Assembly: GCF_000420545.1 (NCBI RefSeq)
Contig: NZ_ATVD01000002.1
Location: 496,001 to 560,000, forward strand
Direction: 5' to 3'
Origin: Arenimonas oryziterrae DSM 21050 = YC6267
Lineage (GTDB): Bacteria; Pseudomonadota; Gammaproteobacteria; Xanthomonadales; Xanthomonadaceae
DNA: 64,000 nt
Shown here: positions 1 to 64,000 of the stretch, piece by piece
Position numbering within the stretch: the stretch's first letter is position 1
Layout of the letters: each line of letters opens with the position of its first letter
Program-made: the position numbers and the translations under genes
The notes under the pieces: model-generated
What the model was told of the DNA's origin: nothing
The model's database searches: none
Seen by the model: the letters and a program-made list of their open reading frames with translations, nothing else

Positions 1-1542
1 GTCGGCCAGTGGTTCCCGAAGATCGGCGTGCTCGAGCTCGCCGGCGAACGCGGTGCGACCGCGCCGCGCTGGAACGTGCACGAGATGCACACCAACAGTG
101 AGTTCTACGCCGACTACGGCCACTACGACGTCAAGCTGACCGTGCCCAAGGGCTACACGGTCGGCGCGACGGGCGAGGAAACCGGCGCGCCGGTCGAGAA
201 GAACGGTCTGGTCACGCACCGTTTCGTGCAGGGCGACGTGCATGACTTCGCCTGGACCGCCGACAACCGCACCGCGAAACCGCTCGAAGGCACCTATCAC
301 GGCCCGGGCAGCCCGCCGGTCAAGGTGCGCGTGCTGTTCCCGCCCGAGTTCGCCTCGAATGCGGCGCCCGCGCTGAAGGCGACGATCGATTCGCTGAAGT
401 ATTTCTCGCAGACGCTCGGTCCGTATCCGTACAACACCGTCACGGTCGTCATCCCGCCCAAGAACGCCGACGAAGCCGGCGGCATGGAGTACCCGACCTT
501 CTTCACCGCCGAAAGCTACGACGACGTCACGCCGGACACGCTGGCCTCGCACGGTCTGGACTTCGTCACCATCCATGAATTCGGCCACGGCTATTTCTAC
601 GGCCTGCTCGGCTCGAACGAATTCGAAGAGCCGATGCTCGACGAAGGCCTGAACGAGTACTGGGACATGCGCATGCTGCGCGCCAAGGGCGCCGACATCC
701 ATGTGACCACGCCCTTCCTGCGCCGTATCGGCATCGAACCAGTGGTCGCCCCGTTCGCGTTCGAACGCGGCGGCGCCTCGATCTGGGAGCCGGCCGATGG
801 CGTGGGCTTCAACTCCTGGGATCGCCTGTCCAGCGGCAGCTACGGCACGGTGTATTCGCGCACGGCGACCATGATGCGCGACCTCGAAGCGCATCTGGGC
901 ACGGACGTGACCGAGCGCGCTTTCAAGGTGTATTACGCGCGCTGGAAATTCCGTCATCCGAGCATCGCCGACCTGCGCGATACCCTCGCCGAAGTCAGCG
1001 GCCGCCCGGAACTGGTCGACGCTTATTTCGCCCAGCAGGTGTACGCCACGCGCAAGGTCGACGACCGCATCGCGAACTTCGCCAGCGTCGAACAGAAGCC
1101 GCAGCCGGGCACGAGCGAGGTCAAGGGCAAGTGGGTCGAGGTGACCGCCGAGCAGGCCGACAAACTGGCCGACGATCAGCGCGATGCCTGGAAAAAAGCG
1201 CACCCGAAAGCAAAACCGGGCGAAGGCCCGTTCCCCTACCGCACCACCGTGACCCTGCGTCGCCAGGGCGCGGCGGTACCGCAGACGCTGGTGGTGAAAT
1301 TCGCCGATGGCTCAAGCGAGACCGTGCACTGGAACGAGAATCGCGCCTGGGCGCGGTTCGTGTGGACCAAGCCGGTCAAGGCGGTCTCGGCCGAGCTCGA
1401 TCCGCAGGGCCTGAATCTGCTCGACGCCAACAAGCTTGACGACAGCCGCACGCTCGAACCGGATCCGTCGGCCTCGCGCCGCTGGTCCAGCGATGTCGCT
1501 GCCGTCATCGAAACCGCCTATTCCCTGCTGGTGACCCTATGA
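1..1542 (+). CDS. M1-family aminopeptidase-like metallopeptidase (5' end outside window)
   Basis: The reading frame is open from base 1, and a typical peptidase segment (VGQWFPKIGV) precedes the first GTG at 28, so the true start lies upstream. The zinc site is HEFGH (codons from 574), and the third ligand is the Glu of LDEGLNEYW, 19 residues after the second His, as in gluzincins. GGMEYP at 481-498 matches the family GxMEN substrate-binding motif. The last ~150 residues are less conserved and may form a C-terminal sandwich domain. No signal peptide can be judged. The product probably hydrolyses peptides. The stop overlaps the start of the next gene (ATGA), so the two are probably co-translated. 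The family is clear; the exact substrate is not. Confidence 0.9.
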   Translation, partial: VGQWFPKIGVLELAGERGATAPRWNVHEMHTNSEFYADYGHYDVKLTVPKGYTVGATGEETGAPVEKNGLVTHRFVQGDVHDFAWTADNRTAKPLEGTYHGPGSPPVKVRVLFPPEFASNAAPALKATIDSLKYFSQTLGPYPYNTVTVVIPPKNADEAGGMEYPTFFTAESYDDVTPDTLASHGLDFVTIHEFGHGYFYGLLGSNEFEEPMLDEGLNEYWDMRMLRAKGADIHVTTPFLRRIGIEPVVAPFAFERGGASIWEPADGVGFNSWDRLSSGSYGTVYSRTATMMRDLEAHLGTDVTERAFKVYYARWKFRHPSIADLRDTLAEVSGRPELVDAYFAQQVYATRKVDDRIANFASVEQKPQPGTSEVKGKWVEVTAEQADKLADDQRDAWKKAHPKAKPGEGPFPYRTTVTLRRQGAAVPQTLVVKFADGSSETVHWNENRAWARFVWTKPVKAVSAELDPQGLNLLDANKLDDSRTLEPDPSASRRWSSDVAAVIETAYSLLVTL

Positions 1543-2414
1543 GCTCCTCGACCTCCCGCGTGGGCCTGACCACGCCGCTGCGCGCCTACGCCTCTGCCTT
1601 GCAGTGGCGCTTGCTGCTGCTGTGGCTCGCCGGCCTGCTGCTGCCCACCGCGATCCTGACGCTGCCGATCAGCGGAATGCTGTCCAGGCACATGGACAAC
1701 TCCGTGCACTCGCTTGCCCTGGCCCAGCGTCTGGATGTGAATGCGTTCGCCGACATGCTCGGCGTGCTGCGCGCGATCAGCCCCGTGCTGGGCAATGCCA
1801 GCCTGCTGGCCACGATCGTCGCGCTGCTGTTGTCGCCGCTGCTGACCGGCATGGCGATCACCGCCGTCCGTGCCGGTCGCGCACCGGGCTTCGGCGATCT
1901 GCTGCGCGGCGGCGTGAGCGAATATGGCCGCCTGTTCCGTCTGCTGCTGGTGGGCATCCTGCCGATGATCGTCGCATTCGTGATCGCGACGGCGGCTTAT
2001 GGCTACCTCGGCGAGCGTGACCTGGAGGCGATCGTTCCCGCCGACGTGAAGACCTTGGGCTGGCTGGCGCTCGCGGCGACCTTGTTCGCCTTCCTCATCG
2101 CGCATGCCAGCGTCGAAGCTGCCCGTGCGCAGTTCGCCGCCGACGGCCAGTTGCGCTCGGCCTTCCGCGCCTGGGGACGGGGTCTCAAGCAATTGCTGCG
2201 TCGCCCCTTCGCCACGCTGGGACAGTACCTGCTGGTAACTGCGATCGGTCTGGCCATCGCCGGTGCGCTGGCGGTATGGCGCATCAACATCCCGCATGCG
2301 AACTCGCTGGGGCTGGCGGGTGCGTTCGCGCTGGCGCAGCTGATCGTGCTGAGCACGGCCTGGATGCGCACCGCGCGCCTCTACGCGTTGACCGAGGTGG
2401 TGCGCTCGCGCTGA
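1539..2414 (+). CDS. Hypothetical six-span inner-membrane protein
   Basis: This 291-residue protein has about six hydrophobic segments (roughly residues 23-46, 85-110, 132-154, 172-192, 226-247 and 256-275) with positive loops between them. It resembles the multi-span 'DUF/YckC-like' membrane proteins only in general character, and I do not recognise the family. Its ATG overlaps the stop of the upstream peptidase gene, which suggests one operon and perhaps a joint role at the membrane. No catalytic motif is visible. The function is unknown. Confidence 0.75.
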   Translation: MSSSTSRVGLTTPLRAYASALQWRLLLLWLAGLLLPTAILTLPISGMLSRHMDNSVHSLALAQRLDVNAFADMLGVLRAISPVLGNASLLATIVALLLSPLLTGMAITAVRAGRAPGFGDLLRGGVSEYGRLFRLLLVGILPMIVAFVIATAAYGYLGERDLEAIVPADVKTLGWLALAATLFAFLIAHASVEAARAQFAADGQLRSAFRAWGRGLKQLLRRPFATLGQYLLVTAIGLAIAGALAVWRINIPHANSLGLAGAFALAQLIVLSTAWMRTARLYALTEVVRSR

Positions 2415-2457
2415 GCCTCGCCTCCCGTAGGGGCCGGCAGCGATTACGATGCCGACG

Positions 2458-3447
2458 ATGTCCGACACCGCACCCGTTCCTTTCGATGGCCTCGACCCCG
2501 ACCGCATCATCGCGGTCGTGGAAGCGCTCGGCCTGCACTGCGACGGTCGCGTGCTGGCGCTCAACAGCTACGAGAACCGCGTGTTCCGTGTCGGCCGCGA
2601 AGACGACACGCCGCTGGTCCTGAAGTTCTATCGGTCCGGTCGCTGGACCGATGCCGCCATCGCCGAAGAGCATGCGTTCGCGGCGGAACTGCGCGCCGCC
2701 GATCTGTCCGTGGTCGCCCCGCTTGCTCTGCACGGCGCGACCCTGCATCACGACGGCGATTTCCGTTTCGCCCTGTTTCCGATGCAGGGCGGGCACGCGC
2801 CCGAACCGGGCGACCGCGACACCCTGCGCCAGATCGGTCGCACGCTGGGTCGCATGCATGCCGTCGGCGCAAGCGCCGCCTTTGTGCACCGCGCGACGCT
2901 GAGCATCGAAGCGATGGCGATCGCGCCCGTGCGCTACCTGCTCGAGGCCCACTGGCTGCCGCCGAGCCTGGAAGAAAATTTCGAAGCCGTCTGCCACCTG
3001 CTTATCGACGGCATCGAAGACGCTTTCGAAAACGCTGGCGATGTGGCGACGCTGCGACTGCACGGCGACTGCCATCTGGGCAATATCCTGTGGCGCGACG
3101 GCGCGGCGCATTTCGTCGATCTCGACGATGCCCTGACCGGCCCGGCGATGCAGGACCTGTGGATGCTGTTTTCCGGCGATGCCGCCGCGCAGAGGCAGCA
3201 ACTGGGCTGGCTGCTAGAAGGCTACGAAACCTTCCGGCGTTTCGACCGCCGCGAGCTGCACCTCATTGAAGCTCTGCGCGCGATGCGCCTGCTGCACTAC
3301 CACGCCTGGATTGCGCGGCGCTGGCACGACCCGGCGTTTCCCGCGGCGTTTCCGTGGTTCGATTCGCCACGGCACTGGGAAAGCGTGATCACCCAGCTGC
3401 AGGAACAGGTATCGACCCTGCGCGAACCGACGCTCGTGCTCGAATGA
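2458..3447 (+). CDS. srkA: Stress response serine/threonine protein kinase SrkA (YihE)
   Basis: The protein has 329 residues from ATG 2458, close to the 328 of E. coli SrkA; an in-frame ATG at 2449 would add three residues. The N-terminal LNSYENRVFRVG segment is the family's nucleotide-binding region. The catalytic loop reads LHGDCHLGNILW and the metal-binding segment FVDLDDALTGPAMQDLW, both typical of APH-like kinases. SrkA is a cytoplasmic Ser/Thr kinase that limits death under envelope and oxidative stress. In E. coli it neighbours dsbA, which is absent here. It may be transcribed with the membrane protein upstream (43-base gap). Confidence 0.93.
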   Translation: MSDTAPVPFDGLDPDRIIAVVEALGLHCDGRVLALNSYENRVFRVGREDDTPLVLKFYRSGRWTDAAIAEEHAFAAELRAADLSVVAPLALHGATLHHDGDFRFALFPMQGGHAPEPGDRDTLRQIGRTLGRMHAVGASAAFVHRATLSIEAMAIAPVRYLLEAHWLPPSLEENFEAVCHLLIDGIEDAFENAGDVATLRLHGDCHLGNILWRDGAAHFVDLDDALTGPAMQDLWMLFSGDAAAQRQQLGWLLEGYETFRRFDRRELHLIEALRAMRLLHYHAWIARRWHDPAFPAAFPWFDSPRHWESVITQLQEQVSTLREPTLVLE

Positions 3448-3453
3448 GCGCGC

Positions 3454-4671
3454 CTACAGCGAGGCGATGAAGGTATCCGCCGGTTGCGGCCGGCCGAAAT
3501 ACCAGCCCTGCCCGAAGTCGCAGCCCATGCCGATCAGGCGATCGGCGGTTTCCTTGTCCTCGACACCTTCGGCGACGGCATCGATCTTCAGATGGTGCGC
3601 GAGATCGATCATCGCGCGTACCAGCTGCGCCGCGCGTGGATCGACCAGCATGTCCTTGACGAAGGAACGGTCGATCTTCAGTTCGCTCGCCGGAAACTGC
3701 TTGAGGTACGAGAACGAGGCGTAGCCGGCGCCGAAATCGTCGATCGCGATGCGCAGGCCCTTGTCGCGCAGGCGTTCGAGCACCCGCGCGCTGAGCACCG
3801 GGTCTTCCATGATCGCGTTCTCGGTGACTTCGAGAACGACCGATTCGGGCGGCACTTCCCACAGATTCAGGGCGCCGAGCACCTGCTCGACGATGCCCTG
3901 TTCGTGGAAGACACGCGCGGACAGATTGATCGACACCGGCAGGCCGTGGCCGGCCTTGAAGGCCGTTGCGCAATGGCGCAGCGTCGCGTTGACGCTCCAG
4001 CGCGTCAGCGGCACGATCAGACCGGTCTGTTCCGAAAGCGGAATGAAGGCGTCCGGCGGCACCAGGCCGCGTTCGCGATGGTTCCAGCGCGCCAGCGACT
4101 CCATGCCGCCGAGGCATTGCTTGCGCAGGTCCCATATCGGCTGCAGGTGCACTTCCAGACGATTATTGAGGATCGCGTCGCGCAGATCGTCAAACGGCAC
4201 TTCCGCGCGTTCCTCGTGACTGGAATAGAGCGCGTAGTGTTCGCCGGATTGCTGCGCACGCGCGAACGCCACCTCGGCATGACGACACAGGATCTCCGGC
4301 GCCTCGCCGTGTTCGGGGCAGACCGCCAGACCGATGGTGACCGTGGCCTGGATCGGCGCATCGCCGACCTGGACCGGCTCCCGGAACACGCGCACGAGCC
4401 GGCTCGCGGCCAGCAGGGCGTGCTGGCTGTTGCGCACGCCGGGCAACAGCACCGCGAAATCGCATTCGCCGATGCGCATGACGCGATCGACCGGCCGCAT
4501 CGCCCGGGCAATCAGCTCGCCGGCCGCCTTCCCCAGGTCGTCGGCAAACAGAAGATTGACCTGGCGAAATCGCTGCACCCGCACCAGCATCACGCCGAGC
4601 ACGCCGCCGCTGTCAGGCTGGGCCGCGATCGCGGGCGCAAGTTCGGAGAAGAGGATGTCGCGGCCGAGCAT
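3454..4671 (-). CDS. EAL-domain c-di-GMP phosphodiesterase with degenerate GGDEF domain
   Basis: The protein has 405 residues. The first ~150 resemble GGDEF but carry GECDF where GGDEF should be, so cyclase activity is unlikely. The rest is an EAL domain: ESLARW at the EAL position, then SINLSARVF, EVTENAIM, IDDFGAGYASF, LKIDRSFV and AEGVED. The metal- and c-di-GMP-binding residues (E, N, E, DD, K, E) therefore look intact. It probably linearises c-di-GMP in the cytoplasm; the dead GGDEF may act as a GTP sensor. No membrane or sensor domain is present. It starts 6 bases after the HD-GYP gene on the same strand, so the two are very likely one operon. Confidence 0.9.
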   Translation of the reverse strand: MLGRDILFSELAPAIAAQPDSGGVLGVMLVRVQRFRQVNLLFADDLGKAAGELIARAMRPVDRVMRIGECDFAVLLPGVRNSQHALLAASRLVRVFREPVQVGDAPIQATVTIGLAVCPEHGEAPEILCRHAEVAFARAQQSGEHYALYSSHEERAEVPFDDLRDAILNNRLEVHLQPIWDLRKQCLGGMESLARWNHRERGLVPPDAFIPLSEQTGLIVPLTRWSVNATLRHCATAFKAGHGLPVSINLSARVFHEQGIVEQVLGALNLWEVPPESVVLEVTENAIMEDPVLSARVLERLRDKGLRIAIDDFGAGYASFSYLKQFPASELKIDRSFVKDMLVDPRAAQLVRAMIDLAHHLKIDAVAEGVEDKETADRLIGMGCDFGQGWYFGRPQPADTFIASL

Positions 4672-4677
4672 CGCCCG

Positions 4678-6000
4678 CTAGCCCAGGTACAGTTCGGAAG
4701 GATCGATGCCGAACGCACCCGGTTCCAGCGTGCCGAGGATTTCCACGCGTCGGTTGCTGCCCGAAGCGAGCTGTTCCGACATCAGGTCCATTTCCATGAA
4801 CTGGGTGTAGAGCTGCTTGTCGGCCGACATCAGCACCATCACGCGCGGACGCAGGCGACGCGAGAGGTTCTGCGCCATGACGATGGCGACTTCGCCGGTA
4901 TTGAGCTCGACCAGGGAACCGGTCGGATAGATGCCCAGGCATTGCAGGAACTGTTCGACGATCTCGCCCTGGAACAACTGGTCGCGCACCCGATACAGCT
5001 GCTGCAGCGCGACGTGCGGCGGGAATGCCGCGCGATAGGTGCGGTCGCTGGTCATCGCGTCGTAGGTGTCGATGATGCCGGCCATGCGCCCGAACAGCGG
5101 AATGCCATTGCCCTTGAGTCCGCGCGGATAGCCCGAACCGTCGAAGCGCTCGTGGTGGCAGTGCACCATCTGGCGGATGTCGTCGTGATGGCTGCCGATG
5201 CTGTCGAGCAGACGCAGGCCGATCTCGACGTGGCGATTCACTTCCTGCGTCTCTTCCTCGTTGAGCTGGCCCGGGCGGTTGAGCAGCTCCTCGGACAGTT
5301 CGGACTTGCCGATGTCCAGCAACAGGCCGCCGCTGGCGAGATTGACCAGCACGTCTTCGGAAAAACCCATGTGCCGACCGAAGGCTGCGGCCAGCACGCT
5401 GCAATTGATCGCGTGACTGTATTCGTAGGCATCGCGCTTGCGCAGGCTGGCGATCCAGAAAAAGGCGTCGGCATTGCGGATCACGCTCTGCACCACCGGC
5501 TGCACCGCGTGGTTGACGTCGTCGACGGCGAGTTTCCGGCCGGAACGCACGTCTTCGATGATCTTGTTGGCCAGTGCGGTCGCGGTCGCATGCGCCTGAT
5601 GCGCGCGCGGCAGTTCTTCGCTCAGGGTCGCGGTGTCGGAATAGCGGAAACGCGGCGAACGGTCGCCCAGGTCGATGAACAGCGCGGAATCGCGCGGCGT
5701 CATCGGTTCGCGTCCGGGAATCGCGCCGTTGCTCGCGCGCGCTTCCGTGCCGACGCCGTTGACCGACACGGTGGTGGGCGCATCGAGTGTGGCGAGCTGG
5801 AGGCGCTCATGCACTCGGGTCCGCACGACATCGATGTAAACGTGGCGGCAATACGCACGCAGGATGTTTATCTCGTCCAGCGTCTCGACCACGAAGCCCT
5901 GGATCGGAAAAGGCGTATCCGTCCACGGTCGGTCGAGGCGATAGACGAACATCCCTATCGCAAGCTCATCCACGTCAATCTTGCGTTCTTCGAGTTCCAT
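4678..6000 (-). CDS. HD-GYP domain protein with N-terminal DUF3391
   Basis: The protein has 440 residues. Residues ~5-60 match DUF3391 (VDELAIGMFVYRLDRPW). Residues ~180-350 form an HD-GYP domain with HHERFDGSGYP at 282-292 and DTYDAMTSDRTYR following. HD-GYP proteins hydrolyse c-di-GMP to pGpG/GMP using a two- or three-metal site. Here the HD pair itself reads LLLDIGK, with Leu228 where the metal-binding His is expected; Asp229 is kept. Activity may therefore be altered or lost. The gene precedes the EAL gene in a two-gene c-di-GMP operon. The 276-base spacer before msrB should carry divergent promoters. Confidence 0.88.
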   Translation of the reverse strand: MELEERKIDVDELAIGMFVYRLDRPWTDTPFPIQGFVVETLDEINILRAYCRHVYIDVVRTRVHERLQLATLDAPTTVSVNGVGTEARASNGAIPGREPMTPRDSALFIDLGDRSPRFRYSDTATLSEELPRAHQAHATATALANKIIEDVRSGRKLAVDDVNHAVQPVVQSVIRNADAFFWIASLRKRDAYEYSHAINCSVLAAAFGRHMGFSEDVLVNLASGGLLLDIGKSELSEELLNRPGQLNEEETQEVNRHVEIGLRLLDSIGSHHDDIRQMVHCHHERFDGSGYPRGLKGNGIPLFGRMAGIIDTYDAMTSDRTYRAAFPPHVALQQLYRVRDQLFQGEIVEQFLQCLGIYPTGSLVELNTGEVAIVMAQNLSRRLRPRVMVLMSADKQLYTQFMEMDLMSEQLASGSNRRVEILGTLEPGAFGIDPSELYLG

Positions 6001-6276
6001 GGCCCGTTGGGACGCAGTGACGATGAGGCATCCTAACCTGAATTGCCGGCCTGACCAGCCGTTGACGCGGGTGCCGGCCTCGTCTACCCCGGGGCCGGAC
6101 CGACCACGGCGCCTGAAGCGCAGGCAACAAAGGCAGGCACGATGCAGGCGGTACGCATCCGATCGCCCACGTGCGGACTCTATATTGTCAGGTGACGCCT
6201 CCGGACCGGCCCGTCTTCACGTAGTAGGGACATCGGCCGAGCCCGCGACACCGCCATTGAATCCGGAGAATCCCGC

Positions 6277-6861
6277 ATGTCCCGTTCCGATCCCCCCGCC
6301 GCTGCCCTGCCCCGTCGTCGGTTCCTGAGCACCTCGGCCTTCGCCGTCGCCGGCCTGGTCCTGTTGCGCAGCGGGCACAGCGCGGCTGCGGATCTGCCAG
6401 CTACCGGCGGCCTGATCACGCTGGTGAACTTCAGCGACGACGGCAAGAAGATCGGTGCTGTGCAAGTGGCCCGGGTCGTGAAGACCGAAGCCGAATGGCA
6501 GCGGCAACTCGACCCGCTCGCGTTCGAAGTCACCCGCCATGCCGCGACCGAACGCCCCTACACGGGCAAGACCTGGAATCTGCATGCGCGCGGCGTGTAC
6601 CGCTGCATCTGCTGCGACACCGCGCTCTACCACTCGGCGACCAAGTTCGAATCCGGTACGGGCTGGCCGAGTTTCTGGCGGCCGATCGCCAAGGAAAACA
6701 TCGCGACCAGCCGCGACCGATCGCTGGGCATGGTGCGCACCGCCGTGTCCTGCCCGCGCTGCGACGCGCACCTGGGCCATGTCTTCGACGACGGCCCGGC
6801 GCCGACCGGCCTGCGCTATTGCATGAACTCGGCGGCGATGCGCTTCGCGGCCGCGAAATGA
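6277..6861 (+). CDS. msrB: Tat-exported peptide methionine (R)-S-oxide reductase MsrB
   Basis: The enzyme reduces methionine-R-sulfoxide in proteins. The N-terminus has a twin-arginine signal (RRRFLS at ~13-18, then a hydrophobic stretch to ~38), so it should be exported folded. The zinc cysteines are C110/C113 (CICC) and C159/C162 (CPRC). GTGWPSFW is present, and the catalytic Cys is C182 in RYCMNSAAMRF, where RYCxN is the family norm. A GGAGA ribosome binding site lies 9 bases before the ATG. The stop overlaps an in-frame ATG of the msrA frame. With exported MsrA next door it forms an envelope repair pair. Confidence 0.93.
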   Translation: MSRSDPPAAALPRRRFLSTSAFAVAGLVLLRSGHSAAADLPATGGLITLVNFSDDGKKIGAVQVARVVKTEAEWQRQLDPLAFEVTRHAATERPYTGKTWNLHARGVYRCICCDTALYHSATKFESGTGWPSFWRPIAKENIATSRDRSLGMVRTAVSCPRCDAHLGHVFDDGPAPTGLRYCMNSAAMRFAAAK

Positions 6862-6893
6862 TGCCGTCCTCTCTTTCTTCCAGGAAATTCGCC

Positions 6894-7583
6894 ATGTCCC
6901 TGCTGAAATCGCTGCGTCCGAATAATTCCTTGCCGGGCCTGCTGCTTGCCGGTCTTGCGTTCACGTTCGCGGCGGCCGCGACAGCCAGCACGCCGGTCGC
7001 CCTGCCCGATCCGAAAGTCGATCTGCCGCGCGCGGCCGCCGGTCAGGAACAGGTCGCGGTGTTCGCCGGTGGCTGTTTCTGGGGCGTCGAGGCGGTCTTC
7101 GAACACGTCAAGGGCGTCAAGCGCGTCGTCTCCGGCTATGCGGGCGGCAAGGCCGGCAGCGCCAACTACAGCGCAGTCAGCGACGGTAACAGCGGCCACG
7201 CGGAATCGGTGAAGGTGAGTTTCGATCCGGCGTTGATCAGCTATGGCCAGCTGCTGAAGGTCTATTTTTCGGTCGCACACGATCCGACCCAGCTCAATCG
7301 CCAGGGGCCGGACGAAGGCACGCAGTACCGCTCGGAGATCTTCTACGGCAATGAAGACCAAAAACGCGTGGCGATCGCCTACATCGCGCAGCTGCAGACG
7401 GCGAAGTCCTTCCCGGCACCGATCGTCACGGTGGTCGCGCCCCTGAGGGGTTTCTATGCTGCGGAGGCGTACCACCAGGATTTCGCGCGCCTGCACCCGA
7501 ACCATCCGTACATCGTCTATCACGACCTGCCGAAGGTCGCGAATCTCAAGCGGCAGTTTCCGGCGCTCTACACGGGCAACTAG
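6894..7583 (+). CDS. msrA: Exported peptide methionine (S)-S-oxide reductase MsrA
   Basis: The enzyme reduces methionine-S-sulfoxide residues. The catalytic motif GGCFWG is at residues 59-64 (Cys61), followed by GYAGG, GHAESVKV and AYHQDF, all family hallmarks. ATG 6894 is chosen because AGGAAA lies 6 bases upstream and the first ~32 residues form a Sec-type signal peptide. In-frame ATGs at 6858 and 6861 overlap the msrB stop and would add 12 residues before the signal. The protein is therefore periplasmic, like its partner MsrB. The 3' end overlaps the convergent ligase gene by 3 bases. Confidence 0.93.
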   Translation: MSLLKSLRPNNSLPGLLLAGLAFTFAAAATASTPVALPDPKVDLPRAAAGQEQVAVFAGGCFWGVEAVFEHVKGVKRVVSGYAGGKAGSANYSAVSDGNSGHAESVKVSFDPALISYGQLLKVYFSVAHDPTQLNRQGPDEGTQYRSEIFYGNEDQKRVAIAYIAQLQTAKSFPAPIVTVVAPLRGFYAAEAYHQDFARLHPNHPYIVYHDLPKVANLKRQFPALYTGN

Positions 7584-8710
7584 GCGCGCGCAGTACGGAC
7601 CATCAGGTCGTCCACCACGGCCTGCAAGGATTCGCGCCGGCGCTTTCCGGCTTCGCGTTGCTCGCGATACACCGTCAACTGCCGATCGGCGCTGGTGCCG
7701 CGCGCGAGAATGGCGCGCGCCTGCACGATTGCGTCTTCGCAGCCCAGCGCGTGCGCATGCTCGCCGATCAGCGCGATCAGTGATTCCAGCCATTCGCCAG
7801 CGGAGACCACGCGACGCGCGGCCTGATCGATGAAGGTGGCTGCCAGGCCGTGGCGTTTCGCCCGCCAGCGATTTTCCTCGATCAGCAGCCGGGTCATTTC
7901 GTTGTGCGTCGCGCCGAGGTCGGGATCGAACACCGCCGCGCGCAACAAGGCGCGGAACAGGCCGGCGATGCAGACGGCGTCGGCGGGATCCGTGCAGGCA
8001 TCGGTGATACGCATCTCGAGCGTGGGGAATCGCGGTGATGGCCGGATGGCCCACCACAGCGAACTCGCGCTATCGAGACTGCCCAGCTCGATGAGCAGGT
8101 CGACGAAGGCCTGGTAGGCACGTTCGTTGTCGAAATGGTCGGGAATGCCGGTGCGCGGCCACTCGTCGTAGGCCGCCTGCCGGTAACTCATCATGCCGGT
8201 GCGCTTGTGGCTCCAGAACGGCGAGGAGGTGCTGAGCGCGAGGAACAGCGGCAACCAGGACAGGATGCGGTTCATCAGTGCGACGCGGTCGATGTCCGGC
8301 GGCGTGCCCACGTGCACATGCAGGCCGCACATCAGATTGCGCTGGGCGACGATCTGGAAATCGCCCATGAGTCGTTCGTAACGCGGTTTATCGGTCGAGA
8401 CCTGTTCGCGCCACTCCGCCAGCGGGTGCGTGCCCGAAGCCATGAGGCCCAGGCCGTAACCGGCCGCGATCTGGTTGATGCCTTGGCGCAGCTCGCGGAT
8501 TTCGGTCAGCGCATCGGCCGGTGTCGTACAGATCGAGGTTGCGATCTCGATTTGGCTTTGCAGCAGCTCGTGCGTGACGCATGCGCCGAACCGGTCCTTG
8601 CAGCGCAGGTACAGGCGCGCGGGCATCGCGCGGGCGATGCGGCCGCCATCGAGATGGCTGAGGAAGAATTCTTCCTCGATACCGAAATGGAAAGGCCAGT
8701 CGCTGTGCAC
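7580..8710 (-). CDS. YbdK-type carboxylate-amine ligase (glutamate-cysteine ligase type 2 family)
   Basis: The protein has 376 residues with the GCS2 hallmarks: FGIEEEFFL near the N-terminus, QSQIEIATS, NLMCGLHVHVG, and FPTLEMRITDACTDPADAV. Family members join an amino acid to a carboxylate (weak gamma-glutamylcysteine synthetase activity in E. coli YbdK); the physiological product is uncertain. It is cytoplasmic with no signal. It stands alone on this strand, converging on msrA with overlapping stop codons. The glutathione link to the neighbouring redox-repair genes is suggestive only. Confidence 0.88.
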   Translation of the reverse strand: MHSDWPFHFGIEEEFFLSHLDGGRIARAMPARLYLRCKDRFGACVTHELLQSQIEIATSICTTPADALTEIRELRQGINQIAAGYGLGLMASGTHPLAEWREQVSTDKPRYERLMGDFQIVAQRNLMCGLHVHVGTPPDIDRVALMNRILSWLPLFLALSTSSPFWSHKRTGMMSYRQAAYDEWPRTGIPDHFDNERAYQAFVDLLIELGSLDSASSLWWAIRPSPRFPTLEMRITDACTDPADAVCIAGLFRALLRAAVFDPDLGATHNEMTRLLIEENRWRAKRHGLAATFIDQAARRVVSAGEWLESLIALIGEHAHALGCEDAIVQARAILARGTSADRQLTVYREQREAGKRRRESLQAVVDDLMVRTARA

Positions 8711-8823
8711 GCGTGATCTCCCCGGGAGACGCGACGCGTCGAAGATGCTCCTACTCTAAAGGCCCGATCCGCGAGGGGTGCTAACAAACAGTTAGCGCAG
8801 CGCGCACGTGGCGTGAAGACTGT

Positions 8824-9501
8824 TCATCGCGGACAAATGGTTTCCACCAGATCGAGGCCCGCACCATCACGTCGAAATCGCATCCGAACAATTCCAGAAA
8901 CTTTGGGATGGAAAAGTTCAACGAACACTCCCCCGGGGCCTACTTCGCCAATCTCGGAGATCCTGAATTCCGACGTCGGCAGCGTGCCGACACTTGGATC
9001 CACCCATCGACGGCAAACGTCTCCCAGCAAAGGCCCAGACTCAAGCCAATGCCTGGCAGCGGCCTTGGCTTGCGGAATGACCGGCATCAGACTCTCGATA
9101 CTGATGGCCGCTGCGTCACGGCTGACATCTTCGGGCAGGCACTCGTCCCTATCGGGCGCAGAGACGAAGGTGATTTCCCTGTCCAGCGGTTCGTAGACGA
9201 TCCGAAGTCCGTTCTTGCCGAACACGTCGACCATGAAAGTTCTCGAGTGGAAGAAACAAACCGTTCCTTCATGCCGCGCCGGCTGGCGGACGAGAGAGAT
9301 TTGATAGTAGATGGTCTGCGCACCATCCGTGGACACGTCCTTGGCGAAATAGAGGACAGACTCATCCTTTCGAGCGCCGACGAACTGCGCGATGCGTTGC
9401 TGCTCCGCGACATGATCTTGCTGAGACTTCCCTGACGTCGAAGCACAGGAGCCGAGACAAAGAAACATGACCGACAGGGCCGGCAAGGCGAGGTTCTTCA
9501 T
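8824..9501 (-). CDS. Putative lipoprotein of unknown function
   Basis: The protein has 225 residues. A signal peptide ends in the lipobox LGSC, with the lipidated Cys at about residue 19, followed by Ser/Thr/Gly. The mature part has no motif I recognise. It contains three further cysteines (in TVCFF, DECLP and DVCRRW), one or two pairs of which could form disulfides in the periplasm. Its codon use is less GC-biased than the flanking genes, which may mean more recent acquisition. No operon partner is evident; the next gene on this strand begins 428 bases upstream (start at 9929). Confidence 0.7.
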   Translation of the reverse strand: MKNLALPALSVMFLCLGSCASTSGKSQQDHVAEQQRIAQFVGARKDESVLYFAKDVSTDGAQTIYYQISLVRQPARHEGTVCFFHSRTFMVDVFGKNGLRIVYEPLDREITFVSAPDRDECLPEDVSRDAAAISIESLMPVIPQAKAAARHWLESGPLLGDVCRRWVDPSVGTLPTSEFRISEIGEVGPGGVFVELFHPKVSGIVRMRFRRDGAGLDLVETICPR

Positions 9502-9560
9502 GGACGGGAACCCCTACCCCATGCCACTGCTTTCCGGATAGAAATGTCCGCGCAACCGGT

Positions 9561-9929
9561 TCAACGCATGCAGAACGCGTTGAGCTTGTTGCCGTCGGGG
9601 TCGCGGAAATAGCCGGCGTAGAAGGTGTCGCCGCGCGGACCGGCCGGACCTTCGCAGGTGCCGCCGAGCGCGAGGGCCTTGTTGTAGAGGCGATCGACTT
9701 TTTCCGGGCTGTCGACGGCCAACGCGACCATGACGCCGTTGCCGACCGACGCTTCCTTGCCGTTGTGCGGCTTGATGATGCCCAGGCTCGGCTGCGTCGG
9801 CGAGACCGCCCACGCGATGAACTGGTCGGATTCCATGAAGCGGCTTGCGCCGATCTCCGCCAGCAGTGCGTCGTAGAACTTCGCGGCGCGGTCGAAATCG
9901 TTGGTGCCGAGGGTGACGTAACCGATCAT
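9561..9929 (-). CDS. VOC-family (glyoxalase/dioxygenase-like) protein
   Basis: This 122-residue protein has the vicinal-oxygen-chelate pattern: MIGYVTLGTNDFDRAAKFYD at the start and GYFRDPDGNKLNAFC at the end. The ATG at 9929 has GGAG 7 bases upstream and the family-typical N-terminus; the frame remains open further upstream, but that part looks unlike the family. VOC proteins bind a divalent metal and act in glyoxal detoxification, dioxygenation or antibiotic resistance. Sequence alone does not say which applies here. It is a single gene. Confidence 0.85.
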   Translation of the reverse strand: MIGYVTLGTNDFDRAAKFYDALLAEIGASRFMESDQFIAWAVSPTQPSLGIIKPHNGKEASVGNGVMVALAVDSPEKVDRLYNKALALGGTCEGPAGPRGDTFYAGYFRDPDGNKLNAFCMR

Positions 9930-10005
9930 GACAGCACTCCGCGAAGAAGATGGGAGTGCTGTTATAGCGCCGCGGCGTGACCGCAGCAAGAACCCGCCGG
10001 AGGGA

Positions 10006-11025
10006 TCAGGCGCGCGAACGCTTCGGGAAACCCACCATGCGCTGCAGCTCCTCGTCCCACAGCTTCAGGCGGGCGCTTTTCAGGCTCGTCCACAGCGTGA
10101 GTTTCGGCGCGGCCTGCAGCATCGGATGCGACTCGAACGCCTCGCGCAGACGATAGTTCGGAATGCGGCTGGCCAGATGGTGGATGTGGTGATAGCCGAT
10201 GTTGCCGGTGAACCAGTGCATCACGCGCGGCAGTGCGTAGTAGGAGCTACCCGCGATCGCGGCCTGGTGCGAATCCCAGTTTTCCTTGCGCGACCAGTAC
10301 GCATTCTCGAACGTGTGCTGCACGTAGAACAGCCACACGCCCAGGGCACCGGCGATCAGCACGATCGGCACATGCGTCAGCAGGACAGTCTTCCAGCCGA
10401 TCAGGTAACCCAGCGCGCCACCGACGACGACCAGCAGGATGTTGTTGATGATCACGCTCGCCCATTCCTTCTTCCACGAGAACGGCAGGTCGAACGGGAA
10501 ACGATGCTTGATCACGAACTGCCACAGCGGTCCGATGCCCAGCAGGACCGGCGTGCTGCGATAGAAGCGGTAGCTGAAGCGGCCGAACCACGAGCGCGCC
10601 TGGTATTCGGCGACCGTCAGGGTTTCGACATCGCCCAGTTCACGGCGATCGAGATTGCCCGAGGTGCCGTGATGCACGGCATGGGTCTTTTTCCAGTAGC
10701 CGTAGGGGAACAGCGTGATCAGACCCAGGCAGCCGCCGACCCAGTTGTTCGCACGCGCGCTGGCGAAGTACGACCCGTGGCCGCAGTCGTGCTGGATGAT
10801 GAAGATACGCACGTACAGACCCGCAGCCGGCAGCGCCAGCAGCAAGGTCCAGAAATAGTTCCAGCCGGCATGCTGGCTCCAGGCCATCAGCGCCCAGAGC
10901 GCAGCGAAGGTCGGAAGCGTGTTGAGCACCTGCCACAGGGCGCGTCCCAGATGCGGTTTGGCGAAACCGGCACACAACTGGCGAAGATTGACGGTTGCGG
11001 ACTGCGTTGTGTCGTCGATGCTCAC
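10006..11025 (-). CDS. Membrane fatty acid desaturase
   Basis: From GTG 11025 the protein has 339 residues; GGGAG lies about 10 bases upstream. The three histidine boxes of the membrane di-iron desaturases are present: [16 protein letters not shown] and HHIHH. Hydrophobic segments lie between the boxes in the usual pairs. It should insert a double bond in membrane-lipid acyl chains, adjusting fluidity. The position of the double bond cannot be told from sequence. A more upstream start is possible because the frame is open to 11295, but that extension looks non-coding. Confidence 0.9.
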
Positions 11026-11185
11026 GGCACGGTTTCTCCCTGGATTCCGGCCATTGTCCGGTCCGGGCGAAGCATTAGCAAATTCAAGCGCTTGTTTCGC
11101 ACACGCCTGCGTACGCTGGCGCTTGCCAGCGGGTTGCCGACCTGGTCTAACATCGCCGCTCACCTCCCAGCATAGAGAAGCCCCC

Positions 11186-11581
11186 ATGAACCAGGCCGCC
11201 CTGCAGGACGCCGGCAAGCTCATTCTCCGCGTCGCGCTCGGCGCCCTGATCCTGTTGCATGGCATCGCCAAGATCACCGGCGGCGTCGGCGGCATCGGTC
11301 AGATGCTGCAATCCGCGGGCCTGCCCGCGCAGTTGGCCTGGGGTGCGCTGGTCGGCGAAGTGCTCGCGCCCTTGCTGGTCATCGCCGGGTTCCACGCGCG
11401 CATCGGCGCAGCCCTGATCGTGGTCAACATGCTGTTTGCGCTGTGGCTGGTGCACATGAGCCAGCTCACCCAGCTCAACGAGCAGGGTGGCTGGGCGTTG
11501 GAACTGCAGGGCATGTACCTGTTCGGCGCGCTCGCCGTGGCCCTGATGGGCCCCGGCCGACACAGTGTCAACCAGCGCTGA
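11186..11581 (+). CDS. DoxX-family integral membrane protein
   Basis: This 131-residue protein has four hydrophobic helices. The start [19 protein letters not shown] is the typical first helix of DoxX/SURF4-like proteins, with conserved [19 protein letters not shown] in the middle. Relatives are linked to thiol redox or oxidative-stress complexes, but biochemical roles are poorly known. AGAGAAG ends about 5 bases before the ATG. It is divergent from the desaturase with 160 bases between starts, which should hold both promoters. Confidence 0.88.
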
Positions 11582-11626
11582 GATTGAAGGCGGCAGGCGA
11601 CGCTGCCGCCGCGATTCCCGGCGCGA

Positions 11627-12529
11627 CTAGCGTCCGGCGTTGCGCTGGCTCAGCGCGACGCTGCCGACGATCAGCAGGCCGGCGATCAGCATCGCGACCG
11701 TCAGCGGTTCGTCGAGCAGCAACCAGGCCCAGGCGACCGCAAACAAGGGCACGAGATAGGTGACCATCACCGCGCGTGCCGCACCGACGCGCTGGATCAA
11801 CCGGTAGTACACCGCGTACGCCACGCCGGTGCACAACACGCCCAGTGCCGTCGCGGCCAGCCAGGATTGCACCGGAATCGCATGCGCGGGCCATTTCGCG
11901 ATCGCGAACGGCAGCATCAGCAGGGCCGACGTCGACAAGGTGGCTGCGGCGACCGCCGCGGGCGGCAGACCGGTCAGATGCTTGCGCACGAGATTGGCGC
12001 CGATGCCGTACAGGAAGGCCGCGAACGTACCGGCCGCGACGGCCCAGCCCACGCTCGCACCGGCGGTCTTGCTGCTGGCGAGCACGACGACACCGACGAA
12101 ACCGGAGAACAGCGCCAACGTGCGCCGCGTGCCGATTTTCTCGCCGTAGAAAAAGAAGGCCACGAGCGCGGTGAACAATACCGCCATCGCATTGGTGATC
12201 GCGCCGATGCCCGCCGGTGCACGCTGCGCCGACCACGCGAACAGCATGAACGGCACCGCCGAATTGATCGCGCCGATCAGTGCCAGGCGCGGCCACAACT
12301 TGGCCGGGAACGAGGCGCGCGCACGCCACAGGAACGGCAGCAGGATCAGCGAGCCGAGCACGAGACGCATTTCGACCAGGGGCATCGCGCCGAAGTCCTT
12401 GGCCGCGACGCGCATGAACATGAACGACGCACCCCAGATCGCCGCCAGCACCCCCAGTTCCAGCGGGGTGAGCCAGGCGCGGGAGCCCGGCAGGGACAGG
12501 TCGGTGACGGCGGACGGGACGGAAGACAT
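11627..12529 (-). CDS. EamA/DMT-superfamily metabolite transporter
   Basis: From ATG 12529 the protein has 300 residues. It has ten predicted membrane helices in two EamA repeats; each repeat contains the usual G/P-rich pattern (AAIWGASFMFMRVAAKDFG in the first, LCTGVAYAVYYRLIQRVGA in the second). DMT transporters mostly export amino acids or small metabolites; the substrate here is unknown. It is divergent from a LysR-type gene whose start is 103 bases away, a layout in which the regulator usually controls the transporter. Confidence 0.88.
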   Translation of the reverse strand: MSSVPSAVTDLSLPGSRAWLTPLELGVLAAIWGASFMFMRVAAKDFGAMPLVEMRLVLGSLILLPFLWRARASFPAKLWPRLALIGAINSAVPFMLFAWSAQRAPAGIGAITNAMAVLFTALVAFFFYGEKIGTRRTLALFSGFVGVVVLASSKTAGASVGWAVAAGTFAAFLYGIGANLVRKHLTGLPPAAVAAATLSTSALLMLPFAIAKWPAHAIPVQSWLAATALGVLCTGVAYAVYYRLIQRVGAARAVMVTYLVPLFAVAWAWLLLDEPLTVAMLIAGLLIVGSVALSQRNAGR

Positions 12530-12610
12530 GGCAGCGAGCTCGATTCGTGTCTGACCGCCATTTTCCTCTCCCACACGGGCCGGACAAGCGCATACTTTCG
12601 CCGGTAGACA

Positions 12611-12623
12611 CAAATCAGATTTG
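12611..12623. promoter_or_regulatory. Perfect palindrome, candidate LysR-family operator
   Basis: CAAATC-A-GATTTG is a perfect 6+1+6 palindrome that ends 8 bases before the start of the LysR-type gene, in the spacer shared with the divergent EamA transporter gene. It fits the T-N11-A LysR box loosely and is AT-rich against its surroundings. It may be the autoregulatory site. Binding is inferred. Confidence 0.4.
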
Positions 12624-12631
12624 AGGCTCGC

Positions 12632-13549
12632 ATGGCCCTGCGCCCGGATTGGCTCCCTGCCCTGGCCGCGTTCGAAGCGGCTGCCCGCCACCAGAACTTC
12701 GCGCACGCCGCCGAAGAACTGCATCTCACGGCCAGCGCCGTCAGTCATCACGTGCGCAAGCTAGAGTCGCGCCTGGGCGTCGCCTTGTTCCAGCGTCATG
12801 CGCGCGGCGTGGCGCTGACGTCAGAGGGCCGGCAACTCGCCGACTCCGCCAGCAGTGCGCTCGCCGACATGGAAGGCGTGCTGCGCGGACTACGCAGCGC
12901 GAAAGACGAACAGGCACGCGTGCGCATCAGCACCCTGCACTCTCTGACCTACACCTGGCTGCTGCCACGGCTGCCGCGGTTCGCCCAGGCGCATCCGGAC
13001 ATCCGCCTCAATGTCGACACCGAAGTGGCGCTGACGCGCTTCGACGAGGGTGGTGCCGATCTCGCGATCCGCCACGGTCCGGGCCATTGGCCAGGACTGA
13101 CCGCGCATCACCTCATGGACGACGCCTTGTTTCCGGTCGCCTCGCCCACGCTGCGCGACATCAAACGCATCCGGCGGGCTGCCGACATTCCCCTGCTGCC
13201 GCTGATCTCCGATCTCGCGCGGCAAGGCTGGCATGACTGGTTCCGTGCGGCCGACGTGCACGGCGCCAAGCTCGACGAGCGCTACACCTTCAGCGACACG
13301 ACCGATGCGCTCAATGCCGCCGCCTGTGGGCTCGGCGCGGCGCTCGCGCGCGAACAGATCGTCGCGCCCTACCTCGCCAGCGGGCGCCTGCGCGAATTGC
13401 CTGGACCACGCATCCGCGCGCGCTGGAGCTACGCGGTGGTCTACCCGGCGCACCGCCGGCTGCGTCCGGCGGCGCAGGCTTTCGTGGACTGGCTGCTGGC
13501 CGATGTCGCCCAGTCGCCACCGTCGTTGGCGACGGCCACGGAAATTTAA
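12632..13549 (+). CDS. LysR-type transcriptional regulator (GcvA-like)
   Basis: The protein has 305 residues. Residues ~5-65 form the winged HTH (FEAAARHQNFAHAAEELHLT, then SAVSHHVRKLE), as in GcvA/AmpR. Residues ~95-295 form the periplasmic-binding-like effector domain. The effector is unknown. The divergent EamA transporter gene and the palindrome just upstream of this gene suggest that it controls that transporter and itself. Confidence 0.92.
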   Translation: MALRPDWLPALAAFEAAARHQNFAHAAEELHLTASAVSHHVRKLESRLGVALFQRHARGVALTSEGRQLADSASSALADMEGVLRGLRSAKDEQARVRISTLHSLTYTWLLPRLPRFAQAHPDIRLNVDTEVALTRFDEGGADLAIRHGPGHWPGLTAHHLMDDALFPVASPTLRDIKRIRRAADIPLLPLISDLARQGWHDWFRAADVHGAKLDERYTFSDTTDALNAAACGLGAALAREQIVAPYLASGRLRELPGPRIRARWSYAVVYPAHRRLRPAAQAFVDWLLADVAQSPPSLATATEI

Positions 13550-13597
13550 TCGGCACTGCCGTATGTTCATCCGACGCCTTCGCCACCGGACTCGCCC

Positions 13598-14764
13598 ATG
13601 ACACTCCGGATTCTCAGCCTGTGCTGCCTCATCCTCGTCGCCAGCTGCTCCGCGGCGGGCGACGACCGCACGATTCCCGATGTCGCGATCACCGACAGCG
13701 CCATCGGAAAACTGCGCGTGACCACCGTGGTGCGCAATCTGCGCCATCCCTGGAGCCTGGCCTTTCTTCCCGACGGCCGCGCGCTGATCACCGAGCGGCC
13801 GGGCCGTCTGCGCCTGCTCGACGGTCCGCAGGTTTCCGCGCCGATCAAGGGCGTGCCCAAAGTCTGGGCCGAAGGCCAGGGCGGACTGCTCGATGTCGTG
13901 ATCGATCCGGCGTTCGCGCAGAACCACCGCATCTACCTGTCCTACGCCGAAGCCGGCCCGGGCGGCGGCGGCACGGCCGTGATGCGCGCGACGCTCGTCG
14001 ACGGCGCGCTGAGCGAACGTCAGGTGATCTTCCGGCAAAGTCCGAAACTCAGCGTCGGCCATCATTTCGGTTCGCGCCTGGTGTTCGATCGCACGGGACA
14101 TCTGTTCATTACGCTCGGTGAAAACAATCAACGGGAAACCGCGCAGCAACTTGACCACCTGCAGGGCAAGGTCGTGCGCCTGTGGCCCGACGGCACGATC
14201 CCGGACGACAATCCGTTCGTCGGCCGCGGCGATGCCCGTGCGGAAATCTGGTCGTACGGCCATCGCAATCCGCAGGGCGCCGCCCTCAATCCCTGGACCG
14301 GGCAGCTGTGGGTCAACGAACACGGGCCCAAGGGCGGCGACGAAATCAACATTCCGCAGGCGGGGAAAAACTACGGTTGGCCGTTGATCACCTTCGGTAT
14401 CAACTACGACGGCCAGCCCATTCCTGAAGCCCAGGGCAGCCACGCCGACGGCATGGAGGCGCCGATCAAGTACTGGGTGCCCTCGATCGCGCCGAGCGGC
14501 ATGGCGTTCTACGACTCGCCACGCATTCCTGCGTGGCGCAACAGCGTGTTCGTCGGCGCCCTCGCGCTGATGCATCTCAATCGCCAGACGCTCGACGCCA
14601 CGCACCAACACGTAACCGGCGAAGAGCGACTGCTCGGCGAGTTCGGCTTTCGCATCCGCGACGTGCGCGTCGGCCCGGATGGCGCGCTCTACGTGCTGAC
14701 CGATGCCGACGACGGCCGGCTGCTGCGTATCGAACCCGTCGCCACCGCGCCCGCAACACCATGA
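13598..14764 (+). CDS. PQQ-dependent aldose sugar dehydrogenase-like lipoprotein
   Basis: This 388-residue protein has a signal peptide with lipobox VASC (Cys at about residue 17), so it is probably a periplasm-facing lipoprotein. The body is a six-bladed propeller of the soluble glucose/aldose dehydrogenase (YliI) family: HPWSLAFLPDGRALITERPG, GQGGLLDVVIDPAF, HHFGSRLVF (His of the active site), YGHRNPQG, and EHGPKGGDEIN. Such enzymes oxidise sugars with PQQ and calcium. No pqq genes are in the window. The DUF72 gene follows 10 bases later. Confidence 0.9.
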   Translation: MTLRILSLCCLILVASCSAAGDDRTIPDVAITDSAIGKLRVTTVVRNLRHPWSLAFLPDGRALITERPGRLRLLDGPQVSAPIKGVPKVWAEGQGGLLDVVIDPAFAQNHRIYLSYAEAGPGGGGTAVMRATLVDGALSERQVIFRQSPKLSVGHHFGSRLVFDRTGHLFITLGENNQRETAQQLDHLQGKVVRLWPDGTIPDDNPFVGRGDARAEIWSYGHRNPQGAALNPWTGQLWVNEHGPKGGDEINIPQAGKNYGWPLITFGINYDGQPIPEAQGSHADGMEAPIKYWVPSIAPSGMAFYDSPRIPAWRNSVFVGALALMHLNRQTLDATHQHVTGEERLLGEFGFRIRDVRVGPDGALYVLTDADDGRLLRIEPVATAPATP

Positions 14765-14774
14765 GCCCGTCCCT

Positions 14775-15650
14775 ATGACTGCCGACGCGGACCTGTCCTC
14801 CCCAACGGCAGGCCCCGATGCCATCCTTCGTGTCGGCGTCGGCGGCTGGACCTTCGTGCCCTGGCGCAACAACTTCTATCCGTCTGGCTGGGTGCAACGG
14901 CGCGAGCTCGAATACGCCAGCCGCAAACTCACCGCGATCGAGATCAACGGCACCTTCTACGGCGCGCAGAAGCCGGCGGTGTATGCGAAGTGGGCGCAGG
15001 ACACGCCCGACGGTTTCGTGTTCTCGCTCAAAGCGCCCGGACGCATCGTCGACAGCCGCAGTCTGCGCGGCACTGGCGGAGCGATCGAAGCCTTCGTATC
15101 CGGTGGCCTCGCCGAGCTCGGCGATCGCCTCGGCCCCTTGCTGTGGCAACTGGGACCGAACCGGATTTTCGATGCCGATGAAATCGCCGCCTTCCTCGAT
15201 CTGCTGCCGCGCGACCTCGACGGCCGACGCCTGCGTCATGTGCTGGAGGTGCGCAACGACAGTTTCCTGTGCCCGGCGTTTCTGGACCTGATGCGTCGGC
15301 ACGGTCATGCGACGGTTTTCACCGATTCACCGAAGTATCCGTCCTTCGCCGACGTCTGCAGCGACTTCGTCTACGCGCGGCTCATGCGCAGTCAGGCGCA
15401 CATCGACACCGGCTACACCGACGCCGATCTCGACACCTGGGCCGCGCGTGCGCGCCGCTGGTCGCAAGGCGGTGCGCCGACGGATCTGCCGCTGGTCATG
15501 CCGGCGTCGCCCGCGCCGGTGCAAGCGCGCGATGTCTTCGTGTATTTCATCAGCAGCGCCAAGGAACGCAATCCGGCCGCGGCCATGGCCCTGCGCTCGC
15601 GGCTGGATGTGGATCGACCTGCGCCAGTCGGTGGCGCGACGACGGCCTAG
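14775..15650 (+). CDS. DUF72 (YecE-like) protein
   Basis: From ATG 14775 the protein has 291 residues. It shows the DUF72 TIM-barrel-like signatures: VGVGGWTFVPWRNNFYPSG at the start, EINGTFYGAQ, FVFSLKAPGRI and VYFISSAKERNPAAA at the end. DUF72 proteins have no settled biochemical function. The start sits 10 bases after the dehydrogenase stop, so co-transcription is likely. Its 3' end overlaps the convergent GNAT gene by 4 bases. Confidence 0.88.
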   Translation: MTADADLSSPTAGPDAILRVGVGGWTFVPWRNNFYPSGWVQRRELEYASRKLTAIEINGTFYGAQKPAVYAKWAQDTPDGFVFSLKAPGRIVDSRSLRGTGGAIEAFVSGGLAELGDRLGPLLWQLGPNRIFDADEIAAFLDLLPRDLDGRRLRHVLEVRNDSFLCPAFLDLMRRHGHATVFTDSPKYPSFADVCSDFVYARLMRSQAHIDTGYTDADLDTWAARARRWSQGGAPTDLPLVMPASPAPVQARDVFVYFISSAKERNPAAAMALRSRLDVDRPAPVGGATTA

Positions 15651-16330
15651 CCGGCCAGACGCGTCGCCGCCAGCAGGGCGATATCCGCGCGATGCGCGTA
15701 GCCCATGCGTTCGTACAGCGACTTCGCACGCGTGTTCTCGTGACTGACGTGCAGAAAAGGCACGCGGGCGCTGTCGAGAATGTCGTTGGTCAACACAGCG
15801 ACCAGGCGCTGCGCATAACCACGACCGAGATAATCAGGGTGTGTGCACACCGCGCTGATTTCCTGATGGCCGTCGAAACGCATGCGCTCGCCCGCCATCG
15901 CGACCAAGCGGCCGTCGTCGTGTATGCCGAAATAACGGCCCATCTCGATCGTTCGCGGCCGGAAATAGTACGGATACACCAGCGCCGTCAGCGCCAGCAT
16001 GTCGGCAACACACGCTGGCGACAGCTCGGTGATCGGCGGGCCGTCGGCGACGTCCAGACGGGCAAGACAAATCATCTGCGCGATCGGCACGACCGGCTTC
16101 ACGCTCCAGCCCGACGACAGCGACGGCGCGAGGCCGACGAAACAGACCGACTCGCCGGCGGCAACCAGTCTTTCGACGTCGTCGTCTGCCTGCTCATCTT
16201 CGCTGCCGATCGCGACGAAGGGCGCGACGTCCGACGGGTAGCGCGCAGCCCGCCCCGCCGTGACCGCCAGATCGGCGTGCAGGCTGGTCAGCGAGGACCA
16301 GACCGGATTGTCGAGCGGGTGCTTCGCCAC
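15647..16330 (-). CDS. GNAT-family N-acetyltransferase (FR47-like)
   Basis: The C-terminal half carries the GNAT acetyl-CoA fold: AVCTHPDYLGRGYAQRLVA (the R/Q-x-x-G-x-G/A pyrophosphate loop reads LGRGYA) and LHVSHENTRAKSLYERMGY. The N-terminal ~100 residues are variable. The start is taken as GTG 16330, 14 bases after the hutU stop, because no ATG is available in frame; about 227 residues result. The acceptor is unknown. It lies directly behind hutU on the same strand, so it may be part of the hut transcript. Confidence 0.82.
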   Translation of the reverse strand: MAKHPLDNPVWSSLTSLHADLAVTAGRAARYPSDVAPFVAIGSEDEQADDDVERLVAAGESVCFVGLAPSLSSGWSVKPVVPIAQMICLARLDVADGPPITELSPACVADMLALTALVYPYYFRPRTIEMGRYFGIHDDGRLVAMAGERMRFDGHQEISAVCTHPDYLGRGYAQRLVAVLTNDILDSARVPFLHVSHENTRAKSLYERMGYAHRADIALLAATRLAG

Positions 16331-16344
16331 GGCCGCGTCGCGGC

Positions 16345-18015
16345 TCAGCCGATCATCGGCAGGTTCAGGCCCTGCTCTTTCGCGCAAGCTTTGGCGATCT
16401 CGTAACCGGCATCGGCATGGCGCATCACACCGGTACCGGGATCGTTCCAGAGCACGCGCGCCAGACGTTTGTCGGCGGCGTCCGTGCCGTCGGCAACGAT
16501 CACCACGCCGCTGTGCTGGCTGTAGCCCATGCCGACGCCGCCGCCATGATGCAGGGACACCCAGGTCGCGCCGCCGGCCACATTCAACATCGCGTTGAGC
16601 AGCGGCCAGTCGGACACGGCATCGCTGCCGTCGAGCATCGCTTCGGTTTCGCGGTTCGGCGACGCGACTGATCCGGAGTCGAGGTGATCGCGACCGATGA
16701 CGATCGGCGCACTGACTTCGCCCTTGCGCACCATGTCGTTGAACGCGAGCGCGAGACGATGGCGATCGCCGAGGCCGACCCAGCAGATGCGCGCCGGCAG
16801 ACCCTGGAAGCTGATGCGTTCTTTCGCCATATCCAGCCAGCGGTGCAGGTGCTTGTTGTCCGGCAGCAGTTCCTTCACCTTCGCATCGGTCTTGTAGATG
16901 TCTTCCGGATCGCCCGACAGCGCGACCCAGCGGAACGGACCGACGCCGCGGCAGAACAGCGGCCGCACGTACGCCGGCACGAAGCCCGGGAAATCGAACG
17001 CGTTCGCGCATCCGACGTCCTTGGCCATTTGTCGGATGTTGTTGCCGTAGTCGAAGGTCGGGATGCCCTGCTTTTCGAAATGCAGCATCGCTTCGACATG
17101 CACGCGCATGGACTGTTTGGCCGCATCGCGCACTTCTTCCGGTGCGGATTTCTGCTTGTCCCACCACTGTTCCAGCGTCCAGCCGATGGGCAGATAGCCG
17201 TGCACAGGATCATGCGCGGAGGTCTGGTCGGTGACGGCATCGGGACGCACGCCGCGACGCACGAGTTCGGGCAGGATTTCCGCTGCATTTCCGAGCAACG
17301 CGATCGAACGCGCCTTGCCTTCCTTGCCGTAGCGTTCCAGGCGCGCGAGCGCGTCGTCGAGATCGCTGGCCTGCTCGTCGACGTAACGCGTGCGCAGGCG
17401 CATGTCGATGCGGCTCTGCTGGCATTCGATGTTCAGCGACGAAGCGCCGGCCAGCGAGGCCGCGAGCGGCTGCGCGCCGCCCATGCCGCCGAGACCGGCG
17501 GTGAGAATCCATTTGCCGGTCAGGTCGCCTTGGTAGTGCTGGCGACCCATCTCGACGAAGGTTTCGTAGGTGCCCTGCACGATGCCTTGCGAGCCGATGT
17601 AGATCCAGCTGCCCGCGGTCATCTGCCCGTACATCATCAAGCCCTTCTTATCGAGCTCGTTGAAATGCTCCCAAGTCGCCCAGTGCGGTACGAGGTTGGA
17701 ATTGGCGATGAGCACGCGCGGGGCATCGGCATGCGAGGGAAACACGCCGACCGGCTTGCCCGACTGCACGAGCAGGGTCTGGTCATCCTGCAGCGTGCGC
17801 AGGGTTTCCAGAATCTTGTCGTAGCTTTGCCAATCGCGTGCCGCGCGCCCGATGCCGCCGTACACGACCAGCTCCTGCGGATTCTCGGCGACTTCGTCGT
17901 CGAGATTGTTCTGCAGCATCCGGTACGCCGCCTCGGTCAGCCAGCTCCGGCAGCTGAGCGTATTGCCGCGCGGCGCGCGGATCTTGCGGGACGGGTCTTT
18001 TCGATTGGCGGACAT
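16345..18015 (-). CDS. hutU: Urocanate hydratase HutU
   Basis: The enzyme converts urocanate to 4-imidazolone-5-propionate with a tightly bound NAD+, the second step of histidine degradation, in the cytoplasm. The 556 residues match the family length. Visible hallmarks are [11 protein letters not shown] near the N-terminus, [11 protein letters not shown] in the NAD-binding domain, [13 protein letters not shown], and [14 protein letters not shown] with the conserved active-site Cys. ATG 18015 has GGAG 7 bases upstream and a TATAAT further up. The other hut genes here (hutF, hutI) are 5-8 kb away; hutH is not in the window. Confidence 0.97.
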
Positions 18016-18040
18016 GCGGGGCTCCGGAAGCGAGATGCGA

Positions 18041-18046
18041 ATTATA
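18041..18046 (-). promoter_or_regulatory. -10 box of the hutU promoter
   Basis: Read on the minus strand the bases are TATAAT followed by TCGC, 25 bases before the hutU ATG. No good -35 lies 17 bases further up, so activation may be needed. The same TATAATTCGC occurs before the SPOR gene and folC. Confidence 0.5.
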
Positions 18047-18134
18047 GCCACCCCGACACCGCGCCCAGACGGGACCCGGCATCGATGTCCGAAAACGGCG
18101 AGTCCGGGCTTCGGTCCAAGGGTAGGATGCGCCC

Positions 18135-19601
18135 ATGCTCTCCCAGGCCATGCCCTCTCCGGAAATCTGCGACCGCGCCCGTGCCGCCAAGGACGCACGC
18201 TTCGACGGGCTGTTTTTCACCGCCGTGCGCAGCACACGCATCTACTGCCGGCCGGTGTGTCCGGCGCCGACACCGAAGCGCCAGAACATCACCTACTACC
18301 CCAGCGCCGCCGCCGCGACCGCCGCCGGCTACCGTCCCTGTCTGCGCTGCCGGCCGGAGTTGTCGCCCGGCGCGAACCAACGCGGCGGCGAAGACGCCGT
18401 GCAACGCGCGCTCGCTCTGATCGCCGACGGCGCCTTGCAGGAAGGGTCGATCGAAACACTGGCCGCGCAAGTCGGCATCGGCAGCCGGCAATTGCGCCGC
18501 GTTTTTCTGCACACCGCCGGTGCCACGCCGATCGCCGTGCACACCACGCGACGTCTGCTGCTCGCCAAACAACTGCTGACGGAGACCTCGCTGCCGGTGA
18601 CCCAGGTCGCGCTGGCGGCGGGCTTCAACAGCCTGCGTCGCTTCAACGCCGCCTTCGTCGAGGGCTGCGGCATGGCGCCGACCGCGATCCGTCGGCAACG
18701 CATCGAAACTCCGGCGGGAATGCTAAGCCTGCGTCTGGGCTACCGGCCGCCGCTGGACTTCGCCGCGATGCTCGCGTTTCTCGGCAAACGGGCGATCCCG
18801 GGCATCGAGCGCATCGGCCCGCACAGCTACGAACGCGTGATCGGACCGGCGCAGGCATCGACCTGGATCCGCGTCACGGCCGATTTGGTCAAACCGGAAC
18901 TGCGCCTGGAGATTTCCGAGACCGATCCGCGTGCGATTCCGGACATCGTGCGACGTGTGCGCCGGATCTTCGATCTCGATGCCGATCTCGGCGCCGTGCA
19001 CGCAGCGTTTGCCGACGACCCCTTGCTCGCCCAGGCCGTGCGCAAACGCCCCGGTTTGCGTGTGCCCGGGGGCTGGGATGGTTTTGAAGTCGCCGTGCGC
19101 GCCGTGCTCGGCCAGCAGGTCAGCGTGGCCGGGGCGACCACCCTGGCCCGCCGGCTCGTCGATGCCTACGGCTGCGAGCGCACGCCGGCACGCGAGGGCC
19201 TCGATCGTCTGTTCCCGACGCCGGAAAGCCTGCTCGACGCACCGCTGGAAACAATCGGCCTGCCGAAGTCGCGCGCCGCGAGCCTGCGTTCGCTCGCCGC
19301 AGCGACGATCGCCGGTCGCGTGCATTTCGGCGCGGGGCAACGTTTGCAGGAATTCGTCGATGCCCTTGTTGCGCTGCCGGGCATCGGCCCATGGACCGCG
19401 CATCACGTGGCGATGCGCGCGCTCAGTCATCCCGACGCCTTCCCCGCCGGCGATCTGGTGTTGCAGCAGGTGCTCGGCGGCGAGAAGCGGTTGAGCGAGC
19501 GCGACACCGAAGCACGCTCGCAATCCTGGCGACCGTGGCGCGCTTATGCGGTGCTGCAGCTGTGGCATCTGTCGGGCGACCGACCCAAGGAGAAACGCTG
19601 A
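18135..19601 (+). CDS. alkA: Ada-type regulator fused to AlkA DNA-3-methyladenine glycosylase
   Basis: This 488-residue fusion has three parts. Residues 1-80 are the Ada methyl-phosphotriester domain with zinc cysteines C38, C42, C69 and C72, the same numbers as E. coli Ada. Residues ~85-185 are an AraC-type HTH. Residues ~190-488 are an AlkA glycosylase with helix-hairpin-helix [17 protein letters not shown] and a candidate catalytic Asp440 in FPAGD. It senses methylated DNA and excises alkylated bases. The Ada C-terminal methyltransferase domain is missing but is encoded by the overlapping ogt gene next door. Confidence 0.93.
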
Positions 19602-20095
19602 TGTGGTTCGATCAATTCGATACGCCGATCGGCCTGCTGACGATCGCCGGCGAGCCACAGGCGCTGCGCCATGTGCTGTTCCCGAGCAACCGGCACGACA
19701 TCGGCGACCGGTCCGGCTGGAAACGCGACGGCGCGCCCTTGCGTGCGGCACGCGAGCAATTGCTGGCGTATTTCGAAGGCGAGCGTCGCCAATTCGACCT
19801 GCCGCTGGATCCAGTCGGCACACCGTTCCAGCGCCGCGTCTGGACCGTGCTCGCGGAGATTCCCTTCGGTGCGACCTGGAGCTACGGCGACGTCGCGCGC
19901 CGCCTCGGCGAGCCGAAAGCCGTGCGCGCCGTCGGCGCCGCGAACGGCCGCAATCCCTTGCCGATCCTCTTGCCCTGTCATCGCGTGATCGGTGCGGACG
20001 GCAGCCTGACCGGCTTCGGTGGTGGCTTGCCGATCAAGCAATTTCTGCTCGCGCACGAGGGCGTGGGCACGCCACAGGCTTCGCTGGCCTTTTGA
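19601..20095 (+). CDS. ogt: O6-alkylguanine-DNA alkyltransferase Ogt
   Basis: This 164-residue protein transfers the alkyl group from O6-alkylguanine to its own Cys126 in ILLPCHRVI. FGATWSYGDVARRLG and RAVGAANGRNPLPI upstream are the DNA-binding and Asn-hinge segments. The ATG overlaps the stop of ada-alkA by one base (TGATG), so translation is coupled. Together the two genes supply all the activities of the adaptive response. Confidence 0.95.
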   Translation: MWFDQFDTPIGLLTIAGEPQALRHVLFPSNRHDIGDRSGWKRDGAPLRAAREQLLAYFEGERRQFDLPLDPVGTPFQRRVWTVLAEIPFGATWSYGDVARRLGEPKAVRAVGAANGRNPLPILLPCHRVIGADGSLTGFGGGLPIKQFLLAHEGVGTPQASLAF

Positions 20096-20181
20096 TTACC
20101 CGAACCACTGTCCTGCTTTCCGATGAAGTGAAGCGTCACGATTTCCGGCTACACTCCGCGCTTTCTCGCGGATGGCCCCGT

Positions 20182-20919
20182 ATGCCGATTGAATCGCTTG
20201 CCTTGATTGCGCTCGCCATTCTCGTGGTCGCTTTCCTGTATGCCTCGGTCGGTCATGCCGGCGCCTCCGGCTACATCGCGGTCATGTCGCTGGCGTCGCT
20301 GGCCCCGGCGGTCATCAAACCCAGTGCGCTGGTGTTGAACATCCTCGTGGCGAGCATCGGCACCTGGCAGTTCTGGCGCGCCGGCCACTTTTCCTGGCGA
20401 TTGTTCTGGCCGTTTGCCCTGCTGTCGATCCCGATGGCGTTCGTGGGCGGCTATATCAATCTGCCGACCCACGTCTTCAAGGTGCTCGTGGGCATCGTGT
20501 TGCTGCTTTCCGCGGCGCATTTTTTCTGGAATCCGCACGTCGACGACGTTCGCGCGGAACCGTCACGTCCCGTCGCCATCGCCTCGGGTGGCGTGCTCGG
20601 GCTGTTCGCCGGCCTGACCGGGACCGGCGGCGGAATTTTCCTGACTCCGCTGCTGTTGATCCTGCGCTGGGCACGCACCAAGACCGCCGCCGCTACGTCG
20701 GCCCTGTTCATCCTGGTCAATTCGATTTCCGGTCTGCTGGGAAACTTCAGCAGCACGCGACAGGTGCCGGCGTTCGTGCTGCCACTGGCGATCGCAGCAA
20801 TGGCGGGCGGCGCGGCGGGCTCGTATTTCGGCAGCCGCCGCTTTTCGCCGGCGATCATCAAGCGACTGTTGGCGACGGTCCTCGTCATCGCCGGTCTCAA
20901 GCTTGTTCTTACTGCCTGA
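20182..20919 (+). CDS. TauE/SafE-family membrane transporter
   Basis: This 245-residue protein has about eight hydrophobic helices. The two repeats each contain the family signature: FLYASVGHAGASGYIAVM in the first and LFAGLTGTGGGIFLTPLLL in the second. TauE/SafE proteins export sulfite, sulfoacetate or related anions. The substrate is unknown here. The 86-base spacer after ogt suggests its own promoter. Confidence 0.87.
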   Translation: MPIESLALIALAILVVAFLYASVGHAGASGYIAVMSLASLAPAVIKPSALVLNILVASIGTWQFWRAGHFSWRLFWPFALLSIPMAFVGGYINLPTHVFKVLVGIVLLLSAAHFFWNPHVDDVRAEPSRPVAIASGGVLGLFAGLTGTGGGIFLTPLLLILRWARTKTAAATSALFILVNSISGLLGNFSSTRQVPAFVLPLAIAAMAGGAAGSYFGSRRFSPAIIKRLLATVLVIAGLKLVLTA

Positions 20920-21089
20920 GGCTACATACCCTTGAAACCCTGCTGATCTTGCCGAGTTCGTTGCGTCCCTGAAACGAGGCCCTCCGTGCCCGTCGGGGAT
21001 TGCGCCGACGACGCCCTGCGGCAATCGGTCGCATGAGTCGCGACCGGGCTTAACCTAGAATGGCGCAACTTTTCCGCCGGTGGCCTCCG

Positions 21090-21581
21090 ATGCGTCTCGC
21101 CCGTCCCTGGTTCCTCGCCCTGCTGGTCGTCTTGCCCCTGATCGCCGCCGCGCACGAGTTCAAGGTCGGCGCACTGAAGATCGGGCATCCCTGGGCTCGG
21201 GCGACGCCACCGAACGCCCAGGTCGCAGCCGGCTATCTGAAGATCGACAACACCGGCCGCCGGAACGATCGCCTCGTCTCGGTCACGACGCGATCCGCGG
21301 CGCGCGTGGAAATCCACGAGATGGTCCGCGAGGTCGACATCATGGTCATGCGGCAGCTCAACGACGGCCTGCCCATTCCCGCCGGCAAGCAGGTCGTGCT
21401 CGAACCGTATCGCGTGCACCTGATGTTCATCGGGCCCACGCAGCCGTGGAAGGACGGCGACCGGATCAAGGCGACGCTGCACTTCGCGCGCGCCGGCAAG
21501 GTCGATGTGGAGTTTGCGGTAGCCGGGATCGAAACGCCGCCCAGCAGCGCGCCGACCGTCGATCCGCACGCCGGGCACTGA
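21090..21581 (+). CDS. Periplasmic copper chaperone PCuAC
   Basis: This 163-residue protein has a Sec signal peptide (about residues 1-21) and a cupredoxin-like domain. The Cu(I)-binding residues are H76 and M78 (IHEM), M85/M87 (DIMVM) and H110/M112 (VHLM), as in the PCuAC family that loads the CuA site of cytochrome oxidase. The His-ending tail (PHAGH) may bind metal too. An in-frame ATG at 21060 would add ten residues before the signal and is less likely. No Sco gene is adjacent. Confidence 0.88.
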   Translation: MRLARPWFLALLVVLPLIAAAHEFKVGALKIGHPWARATPPNAQVAAGYLKIDNTGRRNDRLVSVTTRSAARVEIHEMVREVDIMVMRQLNDGLPIPAGKQVVLEPYRVHLMFIGPTQPWKDGDRIKATLHFARAGKVDVEFAVAGIETPPSSAPTVDPHAGH

Positions 21582-21582
21582 C

Positions 21583-22797
21583 TCAGGCCAGCAGTCCGTT
21601 CAACGCGGCGCGGTAGCGGGCCGCGATGGCGTCCCGCTGTGGATGGCGTCCGTCGGCGACCACGCAACGACCTTCGATCGTTACCGTTTTTACCAGCGGC
21701 TGGTTGCCCGCGAACACGAACCGGTCGTGCAGGCTGTCGTCGGTGACGGCTGCAAGCGCAGGCGCGTCGGCGTCGAGCACCACGCGATCCGCCGCCTGCC
21801 CCGTCTGCTGGCAGGACTGCAGGCCACCCGCGATCACGGCGTCGAACAGACGACCGCCGGCGCTGGGCTGTGCCGGGGTCGAGGCGATATTGCGGCCACG
21901 CACCAGCAGACGTTGCCCGTATTCGAGCCAACGCAATTCTTCGACAGGCGACACCGACACGTTTGAATCCGAACCGATGCCGATGCGTCCGCCCTGGTCG
22001 AGAAATTCCCGCAGCGGAAACAAGCCATCGCCGAGATTGGCTTCCGTCGTCGGACACAGGCCGACCACGGCGCGGCGCTCGGCGATGCCGCGGACTTCGC
22101 CGGGCGTGAGATGCGTGGCGTGCACGAGCGTCCAGCGTTCATCGACGGCGGCGTTTTCCAGCAGCCATTCGACCGGGCGCGCGCCGCGCGTGGCCAGGCA
22201 ATCGTCGACTTCCGCCGTCTGCTCGGCGATGTGGATGTGGATCGGCAAGGTCTGCGAACCGATCGCCGACAAGACTTCGCGCAGCGCGAACTCCGGCACC
22301 GCGCGCAAGCTGTGCAACGCGACCCCGACGCGCAAGCGCGCGTCCTCTTCCGCGCGCAGCGTCGCCAGCAAGGACAGATAGGCATCCACCGTGTGGCCGA
22401 ATCGCTGCTGCCGTTCCGACAAGGCGCGGCCGTCGAAGCCTCCGGTCATGTACAGCACCGGCAACAAGGTGAGGCGGATGCCGGTGTCGCGCGCGGCCGC
22501 GATGATCGCGCGCGACATCGCGGCGGGATCGTCGTAGGGCCTTCCGTCGGGCTGGTGATGCAGGTAGTGGAACTCGCAGACGCTCGTGTACCCCGCTTCG
22601 AGCAGCTCCGCATACAACTGGGCGGCGATGTCGTACTGCGTCTGCGGCGTGATCCGACCAGCAAAGCGATACATCAGCTCGCGCCAGGTCCAAAAGCTGT
22701 CAGCGGGGTCGGTCTGCCGTTCGGCCAGGCCGGCCATGGCGCGCTGGAAGGCGTGCGAGTGGATATTGGGGATGCCGGGCAAGGTCGGTTCGCGCAT
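21583..22797 (-). CDS. hutF: Formimidoylglutamate deiminase HutF (N-terminally short)
   Basis: The enzyme hydrolyses N-formimidoyl-glutamate to N-formyl-glutamate and ammonia, the fourth step of the five-step histidine pathway. The amidohydrolase metal site is intact: H13 and H15 (NIHSHAFQR), the His of HIHIAEQ, the His of LVHATHL and the Asp of IGSDSNV. The 404 residues are about 50 fewer than usual; the N-terminal strands that normally precede [12 protein letters not shown] are absent. An in-frame TAG lies four codons before the ATG, and a divergent gene starts 30 bases away, so no upstream start exists. Activity is probable but untested. Confidence 0.9.
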
Positions 22798-22827
22798 TTG
22801 TCGATTCTAGCCGCTTACAATCGCCCC

Positions 22828-23988
22828 ATGTCCGCCCTGTCCGGTATCGTCGTCCTCGAACTCTCGCGCGTGCTCGCCGGCCCCTGGTGCGGCATGCAGC
22901 TGGCAGATCTGGGCGCGGACGTCATCAAGCTCGAACCCTTCGAAGGCGACGACACGCGCGGCCTCGGCCCACCGTTCAAGGACGGTCTGTCGGCGTATTT
23001 CGCCTGCTGCAACCGCAACAAGCGATCGCTCGCGATCGACCTGCGCGCACCCGCCGCGCGACCGCTGGTCGAAGCCCTGGTGCGCGAAGCCGACGTGCTG
23101 ATCGAGAACTATCGCACCGGCGCCGCCGAGGCCCTCGGCGTGGGCTACGCCGAGCTGTCGGCGATCAATCCACGATTGATCTATTGCTCGATCTCCGGCT
23201 ACGGCCGCACCGGACCGGGCGCGACGCGTCCGGGCTACGACTATGTCGTGCAAGCCGAAGCCGGGCTCATGGCGATCACCGGCGACATCGACGGCGAGCC
23301 GCACAAGGTTGGCGTGGCGGTCGCGGATCTGGCGACCGGACAGAACGCGACGATCGCCATTCTTGCCGCGCTGCAACACCGGCATGTCAGCGGACGCGGC
23401 CAGCGCATCGACATCTCCCTGTTCGACACGCAACTGAGCTGGCTGGCCAATGTCGGCAGCAATGTCCTGTTCACCGGCGAGGACGCGCCGCGCTTCGGCA
23501 ATACGCATCCGAGCATCGTGCCCTACCAGGCTTTCCACGGCAGCGACGGCGAATTCGTGCTGGCGGTCGCCAGCGAGAAACTGTGGGTGCAGACCTGCGA
23601 GGCGCTCGACCGCGAAGATTGGTTGCGCGAGCCGCGCTATCTCAACAACGCCGCGCGCGTGAAAAATCGCGAAGCGCTGTGCGAGGAAATGGATCGCGTG
23701 TTCTCCGGCGAAACCTGCGCGCATTGGCTGCAGCTGTTCGATGCCGCCGGCGTGCCGGCCGCGCCGATCAACTCGGTCAAGCAGGCGCTCGAGCATCCGG
23801 TCGCGGCGGCGCGCGGCTTGCTCGTCGAGCTCGGCGGCGTGCCGCTGATCGGCAGCCCGCTGAATCTCGACGCGACGCCAGTCGCCTACCGCCGGCCGCC
23901 ACCGCAGTTGGGCGAACACAGCGACGACATCGCGCGCGCCTGTGGCCAGAACCCGGGCGCCCTGCGCGCGGACGGAGCGATCCGATGA
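22828..23988 (+). CDS. Class III (CaiB/BaiF) acyl-CoA transferase
   Basis: This 386-residue protein starts with the family signature [18 protein letters not shown] and continues with [28 protein letters not shown] and the candidate catalytic Asp167 in ADLATG. It should move CoA between carboxylic acids through a mixed-anhydride/thioester intermediate. The substrate is unknown; glutarate/succinyl-CoA-type enzymes are one possibility. The stop overlaps the hutI start (ATGA), so the two are co-translated, which hints at a link with the glutamate branch of metabolism. Confidence 0.9.
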
Positions 23989-25205
23989 AACCCTGGGACC
24001 GGCTGATCACCGACGCCCGACTGGCGACGCTGCGCGCCGATCTCGAGGGCTATGGTGCGATCGAAGACGCGGCGATCGCCTTCAAGGACGGCCGGATCGC
24101 GTTCGCTGGCGCGCAATCGGACTTGCCGGCCGCGCTGGACGCGCTGGCCGAACACGTCCAGTCCGCGAACGGTCACTGGTTGACGCCGGCCCTGATCGAT
24201 TGCCACACGCATCTGGTGTTCGCCGGCAGCCGGGCACCGGAATTCGAACGCCGCCTGCAGGGCGTGAGCTACGAGCAGATCGCGCGCGAAGGCGGCGGCA
24301 TTCTCGCCACCGTCGCCGCGACCCGCGCCAGTTCGGAAGAGGCGTTGCTGGCGGCCGCCTTGCCACGCGCACGGGCCTTGCGCGCCGACGGCGTGGCGAC
24401 GCTCGAAATCAAATCCGGTTATGGCCTGGACTGCGACAGCGAACGCAAGATGCTGCGCGTCGCGCGGCGCATCGGCGACGAACTGGGCATGACCGTGCGC
24501 ACCACGTATCTCGGCGCACACGCCTTGCCGCGCGAGTACGCCGGACAGGCCGACGACTACATCGCCGCGGCCTGCGGCTGGCTGAGCGCCTTGCATGCCG
24601 AAGGCCTGGTCGATGCCGTTGATGCTTTCTGCGAAGGCATCGGCTTCAGCCCGGTGCAGACGCGGCGCATGTTCGAGGCCGCGCGCGAACTCGGCCTGCC
24701 GGTGAAGCTGCATGCCGATCAGCTCAGTGATCTCGGCGGTGCCGCCCTGTGCGCGCAGTTCGACGGCCTGTCGGCGGACCACCTCGAATACGTCGAGGAA
24801 AACGGCGTGCGCGCGATGGCCGAGCACGGGACGGTCGCGGTGCTGCTGCCCGGTGCGTTCCATGTGCTGCGCGAGACGCGGCTGCCGCCGATCGCCTTGC
24901 TGCGCCAACACGGCGTCGCGATGGCCGTATCGACCGATCTCAATCCGGGCACGTCGCCGCTGCAATCCCTGCGGCTGGCGATGTCGCTGGCCTGCACGCA
25001 TTTCCGCATCACGCCCGAGGAAGCCCTGCGCGGCGCCACCACGCATGCGGCGAAAGCGCTCGGCCTGGCCGATCGCGGCGTGCTCGCCGTCGGCCTGCGC
25101 GCGGACGTCGCCGAATGGAACATCGCGCATCCGGCCGAGCTGTCGTACTGGCTGGGCGGCGATCCGCTGCGACGCCTGTTCATCGCTGGGCACGCCGTCG
25201 ACTGA
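23985..25205 (+). CDS. hutI: Imidazolonepropionase HutI
   Basis: The enzyme opens the ring of 4-imidazolone-5-propionate to give N-formimidoyl-glutamate, the third step of histidine degradation. The 406 residues match the family. The metal ligands are in [12 protein letters not shown], the His of KLHADQ, the His of SADHLEY and the Asp of STDLNPG. It overlaps the CoA-transferase gene by 4 bases. A strong terminator follows 32 bases after the stop. HutU (substrate supply) and HutF (product use) are encoded on the opposite strand. Confidence 0.97.
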
Positions 25206-25237
25206 GTCAGCGCGCGACACACGCCCGCCCAAACGAA

Positions 25238-25261
25238 GAAGCCCCGCATCGGCGGGGCTTC
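25238..25261. terminator. Bidirectional terminator between hutI and the bTHX gene
   Basis: GAAGCCCCGC and GCGGGGCTTC form a perfect 10-bp stem with a 4-base loop. The downstream side is T-rich (TTCGTTCG), and AACGAA lies on the other side. It lies between two convergent genes and can serve both. Confidence 0.8.
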
Positions 25262-25284
25262 GTTCGTTCGCGACAGGCGCGGAA

Positions 25285-25449
25285 TTACTTGGCGGCAGCC
25301 TTCTTCGCCGGCGCCTTCTTGGCAGCGACGGGCGCCTTCGGGGTGGCAGCGGCCTTGGTCACGACCTTCTTGACGGTGGTGCCACGGGCATTGCCGTAGC
25401 TGGAGATGTTGCGCTTGCCTTTCGCGGTCTTGCGGTCGCCCTTGCCCAT
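25285..25449 (-). CDS. Small ribosomal subunit protein bTHX (Thx)
   Basis: This 54-residue protein begins MGKGDRKTAKGKR and contains SSYGNARG, the core of the short THX proteins that sit in the head of the 30S subunit. The rest (about residues 28-54) is an Ala/Lys/Pro tail with AAKKAPAKKAAAK, as in histone-H1-like tails. AAGGAAA lies 6 bases before the ATG, a strong ribosome binding site. The gene converges on hutI with a shared terminator. The identification rests on the N-terminal motif and the size. Confidence 0.85.
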   Translation of the reverse strand: MGKGDRKTAKGKRNISSYGNARGTTVKKVVTKAAATPKAPVAAKKAPAKKAAAK

Positions 25450-25517
25450 GGTGATTTCCTTTCGAGTGTGGATTCCGAGGCGCGTAGCCTACCATCCGCG
25501 AGCACAGCCGACCAAGC

Positions 25518-25976
25518 TCAGTGGTGGTGGGCGCAGCCCGCGTCGTGCACGTGACCGTGCGTCAGGCGCAGATTGATCAGGTGTGCGACCGCAATCAGCG
25601 TGCCGCCGAAGGTCATCACGACGGCATGGCGCACGACATCCTCGTGCAGCGCCGGCACCAGGATTCCCGCCCAGACGGCGGCCAGGCCCGGTACCAGGAA
25701 GGCCAGCGCGCGATAAACGCGATGGCGCCGATAGCCTTGCCACAGGCTCGCGACCGCGAGCGCGGTGGCGAAAGCGACATACCCCAACTCGATGCCGGAT
25801 GAGGCTAGCCACCCCAGTCCGAGAGCCGGCAACAGAGCGATCGCGAACGGCAGCACCGCGCAATGGACTGCGCAAACGACCGCGCCGGCCGAACCGACGG
25901 AATCGGCCCAGGTCGCCCAGCGCGAGCGGGCGCGCGGCGGCGGGACGGACAGGAGTTTGGGCGGGGCGGACTGCAT
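25518..25976 (-). CDS. MerC-like four-helix membrane protein with His-rich tail
   Basis: This 152-residue protein has four hydrophobic helices (about residues 25-50, 62-80, 89-110 and 116-136). Helix 1 carries CAVHC (C35, C39), the MerC-family metal-binding pair. The C-terminus is rich in histidine (HGHVHDAGCAHHH). MerC proteins carry Hg(II) inward in mer operons, but no merR, merT, merP or merA is nearby. A Zur-type palindrome covers the promoter and zur lies 480 bases upstream, so a zinc-uptake role is my inference. No ribosome binding site is present; the ATG lies 7 bases after the -10, so the mRNA may be leaderless. Confidence 0.8.
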   Translation of the reverse strand: MQSAPPKLLSVPPPRARSRWATWADSVGSAGAVVCAVHCAVLPFAIALLPALGLGWLASSGIELGYVAFATALAVASLWQGYRRHRVYRALAFLVPGLAAVWAGILVPALHEDVVRHAVVMTFGGTLIAVAHLINLRLTHGHVHDAGCAHHH

Positions 25977-25977
25977 T

Positions 25978-25992
25978 TGTAATAATATAACA
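25978..25992. promoter_or_regulatory. Zur-box-like palindrome over the promoter of the MerC-like gene
   Basis: TGTAATAATATAACA is a 7+1+7 inverted repeat with one mismatch. It resembles the proteobacterial Zur consensus TGTTATAnTATAACA. It covers the minus-strand -10 (TATATT, 25984-25989); a -35 TTGCTC lies at 26008-26013 with an 18-base spacer. Zinc-bound Zur at this site would block transcription. The match is by eye. Confidence 0.55.
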
Positions 25993-26375
25993 TTGCGCTC
26001 TATCCGGGAGCAAGCCCGGCCAAGCCGGGCCCGGATCGCCACCCCGCCTCGCCATCGGCGCGTCACGGTTTTCGATGCGACGCGACGAATTGCATACGTC
26101 GACGTACGTGTTTTTTCGTGCACGCCGTCGGCAGACGCGTGCGCACTTGTCAACGTCATCAACGACTATGCGTTCAGCCAGCATGAGCAAATCGCATGGG
26201 AAACTTTTGCACAGGGGCCACACGCCAATCGATCGAACCACGCGATTTCCGACGTCGTTTTCACCAGACGTCATCGCGATGCAACGACGACGTCATTACG
26301 CCCGTCCAGATTAGATAAAGCCGTACCGGCATGCCGGGATACGGAAACAACGACGATCGTCACAGCGATCTTCAA

Positions 26376-26408
26376 GCCGCCGGAGTCCCCACCCGGTGGC
26401 TTTTTTTT
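26376..26408 (+). terminator. Rho-independent terminator with no upstream plus-strand gene
   Basis: GCCGCCGG pairs with CCGGTGGC (one G-U pair) around a 9-base loop, followed by eight T residues. The nearest plus-strand gene, hutI, already ends at another terminator 1.1 kb upstream, so this one should end an unannotated transcript starting within the 480-base gap. Confidence 0.7.
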
Positions 26409-26456
26409 GCCTGCGCTGCGGCGCACGGCCCGCATGCTGCGCGTCGAAGAGTTCGT

Positions 26457-26951
26457 CTATCGCGTTGCCGCCGCACAGGCAGCGCAGATGCCGTGGACTT
26501 CGAGCGTCTGCGCGCGCGGGATGAAGCCCAGCTCCCGGGCCTGCGTATCGAGCAGGCCGGTGATGCGCTTGTCTTCGAGTTCGATCGCGTTCTGGCAGTT
26601 GTCGCAGATCAGAAACGGCACCGAGTGCTGCACCTGCGGATGGTGACAACTCACGAACGCGTTGATCGATGCCAAGCGATGGATGAAGCCCTGTTCGAGC
26701 AGGAAATCCAGCGCCCGATACACCGTCGGCGGCGCCACCGATCCCGTTTCTGATTTCATGCGGTCAAGAAGATCGTAGGCCTTGATCGGCTTGCCGGCCG
26801 CCGCGACCAGGCCCAGCACCTGCGCGCGCAACGGTGTCAGACGCAAGCCGCGGGCTTCGCAGGCCTGCTCCACCGCCGACACGAAACCCTCGGCATCGTG
26901 CACGTGATGACCCGGGTCGGTGCAGGCGTGATCGTGCGCGTGCTTGCTCAT
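26457..26951 (-). CDS. zur: Zinc uptake regulator Zur (Fur family)
   Basis: This 164-residue Fur-family repressor has a winged HTH (about residues 30-95, with VAPPTVYRALDFL as recognition region). Zinc sites are suggested by C102/H103/H104 (SCHHPQVQH), C116/C119 (CDNC), H153 and C156/C159 (CAAC). The N-terminus is unusually His-rich (KHAHDHAC, GHHVHD). The pattern fits Zur better than Fur. Zinc-bound Zur represses zinc uptake genes. It lies 31 bases behind gltX on the same strand, and a Zur-like box precedes the MerC-like gene downstream. Confidence 0.88.
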   Translation of the reverse strand: MSKHAHDHACTDPGHHVHDAEGFVSAVEQACEARGLRLTPLRAQVLGLVAAAGKPIKAYDLLDRMKSETGSVAPPTVYRALDFLLEQGFIHRLASINAFVSCHHPQVQHSVPFLICDNCQNAIELEDKRITGLLDTQARELGFIPRAQTLEVHGICAACAAATR

Positions 26952-26982
26952 GACCCTAGGTTGGGCTTGCTCCGGGCGGGTT

Positions 26983-28392
26983 TCAAGCCGCCGACCGGCG
27001 GACGCGGATCAAGGCCGCGTCGATGCGCGCCAGCGCCTCGGCCTGGCCGGCCAGGAACACCGTGTGCTCGATCGACGGCGACACCTGCGTACCGGTGATC
27101 GCGACGCGCAGCGGCTGGGCGATCTTGCCCAGACCCACCGACAACGCTTCGCCGGTCGCCGCCAGCGCGGCATGCACGGATTCGGGCGACCACTCGCCGA
27201 TGAGGGCCAGGCGATCGCGCACCGCCACGAGCGGCGCTTCCGCTGCCGCGACCAGATGCTTGGCGACGGCGGCTTCGTCGTAGGTTTCCAGCGGCAGATA
27301 CCAGACCGCGGCGCGCGCCGCCATGTCCTTGAGCGTCTGCACGCGATCGCGCAACGCCACCACGACGTCGGCGGGTTTCGGGCCACGTGCGAGGTCGTAG
27401 CCGGCCTGCGTGAGATGCCAGACGAAATGCTTGGCGACCTCGTTCGGATCGTCGCTCTTGAGATAGTGCTGGTTGAGCCAGCCGAGCTTGTCCGGGTCCA
27501 GGCGCGAAGCCTTGGAATTGACGTTTTCGATCTGGAACAGCGCGATCATCTCGTCCTTGCTGAAGATTTCCTGGTCGCCATGCGACCAGCCCAGGCGGAC
27601 GAGATAGTTCATCAGCGCATGCGGCAGATAGCCGTCGTCGCGGTACTGCATGACATTGGCCGCACCGTGACGCTTGGACAGCTTGTTGCCCTCGGGGTCG
27701 AGGATCATCGGCATGTGCGAGAAATGCGGCACCGTCGCGCCGAGCGCGTGGTAGATGTTGATCTGGCGCGGCGTGTTGTTGACGTGGTCGTCGCCGCGGA
27801 TCACGTCGGTGATCTGCATGTCGAGATCGTCGACGACGACGGCGAAGTTGTAGGTCGGATAGCCGTCGGAGCGGAAGATCACCAGATCGTCGAGCTCGGT
27901 ATTGCTCCACTCGATGCGACCCTTGATCTTGTCCTCGAACACGACGCTGCCGGTCAGCGGGTTCTTGAAGCGGATCACGCGGTTCGGGTCGTCGCGGAAC
28001 GGCGCATTGGCGTCGCGGTAGGCGCCGTTGTAACGCGGCTTTTCCTTGATCGCGAGCGCGGCGTCGCGCATCGCTTCGAGTTCTTCCTTGGTCTCGTAGG
28101 CGTAGTAGGCCTTGCCGTCGGCGACCATCTGCTCGGCAACCTGGCGATAGCGGTCCAGGCGCTGGGTCTGGTAAATCGGACCCTCGTCGTATTCCAGGCC
28201 CATCCAGTCCATCGCGTCGAGGATGGCCTGCACGGCCTCCTGCGTGGAGCGTTCCTGGTCGGTGTCCTCGACACGCAGCACGAACTGGCCGCCGCGGCGG
28301 CGTGCTTCCAGATAGCAATAGAGCGCCGTGCGGGCGCCGCCGATATGCAGGAAACCGGTGGGACTGGGGGCAAAACGGGTGCGGCAGGTCAT
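26983..28392 (-). CDS. gltX: Glutamyl-tRNA synthetase GltX
   Basis: The enzyme charges tRNA(Glu) with glutamate in the cytoplasm. The 469 residues fit the bacterial type. [17 protein letters not shown] holds the class I HIGH-type motif and KLSKRHG the KMSKS-type motif. [12 protein letters not shown] and [10 protein letters not shown] are further family segments. zur follows 31 bases downstream and may be read through from the gltX promoter. Confidence 0.97.
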
Positions 28393-28462
28393 CGGGCCGG
28401 GCTCGAAGGGCGAGAACCGGCGATTTTACCGGAGCCCAGGCTCCGGTGCCGCCTCCCTGCCC

Positions 28463-28906
28463 TCAGTGCCCGACCGTGGTCAGGCGAATCTGCTCGGACA
28501 CCAGCGGCGGCGTATGCGGGACATGGCTGCCATCGGCGAAAACCAGCTGGAGCGTGTGCTTTCCGGCCGGCAGCTTGAGCGTCACTTCGGTCTGACCCTT
28601 GCCGAAATGCAGGTGCTTGTCGTCCATCGGGATCGGCTGGTTCAGGTCCGGCAGGGGCGAATCGATGATCAGGTGATGATGCCCGGTGTTTTCCACCTGG
28701 GTGCCGGCCGGGGCGACGCCCATGCCGCGCAGGCCGAAGCGGATCGTCACTTCGCCGCTGATGACCGAGCCGCTCTTGGGCGAAATGAAATACACCTCGG
28801 CGTCCGGCGCAGAAGGCGAACGCGGCAGGCCATCGGCCACGGCCGTGCCGACCAGGGCAAGGGACAACAGGCTCAGACCAAGGACACGATGGGACATGCG
28901 GTTCAT
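28463..28906 (-). CDS. DUF4399 periplasmic protein
   Basis: This 147-residue protein has a Sec signal (about residues 4-24, cleaving near TAVADG). The mature part matches DUF4399: VYFISPKSGSVISGEVTIRF, GLRGMGVAPAG, GHHHLIID and HTLQLVFADGSHVPH. Multiple His residues could bind metal. The function is unknown. GGAGG is 5 bases before the ATG at 28906. It is divergent from the cyclophilin gene. Confidence 0.87.
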   Translation of the reverse strand: MNRMSHRVLGLSLLSLALVGTAVADGLPRSPSAPDAEVYFISPKSGSVISGEVTIRFGLRGMGVAPAGTQVENTGHHHLIIDSPLPDLNQPIPMDDKHLHFGKGQTEVTLKLPAGKHTLQLVFADGSHVPHTPPLVSEQIRLTTVGH

Positions 28907-29002
28907 GAAACCTCCAGGGCTCGGCAACGGGTGGACGCTCTCCGGGCCGAATCTTATCCCGCCGGCCGGCGAACGGGCGCGGCCGCGGGTTAAAATGCGC
29001 GC

Positions 29003-29641
29003 ATGAACACATCCCGTCGCCGTCTCACCGCCCTGCTGCTCACCCTCGCCGGGCTCTTCGCCACCGCCGCCATCGCCCAGACCGAAACCACCGCCGTCGC
29101 TCGTCCGACGGAGAACGTGGCAGCGGCCGGCCCGCGCGTGGTGCTGGAAACCCGCCTCGGCCGCATCGTGATCGAACTGTATCCGGCGAAGGCGCCGCGC
29201 ACGGTCGAGAATTTCCTGTCCTATGTCCGCGACGGCCACTACAACGGCACCGTCTTCCATCGCGTGATTCCCGATCTGCTGATCCAGGGCGGCGCGTTCA
29301 CCTCGGACCTGCAGCAAAAACCCGAGCGCGCTCCGATCGCCAACGAGTCCAACAACGGCCTGTCAAACCTGCGCGGCACGATCGCCGCCGCCCGTCGCGC
29401 CGGCGAGAAGGATTCGGCGCGCGCGCAGTTCTTCATCAACACCGTCGACAACCGCCAGCTCGACTACCACGGCGACGCCAGCGCGTTCACCACCGGCTAT
29501 TGCGTGTTCGGTCGCGTCGTCGAAGGCCTGGATGTCATCGACAAGATCCGCGCCCTGCCGACCGCCGCCAAAGCGCCGTTCGCCGCCGACGTGCCGGTGA
29601 CGCCGGTGCTGATCGAACGCGCCCAGATCCTCTCGGAATAG
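29003..29641 (+). CDS. Periplasmic cyclophilin-type peptidyl-prolyl isomerase
   Basis: This 212-residue protein has a signal peptide (about residues 1-25) and a cyclophilin domain: VVLETRLGRIVIELYP, APRTVENFLSYV, GTVFHRVIPDLLIQGG, and ARAQFFINTVDN. The fold assists prolyl-bond isomerisation, here during folding of exported proteins. It resembles PpiA of E. coli. lpxH starts 3 bases after the stop, a common pairing, so one operon is likely. Confidence 0.92.
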   Translation: MNTSRRRLTALLLTLAGLFATAAIAQTETTAVARPTENVAAAGPRVVLETRLGRIVIELYPAKAPRTVENFLSYVRDGHYNGTVFHRVIPDLLIQGGAFTSDLQQKPERAPIANESNNGLSNLRGTIAAARRAGEKDSARAQFFINTVDNRQLDYHGDASAFTTGYCVFGRVVEGLDVIDKIRALPTAAKAPFAADVPVTPVLIERAQILSE

Positions 29642-29644
29642 TCC

Positions 29645-30376
29645 GTGACCACGCTGTTCATTTCCGATCTGCATCTGGACGAGTCGCGTCCGGAGATCAC
29701 GCACCTGTTCCTCGCTTTCCTGCGCGAGGAAGCGCGCTCAGCCGAAGCGCTGTACATCCTCGGCGACCTGTTCGAGGCCTGGCTCGGCGACGACGACCGC
29801 AGTCCGCTCACCGATGCGGTACGGCAGGCGCTGCGCGCGCTGGTGACGGCCGGCGTGCCGGTGTCGTTCCTGCGCGGCAATCGCGATTTTCTGGTCGGCA
29901 CGGATTTCGCCGCCGAGACCGGTGTGACCCTGCTGCCCGATCCCTGCGTCATGGTGCTTTACGGCGAACCGACCCTGGTCATGCATGGCGACCTGTTGTG
30001 CACGGACGACCTGGCCTACCAGGCGTTTCGCAAGCAGGTGCGCGATCCGGCCTGGCAGGAAACTTTCCTCGCGCAACCGCTGCCCGCGCGCCAGGCCTTC
30101 GCCGCGCAGGCCCGCGCCGCGAGCCAGCAGCGCCAGGCCGGCCTGATCGCCGCCAATACGCTGGAAGCGATCACCGACGTGAATGCCGCGGCGGTCGAAG
30201 ACACGATGCAGCGCTTTGGCGTGACCCGACTCATCCACGGCCACACGCACCGACCGGCGATCCATGCCCTGACCGCAGGCGGTCATCGCGCGCACCGCGT
30301 CGTACTCGGCGACTGGTACGAACAGGGATCGGTGCTGCGCGTATCGTCCGACGGCTACGCGCTCACGGCGCTGTAG
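29645..30376 (+). CDS. lpxH: UDP-2,3-diacylglucosamine diphosphatase LpxH
   Basis: The enzyme cleaves UDP-2,3-diacylglucosamine to lipid X and UMP in lipid A biosynthesis, at the inner face of the membrane. The metallophosphoesterase motifs are FISDLHLD (D-x-H), ILGDLFEAWLGDD (GD), LRGNRDFLVG (GNxD), MHGDLL and LIHGHTHRP (GHxH). The 243 residues fit the family. It starts with GTG 3 bases after the cyclophilin stop. Confidence 0.95.
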   Translation: MTTLFISDLHLDESRPEITHLFLAFLREEARSAEALYILGDLFEAWLGDDDRSPLTDAVRQALRALVTAGVPVSFLRGNRDFLVGTDFAAETGVTLLPDPCVMVLYGEPTLVMHGDLLCTDDLAYQAFRKQVRDPAWQETFLAQPLPARQAFAAQARAASQQRQAGLIAANTLEAITDVNAAAVEDTMQRFGVTRLIHGHTHRPAIHALTAGGHRAHRVVLGDWYEQGSVLRVSSDGYALTAL

Positions 30377-30387
30377 CCGAGCCGCCT

Positions 30388-31098
30388 TCAGGGCTTGGCG
30401 TAACGTGCCGGATCGTAGCCGTCGACCTCAAAAACCAGCGAAGGAATCGTGCCGCTGCCTTTAGGCAGGGTGATGCGGACTTTTTTCGCTGCCTCGAGTG
30501 CGACGATGAATTTCTTCTCGTCGACGATGAACAGCGCCGGCCCCTTGCCGGAATCGGCCTGCTTGCCGGTCCATGCGCTCGCTGGCGCGTCGTCGAATGC
30601 GATGCCGATCGAACACGGCCGCCCGCAATCGAAATTCTTCTGCGCCAGCAGCAAGTAGGCACTGCGGCCCCAGGACGGATGATCGCGCAGGACCAGGCGC
30701 GCATCGGCGGTCGGTGCGATCTCGCCCTCCTCGACCGGCACGGTGCGGCTGTAGATCGCGGCACTGCGCTGCGTACCGCCGCCATCCGCATCGACCGCCT
30801 GGTAATCCCAGAGCTCCTGCAGGCGACGTTCCTCGCGCACGGCTTCCGCGTGGGCGCGCGTGTCGGCGAGTGTCGCGGAGAGCTTGCCCGCGGCACCGCT
30901 GTTGCCGTACTTGTCGCGCAACAGGTCGGCTTTTTCCTCTGCGCCCAGCCAGTCGCCGTTCGCGCGCGCGGCCTCGTATTCGGCGAACCATTGCGCCGAC
31001 ATAGCCACGTCGGCCTCGGACAGCACCGGTTCTTCGTCGCTCGCCGGCGTGCAGCTGGCCAAGGCGAGCATCAGGACGATGGCGAGACTCGGGCGCAT
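30388..31098 (-). CDS. Putative lipoprotein of unknown function
   Basis: From ATG 31098 the protein has 236 residues; GAGG is 8 bases upstream. The signal ends in lipobox LASC (Cys at about residue 16). Next comes a charged, helical segment (about residues 25-80). The C-terminal half has CGRPCS (a CxxxC pair) and a beta-rich region resembling proteins annotated as hypothetical in xanthomonads. It lies just downstream of the DUF455 gene on the same strand. Confidence 0.72.
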   Translation of the reverse strand: MRPSLAIVLMLALASCTPASDEEPVLSEADVAMSAQWFAEYEAARANGDWLGAEEKADLLRDKYGNSGAAGKLSATLADTRAHAEAVREERRLQELWDYQAVDADGGGTQRSAAIYSRTVPVEEGEIAPTADARLVLRDHPSWGRSAYLLLAQKNFDCGRPCSIGIAFDDAPASAWTGKQADSGKGPALFIVDEKKFIVALEAAKKVRITLPKGSGTIPSLVFEVDGYDPARYAKP

Positions 31099-31107
31099 CG
31101 GCAAACC

Positions 31108-31914
31108 TCAGTGTTTTTCGGACAATGCCGACAGTAACGCCATCTCGCTGTCGGCGAAACCAGCGGCGGCGCGCGCCGGGCGATTGAACGGCCCGCGGAT
31201 CGCACCCTTGGCATGATCGCGAATCAGCGCGATGAAGGTCGCTTCCGGCGCAAGCCCTTCGCGTTCGCAGCACCAGACGAACCAGCGGCTGCCGATCGCG
31301 ACATGGCGTACTTCCTCGTCGAGGATCAGTTCGAGCAGGCACGCGGATGCCTCGTCGCCGAGGCCGCGCAGACGGGCGATCATGCCCGGCGTGACATCGA
31401 GCCCGCGCGCTTCCAGTACGCGCGGCACCAGGGCCATGCGCGCCAGGCAGGAGTCGGCGGTTTTCTCCGCCATTTCCCACAGGCCGTTGTGTGCGCCGAA
31501 GTCGCCGTAGGCATAGCCCAGCTCCTGCAGACGCTGCGACAGCAGGGAAAAATGCCGCGCCTCGTCGTCGGCCACGCTCAGCCAGTCCGCGTAGAACGGC
31601 TCGGGCATGCCGCGAAACCGGTAGGCGGCGTCGAGCGCAAGATTGATCGCGTTGAATTCGATATGCGCGATCGCATGCAGGAAGGCGGCGCGGCCCTCGA
31701 CACTGCCTAGTCCGCGCTGCGGCGTATCACGCGGCGCAACGAGTTCGGGACGCGGTGGCCGGCCGGGCGCGCGAATGGCGTCGGCGGGTGTGACCTCATC
31801 GCTGCCGGGCAACTGGCCGGCAGCGTGCAGACGGGCGGTTTCCCGGGTCGCGGCGACCTTCGCGGCAGGGTCGCCCGCGTCCAGGCAGGCTCGCAGGCTC
31901 GGGAAAAAACGCAT
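31108..31914 (-). CDS. DUF455 ferritin-like protein
   Basis: From ATG 31914 the protein has 268 residues. The ferritin-like Glu/His residues are visible: AIAHIEFNAINLALDA (ExxH-type), VADDEARHFSLL and ILDEEVRHVAIG. These could form a di-metal site in a four-helix bundle. DUF455 proteins lack a settled function; tRNA-modifying MiaE-like oxygenases share the fold. It follows purF on the same strand by 11 bases, so the two may be co-transcribed. Confidence 0.88.
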   Translation of the reverse strand: MRFFPSLRACLDAGDPAAKVAATRETARLHAAGQLPGSDEVTPADAIRAPGRPPRPELVAPRDTPQRGLGSVEGRAAFLHAIAHIEFNAINLALDAAYRFRGMPEPFYADWLSVADDEARHFSLLSQRLQELGYAYGDFGAHNGLWEMAEKTADSCLARMALVPRVLEARGLDVTPGMIARLRGLGDEASACLLELILDEEVRHVAIGSRWFVWCCEREGLAPEATFIALIRDHAKGAIRGPFNRPARAAAGFADSEMALLSALSEKH

Positions 31915-31925
31915 GCGCGCGCCGC

Positions 31926-33395
31926 TCAGCTCGCGCGACGCTTGAGCTTGGATTCGTCGTTGCGCGCCTGCTGCAGGCGCTCGAAATATCCCGGCTCGAT
32001 GCCGGTGACGTATTCGCCGGTAAAGCAGGACGAATCGAAGGTCGTGTGCTTCTTCTTCGGGCCCGCCACCGCTTCCTCGAGATCGGCGATGTCCTGATAG
32101 ATCAGCCAGTCGCAACCGAGCAGGGTCTGCACTTCGGCTTCGGTGCGGCCATGCGCGACGAGTTCGCTCGCGGCCGGCATGTCGATGCCGTAGACGTTCG
32201 GAAAGCGCACCGGCGGCGCGGCCGAAGCGAGATAGACCTTGCGGGCGCCGGCGTCGCGCGCCATCTGGATGATCTGTTCGGACGTCGTGCCACGCACGAT
32301 GGAGTCGTCGACCAGCAGCACCACGCGATCCTTGAACTCCAGCGGGATCGGATTGAGCTTGCGGCGTACCGATTTCACCCGCTCGCCCTGGCCGGGCATG
32401 ATGAAGGTGCGGCCGATGTAGCGATTCTTGATGAAGCCTTCGCGGTATTTCACGCCGAGCAGGTTGGCGATTTCCAGCGCGGCGTCGCGCGAGGTGTCCG
32501 GAATCGGGATCACCACGTCGATGTCATGGTCCGGACGCAGGCGCTGGATCTTCTCGCCGAGCTTGACGCCCATGCGCATGCGCGCCTTGTGCACGGAGAT
32601 GTCGTCCATCATCGAGTCGGGACGCGCGAAGTACACGTATTCGAAAATGCAGGGCGTGTGCTTGGCCGCGGGCGCGCAGATCTCGCTGATCAGTTCGCCG
32701 CGCGAGGTGATCACCAGCGCTTCGCCGGGCGCGACGTCGCGCACACGGGCGAAACCGAGGATGTCGAGCGCCACCGATTCCGACGCGACCGCGTATTCGA
32801 CGCCACCGGCGGCTTCGCGCTTGCCCAGCACGAGCGGACGAATGCCGTTGGGATCGCGGAAGGCGACCAGACCCAGGCCGAGCACCATGCTGACGATCGC
32901 GTAACCGCCCTTGCAGCGGCGATGCACGCCGGCGACGGCGGCGATCGCCGACTTCGGCGTCAGCGCGCCTTGCTCCTGCAGCTCGTGCGCGAACACGTTG
33001 AGCAGGACTTCGGAATCGGATTCGGTGTTGATGTTGCGGCTGTCCTGCTCGAATACCTCGCGGCGCAGCGCGTCGGTATTGATGAGGTTGCCGTTGTGCG
33101 CCAGCGCGATGCCGAACGGCGAGTTGACGTAGAACGGCTGTGCCTCGTCCGAGCCGGCGGAACCGGCGGTCGGATACCGGCAATGACCGATGCCGACGCG
33201 ACCGGTCAGCAGCTGCATCTGCGGCGCGTCGAAGACATCCTTCACCAGGCCGTTGCCCTTGTGGAGGCGGATCTTGTTGCCGTCCACCGTGGCGATGCCG
33301 GCAGCATCCTGGCCGCGGTGCTGCAGCACGGTCAGCCCGTCGTAGAGGGCCGCTGCCACGTCACTGGTGCCGACGATACCGATGATGCCGCACAT
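31926..33395 (-). CDS. purF: Amidophosphoribosyltransferase PurF
   Basis: The enzyme makes 5-phosphoribosylamine from PRPP and glutamine, the first committed step of purine synthesis. The 489 residues begin MCGIIGIVG, so Cys2 becomes the N-terminal nucleophile after Met removal, with no propeptide. HCRYPTAGS and NGNL bind glutamine. The PRPP loop is [17 protein letters not shown]. It is the typical gene following the SPOR gene; cvpA, often between them, is absent. Confidence 0.97.
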
Positions 33396-33433
33396 AAACT
33401 TCTCCGATGACGCCGGACGATCGACGCTGGTTG

Positions 33434-34468
33434 TCAGGGATTGGGAACGACGATCCCGGAGGCGCCGAGTTTCTGGTTGACCGAATCGCGCAGGGCTTCC
33501 GCGGCCGGGCGATCGGCGACCGGTCCAACGCGAACGCGATAACGCGCACCGGCATCGGTATCGACACGCTGCACGAAGGCACTGAAGCCCTGGGCGCGCG
33601 CGCGATCACGCAAAGCGATCGCTTCGGCTTCGACACTGGGCGCAGCGAGCTGCACAGCGAAACCAGTGCCGACATTGCTGGTCGGCTTGCTTGCCGCGGG
33701 CGCGGCGGGCGTCGCCGGCTTCGGGGCCGGCGTGGCGGGCGTCGCGACCGGTTTGGCGGCGGCGCCATCGAGCGTCACCACCTTGCTGCTGCCGCCGGCG
33801 ATGCCGTCGGCGCGCAGACGCGCGGCTTCGGCCGTGGCGCGATCGGCATACGGTCCGACGCGCACACGCAGGGCCGGCTTGCCGCCGACATCGACCTTGT
33901 CGGTGTTGACCGGCAGTTTCGCGGCACGCAGACGCGCGACCAGCGCATTGGCATTGTCGAGATTGCTGAAGGTGCCGATTGTCACCGAGTAGTTGCCGCC
34001 AGCGACGGCTGCCGGTGCGGCAGGCGGCGGCGTGACGACGGGCTTGGGCGGTACCGGCGTGGTGGCCGGCAGCGGCTTAGGCGGGGTGACCACAGCTGTT
34101 TCCGGCTTCGGCGGCGTGATCGCCGGCGTCACGGCCGGCGTGGTCGCGGGCGCGGTGGTCGCGGGCGGCGTCACCACCGTCGTATCCGGCGTGGGCAACG
34201 TATCGGTGCCGGCGGGCACAGGCGTCGTCGCCGGCGGCGCGGTATCCATCCCGAGCACGCCGCCGGGTGGCGTGGCGGTGTCGGGTGCGGACAGCGGCAG
34301 TTCGTGGGTTTCGAATTTCTGGTCGGGCGAAGCCGGCATCGTCAGCGGCACTTCGGCGGCGTCGGGCGCTTTGACGTCGGGGCCCTTGAGCAGCATGGGC
34401 AGGAAGATGATGGCCAGCGCCGCCAGGACGGCGGCACCGATCAGGCGCTGTTTGAGCGAGGATTCCAT
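33434..34468 (-). CDS. SPOR-domain cell-division-associated protein (DedD-like)
   Basis: From ATG 34468 the protein has 344 residues: an N-terminal transmembrane helix (about 8-27), a long Pro/Thr/Ala/Val linker (about 50-150) and two SPOR domains. SPOR domains bind denuded peptidoglycan at the septum ([20 protein letters not shown] in the first and [19 protein letters not shown] in the second). DedD normally has one SPOR domain; two suggest stronger binding. It lies between folC and purF, as dedD does in E. coli. Confidence 0.88.
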
Positions 34469-34498
34469 GCGGTCAACCTGCCGGGGGAACAGACGCGA

Positions 34499-34504
34499 AT
34501 TATA
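34499..34504 (-). promoter_or_regulatory. -10 box before the SPOR gene
   Basis: On the minus strand this reads TATAAT followed by TCGC, 30 bases before the ATG. It lies in the short gap after folC, so the SPOR gene may have its own start site as well as read-through from folC. Confidence 0.45.
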
Positions 34505-34521
34505 GCCTGTCGCCGCCGCGC

Positions 34522-35784
34522 TCAACCGCCCCGCAATGCATCGGCCACGGTATGGAACGAGCCGAACACCAGGACCCGATCCTGCGCCTGGGCCGCGCCC
34601 CGGGCGGCTGTCAGCGCATCGGCGACGCGGTCGAACGCAACGATGCGTTCAGGATCCAGCTGCGACGCGAGGCGCTCGGCCAGGGCGGCACCGGTCAGCC
34701 CGCGCGCGCCCGCATCGTGGATGCCGGCCACGTACCAGCGCGCGATGCCGTCGGCCAGGGTCGCGACGACGGCCTCGATGTCCTTGTCCTTCAGGGCACT
34801 GAATACCGCGAACGTCGGTTTCGGATGCGCGCGCAACCAGTCGGCGAGCTGGCGTGCCGCCTGCGGATTGTGGGCGACATCGAGCACGACCTCGGGCGCT
34901 TCGGCGATGCGCTGCAGTCGGCCGGGCACGCGCGCGGCGGCGACACCCTTGCGCATCGCGGCATCGCCGATCCGGACCGGCAAGGCACGCAAGGTCGCGA
35001 TGGCCGCGGCGGCGTTATCGAGTTGGGCGGGAGCGGCCAACTCAGGGAACGGAAGCTCGATTTCATGACCGGGTTCGCGCCAGCGCCAACCGTCGTCGAG
35101 ACGGTCGATGAGGTAGTCGGAATGGCCGCGAATCGCGAACGCGCCGAGTTCGTAGGCGCGACGCAGGACCGACGAGGGCGGATCCTTCTCGCCAAGCACA
35201 CAGGGTTTGCCCGCACGCAGGATGCCGGCCTTGTCGGCGCCGATGGCCTCGCGATCGGGACCGAGGTAGTCCTGATGATCGAGATCGACGGTGGTGATGA
35301 CGGCGACGTCGGCATCCACGAGATTGACCGCATCGAGCTTGCCGCCGAGCCCGACTTCGAGAATCGCCAGATCGGGCTGGAACTGCTCGAACACCAGCAG
35401 CGCGGCCAGCGTGCCGAACTCGAAATAGGTCAGGGGCACGGGATCGGCGGGGTCGCGCAGACGCGCGGCTTCGATCCGTTCGAACGCGGCGATCAACTGC
35501 GCGTCGTCGGCGTCGGCGCCGTCGAGACGCACGCGTTCGTTGTAGCGCAACAGATGTGGCGAGGTGAAAGCCGCCACTTTCAATCCGGCCGCGCGCGCGA
35601 TCGCCTCGATGAAGGCGACCGTCGAGCCCTTGCCATTGGTGCCGCCGACCACCACGACGTGTTTGCCCGGCCGGCCGATCTGCAGGCGCCGCGCGACTTC
35701 GCGCACGCGATCGAGCCCCATTGCGATGGTTTGCGGATGGGTGCGCAGCTGGTAGTCCAGCCAGTCTTCCAACGAACGATTCAT
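34522..35784 (-). CDS. folC: Folylpolyglutamate/dihydrofolate synthase FolC
   Basis: The enzyme adds glutamate to dihydropteroate and to reduced folates using ATP. The 420 residues carry VVVVGGTNGKGSTVAFIEA (P-loop), TSPHLLRYNER, LDHQDYLGPDREAIG and LDVAHNPQAAR, all Mur-ligase/FolC hallmarks. The gene is followed by the SPOR gene. Its ATG is only 6 bases after a TATAAT, and that box overlaps the stop of the upstream phosphatase gene. The mRNA may therefore be leaderless or translationally coupled. Confidence 0.96.
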   Translation of the reverse strand: MNRSLEDWLDYQLRTHPQTIAMGLDRVREVARRLQIGRPGKHVVVVGGTNGKGSTVAFIEAIARAAGLKVAAFTSPHLLRYNERVRLDGADADDAQLIAAFERIEAARLRDPADPVPLTYFEFGTLAALLVFEQFQPDLAILEVGLGGKLDAVNLVDADVAVITTVDLDHQDYLGPDREAIGADKAGILRAGKPCVLGEKDPPSSVLRRAYELGAFAIRGHSDYLIDRLDDGWRWREPGHEIELPFPELAAPAQLDNAAAAIATLRALPVRIGDAAMRKGVAAARVPGRLQRIAEAPEVVLDVAHNPQAARQLADWLRAHPKPTFAVFSALKDKDIEAVVATLADGIARWYVAGIHDAGARGLTGAALAERLASQLDPERIVAFDRVADALTAARGAAQAQDRVLVFGSFHTVADALRGG

Positions 35785-35790
35785 GCGCGA

Positions 35791-35796
35791 ATTATA
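35791..35796 (-). promoter_or_regulatory. -10 box directly before the folC ATG
   Basis: TATAAT on the minus strand is followed by TCGCGC and then the folC ATG. Transcription starting at the usual distance would begin at the ATG itself. The -35 region is weak. The box also contains the stop (TAA) of the phosphatase gene. Confidence 0.45.
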
Positions 35797-36436
35797 GAGC
35801 GCGATGGACCGCTTCGCCGAACAGGGCGGTGTGGTGGTTGCAGTCGTTGAGGCGTACGACCTCGAGGTGATCGACGTCCGGGCCCTCGAGCAGATTGAGC
35901 GTGGTCGGCGCCTGCCGGAACGACCACAGCCGCGACAATGGCAAGCCGAGGATCTTGCAGAGCAGCACCCGATTGACCGCATCGTGCGCGACGATGAGCA
36001 GGGTGTCGTTCTCGCCCAGTCCCGCGCAGGCGCGCGCGAACGCCGGCCATGCGCGATCAAGCACCTGCTGCAGCGATTCGCCGCCCGGCATCTGCACCGA
36101 TTCGGGCGTTTCCCGCCACGCCGCAAGGCGCTCGGGATCGCGCTCGCGGATTTCGCTGGCGAGCAGCCCTTCCCAATCCCCGTGTGCGATTTCCTGCAGA
36201 CCCGCATCGAACAGCAGCTTGCTCGCGCGGCTGTCGCCCAACGCGAGTTGCGCCGTGCGCGTCGCCCGCACCAGCGGCGACGCCACCGACCGCGTTATCT
36301 GCACGAAGCGCAGGCGCTGGCCGAGTTTGTTGGCCTGCGCTTCGCCGACCTCCGAGAGCGGGATGTCCATTTGTCCCTGATAGCGGCCGGCCGCGTTCCA
36401 GGGCGTTTCACCATGTCTTGCCAGAAGTATTTTCAT
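35792..36436 (-). CDS. Histidine phosphatase (phosphoglycerate mutase-like) family protein
   Basis: From ATG 36436 the protein has 214 residues; an in-frame TTG lies 4 codons upstream. LLARHGETPWNAAGR carries the catalytic RHGE motif. IVAHDAVNRVLL carries the second active-site His, with GDWEG between them as in CobC/GpmB-like enzymes. It removes phosphate from a small molecule; the substrate is unknown. The gene overlaps the folC promoter region and lies 75 bases after serA on the same strand. Confidence 0.9.
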   Translation of the reverse strand: MKILLARHGETPWNAAGRYQGQMDIPLSEVGEAQANKLGQRLRFVQITRSVASPLVRATRTAQLALGDSRASKLLFDAGLQEIAHGDWEGLLASEIRERDPERLAAWRETPESVQMPGGESLQQVLDRAWPAFARACAGLGENDTLLIVAHDAVNRVLLCKILGLPLSRLWSFRQAPTTLNLLEGPDVDHLEVVRLNDCNHHTALFGEAVHRAL

Positions 36437-36511
36437 TCGAACATCCAAATTCCAGGAAAAGGCGCCGCCCTGCCCTCGCTCGCGCGAACGACCGGGCGGC
36501 GCAGAGCCGAC

Positions 36512-38074
36512 TCAGACCATCGCCAAGGCGACGATGCCGGGAATCGTGCGCAGACCGACCAGCTGCTGCTCGGAAACTTCCCGATCGACCGTGATCGCCG
36601 CAACGGCCTGGCCATCGCCTTTCGCGCCGAGCGAGAAATTGATGATGTTGATCCCGGCCGCACCGAGGTGCGAACCGACCAGGCCGATCACGCCCGGACG
36701 ATCTTCGTTGCGCATGAGCAGGATGTGCGCGCCCGGATCGAAATCGAGTTCGACGCCGTCCAGACGCACCACCCGCGGGCCTCGATGCAGGGTCGCTTCG
36801 ATTTCGCGCACGCCGGCCTCGCCTTCGACGCGGATGCGCAACAGACGATCGAAACCGTCGCCGTCGCCGCCGAGCGTTTCCGAGACCTGCAGTCCGCGCG
36901 CGGCGGCCTCATGCAGCGCATTGACCGGCGTGACACGGCCCGAGGCCGAACCGAGCAGGGCCGCGACCAGCAGGCGCGACAGCGGACGCGTATCCAGGGC
37001 TTCGGTGCGGCCGGCGTAGGTGATCTGCAGCTGCGTCGGCGCCGGGACCAGGCGCGCGGACAACTTGCCCAGCGCCGTCATCAGCGGCATCCACGGACCG
37101 ACTTCGCGTGCCGCTTCGGCGGTCAGCGGCGGCAGATTGACGCAGCCCGCGACGGCGCCGGTCTTGAGGAAGTCGATGATCTGGCGCGCGAGTATCGTGC
37201 TCACGGCCTGCTGGGCTTCGCTGGTCGAGGCGCCGAGGTGCGGCGTCAGGATCAGCTTGGCGTTGTTGCGCAGCGGCGACTCCTTCTGCAGCGGCTCGGT
37301 CACGAAGGTGTCGAGCGCGGCACCTGCGAGATGGCCTTCGTCGAGCAGACGCAGCAGCGCTTCTTCGTCGATGAGACCACCACGCGCAGCATTGATCAGG
37401 TAGCTGCCCTTTTTCATCGCGCGCATCTGCGCTTCACCGATGAGGTTGGTCGTTTCCTTGGTGCGCGGGATGTGCAGCGTGATGATGTCGGCCCAGGCGA
37501 GCAGTTCGTCGAGCGACTTCATCGGCACGCTCATGCGACCGGCCGCGGACGCAGGCAGGAAGGGATCGTAGGCAGCGACTTCCATGCCGATACCCGCGGC
37601 CTTGCGCGCGACCGTCGCGCCGATGCGGCCCAGACCGATGACGCCGAGCTTCTTGCCCTCGAGCTCGAAGCCGGTGAGGCCGTTTTTCGGCCATTCGCCG
37701 GCTTTCATGCCGGCGTCGGCGCGCGGAATGTGCCGTGCCAGCGCGAACAGCAGGGAAATCGCGTGTTCCGCCGCCGCCAGCGTATTGCCGTCCGGGGCGT
37801 TCATCACGGCGATGCCACGGGCCGTCGCCGCGTCGACATCAATGGTGTCGACACCGGCGCCGGCGCGGCCGATGACCTTGAGCTTGGCCGCCTTGGCCAA
37901 GGCATCGGCCCCGACGAGGGTGGCGGAGCGGACGAGGATCACGTCGTAGTCAGCCAGTTTGTCGGCCAGGACTTGCGGGTCCTTGATCGGTTCGCTGACA
38001 TCCACCGTGTAACCGGCTTCTTTGAACAGCGTCAGGCCGTCGGCGTGAATGCCGTCGCAGGCGAGGATGCGCAT
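36512..38074 (-). CDS. serA: D-3-phosphoglycerate dehydrogenase SerA (long form)
   Basis: The enzyme oxidises 3-phosphoglycerate with NAD+, the first step of serine synthesis. From ATG 38074 the 520 residues give the long form. The N-terminal catalytic and NAD domains show LGVIGLGRIGATVARK, INAARGGLIDEEAL and LTPHLGASTSEAQ. An intervening ASB domain (about 315-445) and a C-terminal ACT domain (about 450-520, RPGVIGLVGSHLGAAGINI) follow, the latter usually binding serine for feedback control. GGAG is 8 bases upstream. The 423-base gap to the divergent M13 gene holds a strong palindrome. Confidence 0.96.
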   Translation of the reverse strand: MRILACDGIHADGLTLFKEAGYTVDVSEPIKDPQVLADKLADYDVILVRSATLVGADALAKAAKLKVIGRAGAGVDTIDVDAATARGIAVMNAPDGNTLAAAEHAISLLFALARHIPRADAGMKAGEWPKNGLTGFELEGKKLGVIGLGRIGATVARKAAGIGMEVAAYDPFLPASAAGRMSVPMKSLDELLAWADIITLHIPRTKETTNLIGEAQMRAMKKGSYLINAARGGLIDEEALLRLLDEGHLAGAALDTFVTEPLQKESPLRNNAKLILTPHLGASTSEAQQAVSTILARQIIDFLKTGAVAGCVNLPPLTAEAAREVGPWMPLMTALGKLSARLVPAPTQLQITYAGRTEALDTRPLSRLLVAALLGSASGRVTPVNALHEAAARGLQVSETLGGDGDGFDRLLRIRVEGEAGVREIEATLHRGPRVVRLDGVELDFDPGAHILLMRNEDRPGVIGLVGSHLGAAGINIINFSLGAKGDGQAVAAITVDREVSEQQLVGLRTIPGIVALAMV

Positions 38075-38497
38075 GGGTAACTCCAGGTGGGGGAAGGGTC
38101 GTGGTGCGCCGGAGAAAACACGGACGCGGGAACCCCATGCACGAGGAGCGTGGCCTGAGCAGGCCGGGTGAAACAGACGAATTGTCGGGCAACCGGAACG
38201 GATGCAGCTGTTGCGGCGGCCAGGAGACGGGGCGTCATGCGCATGGGAGTCCTGTACCAACGCCTCGAACATATCAGATATGTCCCGAGAAGGAAGCCCA
38301 ACCCGGTTTGGGGCACGGTCTTCCCGGGTGTCGACGCCCCAGGGGCGGCCGGGCGATGAAAGCCGGCCGATCTGGCGGCCAAAGCATGACCTTTGGCCCA
38401 TCGCCGCCCTCGGCGGGAATGGCATACGCTCCCGCGCCTGTCCGCCGTTTTGGCGGTTTTCCGTAACCGACGCCCCCCGGGGGCCTGGAGCTCGATA
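38075..38497. other. 423-base spacer between serA and the M13 peptidase gene
   Basis: No gene is supported here. ACATATC-A-GATATGT at 38269-38283 is a perfect palindrome. The second half contains several perfect hairpins on the plus strand: CGGCCGG/CCGGCCG (38346-38369), GGCCAAAG/CTTTGGCC (38377-38398) and CCGCC/GGCGG with four T residues (38442-38460). These would lie in the leader of the M13 mRNA. Divergent promoters must also lie here. Confidence 0.55.
38269..38283. promoter_or_regulatory. Perfect 15-base palindrome, candidate operator
   Basis: ACATATC-A-GATATGT is AT-rich within a GC-rich spacer and sits midway between the divergent serA and M13 starts. Such a 7+1+7 palindrome suits a dimeric repressor. 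I cannot name the regulator. Confidence 0.45.
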
Positions 38498-40612
38498 GTG
38501 ACCCTGAACACCCTGAAACACGTGACGCTGGCGCTGTCCATCGCCGCCGCGCTCGGCGCCTGCAAGAAACAGGAAGACGCCACGACCGCCACCCCCGCGA
38601 CCGACGCCGCCCCGGCGCTGACCATCGACGAGTCCAAGCTGCCCAAGCTGCCCGCCTTCAACGTCGGCGACCTCGACGCCGCGACGCCGGTCTGCTCCGA
38701 CCTCAATGGTTACGTCAACGGCAAGTGGCTCGCCGCCAATCCGGTGCCCGCCGACAAGACCACCTGGGGCAACTTCAACATCCTGCGCGACCGCTCGCTC
38801 GCCGTGCAGCAGCAGATCGCCGAAGCCGCCAGCAAGGCCAAGAACCCGGCCGGCAGCAACGAACAGAAGATCGGCGACTTCTACCGCCTCGGCATGGACG
38901 AGACCCGTCTCGACGCCGACGGCGCCGCACCGCTCAAGCCGCTGCTTGCGCGCATCGACGCGATCAAGGACGGCGCTGGCGTCAGCGACTTCCTGATCAG
39001 CTCGTTCGGCAAGGGCGACCAGTACGTGTTCGGCTTCGGTCCGGGCGAAGATTTCAAGGACGCCAAGAACGTCATCGCCTACGCCCAGGAAGGCGGTCTG
39101 TCGCTGCCCGAGCGCGCCTACTACCTCGAGCCGCAGTACGAAGATATTCGCGGCAAGTTCGTCGCCCACGTCGAGCGCATGCTCGTCCTCGGCGGCGTTG
39201 ACGCCGCAGCCGCCAAGACCCAGGCCGCCGCCGTGCTCGCCGTCGAAACGCAGCTGGCCAAGGCCTCGCTGACGCCGATCGAAGCGCGCGACCCGAAGAA
39301 CCAGTACAACTTCGTCTCGCTCGCCGATGCCGAAAAAGCCACGCCGCATTTCTCGTGGACCAAGCTGCTCGCCGCCGAAGGCGTCTCGGGCGTCACCGGC
39401 TTCTCGCTGAGCCAGCCGAAGTTCTTCGCTGAATTCGACAAGATGCTCACCGGCGTGCCGGCGACCGATTGGCAGGCCTACCTGCGCTACCACGCCATCC
39501 TCGGCGGCGCCCCGTTCCTGTCGAACGCCATGACCGAAGAGCGCTTCGGTTTCTACGGCCAGACCCTCAACGGTCAGGAAAAGCAGGAAGACCGCTGGAA
39601 GCGCGTGCTCGGCGCCGTGAACGGCACCATGGGCGAAGCCCTGGGCCAGATCTACGTGAAGCAGGTGTTCCCGGAAGAAGCCAAGGCGCAGATGAAGGCC
39701 CTGGTCGACAACCTGCGCGAGGCCCTCAAGGCCCGCCTGGAAAACCTCGAGTGGATGAGCGCCGAGACCAAGGCCAAGGCGATCGAAAAGTGGAACACCT
39801 TCGATCCGAAGATCGGCTACCCCGACAAGTGGCGTGATTTCAGCGGCCTGACGATCAACCCGGCCGACAGCTACTACGCCAACGCCGAAGCCGCAGGCGC
39901 GTTCGAGAACGCGTTCCAGATGGCCAAGATCGGCAAGCCGGCCGATCGCACCGAATGGGGCATGAGCCCGCAGACGGTCAACGCCTACTACAACCCGCTC
40001 AAGAACGAGATCGTGTTCCCGGCCGCGATCCTGCAGCCGCCCTTCTTCGATCCGAAGGCGGACCCGGCGCTCAACTACGGCGGCATCGGCGCGGTCATCG
40101 GCCACGAAATGCTGCACGGTTTCGACGACCAGGGCAGCCAGTTCGACGCCAGCGGCAACAATGCCAACTGGTGGTCGGATGCAGACATGAAGAACTTCCA
40201 GGCCCGTACCGGCAAGCTCGTGCAGCAGTTCGACGATTACGTCGCTCTGAAGGACGACAAGGGCGAGCACCACGTGAAGGGTCAGCTCACGCTCGGCGAG
40301 AACATCGCCGACCTGGGCGGCATCACCGTGGCCTACGACGCGATGAAGCGTGCGCAGGGCGCGAACTATGCCGATCCGAAAACCGACGGCTTCACCCAGG
40401 ATCAGCGCTTCTTCCTGAACTTCGGCACGATCTGGCGCGCCAACATCCGCCCGCAGGCGCTGATGGTTCGCCTTAACACCGATCCGCACTCGCCGGCGAT
40501 GTTCCGTGCCAACGGCGCGCCGTCGAACCTCGACACGTTCGCCACGGCGTTCTCCTGCAAGGCCGGCGACGCCATGGTCCGCGCGGGCGACAAGAAAGTC
40601 GTCATCTGGTAA
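38498..40612 (+). CDS. M13-family (neprilysin-like) zinc metallopeptidase lipoprotein
   Basis: The gene starts with GTG 38498 (GGAG 8 bases upstream) and encodes 704 residues. A signal peptide with lipobox LGAC (Cys at about residue 22) anchors it as a lipoprotein. The zinc site is HEMLH (H536, E537, H540) with third ligand E601 in GENIADLGG. NAYYNP ahead of it binds substrate backbone. It should cleave short peptides outside the cytoplasm. A tandem paralogue without the zinc ligands follows 116 bases later. Confidence 0.95.
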   Translation: MTLNTLKHVTLALSIAAALGACKKQEDATTATPATDAAPALTIDESKLPKLPAFNVGDLDAATPVCSDLNGYVNGKWLAANPVPADKTTWGNFNILRDRSLAVQQQIAEAASKAKNPAGSNEQKIGDFYRLGMDETRLDADGAAPLKPLLARIDAIKDGAGVSDFLISSFGKGDQYVFGFGPGEDFKDAKNVIAYAQEGGLSLPERAYYLEPQYEDIRGKFVAHVERMLVLGGVDAAAAKTQAAAVLAVETQLAKASLTPIEARDPKNQYNFVSLADAEKATPHFSWTKLLAAEGVSGVTGFSLSQPKFFAEFDKMLTGVPATDWQAYLRYHAILGGAPFLSNAMTEERFGFYGQTLNGQEKQEDRWKRVLGAVNGTMGEALGQIYVKQVFPEEAKAQMKALVDNLREALKARLENLEWMSAETKAKAIEKWNTFDPKIGYPDKWRDFSGLTINPADSYYANAEAAGAFENAFQMAKIGKPADRTEWGMSPQTVNAYYNPLKNEIVFPAAILQPPFFDPKADPALNYGGIGAVIGHEMLHGFDDQGSQFDASGNNANWWSDADMKNFQARTGKLVQQFDDYVALKDDKGEHHVKGQLTLGENIADLGGITVAYDAMKRAQGANYADPKTDGFTQDQRFFLNFGTIWRANIRPQALMVRLNTDPHSPAMFRANGAPSNLDTFATAFSCKAGDAMVRAGDKKVVIW

Positions 40613-40638
40613 CACGCATCCTCGTCTGTGCGTGAACG

Positions 40639-40667
40639 ACGGCCCGGGCAACCGGGCCGTTTTTTTG
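40639..40667 (+). terminator. Terminator after the M13 peptidase gene
   Basis: ACGGCCCGG and CCGGGCCGT form a perfect 9-bp stem with loop GCAA, followed by seven more T residues. It separates the active M13 gene from its paralogue, so the two have separate transcripts. Confidence 0.85.
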
Positions 40668-40728
40668 TCTGCCGCCGATCGGGTCCCACGAGGGTAGAAT
40701 CCCGGGTTCGCCCCCAAGGACCTCCGCG

Positions 40729-42630
40729 ATGACCCCAGCCTTTCGCCCCCTGCTCGCGATGCTCGCGTTGACCCTCGTCTCCGGCAGTGCCGAAGCCGCC
40801 AAGAAGCCCGCGGCGCCTGCCGCTCCGGCCGCCTGTGCGGACTTCTACGGCAACGTCAACGCCGCCTGGCTCAAGGCGCATCCGCTGCCGGCCGGTGCCG
40901 ACAGCTTCAGCCGCTGGGACGAACTCAATGCCCTCGCCGCCCAACAGACACGCGACCTGACCCGTTCAGGCACGCGCGTGGGCGACGGCCGCGCCTCGGC
41001 CCTGCTCGCCGACCTCATCGCCAGCGGCCAGGACGAAAACGGCATGGACGCAGCCAGCAAGGCGGCGCTCGCCCCGCTGCTCGCCCGCGTGGATGCGATC
41101 AAGAAACCCAAGGATCTGGCGCAGGCGCTGATCGCGCTGCAGGCGGCCGGTGTGCCGGTGGTCTACGACTTCGACGTGCTGCGCGATCCGCAGAACGGTC
41201 AGCCGCGCGCGACACTCATCCCGAACGGTCTGGGTCTGGCCGACCCGGCGTTCTACGGCTCGGCCGATCCGGAACTGCAGCGCGTCGGTGGTCTGTATCG
41301 CGCCTACCTGGCCGACCTGCTGAAATTCTCCGGCGTGCCCGGCGACAAGCTCGCCGAGCAGACCAGCCAGGCGATCACGCTCGAAAACGAACTCGCCCAA
41401 GCGATGGCGGCCCCGACGGCGCAGTCGCAATCGCCGGCTGCGGCGGCGAAAGCGTATCCGCAGTTGCTGCTCGCCGACTTCCTCAAGTCGCAGGGCGTGG
41501 CTGCTGCGGAAATCACCATCCAGCAGCCGAACTATTTCCGCAACGTCGATCGCATGATCGCCAAGACGCCGGTGCCGCAATGGAAGGCCTATCTGCGCGC
41601 GCAGATCCTGCATTCGATGGCGCCGACGCTGGCCAGCGATTACCGTCGCGCCTACGCCAGTCTCGTCGATGACGGCATCGCCAAGCGTCAGCCGCGCACG
41701 CAGACCGACCGCGTGGCTTTGCTGGTGCAGGAAGAAGCCGCCGACCTGCTCAGCGCCGCGTACGCCGAGCGCTACGTCAGCGCCGCGCAGGAACAGAAGG
41801 CCGACGCGATCGGTGCCGCCATTCGCGCCGCCGGCAAGCGGGCGATCGATCGCGCGACCTGGCTCGATGCCGACGCCAAGACCGCTGCCAACAAGCAGCT
41901 CGACGCGATGTATCTGGCGATCGGCAAGCCGATGATCCCCGTCGCATTCACCAGCCTCGCCTTCAATCGCGACCAGTACGCCGCGAACGTGCTCGCCCTG
42001 CGCCGCTGGCAGCGCGCGCGTGCGATCGCGCGCCTCGAGCGTCCGATCTGGCCGTGGCCGGTCAGCCAGACGCATCCGGTGGTCGGCTTCGAACCCGCTG
42101 AGAATCGCCTGATCGTCACCGCCGCCGCCTTGCAGGCGCCGGTGTTCTCCGGCCAGTCCGACGGTGCCGACTACGGCGCGCTCGGTGCGCTGATGGCACA
42201 GCAGATCAGCACGGGCATGCACATGCCGGCCAATGTCGAGCAGGCCTGGGCCACACGCAGCCAGCCGCTGGTCGCGCAGTACAACGCGTATACCGTCGTC
42301 GGCGCCAACAAGGTCAACGGCGAGCGCACACGTGCGCAGAACGCCGCCGATCTGGTCGGCGTGGAAATCGCCTGGGATGCGTTCAACACGCAGAGCACGC
42401 CCGATTTCGCCGCAAAGAAAGCCTTCTTCGTCGCCTGGGGCTCGCTGTGGGCGCGCCAGGATCGCGATGCCGCCCTGGTCGCTTCCATGCCGACCGCGAC
42501 CTATGCGCCCGCCAAGTGGCGCGTGAACGGCACCGTGGTCAACCAGCCACTGTTCCCGAAGATCTTCGCGTGCAAGGCCGGCCAGCCGATGTTCAAGGCC
42601 GACAAAGACATGGTTTCCCTGCTGCGCTGA
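40729..42630 (+). CDS. Inactive M13-family peptidase homologue (pseudoprotease)
   Basis: This 633-residue exported protein (signal to about residue 23) aligns with the M13 peptidase just upstream over its length. Conserved framework remains: DFYGNVNAAWL near the N-terminus and IFACKAGQPMF at the end. The zinc site is lost: HEMLH is replaced by QQIST (Q491, Q492, T495), and GENIAD is replaced by AQNAAD. NAYYNP is gone too. The reading frame is long and clean, so this is a maintained non-enzymatic protein, perhaps a binding partner or inhibitor. rapA starts 2 bases after. Confidence 0.88.
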   Translation: MTPAFRPLLAMLALTLVSGSAEAAKKPAAPAAPAACADFYGNVNAAWLKAHPLPAGADSFSRWDELNALAAQQTRDLTRSGTRVGDGRASALLADLIASGQDENGMDAASKAALAPLLARVDAIKKPKDLAQALIALQAAGVPVVYDFDVLRDPQNGQPRATLIPNGLGLADPAFYGSADPELQRVGGLYRAYLADLLKFSGVPGDKLAEQTSQAITLENELAQAMAAPTAQSQSPAAAAKAYPQLLLADFLKSQGVAAAEITIQQPNYFRNVDRMIAKTPVPQWKAYLRAQILHSMAPTLASDYRRAYASLVDDGIAKRQPRTQTDRVALLVQEEAADLLSAAYAERYVSAAQEQKADAIGAAIRAAGKRAIDRATWLDADAKTAANKQLDAMYLAIGKPMIPVAFTSLAFNRDQYAANVLALRRWQRARAIARLERPIWPWPVSQTHPVVGFEPAENRLIVTAAALQAPVFSGQSDGADYGALGALMAQQISTGMHMPANVEQAWATRSQPLVAQYNAYTVVGANKVNGERTRAQNAADLVGVEIAWDAFNTQSTPDFAAKKAFFVAWGSLWARQDRDAALVASMPTATYAPAKWRVNGTVVNQPLFPKIFACKAGQPMFKADKDMVSLLR

Positions 42631-42631
42631 C

Positions 42632-45493
42632 ATGTCCGACTTCCTGCCCGGCCAACGCTGGTTCAGCAGCGCCGAACCCGAACTCGGTCTGGGCACCGTG
42701 CTGCGCCTGGCCGGACGCCAGGTGCAGATCGTGTTCACCGGGTCCGGCGTCCTGCGCCATTACGCGATCGGCAGCGCACCGCTGCTGCGCGCGGCCTTCC
42801 GCAGCGGCGACCGCGTGCAGATCGGCGGCGCCGCCAAGGTCGTGGATCGCGTCGAGGACGAACAGGGCCTGCTGCGTTACCACTGCAACGGGCAATGCCA
42901 TGCCGAAGGCGAACTCGATGCCGAACAGCCGGTTTCGCAGGCCGATGCGCGTCTGCTGGCCGGGCGCGTGGACCGCAACGATCGTTTCGAACTGCGCCGG
43001 GAAATCCTGCAGCGCCGTGCCGCTGCGCGCGCACATCCGGGCTGGGGTGTGCTCGGCGCGCGCATCGATCTGATTCCGCATCAATTGCGGGTCGCCGAAA
43101 CGGCCGCCGCGCGGCGGCCGCCGCGTCTGCTGCTGGCCGATGAAGTCGGTCTGGGCAAGACCATCGAAGCCTGCCTGATCACCGCGCAGCTCATCGCGGC
43201 CGGACGTGCGCGCCGCGTACTGATCCTCGTGCCGGAAAGCCTGGTCAACCAGTGGTTCGTCGAACTGCTGCGCCGATTCAACCTCGCGTTCGCGATCTAC
43301 GATGAAGAGCGTTGCGAATCGATCGAGCTCACCGAAAAAACCGGCAACCCGTTCGAAGACGAACAGCTGGTCATCGCTTCGGTCGATTGGCTCGCATCGC
43401 ACGACAAACGCGGCGCGCAATTACTGCAGGCCGGCTGGGACCTGCTGCTCGTCGACGAGGCGCATCACCTGGCCTGGTCGCCTGCCGCCGCGAGTCCGGC
43501 CTACGATCTGGTCGAAGCGCTCGCCGCACAGACGCCGGCCCTGCTGCTGCTGACCGCGACGCCGGAGCAACTGGGCCTGGGCGGGCATTTCGCGCGCCTG
43601 CGCCTGCTCGATCCCGCGCGCTACACCGATCTGGACAGTTTCGTCGCCGAACAGAAGCGCTATCTCGCGCTGTCCGCGCTCGCCGAGCGCCTGCTCGCAA
43701 GCGAGTCATTGACGGCCGGCGACATCGAAACTCTCGCGCCCTTGTTCCCCGACGAGGGCGACGCCCTGGCGACGCGCCTGGCGAAGATCGCCGCGGGCGA
43801 CGAAGCCGCGCGCGACGATCTGCTCGCCGATCTCATCGACCGCCACGGCACCGGCCGCGTGATGATCCGTAACCGACGCAGCGCGGTCGGCGGCTTCCCG
43901 ACGCGCATCGTGCATGTCGAAACGCTGTCGCTGCCCGACGATCCCGCCCAGGACTACAGCCTGCGCGCGGAATTCGAGCACGATCTGAGTTCTGCCATCG
44001 ATCCTTTCGACGAAGACGAACCCGCGCACGACTACAAGAACGACCCGCGCACCGACTGGCTGCTGCGCAAGCTCGACGAAATCGCGCCGGCGAAAGCGCT
44101 GCTGCTGTGCCGCACGCGCGCCAAGGTGCAGGCGCTGGAAGAAGCATTGCGCCTGCGCAGCGGCCTGCCGGTCGCACGCTTCCACGAAGACATGAACCTG
44201 CTGCAGCGCGACCGCAATGCCGCCTATTTCGCCGATCCGGATGGCGCGCGCCTGCTGATCGCCAGCGAGATCGGCGCGGAAGGCCGCAATTTCCAGTTCG
44301 CGCAGCACCTGATCTTCTGGGACCTGCCCCTGCATCCGGACATGCTCGAACAGCGCATCGGCCGTCTCGATCGCATCGGCCAGCGCGGCGACGTCAACGT
44401 GCATGTCGCGGCGGTCGCCGGCAGTTCGCAGGAAGTGCTGCTGCGCTGGTACCACGAAGGCCTCGACGCCTTCACCGGCGTGGTCGCCGACGGTCGCGAA
44501 CTGCTGCGCCGCTACGGCGAGGAGCTGATCGGCCTGACCGAAACCGATGCCGAACAACGCGAACCGGCGCTCGCCGCGCTGATCGCCCGCACGCGCACCA
44601 CGCATGGCGAACTCGCCGAGCTCATTGCGCAGGGCCGCGATCGTCTGCTCGAACTCGGCAGCCGTCGCGGTGCGACCGACGGCGCCCTGCTGCAGTCGCT
44701 GCAGACGGACGACGCTTCGGCGCGCGACGACGAATTCCCGATGCGCCTGCTCGAAGCCTTCGGCGTGCATCACGAACCCCTCAGCGAAACCCTGTGGCTG
44801 CTCGACCCCGAATATCTGACCACGGAAGGCTTCGAGGAACTCAAGAACGGGCCGCGCCAGGCGACCTTCGACCGCGCTACCGCTCTCGGTCGCGACGACC
44901 TGCTCTATCTGCGTGCCGACCATCCGATGCTGCGTTCGGCGCAGGAAATGCTGCTGTCGAGCGAAACGGGCAATGTCGCGTTCCTGATCGACGACAGCCT
45001 GCCGCCGCGCAGCGTGATCCTGGAAGCGGTGTTCGTCATCGAATGCGTGGCGAACGAAGCCCTGAACGCCGAGCGCTTCCTGCCGCCGCTGCCGATGAGC
45101 ATCGCCATCGATACCAAACTGCAGCCGCGCCCGGACTTCGCGCCCAACGAACGCGCGGGCCTGCGCGCTGGCGATCGTCAGTACGACCTGTCGCCGATGC
45201 GCAAGGTGCTGTTGACCCTGGTGCCGCCGATGCTCGAACGGGCGCGCAAGGAAAGCGAAACGCGCTCGCTGGATCTGATCGCGCAGGCGCTGGCCCAGGC
45301 CGATGCCCTGCTCGGCGGCGAACTGCAGCGCCTGCAGGCGCTGGCTCGTGTCAATCCGGCCGTGCGTGCCGAGGAAATCGCCGCGTTGGCCGACGAGCGC
45401 GAGCGTCTGCTGACGGCCTTGCCGACGGCGCGTCCGCGCCTGGATTCCCTGCGACTGGTCGCGAGCGCGGACTTCCTCTCGCTGCGCCGCTGA
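42632..45493 (+). CDS. rapA: RNA polymerase-associated ATPase RapA (HepA)
   Basis: This Swi2/Snf2 ATPase (953 residues) helps RNA polymerase recycle. Two N-terminal Tudor-like domains come first (FLPGQRWFSSAEPELGLGTV). Then come the ATPase lobes: LLADEVGLGKTIEA (Walker A), LLLVDEAHH (DEAH), LLLTATP, and LLIASEIGAEGRNFQFAQHL and EQRIGRLDRIGQ in lobe 2. The C-terminal region matches RapA family length. It starts 2 bases after the pseudopeptidase, probably co-transcribed. Confidence 0.95.
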   Translation: MSDFLPGQRWFSSAEPELGLGTVLRLAGRQVQIVFTGSGVLRHYAIGSAPLLRAAFRSGDRVQIGGAAKVVDRVEDEQGLLRYHCNGQCHAEGELDAEQPVSQADARLLAGRVDRNDRFELRREILQRRAAARAHPGWGVLGARIDLIPHQLRVAETAAARRPPRLLLADEVGLGKTIEACLITAQLIAAGRARRVLILVPESLVNQWFVELLRRFNLAFAIYDEERCESIELTEKTGNPFEDEQLVIASVDWLASHDKRGAQLLQAGWDLLLVDEAHHLAWSPAAASPAYDLVEALAAQTPALLLLTATPEQLGLGGHFARLRLLDPARYTDLDSFVAEQKRYLALSALAERLLASESLTAGDIETLAPLFPDEGDALATRLAKIAAGDEAARDDLLADLIDRHGTGRVMIRNRRSAVGGFPTRIVHVETLSLPDDPAQDYSLRAEFEHDLSSAIDPFDEDEPAHDYKNDPRTDWLLRKLDEIAPAKALLLCRTRAKVQALEEALRLRSGLPVARFHEDMNLLQRDRNAAYFADPDGARLLIASEIGAEGRNFQFAQHLIFWDLPLHPDMLEQRIGRLDRIGQRGDVNVHVAAVAGSSQEVLLRWYHEGLDAFTGVVADGRELLRRYGEELIGLTETDAEQREPALAALIARTRTTHGELAELIAQGRDRLLELGSRRGATDGALLQSLQTDDASARDDEFPMRLLEAFGVHHEPLSETLWLLDPEYLTTEGFEELKNGPRQATFDRATALGRDDLLYLRADHPMLRSAQEMLLSSETGNVAFLIDDSLPPRSVILEAVFVIECVANEALNAERFLPPLPMSIAIDTKLQPRPDFAPNERAGLRAGDRQYDLSPMRKVLLTLVPPMLERARKESETRSLDLIAQALAQADALLGGELQRLQALARVNPAVRAEEIAALADERERLLTALPTARPRLDSLRLVASADFLSLRR

Positions 45494-45496
45494 GGC

Positions 45497-46183
45497 TCAG
45501 TGCACGATACGCAAGTGGTTCTTTTTCTTTTCGGGTTTGCTGTCTTTCCGGCGTTTGCCGAACGGCGGCTCGCCGCGCCAATAGCGAATATGCAGCCAGG
45601 CGGCGAGCAGTCCGCCCAGAAATCCGAACTGGCTGACGAGACCCTCGTTCCATAGCCCGAACGCGAGACTGAGCGCGCACATCACGATCACGAGCGTCTT
45701 CAGTTTCATCGGAATCGGCGGCAGGATCAGCATGACCTGCTGATTCGGCGCGATGTACGCACAGGCGAACAGGATGCCGTACATCACGCCATCGGCACCG
45801 GCGGTGGCCTGGTAGCCGCCCAGCCCTGCGCCATAGGCCAGGGTGGACGCGAGAAACTGCAGCAAGGTCGCACCGATCGCGCAGGCCAGCAGGAACAGAC
45901 CATAGCGGCGCGCGCCCCACCAGGTCTCCAGCATCAGGCCGCCGAAGAAGTACAAGGTCAAGGCGATGAAAATCAGCTTGCCGCCCAGGTTGACGAACAA
46001 ATGCGTGACCAGCTGCCACGGCATGAAGTTGCCGAGTACGCCGCCCGCGGAGCCGTCCGCGCCGAACACATTGAGCGGCCACAACAGCAAGTGCATCAGC
46101 AGCGCATCGGGCAGCAGCGCGAGCAACAGGCTGGCAGCCGCGGCCCAGAGCAGCTTGAGGGTCAGCGGGGGAATCGAATTCAT
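45497..46183 (-). CDS. Rhomboid-like membrane protein lacking catalytic residues
   Basis: This 228-residue protein has about six hydrophobic helices and the rhomboid topology (TLYFFGGLMLETWWGARRY as the L1/TM2 region). Where active rhomboids have GASG, it has GADG (Asp131), and the helix-6 His is replaced by Phe188 before LGGLLA. It therefore cannot work as a serine protease. The tail is rich in Lys/Arg. It follows an intact rhomboid gene on the same strand (59-base gap). Dead rhomboids often bind the substrates of active ones. Confidence 0.85.
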   Translation of the reverse strand: MNSIPPLTLKLLWAAAASLLLALLPDALLMHLLLWPLNVFGADGSAGGVLGNFMPWQLVTHLFVNLGGKLIFIALTLYFFGGLMLETWWGARRYGLFLLACAIGATLLQFLASTLAYGAGLGGYQATAGADGVMYGILFACAYIAPNQQVMLILPPIPMKLKTLVIVMCALSLAFGLWNEGLVSQFGFLGGLLAAWLHIRYWRGEPPFGKRRKDSKPEKKKNHLRIVH

Positions 46184-46242
46184 CGCGTCTCGTCGTCGTT
46201 CATGCGATTGCAGAGCACCATCTTATCGCCATCGGCTGCCGG

Positions 46243-46917
46243 TCAGGGCGAGCTGAAGGGATTGTCGGGCGGCGCCGGCGAGCGCGGCGGCGGACGGCGT
46301 CGCCACGCGTACAGCAAGACCGCGCCGAACAGCAGACCGCCGAGATGCGCGAAGTGCGCGACCCCGGACTGTGCGCCGCTGAGCCCCAGGTACAGCTCGA
46401 TCGCGCCGTAGATCAGCACGGCATAGCGCGCCGGCACGGGCACGGGAATCAGGAAGAAAATGATCCGCGCGCGTGGATAGAACACGGCATAGGCCAGCAG
46501 CAGTCCGAAAATCCCGCCCGACGCGCCCACCGTGGGAATGGCGTTGGAGCCGTCGGCTGCGAGCATCGCCGTGGTCACGAACAACTGGCACAGACCGGCA
46601 CCAAAAACGCAGAACAGGAAAAAGAACAGAAACCTGCGCGAGCCGAGCGCGGACTCCACGGCGGATCCGAACTGATAGAGCGTGAAGCCGTTGAACAGCA
46701 GATGCATCGGGCTGCCGTGCATGAGGCCATAGGTCAGCAGCTGCCACGGCTGGAACCCGCCGGTGACCATGCGGCCATCCTGTCCCAGGCCCAGATCGAA
46801 CCGGCCCAGCGGCCACAGCTCGAAGGCGACGAGATATTCCGCCGGCACCGTCCACTGAATCAGGTAGACAACCACGATGCTGATCAACAGCAGCAATGTC
46901 ACGGGCGGCAAGCGCAT
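46243..46917 (-). CDS. Rhomboid intramembrane serine protease
   Basis: From ATG 46917 (GGAG 7 bases upstream) the protein has 224 residues and six predicted helices. Catalytic Ser133 lies in GASGGIFG and His191 in AHFAHLGGLLFG, with HLLFNGFTLYQFG in helix 2 giving the usual His/Asn pair. It should cleave membrane proteins inside the bilayer. The next gene downstream is an inactive paralogue. The 2OG oxygenase is divergent, 39 bases away. Confidence 0.92.
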   Translation of the reverse strand: MRLPPVTLLLLISIVVVYLIQWTVPAEYLVAFELWPLGRFDLGLGQDGRMVTGGFQPWQLLTYGLMHGSPMHLLFNGFTLYQFGSAVESALGSRRFLFFFLFCVFGAGLCQLFVTTAMLAADGSNAIPTVGASGGIFGLLLAYAVFYPRARIIFFLIPVPVPARYAVLIYGAIELYLGLSGAQSGVAHFAHLGGLLFGAVLLYAWRRRPPPRSPAPPDNPFSSP

Positions 46918-46956
46918 TCGCAAGCTCCGGGAGGGGATGCGCCGTATCATAGCCCG

Positions 46957-47580
46957 ATGACCTCACCTGCCTCAGACATCACCGAAGACGCCTTGCAGGA
47001 CGTGGCGGAACGATTGGCAGATTCGGGCATCGCCGTCGGCCGGAATCTCTTTTCCGACGCATTGCTCAACGACCTGCTGGACGATGCCCGCAGCCTGGCC
47101 GCCGCAGGAACCTTGCGCTCTGCCGCCACGGGCCGCGGCACAGGCAAACAAACCGGCGCGCTGCGCGGCGATGCCACGCTGTGGCTGGACGATCCGGCCT
47201 GCGGACCGGCAGCGACACGATTTCTGGCCGAGCTCGACACGCTGCGTCAACGGCTGAACCGGCGCCTGCTGCTGGGTCTGTCGGAAGTGGAGGCGCACTA
47301 CGCGCTCTATCCGCCCGGCGCTGGGTATGCGCGACACCGCGACCGTTTCCGCGACGACGATGCGCGGGTTCTTTCGCTGGTCTGCTATCTCAATCACGAT
47401 TGGCCGCCGGAGGCCGGTGGTCAGCTGCGTTTGCATCTGCCCGACGGCGCACGCGACATCGAACCGCAATGCGGTACGACCGTGATCTTCCTCAGCGCCG
47501 ACATCGAGCACGAAGTCCTGCCGGCCATGCGCGAGCGCTACAGCATCGCCGCCTGGTTCCGTCAGCGTCCCGTCCGATAG
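46957..47580 (+). CDS. 2-oxoglutarate/Fe(II)-dependent oxygenase (PKHD/prolyl hydroxylase-like)
   Basis: This 207-residue protein shows the facial triad: H and D of YARHRDRF, and the distal H of ADIEHEVLP, with the 2-oxoglutarate-binding Arg in RYSIAAWF. It resembles the P4H-type SM-20 family (YPPGAGYARHRD). The target is unknown, perhaps a protein proline such as in EF-Tu. The gene is single and divergent from the rhomboid. Confidence 0.9.
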   Translation: MTSPASDITEDALQDVAERLADSGIAVGRNLFSDALLNDLLDDARSLAAAGTLRSAATGRGTGKQTGALRGDATLWLDDPACGPAATRFLAELDTLRQRLNRRLLLGLSEVEAHYALYPPGAGYARHRDRFRDDDARVLSLVCYLNHDWPPEAGGQLRLHLPDGARDIEPQCGTTVIFLSADIEHEVLPAMRERYSIAAWFRQRPVR

Positions 47581-47593
47581 TTTCGCGCCGACG

Positions 47594-47923
47594 TCAGGGC
47601 CGCCAGAGAACTTCATCGAGGGTTGCGGCAGCGCGCTGGCCGCGGACACGGCCGTTTTCGACGCGCACGCCTTCCGCGCGTAGGCGTTGTGCCTGCTCGG
47701 CGAAGCGCGGATCGTCTTCAGGAAATGCGATGCGCCCGTCCGAGCGCAGGATGCGATGCCAGGGCAGTTTCGGGTCGTCGTTTTCAGACAGCAGGCGCAC
47801 AACCATCCGCGCCCGTCCCGGCAGCCCCGCACGGCGCGCGATTTCCCCGTAGCCGGCGACCTGCCCGCGCGGAACGGCGCGTATGGCGGCAAATATCCTG
47901 TCGGCGGCAGACTTTCCGGGCAT
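47594..47923 (-). CDS. Alkyltransferase-like protein (Atl1 type)
   Basis: This 109-residue MGMT homologue carries PWHR (Trp55) where active alkyltransferases have PCHR. IRAVPRGQVAGYGEIARRAG and the arginine-finger segment ARMVVRLL are present. ATL proteins bind and flip O6-alkylguanine without transfer and hand it to nucleotide excision repair. An active MGMT (ogt) and Ada-AlkA lie 28 kb away. It converges on the oxygenase gene. Confidence 0.93.
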   Translation of the reverse strand: MPGKSAADRIFAAIRAVPRGQVAGYGEIARRAGLPGRARMVVRLLSENDDPKLPWHRILRSDGRIAFPEDDPRFAEQAQRLRAEGVRVENGRVRGQRAAATLDEVLWRP

Positions 47924-47961
47924 GCCGGTTTAGGATACCGTTTCCGAACGAGAATGCCGCC

Positions 47962-48369
47962 ATGTTGAACTTCGAACAAATCCGCAGCCACGTCCAGGGC
48001 AAATACAAGATCACCGCACGCGACCCCTACCTGGTCTGCGTCGAACTTTCCCTCGAAAAAGGCACCCGCCACCAGAGCATCTATCTGGCCGAGCTCGACG
48101 GCGACGACGGCCGCAAGTTCCTGCGCGTGAACACCGCGCTCGCGCCGATGACCGGCCTGGATGCCAAGCGCACGCTCGCGTTCAACTGGCAGAGCCGCGT
48201 CGGCTACATGGCCGTCGGCGAACTCGATGGCGTTCCGTATCTGCAGCTGTGCGAGAACCGTCCCTACGACACGCTGACGGGTTCGGAAATCGATCGTCTG
48301 ATCCTCGAGATCGGCGGCATGGGCGACAACCTCGAGCGCGAATTGTCCGCAGGCGGCGACCTGCTGTAA
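47962..48369 (+). CDS. Conserved hypothetical protein
   Basis: This 135-residue acidic protein (EQIRSHVQGKYKITARDPYL at the start) has no signal or membrane segment. The composition and size recall type III secretion chaperone-like (YbjN) folds, but I do not recognise a family with certainty. It is divergent from the ATL gene with 38 bases between starts, so regulation may be shared. Confidence 0.72.
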   Translation: MLNFEQIRSHVQGKYKITARDPYLVCVELSLEKGTRHQSIYLAELDGDDGRKFLRVNTALAPMTGLDAKRTLAFNWQSRVGYMAVGELDGVPYLQLCENRPYDTLTGSEIDRLILEIGGMGDNLERELSAGGDLL

Positions 48370-48396
48370 GTCGCGGTCAAACCCGCCGAAGCAGGA

Positions 48397-49515
48397 TCAG
48401 GCCCAGCCCTGTGACTTGAGCAGACGCACCAGGCCGTAGGCGATGCCGCCGGCGGCGGGGATCGTCAGGATCCACGCCCAGACGATGCGCTCGATCACCG
48501 ACCACTTCAGCGCGCGCGGATTCTTGGCGAAGCCCACGCCCATGATCGCGGTCGAAATACTGTGCGTCGTCGACACCGGCATGCCGAAATGCGCCGCCGC
48601 CACGAGGATCGTCGCCGAACTCGTTTCTGCGGCGAATCCATTGATCGGATGCAGCTTGATCATCTTGTGACCGAGCGTCTTGATGATGCGCCAGCCGCCC
48701 ATCGCCGTGCCGGCAGCCATGACCAGCGCGCAGCTCACCACGATCCACTTGTCGATCTGATCCTTGCCGCCGTCCGGATGCAGGAAGGCCAGCCACGACG
48801 GCAAATTGTCCAGCGTGCCCGAGGCCTGCGCACCGAATAGCGCCAGCGCGATCACGCCCATGGTTTTCTGCGCGTCGTTGGTGCCGTGCGCAAAGCCCAT
48901 GTAGCCGGCGCTGAGGATCTGCGCCTTGCCGAACACCGCGTTCACCCAGCGCGGCCGGGAAATACGTCCGAGCCAGCCGCCGGCATTGTTCATGCTGCTG
49001 ATCAGGGCCATGAGGCCGCCCATGATGATCACGCCGAGCAGGAAGCCCGCGACCGGCGAGGAGATCATCGGCACGACGACTTTCCAGTACAGGCCGCTGT
49101 TCTTGGCCAGGCTTTCGCCGGTCTTGGCCCAGATCAAGGCATGCCAGTTGTTGTCGGCCGCCGCGAGACCGGCGCCGCAGATGCCGCCGATCAATGCGTG
49201 ACTCGACGAAGACGGCAAGCCCAGCCACCAGGTGAACAGATTCCAGGCGATGCCGCCGGTCAGCGCGCAGATGATGACCTGCGAGGTGACGTTGACGACT
49301 TCCGCGTCGACCAGGCCCGAGGAAATGGTCTTGGCCACGGCCGTGCCGTAGAACGCGCCGATGAGGTTGGTGGCCGCCGCCATCATCACCGCCTGCGTCG
49401 GCGTCAGCACCTTGGTGGCGACGACCGTGGCGATGGAATTGGCGGTGTCGTGGAAGCCGTTGATGAATTCGAACACCAACGCCGTCGCAATGACGAGCAG
49501 GAGCAGGGTCAACAC
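48397..49515 (-). CDS. Low-affinity inorganic phosphate transporter (Pit family)
   Basis: This 372-residue membrane protein has about ten helices in two inverted halves. Each half carries the Pit signature: FINGFHDTANSIATVVATKV in the first and GFAHGTNDAQKTMGVIALAL in the second. It takes up phosphate as metal-phosphate with protons. The DUF47 gene lies 10 bases upstream in the same operon, the usual Pit accessory. Confidence 0.94.
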   Translation of the reverse strand: MLTLLLLVIATALVFEFINGFHDTANSIATVVATKVLTPTQAVMMAAATNLIGAFYGTAVAKTISSGLVDAEVVNVTSQVIICALTGGIAWNLFTWWLGLPSSSSHALIGGICGAGLAAADNNWHALIWAKTGESLAKNSGLYWKVVVPMISSPVAGFLLGVIIMGGLMALISSMNNAGGWLGRISRPRWVNAVFGKAQILSAGYMGFAHGTNDAQKTMGVIALALFGAQASGTLDNLPSWLAFLHPDGGKDQIDKWIVVSCALVMAAGTAMGGWRIIKTLGHKMIKLHPINGFAAETSSATILVAAAHFGMPVSTTHSISTAIMGVGFAKNPRALKWSVIERIVWAWILTIPAAGGIAYGLVRLLKSQGWA

Positions 49516-49525
49516 GGGCTGCTCC

Positions 49526-50155
49526 TCAGGAGTTCTTCAGGACGACCTGGTGCACCACGTTGCCGGCGTCGCGGCAGCGGTCGATGGCTTTTTCCAGCAG
49601 TTCGAACAGGTCCTTGAGGATCAGGTAACGCATCGGATCGGTCTCGCGCGCGTAGGCATCGCGGTACAGCTCCAGGATCAGGCGGTCGGCTTCGGCCTCG
49701 ATCGCCTGCATCTTGTCGTTGAGGGCCTTGCTGGTGTCGATGTTCATGCCCTGGCGCAGCAGGCCGACCATCTGTTCGATGACTTCGCAGGCGCGCTCGA
49801 GCATCTGCGCGCGCGAGGCGAAATCGACGTCGCCCAGCCGCTCGGAGGCCAGGGTGTAGCGCTCGGCGAATTTCTCGACGATTTTCGGGATCTTGTACAG
49901 CGCGCTCGACAGCGCATCGATGTCCTCGCGCTCGAGTGCGGTCACGAAAGTATTGACCAGCTCCTGGCTGATCTGTGCGGCCAGGGCCTTCTCGCGCTGG
50001 CGGGCCAGCTTGAACTTCTCGAGCGAACGCTGGGCCGGGGCGGTGTCCAGTAGCTCGATCAGGGCCCGGGTGCTCTCACGGGCCGCGGCGGCACTGGATT
50101 CGAGCAATCCGTAGAACTTGTCGCCTTTGCCGAAGATGGTCTGGAGAGAAAACAT
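49526..50155 (-). CDS. DUF47 (PhoU-like) Pit accessory protein
   Basis: This 209-residue all-helical protein (KGDKFYGLLESSAAAARES at the start, EADRLILELYRDAY and ILKDLFELLEKAIDRCRDA near the end) matches the TIGR00153/DUF47 family. These proteins are tied to Pit transporters and may regulate them. It precedes the pit gene by 10 bases. No signal or membrane helix is present. Confidence 0.92.
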   Translation of the reverse strand: MFSLQTIFGKGDKFYGLLESSAAAARESTRALIELLDTAPAQRSLEKFKLARQREKALAAQISQELVNTFVTALEREDIDALSSALYKIPKIVEKFAERYTLASERLGDVDFASRAQMLERACEVIEQMVGLLRQGMNIDTSKALNDKMQAIEAEADRLILELYRDAYARETDPMRYLILKDLFELLEKAIDRCRDAGNVVHQVVLKNS

Positions 50156-50283
50156 CGCGCCGCCCCTGGTTCCGCCGGACCGCCCGGCACATGACGCTTA
50201 GTTTACCCGGAGATGACAGCAGCGGGCTTGTCCGGGCCTGCGTGTATGCTTGTGGCGTGTATTCCGCGCCCCATCCGCCCCGA

Positions 50284-51684
50284 ATGTCCCCTGCCCCTGT
50301 TGTCGGACGCGTCCTGGCCCTTGGCCTGACCTGCCTGCCCCTGCCGGCCCTGGCCCACGCCGGGAGCGCGCCGAGCGTCGATTTGACCGGACATCCACTG
50401 GGCCTGATCGCCGTGGCGGTCTTCGTGATCGCCTACCTGCTCGTCGTCCTCGAGGAGCGCCTGCACCTGCGCAAGTCCAAGCCGGTCATGCTGGGCGCGG
50501 CCGTCATCTGGGGCCTGATCGCCTGGTACGGGGCGAACACGCCGGGCATGCCGGCCGATTTCGCGGCGAATGCATTCCGGCATATCTTCCTGGAGTTCGC
50601 CGAGCTGTTCTTTTTTCTGATCGTCGCGATGACCTTCGTCGCGGCGATGACCGAGCGCAATGTGTTCGAGTCCCTGCGCGCGACCCTGGTGAGCCGCGGC
50701 TTCGGTTACCGGCAGCTGTTCTGGATCACCGGCGTGATTTCGTTCTTCCTGTCGGCGGTGCTCGACAACCTGACCACGGCATTGATCATGTCGGCGGTGA
50801 TCATGGCCGTCGGCGCGGGCAACCTGCGATTCATCACCCTGGGCTTCATCAACCTCGTTGTCGCGGCCAATGCCGGCGGGGCCTGGAGCGCTTTCGGCGA
50901 CATCACCACCTTGATGGTCTGGCAGGCGCACCGCGTGGAATTCTTCGAATTCTTCAGCCTGTTCATTCCATCCGTGGTGAACTGGCTGGTGCCGGCGCTG
51001 ATCCTGCATTTTGCCCTGCCGCCGGGCTCACCGCCGCCCGGGCGCGACGACGCCGAAGTAAAATACGGCGGCTGGTTCATCTGCGGACTGTTTGCGGTGA
51101 CCATCGCCCTCACCGTCGCGGGCAAGCAGTTCCTGCATATGCCGCCGGTGTTCGGAATGATGGCTGGGCTGGCCTTGCTCAAGCTGCAGGGATTTTTCAT
51201 CCAGCGTCGCGATGCCAGGACCGGTGCGCGCGACGGCGGCCGCTACAACGTCTTCGAACTCATCGCCCAGGCCGAATGGGACACCTTGCTGTTCTTCTAC
51301 GGCGTGCTGCTTTGCGTAGGCGGACTGGCGACGATGGGCTTCCTACAGCTGATGTCGACCGGGCTGTACGGCCAGCTCGGGCCGACCGGCGCCAACGTCG
51401 CGCTCGGCACCCTGTCGGCGATCGTCGACAATATCCCGATCATGTACGCGGTCCTGCAGATGAATCCAGCGATGGACCACGGCCAGTGGCTGCTGATCAC
51501 GCTGACGGCCGGCGTCGGCGGCAGCCTGTTGTCGGTCGGATCGGCGGCGGGCGTGGCGCTGATGGGTGTCTCGCGCGGACGCTACACTTTCATGAGTCAT
51601 CTAAAATGGACCTGGGCGATCGCGCTGGGCTACATCGCCAGCATCTTCACCCATCTGTGGATCAACGCGCGTCACTTCAGCTGA
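50284..51684 (+). CDS. nhaD: NhaD-type Na+/H+ antiporter
   Basis: From ATG 50284 the protein has 466 residues and about 13 membrane helices. The signatures are SAVLDNLTTALIM (D and TT in the ion path), NAGGAWSAFGDITTLMVW, and LGTLSAIVDNIPIMYAVLQM. It belongs to the IT superfamily and exchanges sodium for protons. The first ~25 residues resemble a cleavable signal or extra helix. The CNNM gene follows after 9 bases. The family is sure; the precise start is not. Confidence 0.9.
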   Translation: MSPAPVVGRVLALGLTCLPLPALAHAGSAPSVDLTGHPLGLIAVAVFVIAYLLVVLEERLHLRKSKPVMLGAAVIWGLIAWYGANTPGMPADFAANAFRHIFLEFAELFFFLIVAMTFVAAMTERNVFESLRATLVSRGFGYRQLFWITGVISFFLSAVLDNLTTALIMSAVIMAVGAGNLRFITLGFINLVVAANAGGAWSAFGDITTLMVWQAHRVEFFEFFSLFIPSVVNWLVPALILHFALPPGSPPPGRDDAEVKYGGWFICGLFAVTIALTVAGKQFLHMPPVFGMMAGLALLKLQGFFIQRRDARTGARDGGRYNVFELIAQAEWDTLLFFYGVLLCVGGLATMGFLQLMSTGLYGQLGPTGANVALGTLSAIVDNIPIMYAVLQMNPAMDHGQWLLITLTAGVGGSLLSVGSAAGVALMGVSRGRYTFMSHLKWTWAIALGYIASIFTHLWINARHFS

Positions 51685-51693
51685 CCCAAACGC

Positions 51694-53004
51694 ATGCTCG
51701 AACTATTCGTAGTACTGATCCTGGTGTTGATGAGCGGCTTCTTCGCGATGTCGGAGATGGCCGTGATCACCTCGCGCAAGGCGCGGCTCAAGGACATGGC
51801 CAAGGACAGCCGCGGTGCTGCCAAGGCGATCGAGCTGGCCGAGCATCCGGAAAATTTCCTGTCCGCGGTGCAGGTCTGGATCACCCTGCTTGGCCTGCTG
51901 ACCGGTTCGTACGGCGGTGAGTCGCTGGCAGCCCATCTGGAAGTGCCGCTGTCGCAGTTCGCGCTGATCGCGCCGTACGCGCACCGCATCTCGCTGGCCT
52001 TGAGCTTCGGCCTGATCCTGTTCATTACCGTCGTGCTCGGCGAACTCGTGCCCAAGCGACTGGGCACGCTGCGCCCGGAACCTATCGCGAAGGCGGTGGC
52101 CCTGCCGATGAGCTTCCTGGCCCTGGTGGCCAAGCCGTTCGTCTACATCCTCACGGCCAGCACGCGCCTGCTGATGCGACTGATCGGCCAGGGCGCACTG
52201 GCCGAAGAAAAAGTGACGGAAGAAGAAATCCGCCACCTGGTCGCGGAAAGCCACGAACAGGGCGTCATCGACGCCGACGAACGCAACATGCTCAACCGCG
52301 TGCTGCGCCTGGGCGATCGCAGTGCCGAATCGCTGATGACGCCGCGCATCCGCATCGTCTGGCTCGATGCCGATGCCGATCGCGAGGAGAACCTCGCCAC
52401 GATGCGGGAAACGCCACTCGCGCGCTATCCGGTCTACCGCGGCGGCGACACCGAAGTGCTGGGCATACTCGAGGCCAAGCATCTCGCCGGCTTGATCGAC
52501 AGCGATCCCCCGGCCGACTTGTTCGCCAAGCTTGGCACGGCGCTGTTCGTTTCCGATTCGACCAATGCTCTCAAGCTGCTCGACATCTTCCGCGAGGAAC
52601 AGCAGACGCTCGCCCTGGTCGTAGACGAATACGGTGACATCCAGGGCCTGGTCACGCTCAACGATCTGCTCGGCGCGGTGCTCGGCCGCGTGCACGAGCT
52701 CGAAAACGACGACGACGAGGCGCTGGTGGTCGAACGCGACGACGGCAGCTGGCTCGTCGACGGCCGCCTGTCGATCGAGGAATTCCGCGAACTGCTGGCG
52801 CTGCAGGCCCTGCCCGGCGAAGACGACCACGATTTCACCACCGTCGCCGGCATGACCATCGCGCACTACGGCCGCATCCCGCACGCGGGCGAGCATTTCG
52901 ACTGGAAAGGCTGGCGCATCGAGGTCGTCGATCTCGACGGCGCCCGCATCGACAAGTTGCTGGTCGCGCGCACACTGCTGTCACGCGCCGAAAACGAGAC
53001 TTGA
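51694..53004 (+). CDS. CNNM/CorC-family transporter (DUF21-CBS-CorC_HlyC)
   Basis: This 436-residue protein has a DUF21 membrane domain (residues ~1-190, with FFAMSEMAVITSRKARL and LGELVPKRLGTL), two CBS motifs (about 205-335) and the transporter-associated CorC_HlyC domain (about 350-430). Family members export magnesium or sodium or are called hemolysin-like. It lies 9 bases after nhaD and 36 before the exoD-like gene, suggesting a cation-homeostasis operon. Confidence 0.92.
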   Translation: MLELFVVLILVLMSGFFAMSEMAVITSRKARLKDMAKDSRGAAKAIELAEHPENFLSAVQVWITLLGLLTGSYGGESLAAHLEVPLSQFALIAPYAHRISLALSFGLILFITVVLGELVPKRLGTLRPEPIAKAVALPMSFLALVAKPFVYILTASTRLLMRLIGQGALAEEKVTEEEIRHLVAESHEQGVIDADERNMLNRVLRLGDRSAESLMTPRIRIVWLDADADREENLATMRETPLARYPVYRGGDTEVLGILEAKHLAGLIDSDPPADLFAKLGTALFVSDSTNALKLLDIFREEQQTLALVVDEYGDIQGLVTLNDLLGAVLGRVHELENDDDEALVVERDDGSWLVDGRLSIEEFRELLALQALPGEDDHDFTTVAGMTIAHYGRIPHAGEHFDWKGWRIEVVDLDGARIDKLLVARTLLSRAENET

Positions 53005-53040
53005 ACTTGAAGCCGCGGCATTGACCCCCAAAACTGACCA

Positions 53041-53664
53041 ATGACCGCACGCATCCCCCCACCCAGCACCCGCGCCCTCGTCGACCAGCTCGCCGAAGGC
53101 GATCCGGACGAGGTGGTGACCTTCGCCGAGTTGCTCGATCGCTTCAGCGAGCGCAGCTTCGGCCTGTTCCTGCTGCTGGTGATGCTGCCCTGCTTCATTC
53201 CGCTGCCGGTCGGCGTCGGCGGCGTCAGCGGCGCGTTCGTCGCCCTGATCGGCCTGCAGTTCCTGATGCGCTTCGAACACCCCTGGCTTCCGGGTTTCCT
53301 CGCACGTCGCAAGATCCACCGGCACACGCTCGCGGGTTTTCGCAACCGCATGGGCAAATGGCTCGGACGCATCGAGAAGCTCACGCGTCCGCGCAACGAA
53401 GGCATGTTCCTGCACCCGGCCGCGCATGCGTTCACCGGTCTGCTGCTGTTGCTGCTGGGCATCGCACTCGCCCTGCCCCTGCCGCTGACCAATTATCCGT
53501 TCGGTCTGATCCTGCTTTCGTTCGCCTTCGCGCTGATCGAACGCGATGGTCGGCTCATGTTGATCGCCTGGGGTCTGGGCGTCGCGGAGATCGTCGTCGT
53601 TGCGGGCTTCTCGGGCACGGTCACGAAGATGTGCATGGACGCGCTGCACTGGCTGCAGTCGTAA
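53041..53664 (+). CDS. ExoD-family membrane protein
   Basis: This 207-residue protein has the ExoD pattern: VTFAELLDRFSERSFGLFLL at the start, LPCFIPLPVGVGG, and PFGLILLSFAFALIERDG in the third helix. Rhizobial ExoD affects exopolysaccharide and alkali tolerance; the mechanism is unknown. Placement behind NhaD and CNNM fits a role in ion or pH balance. It converges on the GGDEF-EAL gene. Confidence 0.9.
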   Translation: MTARIPPPSTRALVDQLAEGDPDEVVTFAELLDRFSERSFGLFLLLVMLPCFIPLPVGVGGVSGAFVALIGLQFLMRFEHPWLPGFLARRKIHRHTLAGFRNRMGKWLGRIEKLTRPRNEGMFLHPAAHAFTGLLLLLLGIALALPLPLTNYPFGLILLSFAFALIERDGRLMLIAWGLGVAEIVVVAGFSGTVTKMCMDALHWLQS

Positions 53665-53685
53665 GCCCGCAGACGAACCGGCCGA

Positions 53686-55815
53686 TCAGCTGATCGGTGC
53701 ATCCTGGAACTTGCGCGCAAGATCGTCGGCCGACATCGGCCGGCCCAGCCAGAAACCCTGCCCCTGATCGCAGCCGCGCTCGCGCAGGATCGCGTACTGG
53801 CCTTCGGTCTCGATGCCCTCGGCAACGACGGTGATGCCGAGCGAATGTGCCATCGCGATGATCGCGGTGGTCAGGGCCAGATCGTCGGGATCGCGCAATA
53901 CGTCGGCGACGAAGCTGCGATCGATCTTCACGCCATCGACCGGCACGCGGCGCAGATGGCTGAGGCCGGAAAAACCGGTGCCGAAATCATCGAGCCAGAC
54001 TTTCACGCCGGTTGCGCGCACGCGCGAGAGCAAGGCGCTCGCCTGGGCCTCATCGCTGAGCACGGCGGTTTCGGTCAGCTCCAGGTGCAGCTGCTGCGGC
54101 AGCAGGCCGGATGTTTTCAGCGAGTGGCCGACCACGTCCGGCAATTCGCCGCTGCGCAGCTGGCGCGGCGAGATGTTCACCGACACGAAGGGTTTCGCGC
54201 CCGCGGCCTGCGACCATTGCGCGGCGTCGTGGCAGGCGGTTTCGAGCACATGGCGGCCGAGCACTTCGATGAGACCGCTTTGCTCGGCGACCTCGATGAA
54301 CACCGAGGGTGGCACCATGCCCAGGCGCGGATGCTGCCAGCGCAGCAGGGCCTCGGCGCCGGTGATGCGGCCATCGGTGAGATGGAAGATCGGCTGGTAA
54401 AGCACGGTCAGCTCGCCGCGCTCCCAGGCGCCGCGCAGTTCCTGCTCGAGCTGCACGCGGCGCTCGACGGCCTGGTCCATCGCGCGGCTATAGAAGCGGT
54501 AGCAGTTCTTGCCGGCGACCTTGGCCTGGTACATCGCGATGTCGGCGTTCTTGAGCAACTGCCCGGCATTGCTGGCATCAAACGGGAACAGCGTGATACC
54601 GACCGACGCACCCAGGAATACCTGCTTTCCCTGCAGCACGAGCGGGCGTTGGATTTCCTCGATCAATGCTTCGGCCAGACGCGCCGACGTGGCGCGGATA
54701 TCGTCGCCGAGGAAAAGCACGATGAATTCGTCTCCGCCGAAACGCGCGATCTCCGAACCCTTGGCGCCGTGACTTTCGAGCGCGACGCGCACGCGTACCG
54801 ACAGCTGGCTCAACACGTCGTCGCCGACTTCGTGACCGAGGGTATCGTTGACGCGCTTGAAATCGTCGAGGTCGATGAACAACAAGGCCAATTCGCCGCT
54901 GTTCGCATGCAGGGTCAGCAGACGATCGTCGAGCGCCTCGCGGAAGGCCAGGCGATTCGACAGGCCGGTCAACGGATCGGTGTAGGCCATGCGGCGGATT
55001 TCGCGATCGTGCCGCGCGACGCCGGCGCTCATGCGCGAGAAGGCGCGGAACAGGTCGCCGATCTCATCGGCGCGCGCGGTGTCGATGACGACGGCCTTTT
55101 CCTGGTCGGGCTCGCGCTCTTCCATCGTATGGGCCAGCGCGCGTATCGGCGCAAGGATGCGCCGTTCGAGCACGTACACCGCCAGTGCGCTGGTCAGCAG
55201 CAGGCCGGCCAGTGCGATCGCGAGCCAGCGACGGTGCTGCGCGCTGGCTTCGTGCAGATGCACGTTCAGCGGCGCAAGGATGCGCGCCTGGGCGGCGCTG
55301 GGCTTGTTGTTGACCAGGCCCACGCGTACGCCGCCGAGCCGACGACCGTCGCCGAGCACCGGCGCGGAGACGTCCAGCAAGTTGTCCGTCCACTGCAGTT
55401 TCAATGCGCTCGCGGCCAGGGCGGCGTCGGCGAGTGGATCGACCATCGGCTGGCCGACATGGCTGCCGTCGCCGCCGTCGTCGAGGATGCGGCCCTGCTG
55501 GTCGTAGACGATGACGTATTCGACGTCGGGCTGATGCAGGGTCGCGCGCGTGACGACCGCGATGCGCGCGACATCGGCGCTCGCCATGGGCACGGCGACG
55601 GACTTGGCGAACTGGCCCGCGAGCTGCTCGCCGCGACGTTGGAGATTGTCCTTGGCCAGAGCGAGCATCGCGGCGTTGGAATGCGCGATGACCTGGCGAC
55701 GATTGCTCTCCTCGCCGCGCCACAGCGCGAAGGCCACGGCGAGCACGAGCAGCACGAGGAGCGCGAGCACCGCCAGGAGCTGTCCACGCAGCCCCAGCCT
55801 GATGTTCATCGGCAT
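53686..55815 (-). CDS. Membrane-bound GGDEF-EAL c-di-GMP regulator
   Basis: This 709-residue protein has a helix (about 10-32), a periplasmic sensor region (about 33-200, CHASE-like), a second helix (about 200-220), HAMP-like linker, GGDEF (FGGDEF intact, about 280-440) and EAL (EALLRW intact, IKIDRSF-like VKIDRSFV, DDFGTG, AEGIET, about 455-700). Both enzymatic sites look complete, so it may make or break c-di-GMP depending on signal. Two ATGs lie at 55815 and 55809. It stands alone on this strand. Confidence 0.93.
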   Translation of the reverse strand: MPMNIRLGLRGQLLAVLALLVLLVLAVAFALWRGEESNRRQVIAHSNAAMLALAKDNLQRRGEQLAGQFAKSVAVPMASADVARIAVVTRATLHQPDVEYVIVYDQQGRILDDGGDGSHVGQPMVDPLADAALAASALKLQWTDNLLDVSAPVLGDGRRLGGVRVGLVNNKPSAAQARILAPLNVHLHEASAQHRRWLAIALAGLLLTSALAVYVLERRILAPIRALAHTMEEREPDQEKAVVIDTARADEIGDLFRAFSRMSAGVARHDREIRRMAYTDPLTGLSNRLAFREALDDRLLTLHANSGELALLFIDLDDFKRVNDTLGHEVGDDVLSQLSVRVRVALESHGAKGSEIARFGGDEFIVLFLGDDIRATSARLAEALIEEIQRPLVLQGKQVFLGASVGITLFPFDASNAGQLLKNADIAMYQAKVAGKNCYRFYSRAMDQAVERRVQLEQELRGAWERGELTVLYQPIFHLTDGRITGAEALLRWQHPRLGMVPPSVFIEVAEQSGLIEVLGRHVLETACHDAAQWSQAAGAKPFVSVNISPRQLRSGELPDVVGHSLKTSGLLPQQLHLELTETAVLSDEAQASALLSRVRATGVKVWLDDFGTGFSGLSHLRRVPVDGVKIDRSFVADVLRDPDDLALTTAIIAMAHSLGITVVAEGIETEGQYAILRERGCDQGQGFWLGRPMSADDLARKFQDAPIS

Positions 55816-55895
55816 TCCGTGCCCCGCAAGATCATCCGCAACCCCGTGTCCGCCTGATCGCCAAGCCTAACCGATAGCCCGGCCGGACGCATCGC

Positions 55896-56630
55896 TCAGG
55901 GCTTCTTGAGCAGACGCTGCGTGTCGGAAAAAATCCCGCGCAGGATGCGCAGTTCGCGGGGCTCGGGCTGCGCCCGCAGGAACAGCCGGCGCAGGCGCTG
56001 GCTGATCATGTCCGGCGGCCGGCCCTTGTGGAAATCGATGTCGTCGAGCAATTCGCCGAAATGCTGGAAGAAGCCTTCCATCTCCGCATGCGTCGCCGGG
56101 CGCTCGTCCGGATCGGCGGGGCCCGGCAGCGAAGCACCGGCGCCCTCGAGCGCGGCCAGACGCAGTTCGTAGGCCAACACCTGCACGGCGGCGGCGAGAT
56201 TGAGCGAGCTGTAGTCGGGGTTGGCGGGAATGCACACGGCCGCATGACACAGCTGCAGTTCGTCGTTTTCCAGCCCCGTGCGTTCGCGTCCGAACACCAG
56301 CGCGACCGGGCCCAGCGCCTGCGCTGCGAGCAAGCGCTGCGCGGCCTCGCGCGGCGGCAGTTCGGGCATGGTCACCGTGCGCTTGCGTGCAGTGGTGCCC
56401 ATGACGAAGCGGCAATCGGCGAGCGCACTGGCCAGCGTCGGATGGACTTCGGCCACGTCGAGCAGGTCGTTGGCGCCGGCCGCGAGGGCATAGGCCTCGG
56501 GATGCGGGAATTTTTCCGGGGTGACCAAGGCGAGCCGGGACAGCCCCATCGTCTTCATGGCCCGCGCTGCGGAACCGATATTTCCCGGGTGCTGGGTGCC
56601 GACCAGGACGATCTTGAGTGCGTCGTTCAT
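55896..56630 (-). CDS. trmJ: tRNA (cytidine/uridine-2'-O-)-methyltransferase TrmJ
   Basis: This SPOUT methyltransferase (244 residues from ATG 56630) methylates position 32 in tRNA anticodon loops with S-adenosylmethionine. Hallmarks are IVLVGTQHPGNIGSAARAMK (motif 1), LVFGRERTGLENDEL (motif 2) and IPANPDYSSLNLAAAVQVLA (motif 3, knot). It is divergent from suhB, the usual arrangement. Confidence 0.94.
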   Translation of the reverse strand: MNDALKIVLVGTQHPGNIGSAARAMKTMGLSRLALVTPEKFPHPEAYALAAGANDLLDVAEVHPTLASALADCRFVMGTTARKRTVTMPELPPREAAQRLLAAQALGPVALVFGRERTGLENDELQLCHAAVCIPANPDYSSLNLAAAVQVLAYELRLAALEGAGASLPGPADPDERPATHAEMEGFFQHFGELLDDIDFHKGRPPDMISQRLRRLFLRAQPEPRELRILRGIFSDTQRLLKKP

Positions 56631-56769
56631 GCCGGTATTGTAGCGGCGTGGCTGCCGGACAGGCCCATGGAGCCCAGGCTCCAGGCCCCGTCTGGTATCA
56701 TGCCCACCGCTCGGGCACCGACCCGGCATGGCTCTTCATCAATTCAGCGGAATTCTGGACGCGAACGGT

Positions 56770-57573
56770 ATGCAAAAACCTGTCGTCAACGTCATGGTCA
56801 AGGCTGCCCGCCAGGCGGGCAACGTGATCCTGCGCCACATGGGCAAGCTCGACAGTCTCAACGTGTTCGAGAAGGGCCGCCAGGATTACGCCAGCGAGGT
56901 CGACTCGCTCGCCGAAGCCGAAATCATCAAGGAATTGCGCCGCGCCTATCCCGACTACGCCATTTTGGCGGAGGAATCGGGCTCGATGGGCAAGGGTCGC
57001 CAGACCTTCGTCATCGATCCGCTCGATGGCACGTCCAACTACCTGCGCGGCCTGCCGCATTTCTGCGTCTCGATCGCGCTGGTGGAAAACGGCGAACCGA
57101 CCGACGCGGTGATCTTCGATCCGCTGCGCAACGAGCTGTTCACCGCCAGCCGCGGCAACGGCGCCCTGCTCAACGACAAGAAGCTGCGCATCGGCGACCG
57201 CAAGGATCTGACCGGCAGCCTGCTGATTACGGGCTTCCCGCCGCGCGAACGCGCGCGGCTGGACATCCAGCTGGACACGATCAAGACGCTGCTGACGGAA
57301 GCCGAAGACATTCGCCGCACCGGTTCGGCCGCGCTGGACCTGGCCTATGTCGCCTGCGGCCGCGCCGACGGGTATTTCGAAGCGGGCGTGAAAGCCTGGG
57401 ATGTCGCCGCCGGCATGTTGCTGGTGCGCGAGGCCGGTGGCCGCGTCTGCGATTTCCGTGGCCGCGGCGAGCAGATCCTCAACGCCAGCCAGATGGTTGC
57501 GGGCAACCTCAAGCTGTGCGAGGTGCTGCAGAAGGCGATCGTGCAGTCGGGCTACGCGGCCGCGTTCACCTGA
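56770..57573 (+). CDS. suhB: Inositol-1-monophosphatase SuhB
   Basis: From ATG 56770 the protein has 267 residues, the same as E. coli SuhB. It has the metal-binding motifs [19 protein letters not shown] and the C-terminal [15 protein letters not shown]. Besides dephosphorylating inositol phosphate, SuhB in E. coli takes part in rRNA antitermination. A strong terminator follows. An ORF start further up is not favoured because it would add 14 residues atypical of the family. Confidence 0.95.
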
Positions 57574-57596
57574 TCGACCGTCGCCGGATGCCCACA

Positions 57597-57624
57597 AAAA
57601 AGCCGCGCATCTGCGCGGCTTTTT
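57597..57624. terminator. Bidirectional terminator between suhB and secF
   Basis: AAAAAGCCGCGC and GCGCGGCTTTTT form a perfect 12-bp stem with a 4-base loop, with A and T runs on the two flanks. It serves the convergent suhB and secF genes. Confidence 0.88.
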
Positions 57625-57645
57625 CTTTGCCCGGAACGCTGCCGG

Positions 57646-58632
57646 TCAGGGCCGGCGTGCGAGTTCCGCGTCTTCCTTGGCCTTGGGCATCAGGTCCTGC
57701 TTGGTCACGCCCAGCCACAGCAGCAGCGGGTTCGCGAAGAAGATCGAGGACAGGGTGCCGACCACGATGCCGATCAGCAGGGCCGAGGAGAAGCCCTTCA
57801 GGGTCGGGCCGCCGAACAGGAACAGGGCCACGACCGTCAGCGCCGTCGCCAAGGAGGTCATGATCGTACGCGACAGGGTCGAGTTGATCGCCTTGTTGAG
57901 CACTTCGATCGGCTGCAGGTTGCGCGTGGTCTTGAACAGTTCGCGGACGCGGTCGAACACCACGATCGTGTCGTTCACCGAGTAGCCGTCGACCGCCAGG
58001 ATCGCGGCAAGCACCGCCAGATCGAACTCCATGCCGGTCAGCGAGAAGAAGCCGAGCGTGAGCACGACGTCGTGCAGTTCCGTCACCACGGTCGCGATCG
58101 CGAACTTCAGTTCGAAGCGCATCATGATGTAGATCATGATGCCGACCAGGACGACCACGACGGCCACCAGGCCGCCCCAGGCGAGATCGTTGCCGACCTG
58201 CGGACCGACGTACTCACTTCGCTTCTTGGTCACCTGCGCGCCGTCGGCGGTCAATGCCTTGATGAGGTTGGTGGCGATCTGCGAATTGCGCGAATCCAGG
58301 CTGGTGCTGTCGCCCGGCTGGGCATGCACGGCTTCGGCAAGCTCGGCCACTTCCTTGGGCGACAGGCGGACGGCGTAGTTGGTCGAGTCGAAACGCTGCA
58401 CGACCGCCTTTTCCATGCCGATCTTGGCGAGGGATGCGGTCACCGCGGACTGCTCGGTCGGCTTGGCGTAGATGACCTCGACCAGCGTGCCGCCAGTGAA
58501 GTCGAGCGCCAGGTTCAGGCCGCGCGTGGACAGCGAAACGATGGAGGCGAGGAACAGCAGCACGGACAGACCCACCGTCCAGCGGCGGATGCCCATGAAG
58601 TTGACGTTGCTATTGGGATTGAAGAATTCCAT
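57646..58632 (-). CDS. secF: Protein translocase subunit SecF
   Basis: This 328-residue subunit of SecDF uses the proton gradient to pull exported proteins through SecYEG. It has six helices with a periplasmic loop after the first; typical segments are LNLALDFTGGTLVEV and DGYSVNDTIVVFDRVRE. It is the last gene of queA-tgt-yajC-secD-secF, 3 bases after secD. Confidence 0.96.
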   Translation of the reverse strand: MEFFNPNSNVNFMGIRRWTVGLSVLLFLASIVSLSTRGLNLALDFTGGTLVEVIYAKPTEQSAVTASLAKIGMEKAVVQRFDSTNYAVRLSPKEVAELAEAVHAQPGDSTSLDSRNSQIATNLIKALTADGAQVTKKRSEYVGPQVGNDLAWGGLVAVVVVLVGIMIYIMMRFELKFAIATVVTELHDVVLTLGFFSLTGMEFDLAVLAAILAVDGYSVNDTIVVFDRVRELFKTTRNLQPIEVLNKAINSTLSRTIMTSLATALTVVALFLFGGPTLKGFSSALLIGIVVGTLSSIFFANPLLLWLGVTKQDLMPKAKEDAELARRP

Positions 58633-58635
58633 GGC

Positions 58636-60504
58636 TTAGAACCCGCCTCCGACGGAGACGCTCTTGATCTTGCGGCCGTGACCGTAGACCAGCGTGGACA
58701 GGGCACGGCTGACCGTGACGGAAGTGAACATCGAGGTCAGTACACCGAGGAACAGCACCACGGCGAAGCCGCGCACCGGGCCGGAGCCGAACGAGAACAG
58801 CGCGATAGCGGCGATGATCTTGGCGACGTTGGAGTCGAGGATGACGGTCCAGGCGCGCTCGTAACCGGCCTTGATGCTGGCGATCGGCGAATTCCCCACG
58901 CGCAACTCTTCGCGTATTCGTTCGTTGATCAGCACGTTGCCGTCGATCGCCATGCCCAGGGTCAGCACGATGCCGGCGATACCGGGCATGGTCATCGTCG
59001 CGCCGAGCAGCGACAGCACGGCCGTCAGCAGCACCAGGTTGGTGAACAGCGACAGCACCGAGATCACGCCGAACACGCGGTAGTAGAGAATCATCAGGCC
59101 GCAGACCAGCAGGAAGCCGATCTCGACGGCCTTGCGGCCGGCGGCGATGTTGGCGGCACCGAGCGAGGGACCGATGACGCGTTCCTCAACGATGTCGACG
59201 GGCGCGGCAAGCGCGCCGGCCTTGAGCTGCTTGGCCAGCGCAGCAGCCTCGTCCTGGCTCAGACCGGTGGTCTGGAAGTCCTTGCCGAACACGCCCTGGA
59301 TCGTCGAGGCGCTGATCACGCGCTCATCGATCTTCGACGAACGCACTTCCTTGCCATCGACCAGGGTCGTGACCGGGGTGCGCTCGACATAGACGATGCC
59401 GAGGCGGTTGCCGACGTTCTCCAGCGTGTGATCGAGCATGCGCTTGCCGCCGGCGCTGTCGAGCTTGATGCTGACCGACGGACGACCGTCTTCCTGGTTC
59501 ACCTGCGGCGTCGCATCGACGAGCTGGTCACCCGACACGAGCAGACGCTTGGACAGCAGGATCGGGCTGCGCTGACCGTCCGGGGTGACCTGGTAGTACA
59601 CGCGGGCATCAGCAGGCACCGTGCCGGACTTAAGCATCGTCGCGGCATCGCCATCGACGACGGCGCGGAATTCCAGGGTCGCGGTTGCGCCGAGCGCCAG
59701 CTTGGCGCCGGCGGTGTCCTGCACGCCCGGCAGCTGCACGACGATGCGGTTGCTGCCCTGACGCTGGATGATCGGCTCGGCGACGCCGAGGCCGTTGATG
59801 CGGTTGCGCAGCGTGCTGACGTTCTGCTCGATCGCGCCGTCGGCGATCGCCTTGAGCTCTTCGGGCGTGACCACGACGCGGATCGTGGTGGCATCGACGT
59901 CCTCGAAACGCAGCTTCGGCATCTGGCTGCTGAGCAGGTTCTGCGCCGCGGTCTTGTCGGCCGGGCTGCTGAGCTGCACGCGGATGCCGGCCGGGCTGCG
60001 GCTGACTTCGCTGTAGCGGATGGTCTTCTCGCGCAGCGAGGCGCGGATGTCTTCGACGTAGGCGTTCTCGCGCTTTTCGCGCGCCGCCGCTTGGTCGACT
60101 TCCATGAGGAAGTGCACGCCGCCCTGCAAGTCCAGGCCCAGGGTCATCGGTTTGGCACCGATCGAACGCAGCCATTGCGGGACGGTCGGCGCGAGGTTCA
60201 GCGCGACCGTGTAGTTGTCGCCCATCGCCGGACGCAGCAGATCGGAGGCCTTGGTCTGCACGTCGCCGTCGGACAGGCGGACGATGAGGCTTTTGCCCTC
60301 GATCGCGGCCGACTTGTACGGGATGTGGCTCGTATCGAGCAGACCTTTCACGCGCGTGGTCAGGTTGGCGTCGAGCGTGGTGCCCTTGTTGGCCGAGATC
60401 TGCACCGACGGATCGGACGGATACAGGTTGGGCATCGCGTACAGGGCAGCGAACAGCAGCACCAGGGCGACGAGGACATATTTCCAGCGGGGAAAATCGA
60501 GCAT
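58636..60504 (-). CDS. secD: Protein translocase subunit SecD
   Basis: From ATG 60504 the protein has 622 residues; a TTG two codons upstream is in frame. It is the partner of SecF with six helices and a large periplasmic P1 domain (about 30-440). Typical segments are LGLDLQGGVHFLMEVD, NGLGVAEPIIQRQG and GMAIDGNVLINERIREELR. It lies 53 bases after yajC in the operon. Confidence 0.96.
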   Translation of the reverse strand: MLDFPRWKYVLVALVLLFAALYAMPNLYPSDPSVQISANKGTTLDANLTTRVKGLLDTSHIPYKSAAIEGKSLIVRLSDGDVQTKASDLLRPAMGDNYTVALNLAPTVPQWLRSIGAKPMTLGLDLQGGVHFLMEVDQAAAREKRENAYVEDIRASLREKTIRYSEVSRSPAGIRVQLSSPADKTAAQNLLSSQMPKLRFEDVDATTIRVVVTPEELKAIADGAIEQNVSTLRNRINGLGVAEPIIQRQGSNRIVVQLPGVQDTAGAKLALGATATLEFRAVVDGDAATMLKSGTVPADARVYYQVTPDGQRSPILLSKRLLVSGDQLVDATPQVNQEDGRPSVSIKLDSAGGKRMLDHTLENVGNRLGIVYVERTPVTTLVDGKEVRSSKIDERVISASTIQGVFGKDFQTTGLSQDEAAALAKQLKAGALAAPVDIVEERVIGPSLGAANIAAGRKAVEIGFLLVCGLMILYYRVFGVISVLSLFTNLVLLTAVLSLLGATMTMPGIAGIVLTLGMAIDGNVLINERIREELRVGNSPIASIKAGYERAWTVILDSNVAKIIAAIALFSFGSGPVRGFAVVLFLGVLTSMFTSVTVSRALSTLVYGHGRKIKSVSVGGGF

Positions 60505-60557
60505 GGGCAAGAACCGCTAAGGCCCGAAGGCCGTGAATGTTATGGGTTGGGGACGGC

Positions 60558-60896
60558 TCAGGCCGACTTCAACGTACCCTTGGGCAGAACGGCCGTGATC
60601 GCGCCTTTCTGCAGTTTCACCTTGAAGCCGTCGGCGATCTCGACCGTGATGAAGTTCTCGCCAATGTCGTCGACGCGACCGGCGATGCCGCCGCTGGTGA
60701 TCACTTCATCGCCCTTGTTGAGCTTGCCGAGCATGTCGCGGTGCTCTTTCTGGCGCTTCATCTGCGGGCGAACGACGATGAAGAACATGCCGATCAACAC
60801 GGCGCCCATCAACAGGAAGCTGGGCAGCGGGCTCTGGGCGCCTGCGCCGGCGGTCTGGGCGGCGGCGGGGGAAATCAGCAAATCGAGCAGGGACAT
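60558..60896 (-). CDS. yajC: Preprotein translocase accessory subunit YajC
   Basis: This 112-residue protein has one membrane helix (about 25-45, FLLMGAVLIGMFFIVVRPQ) and a cytoplasmic domain with KEHRDMLGKLNKGDEVITSG. It joins SecDF in the holotranslocon. It is placed between tgt and secD, as usual. The 109-base gap to tgt may hold an internal promoter. Confidence 0.95.
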   Translation of the reverse strand: MSLLDLLISPAAAQTAGAGAQSPLPSFLLMGAVLIGMFFIVVRPQMKRQKEHRDMLGKLNKGDEVITSGGIAGRVDDIGENFITVEIADGFKVKLQKGAITAVLPKGTLKSA

Positions 60897-61005
60897 GGGC
60901 TTGCGGGTCCGATCAGATGGGTCAAAGCGGGCAAGTATGCCATAGCCCTCCCCCGGCCGGGCCGGCCGGCCCCCGGCCCGTCCTGGAGGCCGGGGCGGGA
61001 GGGAT

Positions 61006-62142
<1,137 letters not shown>

Positions 62143-62147
62143 TCAAT

Positions 62148-62204
62148 GTAGGCGCCAGCTTGCTGGCGACAGGGTGCGCGAATCGCCAGCAGGCTGGCTC
62201 CTAC
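62148..62204. repeat. REP-type inverted repeat overlapping the end of queA
   Basis: GTAGGCGCCAGCTTGCTGGC and, inverted, a copy ending GCTGGCTCCTAC face each other across a short spacer. Each half holds its own GCCAGC/GCTGGC hairpin. This is the look of REP/BIME elements common in Pseudomonas and xanthomonads. The queA stop codon lies inside the right half. Confidence 0.7.
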
Positions 62205-63229
62205 GCAGATGGATACAGCAACATCGCGTCGCCGTAGGAGAAGAAGCGATATTTCTCGCGGACCGCATGCGCGTAAGCCTCGAGAATACGTTCCCGCCCC
62301 GCGAACGCCGAAACCAGCATCAGCAGCGTGCTTTCCGGCAGATGGAAATTGGTGACCATCGCGTCGATCGAGCGGATGCGGTAGCCGGGGAAAATGAAGA
62401 TCTGCGTATCGCCGGCGAAGGGCTTGAGCTCGCCGCCCTGCAGCGCGGACTCCAGCGCGCGCACGACCGTCGTGCCGACCGCGATCACGCGACCGCCGGC
62501 GGCGCGCACGCGCGCGACCTGCGCGCACAGTTCGGCGCCGACGTTGAGCCATTCGCGATGCATCACATGCTCGTCGAGTGATTCGGCGCGCATCGGCTGG
62601 AAAGTGCCCGCGCCGACGTGCAGGGTCACATGACCGAATTCCACGCCCTGCGCCCGCAGCCGGTCCAGCAAGGGCTCGTCGAAATGCAGGCCGGCGGTCG
62701 GTGCGGCGACGGCGCCCTGGTTTTTCGCGAACACGGTCTGGTAGCGCTCGTCGTCGCTGATATCCGCTTCGCGCGCGATGTACGGCGGCAACGGCATGCG
62801 ACCGGCGCGCAGCAGGACCTTGTCCATCGGCTCATCGGTGTCGAAGCGCAGGCGATAGAACTCGCCGTCGCGGCCGAGCACGGTCAGCTTCGTGCCCTCG
62901 TCGAGCGTGATGCGCGACTGGGGCTTGGGTGATTTGCTCGCGCCGATCTGCGCACGCACTTCATGCGCACCGGTGATGCGTTCGAGCAGGATCTCGACGC
63001 GACCGCCGGTTTCCTTGACGCCGAACAAGCGCGCCGGGATCACCCGGGTGTCGTTGAACACGAGCAGGTCGCCCGCCCGCAGGAACGCCGGCAGCTCGCG
63101 CATGCCGTGGTCGGCGAAGGCCGCCGGGGATGGCGGCACCACCAGCAATCGGCTGTCCGAGCGCACGGGCAAGGGCGCCTGGGCGATGAGCTCGGGCGGC
63201 AGGTCGAAATGGAAGTCGGATTTCTTCAA
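62201..63229 (-). CDS. queA: S-adenosylmethionine:tRNA ribosyltransferase-isomerase QueA
   Basis: The enzyme moves the ribosyl part of S-adenosylmethionine onto preQ1-tRNA to give epoxyqueuosine. The 342 residues from TTG 63229 start LKKSDFHFDLPPELIAQ, the family N-terminus. RLLVV, VFNDTRVIPARLFG, APTAGLHFDE, and TFQPMRAESLDEHVMHREW are family segments. No ATG gives this N-terminus, and the ribosome binding site is weak; a longer product from ATG 63301 cannot be excluded. The TAG stop is within the REP-like repeat. Confidence 0.94.
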   Translation of the reverse strand: MKKSDFHFDLPPELIAQAPLPVRSDSRLLVVPPSPAAFADHGMRELPAFLRAGDLLVFNDTRVIPARLFGVKETGGRVEILLERITGAHEVRAQIGASKSPKPQSRITLDEGTKLTVLGRDGEFYRLRFDTDEPMDKVLLRAGRMPLPPYIAREADISDDERYQTVFAKNQGAVAAPTAGLHFDEPLLDRLRAQGVEFGHVTLHVGAGTFQPMRAESLDEHVMHREWLNVGAELCAQVARVRAAGGRVIAVGTTVVRALESALQGGELKPFAGDTQIFIFPGYRIRSIDAMVTNFHLPESTLLMLVSAFAGRERILEAYAHAVREKYRFFSYGDAMLLYPSA

Positions 63230-63325
63230 GGCGGGACAGCGGCGAACCGGGCACGCTGCCCAGGGGCGCGCATTATCCGTTCGCGAGCCCCGGGGCGCCA
63301 TCGTCCCCTGCCCGCCCGGCAAGGA

Positions 63326-63928
63326 TCACAGCCAGCCTTTCGAGCGCGCGGTCCGGTAGGCCTCGATGCGGTTGGCCGCGCCGAGCTTGCCGATCGCTTC
63401 GGAAAGATAGTTGCGCACGGTGCCCTGGGACAGGCTCAGGCGCTCGGCGATTTCGGCACTTTTCACGCCTTCGCCGGCCAGGCGCAGCACTTCGCGCTCG
63501 CGCTCGGTCAGCGGATCCTCGTCGCCCCAGGCCGCCACCGCCAGCTGCGGGTCGATCGCCCGGCCGCCGGCGTGCACCTGCCGCAGCGCGGCTGCGAGCT
63601 GGTCGGAAGGCGCGTCCTTGAGCAGATAGCCGCGCACGCCGGCGTCGAGCGCGCGACGCAGATAGCCGGCGCGCGCGAACGTGGTCAGGATCACCACGCG
63701 CGTGGGCAGATCTGCTTCCTTGACCCGCAGGGCCAGATCGAGCCCGGTCAACCAGGGCATTTCGATGTCGGTCACCAGCAGGTCGGGTTTCTGCGTCTGC
63801 ACGGCGAGCCAGGCGGCTTCGCCGTCACCGGCCTCGGCCACGACCTCGAGATCACTTTCCATGCCCAGCAAGGCGGCGAGCGCGCCGCGCACCATCGCCT
63901 GATCCTCGGCGAGCACCAGACGAATCAT
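63326..63928 (-). CDS. NarL/LuxR-family response regulator (DesR-like)
   Basis: This 200-residue protein has a receiver domain (phospho-accepting Asp in LLVTDIEMPW, preceded by LVLAEDQAMVR, then TTFARAG and Lys of YLLKDAP) and a LuxR-type HTH (DPLTEREREVLRLAGEGVKS, TVRNYLSEAI). It resembles DesR, which tunes desaturase expression by temperature, but the target is unknown here. It is co-translated with the histidine kinase upstream (ATGA overlap). Confidence 0.93.
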   Translation of the reverse strand: MIRLVLAEDQAMVRGALAALLGMESDLEVVAEAGDGEAAWLAVQTQKPDLLVTDIEMPWLTGLDLALRVKEADLPTRVVILTTFARAGYLRRALDAGVRGYLLKDAPSDQLAAALRQVHAGGRAIDPQLAVAAWGDEDPLTEREREVLRLAGEGVKSAEIAERLSLSQGTVRNYLSEAIGKLGAANRIEAYRTARSKGWL

Positions 63929-64000
63929 GAGCCACTCCTTTCCGGCGCCAACGGCGCACGCAGCACCAGGCGCGTACCGCCGCCCGGCGGACTTTCGATT
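63925..64000 (-). CDS. C-terminus of a sensor histidine kinase (cut by window end)
   Basis: The last 25 codons are in the window. They read ESPPGGGTRLVLRAPL, the end of a HATPase_c domain where GGGT is the final glycine-rich turn. The TGA overlaps the ATG of the response regulator, so this is the cognate kinase. The rest lies outside. Confidence 0.75.
   Translation of the reverse strand, partial: IESPPGGGTRLVLRAPLAPERSGS

Follow-up and report, generated by a model that had tools for sequence, protein, structure and literature searches.

The locus raises the question of why a gene of a family named for mercury resistance lies beside a zur-like gene with a Zur-type palindrome over its promoter, and what its product does there. 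The window, which is the whole 64-kb stretch of DNA that was analysed, holds the MerC-like gene on the minus strand at 25518..25976 (ATG at 25976, stop at 25518; 152 codons and a product of 152 amino acids), and this gene is the sole MerC match (E 0.001) of the 3,091,755-base genome. The product scores 84.7 bits against the Pfam MerC family (PF03203; cut-off 27.6), which places it in that family, and only 18.4 bits against the NCBIfam equivalog for mercury MerC (NF033784), for which the cut-off is 140. Classical MerC is a small four-helix membrane protein, and an AlphaFold model of the MerC-like protein contains four long helices with a mean pLDDT of 71, which represents moderate confidence. 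Comparison of this moderate-confidence model by Foldseek and VIA-align returned generic helical bundles only, with no informative match. A search of solved structures gave 0 matches, a PHROGs search gave nothing informative, and Rfam gave a single weak miRNA match far under its gathering score.

The protein carries a CAVHC motif at residues 35-39 (25860-25874, minus strand), and its C-terminus is rich in His and Cys (HGHVHDAGCAHHH). In an alignment of 22 sequences (A1, the window MerC and those of 21 named loci; L024 was left out, as its reading frame breaks off), the invariant positions include C35, H38, C39, H117, H132, N135 and R137, and also H140, H142, H144, D145, C148 and H150. The HxHxHD tail is present in 19 of 90 family copies with CxxHC among the MerC matches listed; most of these copies thus lack such a His-rich end. 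The merA motif and the GMTCxxC motif are absent from every frame of the 64-kb window.

The predicted Zur-type operator is the palindrome TGTAATAATATAACA at 25978..25992, which can be read on either strand and which was assigned from its match in the genome, the published motif and its conservation before homologues. On the strand of the MerC-like gene it reads AATGTTATATTATTACAAATG, and one base separates it from the ATG. The operator contains a -10-like TATATT at 25984..25989 (minus strand), which ends seven bases before the ATG and has a TG one base ahead of it (25992-25991), as in an extended -10. A Zur-type palindrome thus overlaps the -10-like box, as is looked for in a Zur-regulated promoter. 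When the genome was searched with TGTWATANTATWACA at fewer than two mismatches, the single match, with zero mismatches, was the window palindrome; at up to three mismatches there was one match in the window against a mean of 0.09 in shuffles. The 20-base E. coli Zur motif, as quoted in an excerpt from PMC6103462, agrees with the window site at 18 of 20 positions (two mismatches) on both strands. At up to three mismatches this motif found only the two strands of the operator in the window, and shuffles gave a mean of 0.28.

A consensus promoter scan at the MerC-like gene found no -35/-10 pair, and inspection of the sequence before the ATG revealed no Shine-Dalgarno-like stretch. Codon 1 is the only start seen: no further ATG, GTG or TTG occurs before the conserved domain, so the message is most naturally read as having a leader of 0-2 bases. 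From the spacing between the -10 and the ATG, a near-leaderless mRNA is plausible. Among the MerC matches listed, 15 of 82 family copies have their ATG no more than 10 bases after the -10, so the near-leaderless layout is recurrent and not general.

The zur gene (26457..26951, minus strand) ends 480 bases upstream of the MerC-like gene on the same strand and encodes a Fur-family regulator of 164 amino acids (Pfam FUR, 45.8 bits; cut-off 23.1). Its best NCBIfam match is Zur (NF008646) at 135.3 bits, which is under the cut-off of 167, a score reached by none of the 119 family genomes. The product is therefore called Zur-like, an assignment that rests on the best match and on context. A zur match is found in 117 of the 119 family genomes. 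Among the MerC matches listed, 82 of these 117 genomes have zur no more than 6 kb upstream of MerC and in the same orientation, and 16 of the 117 do not have the two genes in this order on a single contig. The original prediction had described a four-helix MerC-like protein with CAVHC and a His-rich tail, the lack of mer genes nearby, a palindrome over TATATT, a -10 seven bases ahead of the ATG with no ribosome binding site, and zur 480 bases upstream; the translation, the Pfam score, the helices of the model, the motif searches in all frames and the positions given above agree with it on every one of these points.

Conservation of the site was analysed in a family sample of 119 genomes from 54 genera, a family to which Xanthomonas and Stenotrophomonas also belong. 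A MerC match is present in 119 of the 119 genomes. At the homologous loci taken from named records, the 15-mer was found with at most three mismatches within about 300 bases upstream in 22 of 22 cases, with no mismatch in one, one in nine, two in seven and three in five. The poorer of these loci keep the TGTTATA half, and the other half of the palindrome is loose. Where tandem boxes occur (L006-L008 and L018; G, C and L numbers are our handles for genomes, contigs and loci), the nearer box was taken as representative. The pattern with at most one mismatch identified 67 sites in 56 of 119 family genomes and 31 of 54 genera, and the reversed pattern, used as a control, had matches in 2 of 119 genomes. 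Among the MerC matches listed, 51 of the 67 near-perfect sites are 47-152 bases ahead of a MerC domain. Five others are 3.2-3.4 kb upstream of MerC, and all five stand ahead of a row of porin, ZnuA, ABC-3 and MerC genes. CxxHC was checked in 29 loci fetched around close sites, and 23 contained it; in five of the other six the fetched stretch holds no MerC, and in the sixth (L067) a MerC is present but was not matched by the CxxHC expression.

The remaining 11 of the 67 sites are close Zur-type sites elsewhere or on contigs with no MerC among the matches listed (G110:C46:3945, G001:C23:79434, G065:C1:1651415, G006:C1:2321087, G071:C50:4899, C57:34403 and C127:63376, G098:C7:192893, G118:C3:323547, G064:C1:984172 and G111:C1:835186). 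These sites may mark further Zur targets.

A further 99 MerC copies among the matches listed were scanned with a weight matrix at a threshold of 12 bits within 330 bases. Its training set was the window plus the 22 named loci, and some family genomes are evidently the same assemblies as named loci (for example, G010 and L013), so that training and test overlap in part; the pattern search is free of this overlap. Among the MerC matches listed, a site of at least 12 bits was found before 82 of 90 copies with CxxHC versus 0 of 9 copies without it, and random segments of the same loci reached this score in 2 of 990 cases. Eight of the 90 CxxHC copies listed have no 12-bit site nearby, and three of these eight (in G037, G089 and G013) are further down a row with a site ahead. 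Overall, a 12-bit or close match lies directly upstream of the MerC gene in 113 of 118 genomes examined (MerC matches listed; G094 was outside the examined set), and among the same matches a site precedes MerC in at least one genome of 53 of the 54 genera. In G037, which represents the 54th genus, and in G089 the site is ahead of a longer operon, and G009, G022 and G073 have weaker look-alike sites of 8.7-10.8 bits. The distance from site to start codon varies among relatives. The site is thus kept before orthologues, the second feature looked for in a Zur-regulated promoter. The original prediction had named a lack of such conservation as one finding that would refute it, and the palindrome came through that check in 113 of 118 genomes among the MerC matches listed. 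With a site conserved before the MerC genes of relatives, its claim of Zur control is well supported at the level of sequence comparison, and the MerC-like gene is very probably under Zur regulation.

The difference between copies with and without CxxHC was followed in 154 MerC copies, 99 from the family (MerC matches listed) and 55 from outside it, of which 125 have CxxHC and 29 do not. Among the MerC matches listed, a Zur-type site of at least 12 bits was found at 100 of the 125 CxxHC copies versus 0 of the 29 others (Fisher p ~1e-16), and a merA motif, which we take to be the MerA active-site motif, occurred in the fetched stretch of 0 of 125 versus 20 of 29 (Fisher p ~1e-18); these p values are descriptive, because related genomes are not independent. 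A SPANRRC-like C-terminal end is present in 11 or 12 of the 29 copies without CxxHC, depending on which of two loose expressions is used. The proteins annotated as "MerC mercury resistance" would therefore comprise the MerC of mer operons and a CxxHC group tied to Zur. The presence or absence of CxxHC is a simple sequence rule by which a single Pfam family falls into two kinds that differ in regulation and neighbours, and it could correct many annotations.

Outside the family the link is looser. In a class sample, which includes a few genomes from the family, 79 of 369 genomes have a MerC match. From these matches 60 out-of-family copies were picked, of which all but the five lowest were fetched, giving the 55 analysed; weaker matches and one frame with stops were left out. 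CxxHC is present in 35 of the 55. A site of at least 18 bits lies within 330 bases of 15 of these 35 copies and is absent from 20. Random segments of the out-of-family loci reached 12 bits in 37 of 550 cases and 18 bits in 12 of 550, chance scores that are higher because these loci are AT-rich. Several of the siteless out-of-family CxxHC copies adjoin zur or ZnuA/ABC-3 genes, and 27 of the 35 can be called linked by loose criteria that were set after the data had been seen. A search of plasmids gave one real relative. By these sequence comparisons, the link between MerC and Zur extends past the family, yet is not universal. Within the family sample, the genomes of L095, L096, L110, L126, L137, L146, L149 and L154 carry an additional CxxHC copy, of the CLLHC form, whose own Zur-type site scores 23.8-29.5 bits; in the 400 bases upstream of these copies there is neither a receptor gene nor zur nor an ABC-3 gene.

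The neighbours of the CxxHC copies are also informative. A divergent TonB-dependent receptor gene is the commonest upstream gene (51 of 89 CxxHC copies among the MerC matches listed), and the Zur-type site is placed between MerC and this receptor gene. Among the same matches, the upstream gene is an ABC-3 permease in 9 of 89 copies and zur in 5 of 89, and 24 of 89 copies have none of receptor, ABC-3 permease or zur within 400 bases upstream. In the alternative row found in relatives, the genes are those for a porin, a ZnuA-like protein, an ABC-3 permease and MerC. For six of six receptors tested, the best match was ZnuD (NCBIfam NF038289) at 389-432 bits, with the runner-up at 106-150 bits; all six are under the ZnuD cut-off of 950 and are therefore called ZnuD-like only. 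For example, in Xanthomonas sacchari R1 (NZ_CP010410.1) the receptor gene and a gene annotated as "MerC domain-containing protein" diverge around a site of 24.2 bits, and a THX gene follows MerC. That the box is conserved in relatives, and that it is usually shared with a divergent ZnuD-like gene missing from the window locus, was not part of the original prediction. A tblastn search at the window locus found no receptor remnant between the operator and zur, and a leftover receptor gene there was rejected. A receptor elsewhere in the genome was likewise rejected, as no full-length copy was found and the best match was 44 bits over residues 8-174 of 697. A strong plus-strand terminator-like hairpin with 8 U (26374..26408; fold -22.6 kcal/mol, z -3.73) stands between the operator and zur, in a gap with no evident gene where relatives have the divergent ZnuD-like receptor gene. 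The hairpin is possibly the relic terminator of a lost receptor gene, or it may be the end of a short RNA begun on the divergent side of the operator.

The minus strand carries, 68 bases past the end of the MerC-like gene, a gene of 54 amino acids for a 30S ribosomal protein THX-like product (25285..25449, from translation). The name was taken from the Xanthomonas sacchari record, and the product had no NCBIfam match at E 1e-20. Among the MerC matches listed, 61 of 90 family copies with CxxHC are followed by a THX-like gene in the same orientation, as counted by a start motif that presumably marks such genes in relatives. The order of MerC and then a THX-like gene was also seen at L004-L008, L010-L023, L025 and L275. 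A hairpin scan placed a terminator-like hairpin past the THX-like gene (25238..25261, minus strand). If MerC and THX are co-transcribed, a ribosomal protein would come under Zur. Other ribosomal proteins are under Zur control, and the THX case would agree with them.

Other zinc importers are scarce in the family. Searches of the 119 genomes gave ABC-3 permeases in 15 and ZIP proteins in 48 (above the cut-off in 43), and both recovered E. coli as a positive control. Neither type was found in 60 of the 119, the congeners G042, G076 and G103 among them; the count covers ABC-3 and ZIP, and other importers, such as Nramp or ABC-2-type systems (ZnuGHI), may be present. Of these 60 genomes, 58 have a zur match, the exceptions being G080 and G094. 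The window's genome has porin-like, ZnuA-like and ABC-3 permease genes together on another contig (C4:54820-58022, or L029:6821-10023), and no ABC ATPase gene was seen by eye beside them among the listed ORFs. Given these ZnuA-like and ABC-3 genes, the MerC-like protein need not be the only zinc route of this genome. As a second Zur target the cluster was rejected, as no Zur site was found near it and the best matrix score in 19 kb was 5.2. In relatives, L140, L142 and L120 among them, the same porin-ZnuA-ABC-3 row runs together with MerC and has a Zur site. The sole other match in the window's genome to the operator pattern with at most two mismatches is the palindrome TGTATTAATGTAACA at C1:129844-129858 (L003:1501-1515), which precedes a TrpR-like gene (TrpR was read from the translation). 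With two mismatches, 14.6 bits and this gene behind it, the site was rejected as a Zur target, and it is perhaps the TrpR-like regulator's own operator.

Known Zur regulons offer several comparisons. The Caulobacter regulon, as described in excerpts from PMC4176598, includes ZrpW, a putative transporter with six transmembrane domains, TonB receptors and the ABC-2-type ZnuGHI. ZrpW resembles the MerC-like protein in being a small, Zur-repressed, putative membrane transporter beside TonB receptors; however, it has six transmembrane domains and is not called MerC in those excerpts, and the comparison is by description alone (PMC4176598). In Xanthomonas campestris, of the same bacterial family, excerpts from secondary accounts name zinc uptake genes and two TonB receptors as targets of Zur repression (PMC6103462, PMC10298282) and state that XC3788, a gene similar to ZnuC, is Zur-repressed (PMC10298282) and that znuABC is present, as listed in a review (PMC6103462). 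The repression of zinc uptake genes and TonB receptors is the likeness to our locus; the difference is that MerC is not named in the excerpts of these secondary accounts (PMC6103462, PMC10298282). MerC was also not found by a term search of the available text of the Zur reviews PMC6103462 and PMC8000910. A link between MerC and Zur was not found in searches of an open-access library, judged mostly by titles and the openings of abstracts, and priority is not claimed. The receptor that shares the operator in relatives is similar to ZnuD, the TonB-dependent receptor of zinc piracy, in its best match (six of six, 389-432 bits) and differs in scoring under the cut-off of 950, in being paired with MerC and in being absent from the window locus.

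The reading that we prefer is that a CxxHC-type MerC protein repressed by Zur most likely helps to bring zinc, not mercury, into the cell. With ample zinc, zinc-loaded Zur would sit on the palindrome over the extended -10 and block RNA polymerase, and a site over the -10 box fits such repression. When zinc is short, Zur would leave the palindrome and the MerC-like gene would be transcribed, probably almost without a leader. The four-helix protein would then reside in the inner membrane and carry Zn(II) from the periplasm to the cytoplasm. The Cys-x-x-His-Cys of the first helix would form the entry ligand set for zinc, and the conserved His of the last helix and the His/Cys-rich tail could supply further ligands. 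In many relatives one operator would also serve the divergent ZnuD-like outer-membrane receptor, giving a zinc route from the outer to the inner membrane. The MerC family has a history of metal import. Expression at zinc shortage, the pairing with a ZnuD-like receptor and this history together point to zinc import across the inner membrane. Zinc import by the MerC-like protein itself is probable, though less firmly so than its regulation; it is read from the regulation, the neighbours and the scarcity of other importers. The zinc-import function claimed in the original prediction thus finds support in context (the ZnuD-like receptor, the ZnuA/ABC-3 neighbours, zur and few other importers).

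The main rival to zinc import by the MerC-like protein is an accessory role, in which the protein is Zur-controlled and acts as a membrane zinc binder that passes zinc from the ZnuD-like receptor to another importer, or tunes that importer. MerC ends the porin-ZnuA-ABC-3 rows in 9 of 89 copies (MerC matches listed), where importer parts are already there, and a CxxHC site with His/Cys-rich tails suits metal binding. However, every one of the 119 genomes has a MerC match, also the 60 in which neither ABC-3 nor ZIP was found, 58 of which have zur, and classical MerC proteins are themselves metal carriers. For these reasons an accessory role is considered unlikely, if the most serious of the alternatives.

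Far less probable is that the site belongs to another Fur-family protein, such as Fur or Mur, and that the gene responds to iron or manganese. Fur-family operators are alike, and zur was named here from a score under the curated cut-off. Against this, the site fits the published Zur motif, zur adjoins MerC in many genomes, the divergent gene is ZnuD-like, and ZnuA and ABC-3 genes adjoin MerC in the other arrangements.

A transporter of the classical type for mercury (or cadmium), near zur by accident, would account for the Pfam MerC score above its cut-off, and the window protein shares with mer-operon MerC (PF03203; NF033784) the Pfam family and the form of a small four-helix membrane protein, the helices here coming from the model. 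It differs in having CxxHC, which the 29 other copies lack, a Zur operator and no mer neighbours. The score at the mercury equivalog (18.4 versus 140 bits), the lack of mer motifs in the window, and the finding that among the MerC matches listed CxxHC copies are never near merA (0 of 125 versus 20 of 29 others) and are the only copies with the site led us to drop this identity, which is now very improbable. The least probable explanation, that the palindrome is a plain AT-rich -10 region with no operator function, gains something from its overlap with the -10 box and from the half that is loose in many relatives, and was dropped in view of the shuffles (0.09 matches), the random segments (12 bits in 2 of 990), the retention of the site before homologues in 53 of 54 genera at varied distances from the start codon, and its absence from all 29 MerC copies without CxxHC (MerC matches listed for both counts).

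Zinc acquisition at starvation is seen mainly as the work of ZnuABC and ZIP. The role proposed for the MerC-like protein, Zur-repressed zinc import at the inner membrane, is that of ZnuABC (ABC-3, under Zur), and the two differ in that no ATPase or binding protein belongs to the MerC protein and that an ABC-3 permease was found in just 15 of 119 genomes. A broader proposal is put forward tentatively, with its chances a little short of even: CxxHC MerC proteins may form a class apart, of small inner-membrane importers of zinc that work free of ATP and under Zur control. Together with a divergent ZnuD-like receptor on a shared operator, they would be the chief route for zinc at starvation, in place of ZnuABC, across most of the family, and they would recur in other Gammaproteobacteria. 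The MerC-like protein is a concrete candidate for the missing inner-membrane zinc step in a family that has zur and few ABC-3 permeases, and its proposed role could account for the finding of a "mercury resistance" gene in all 119 family genomes.
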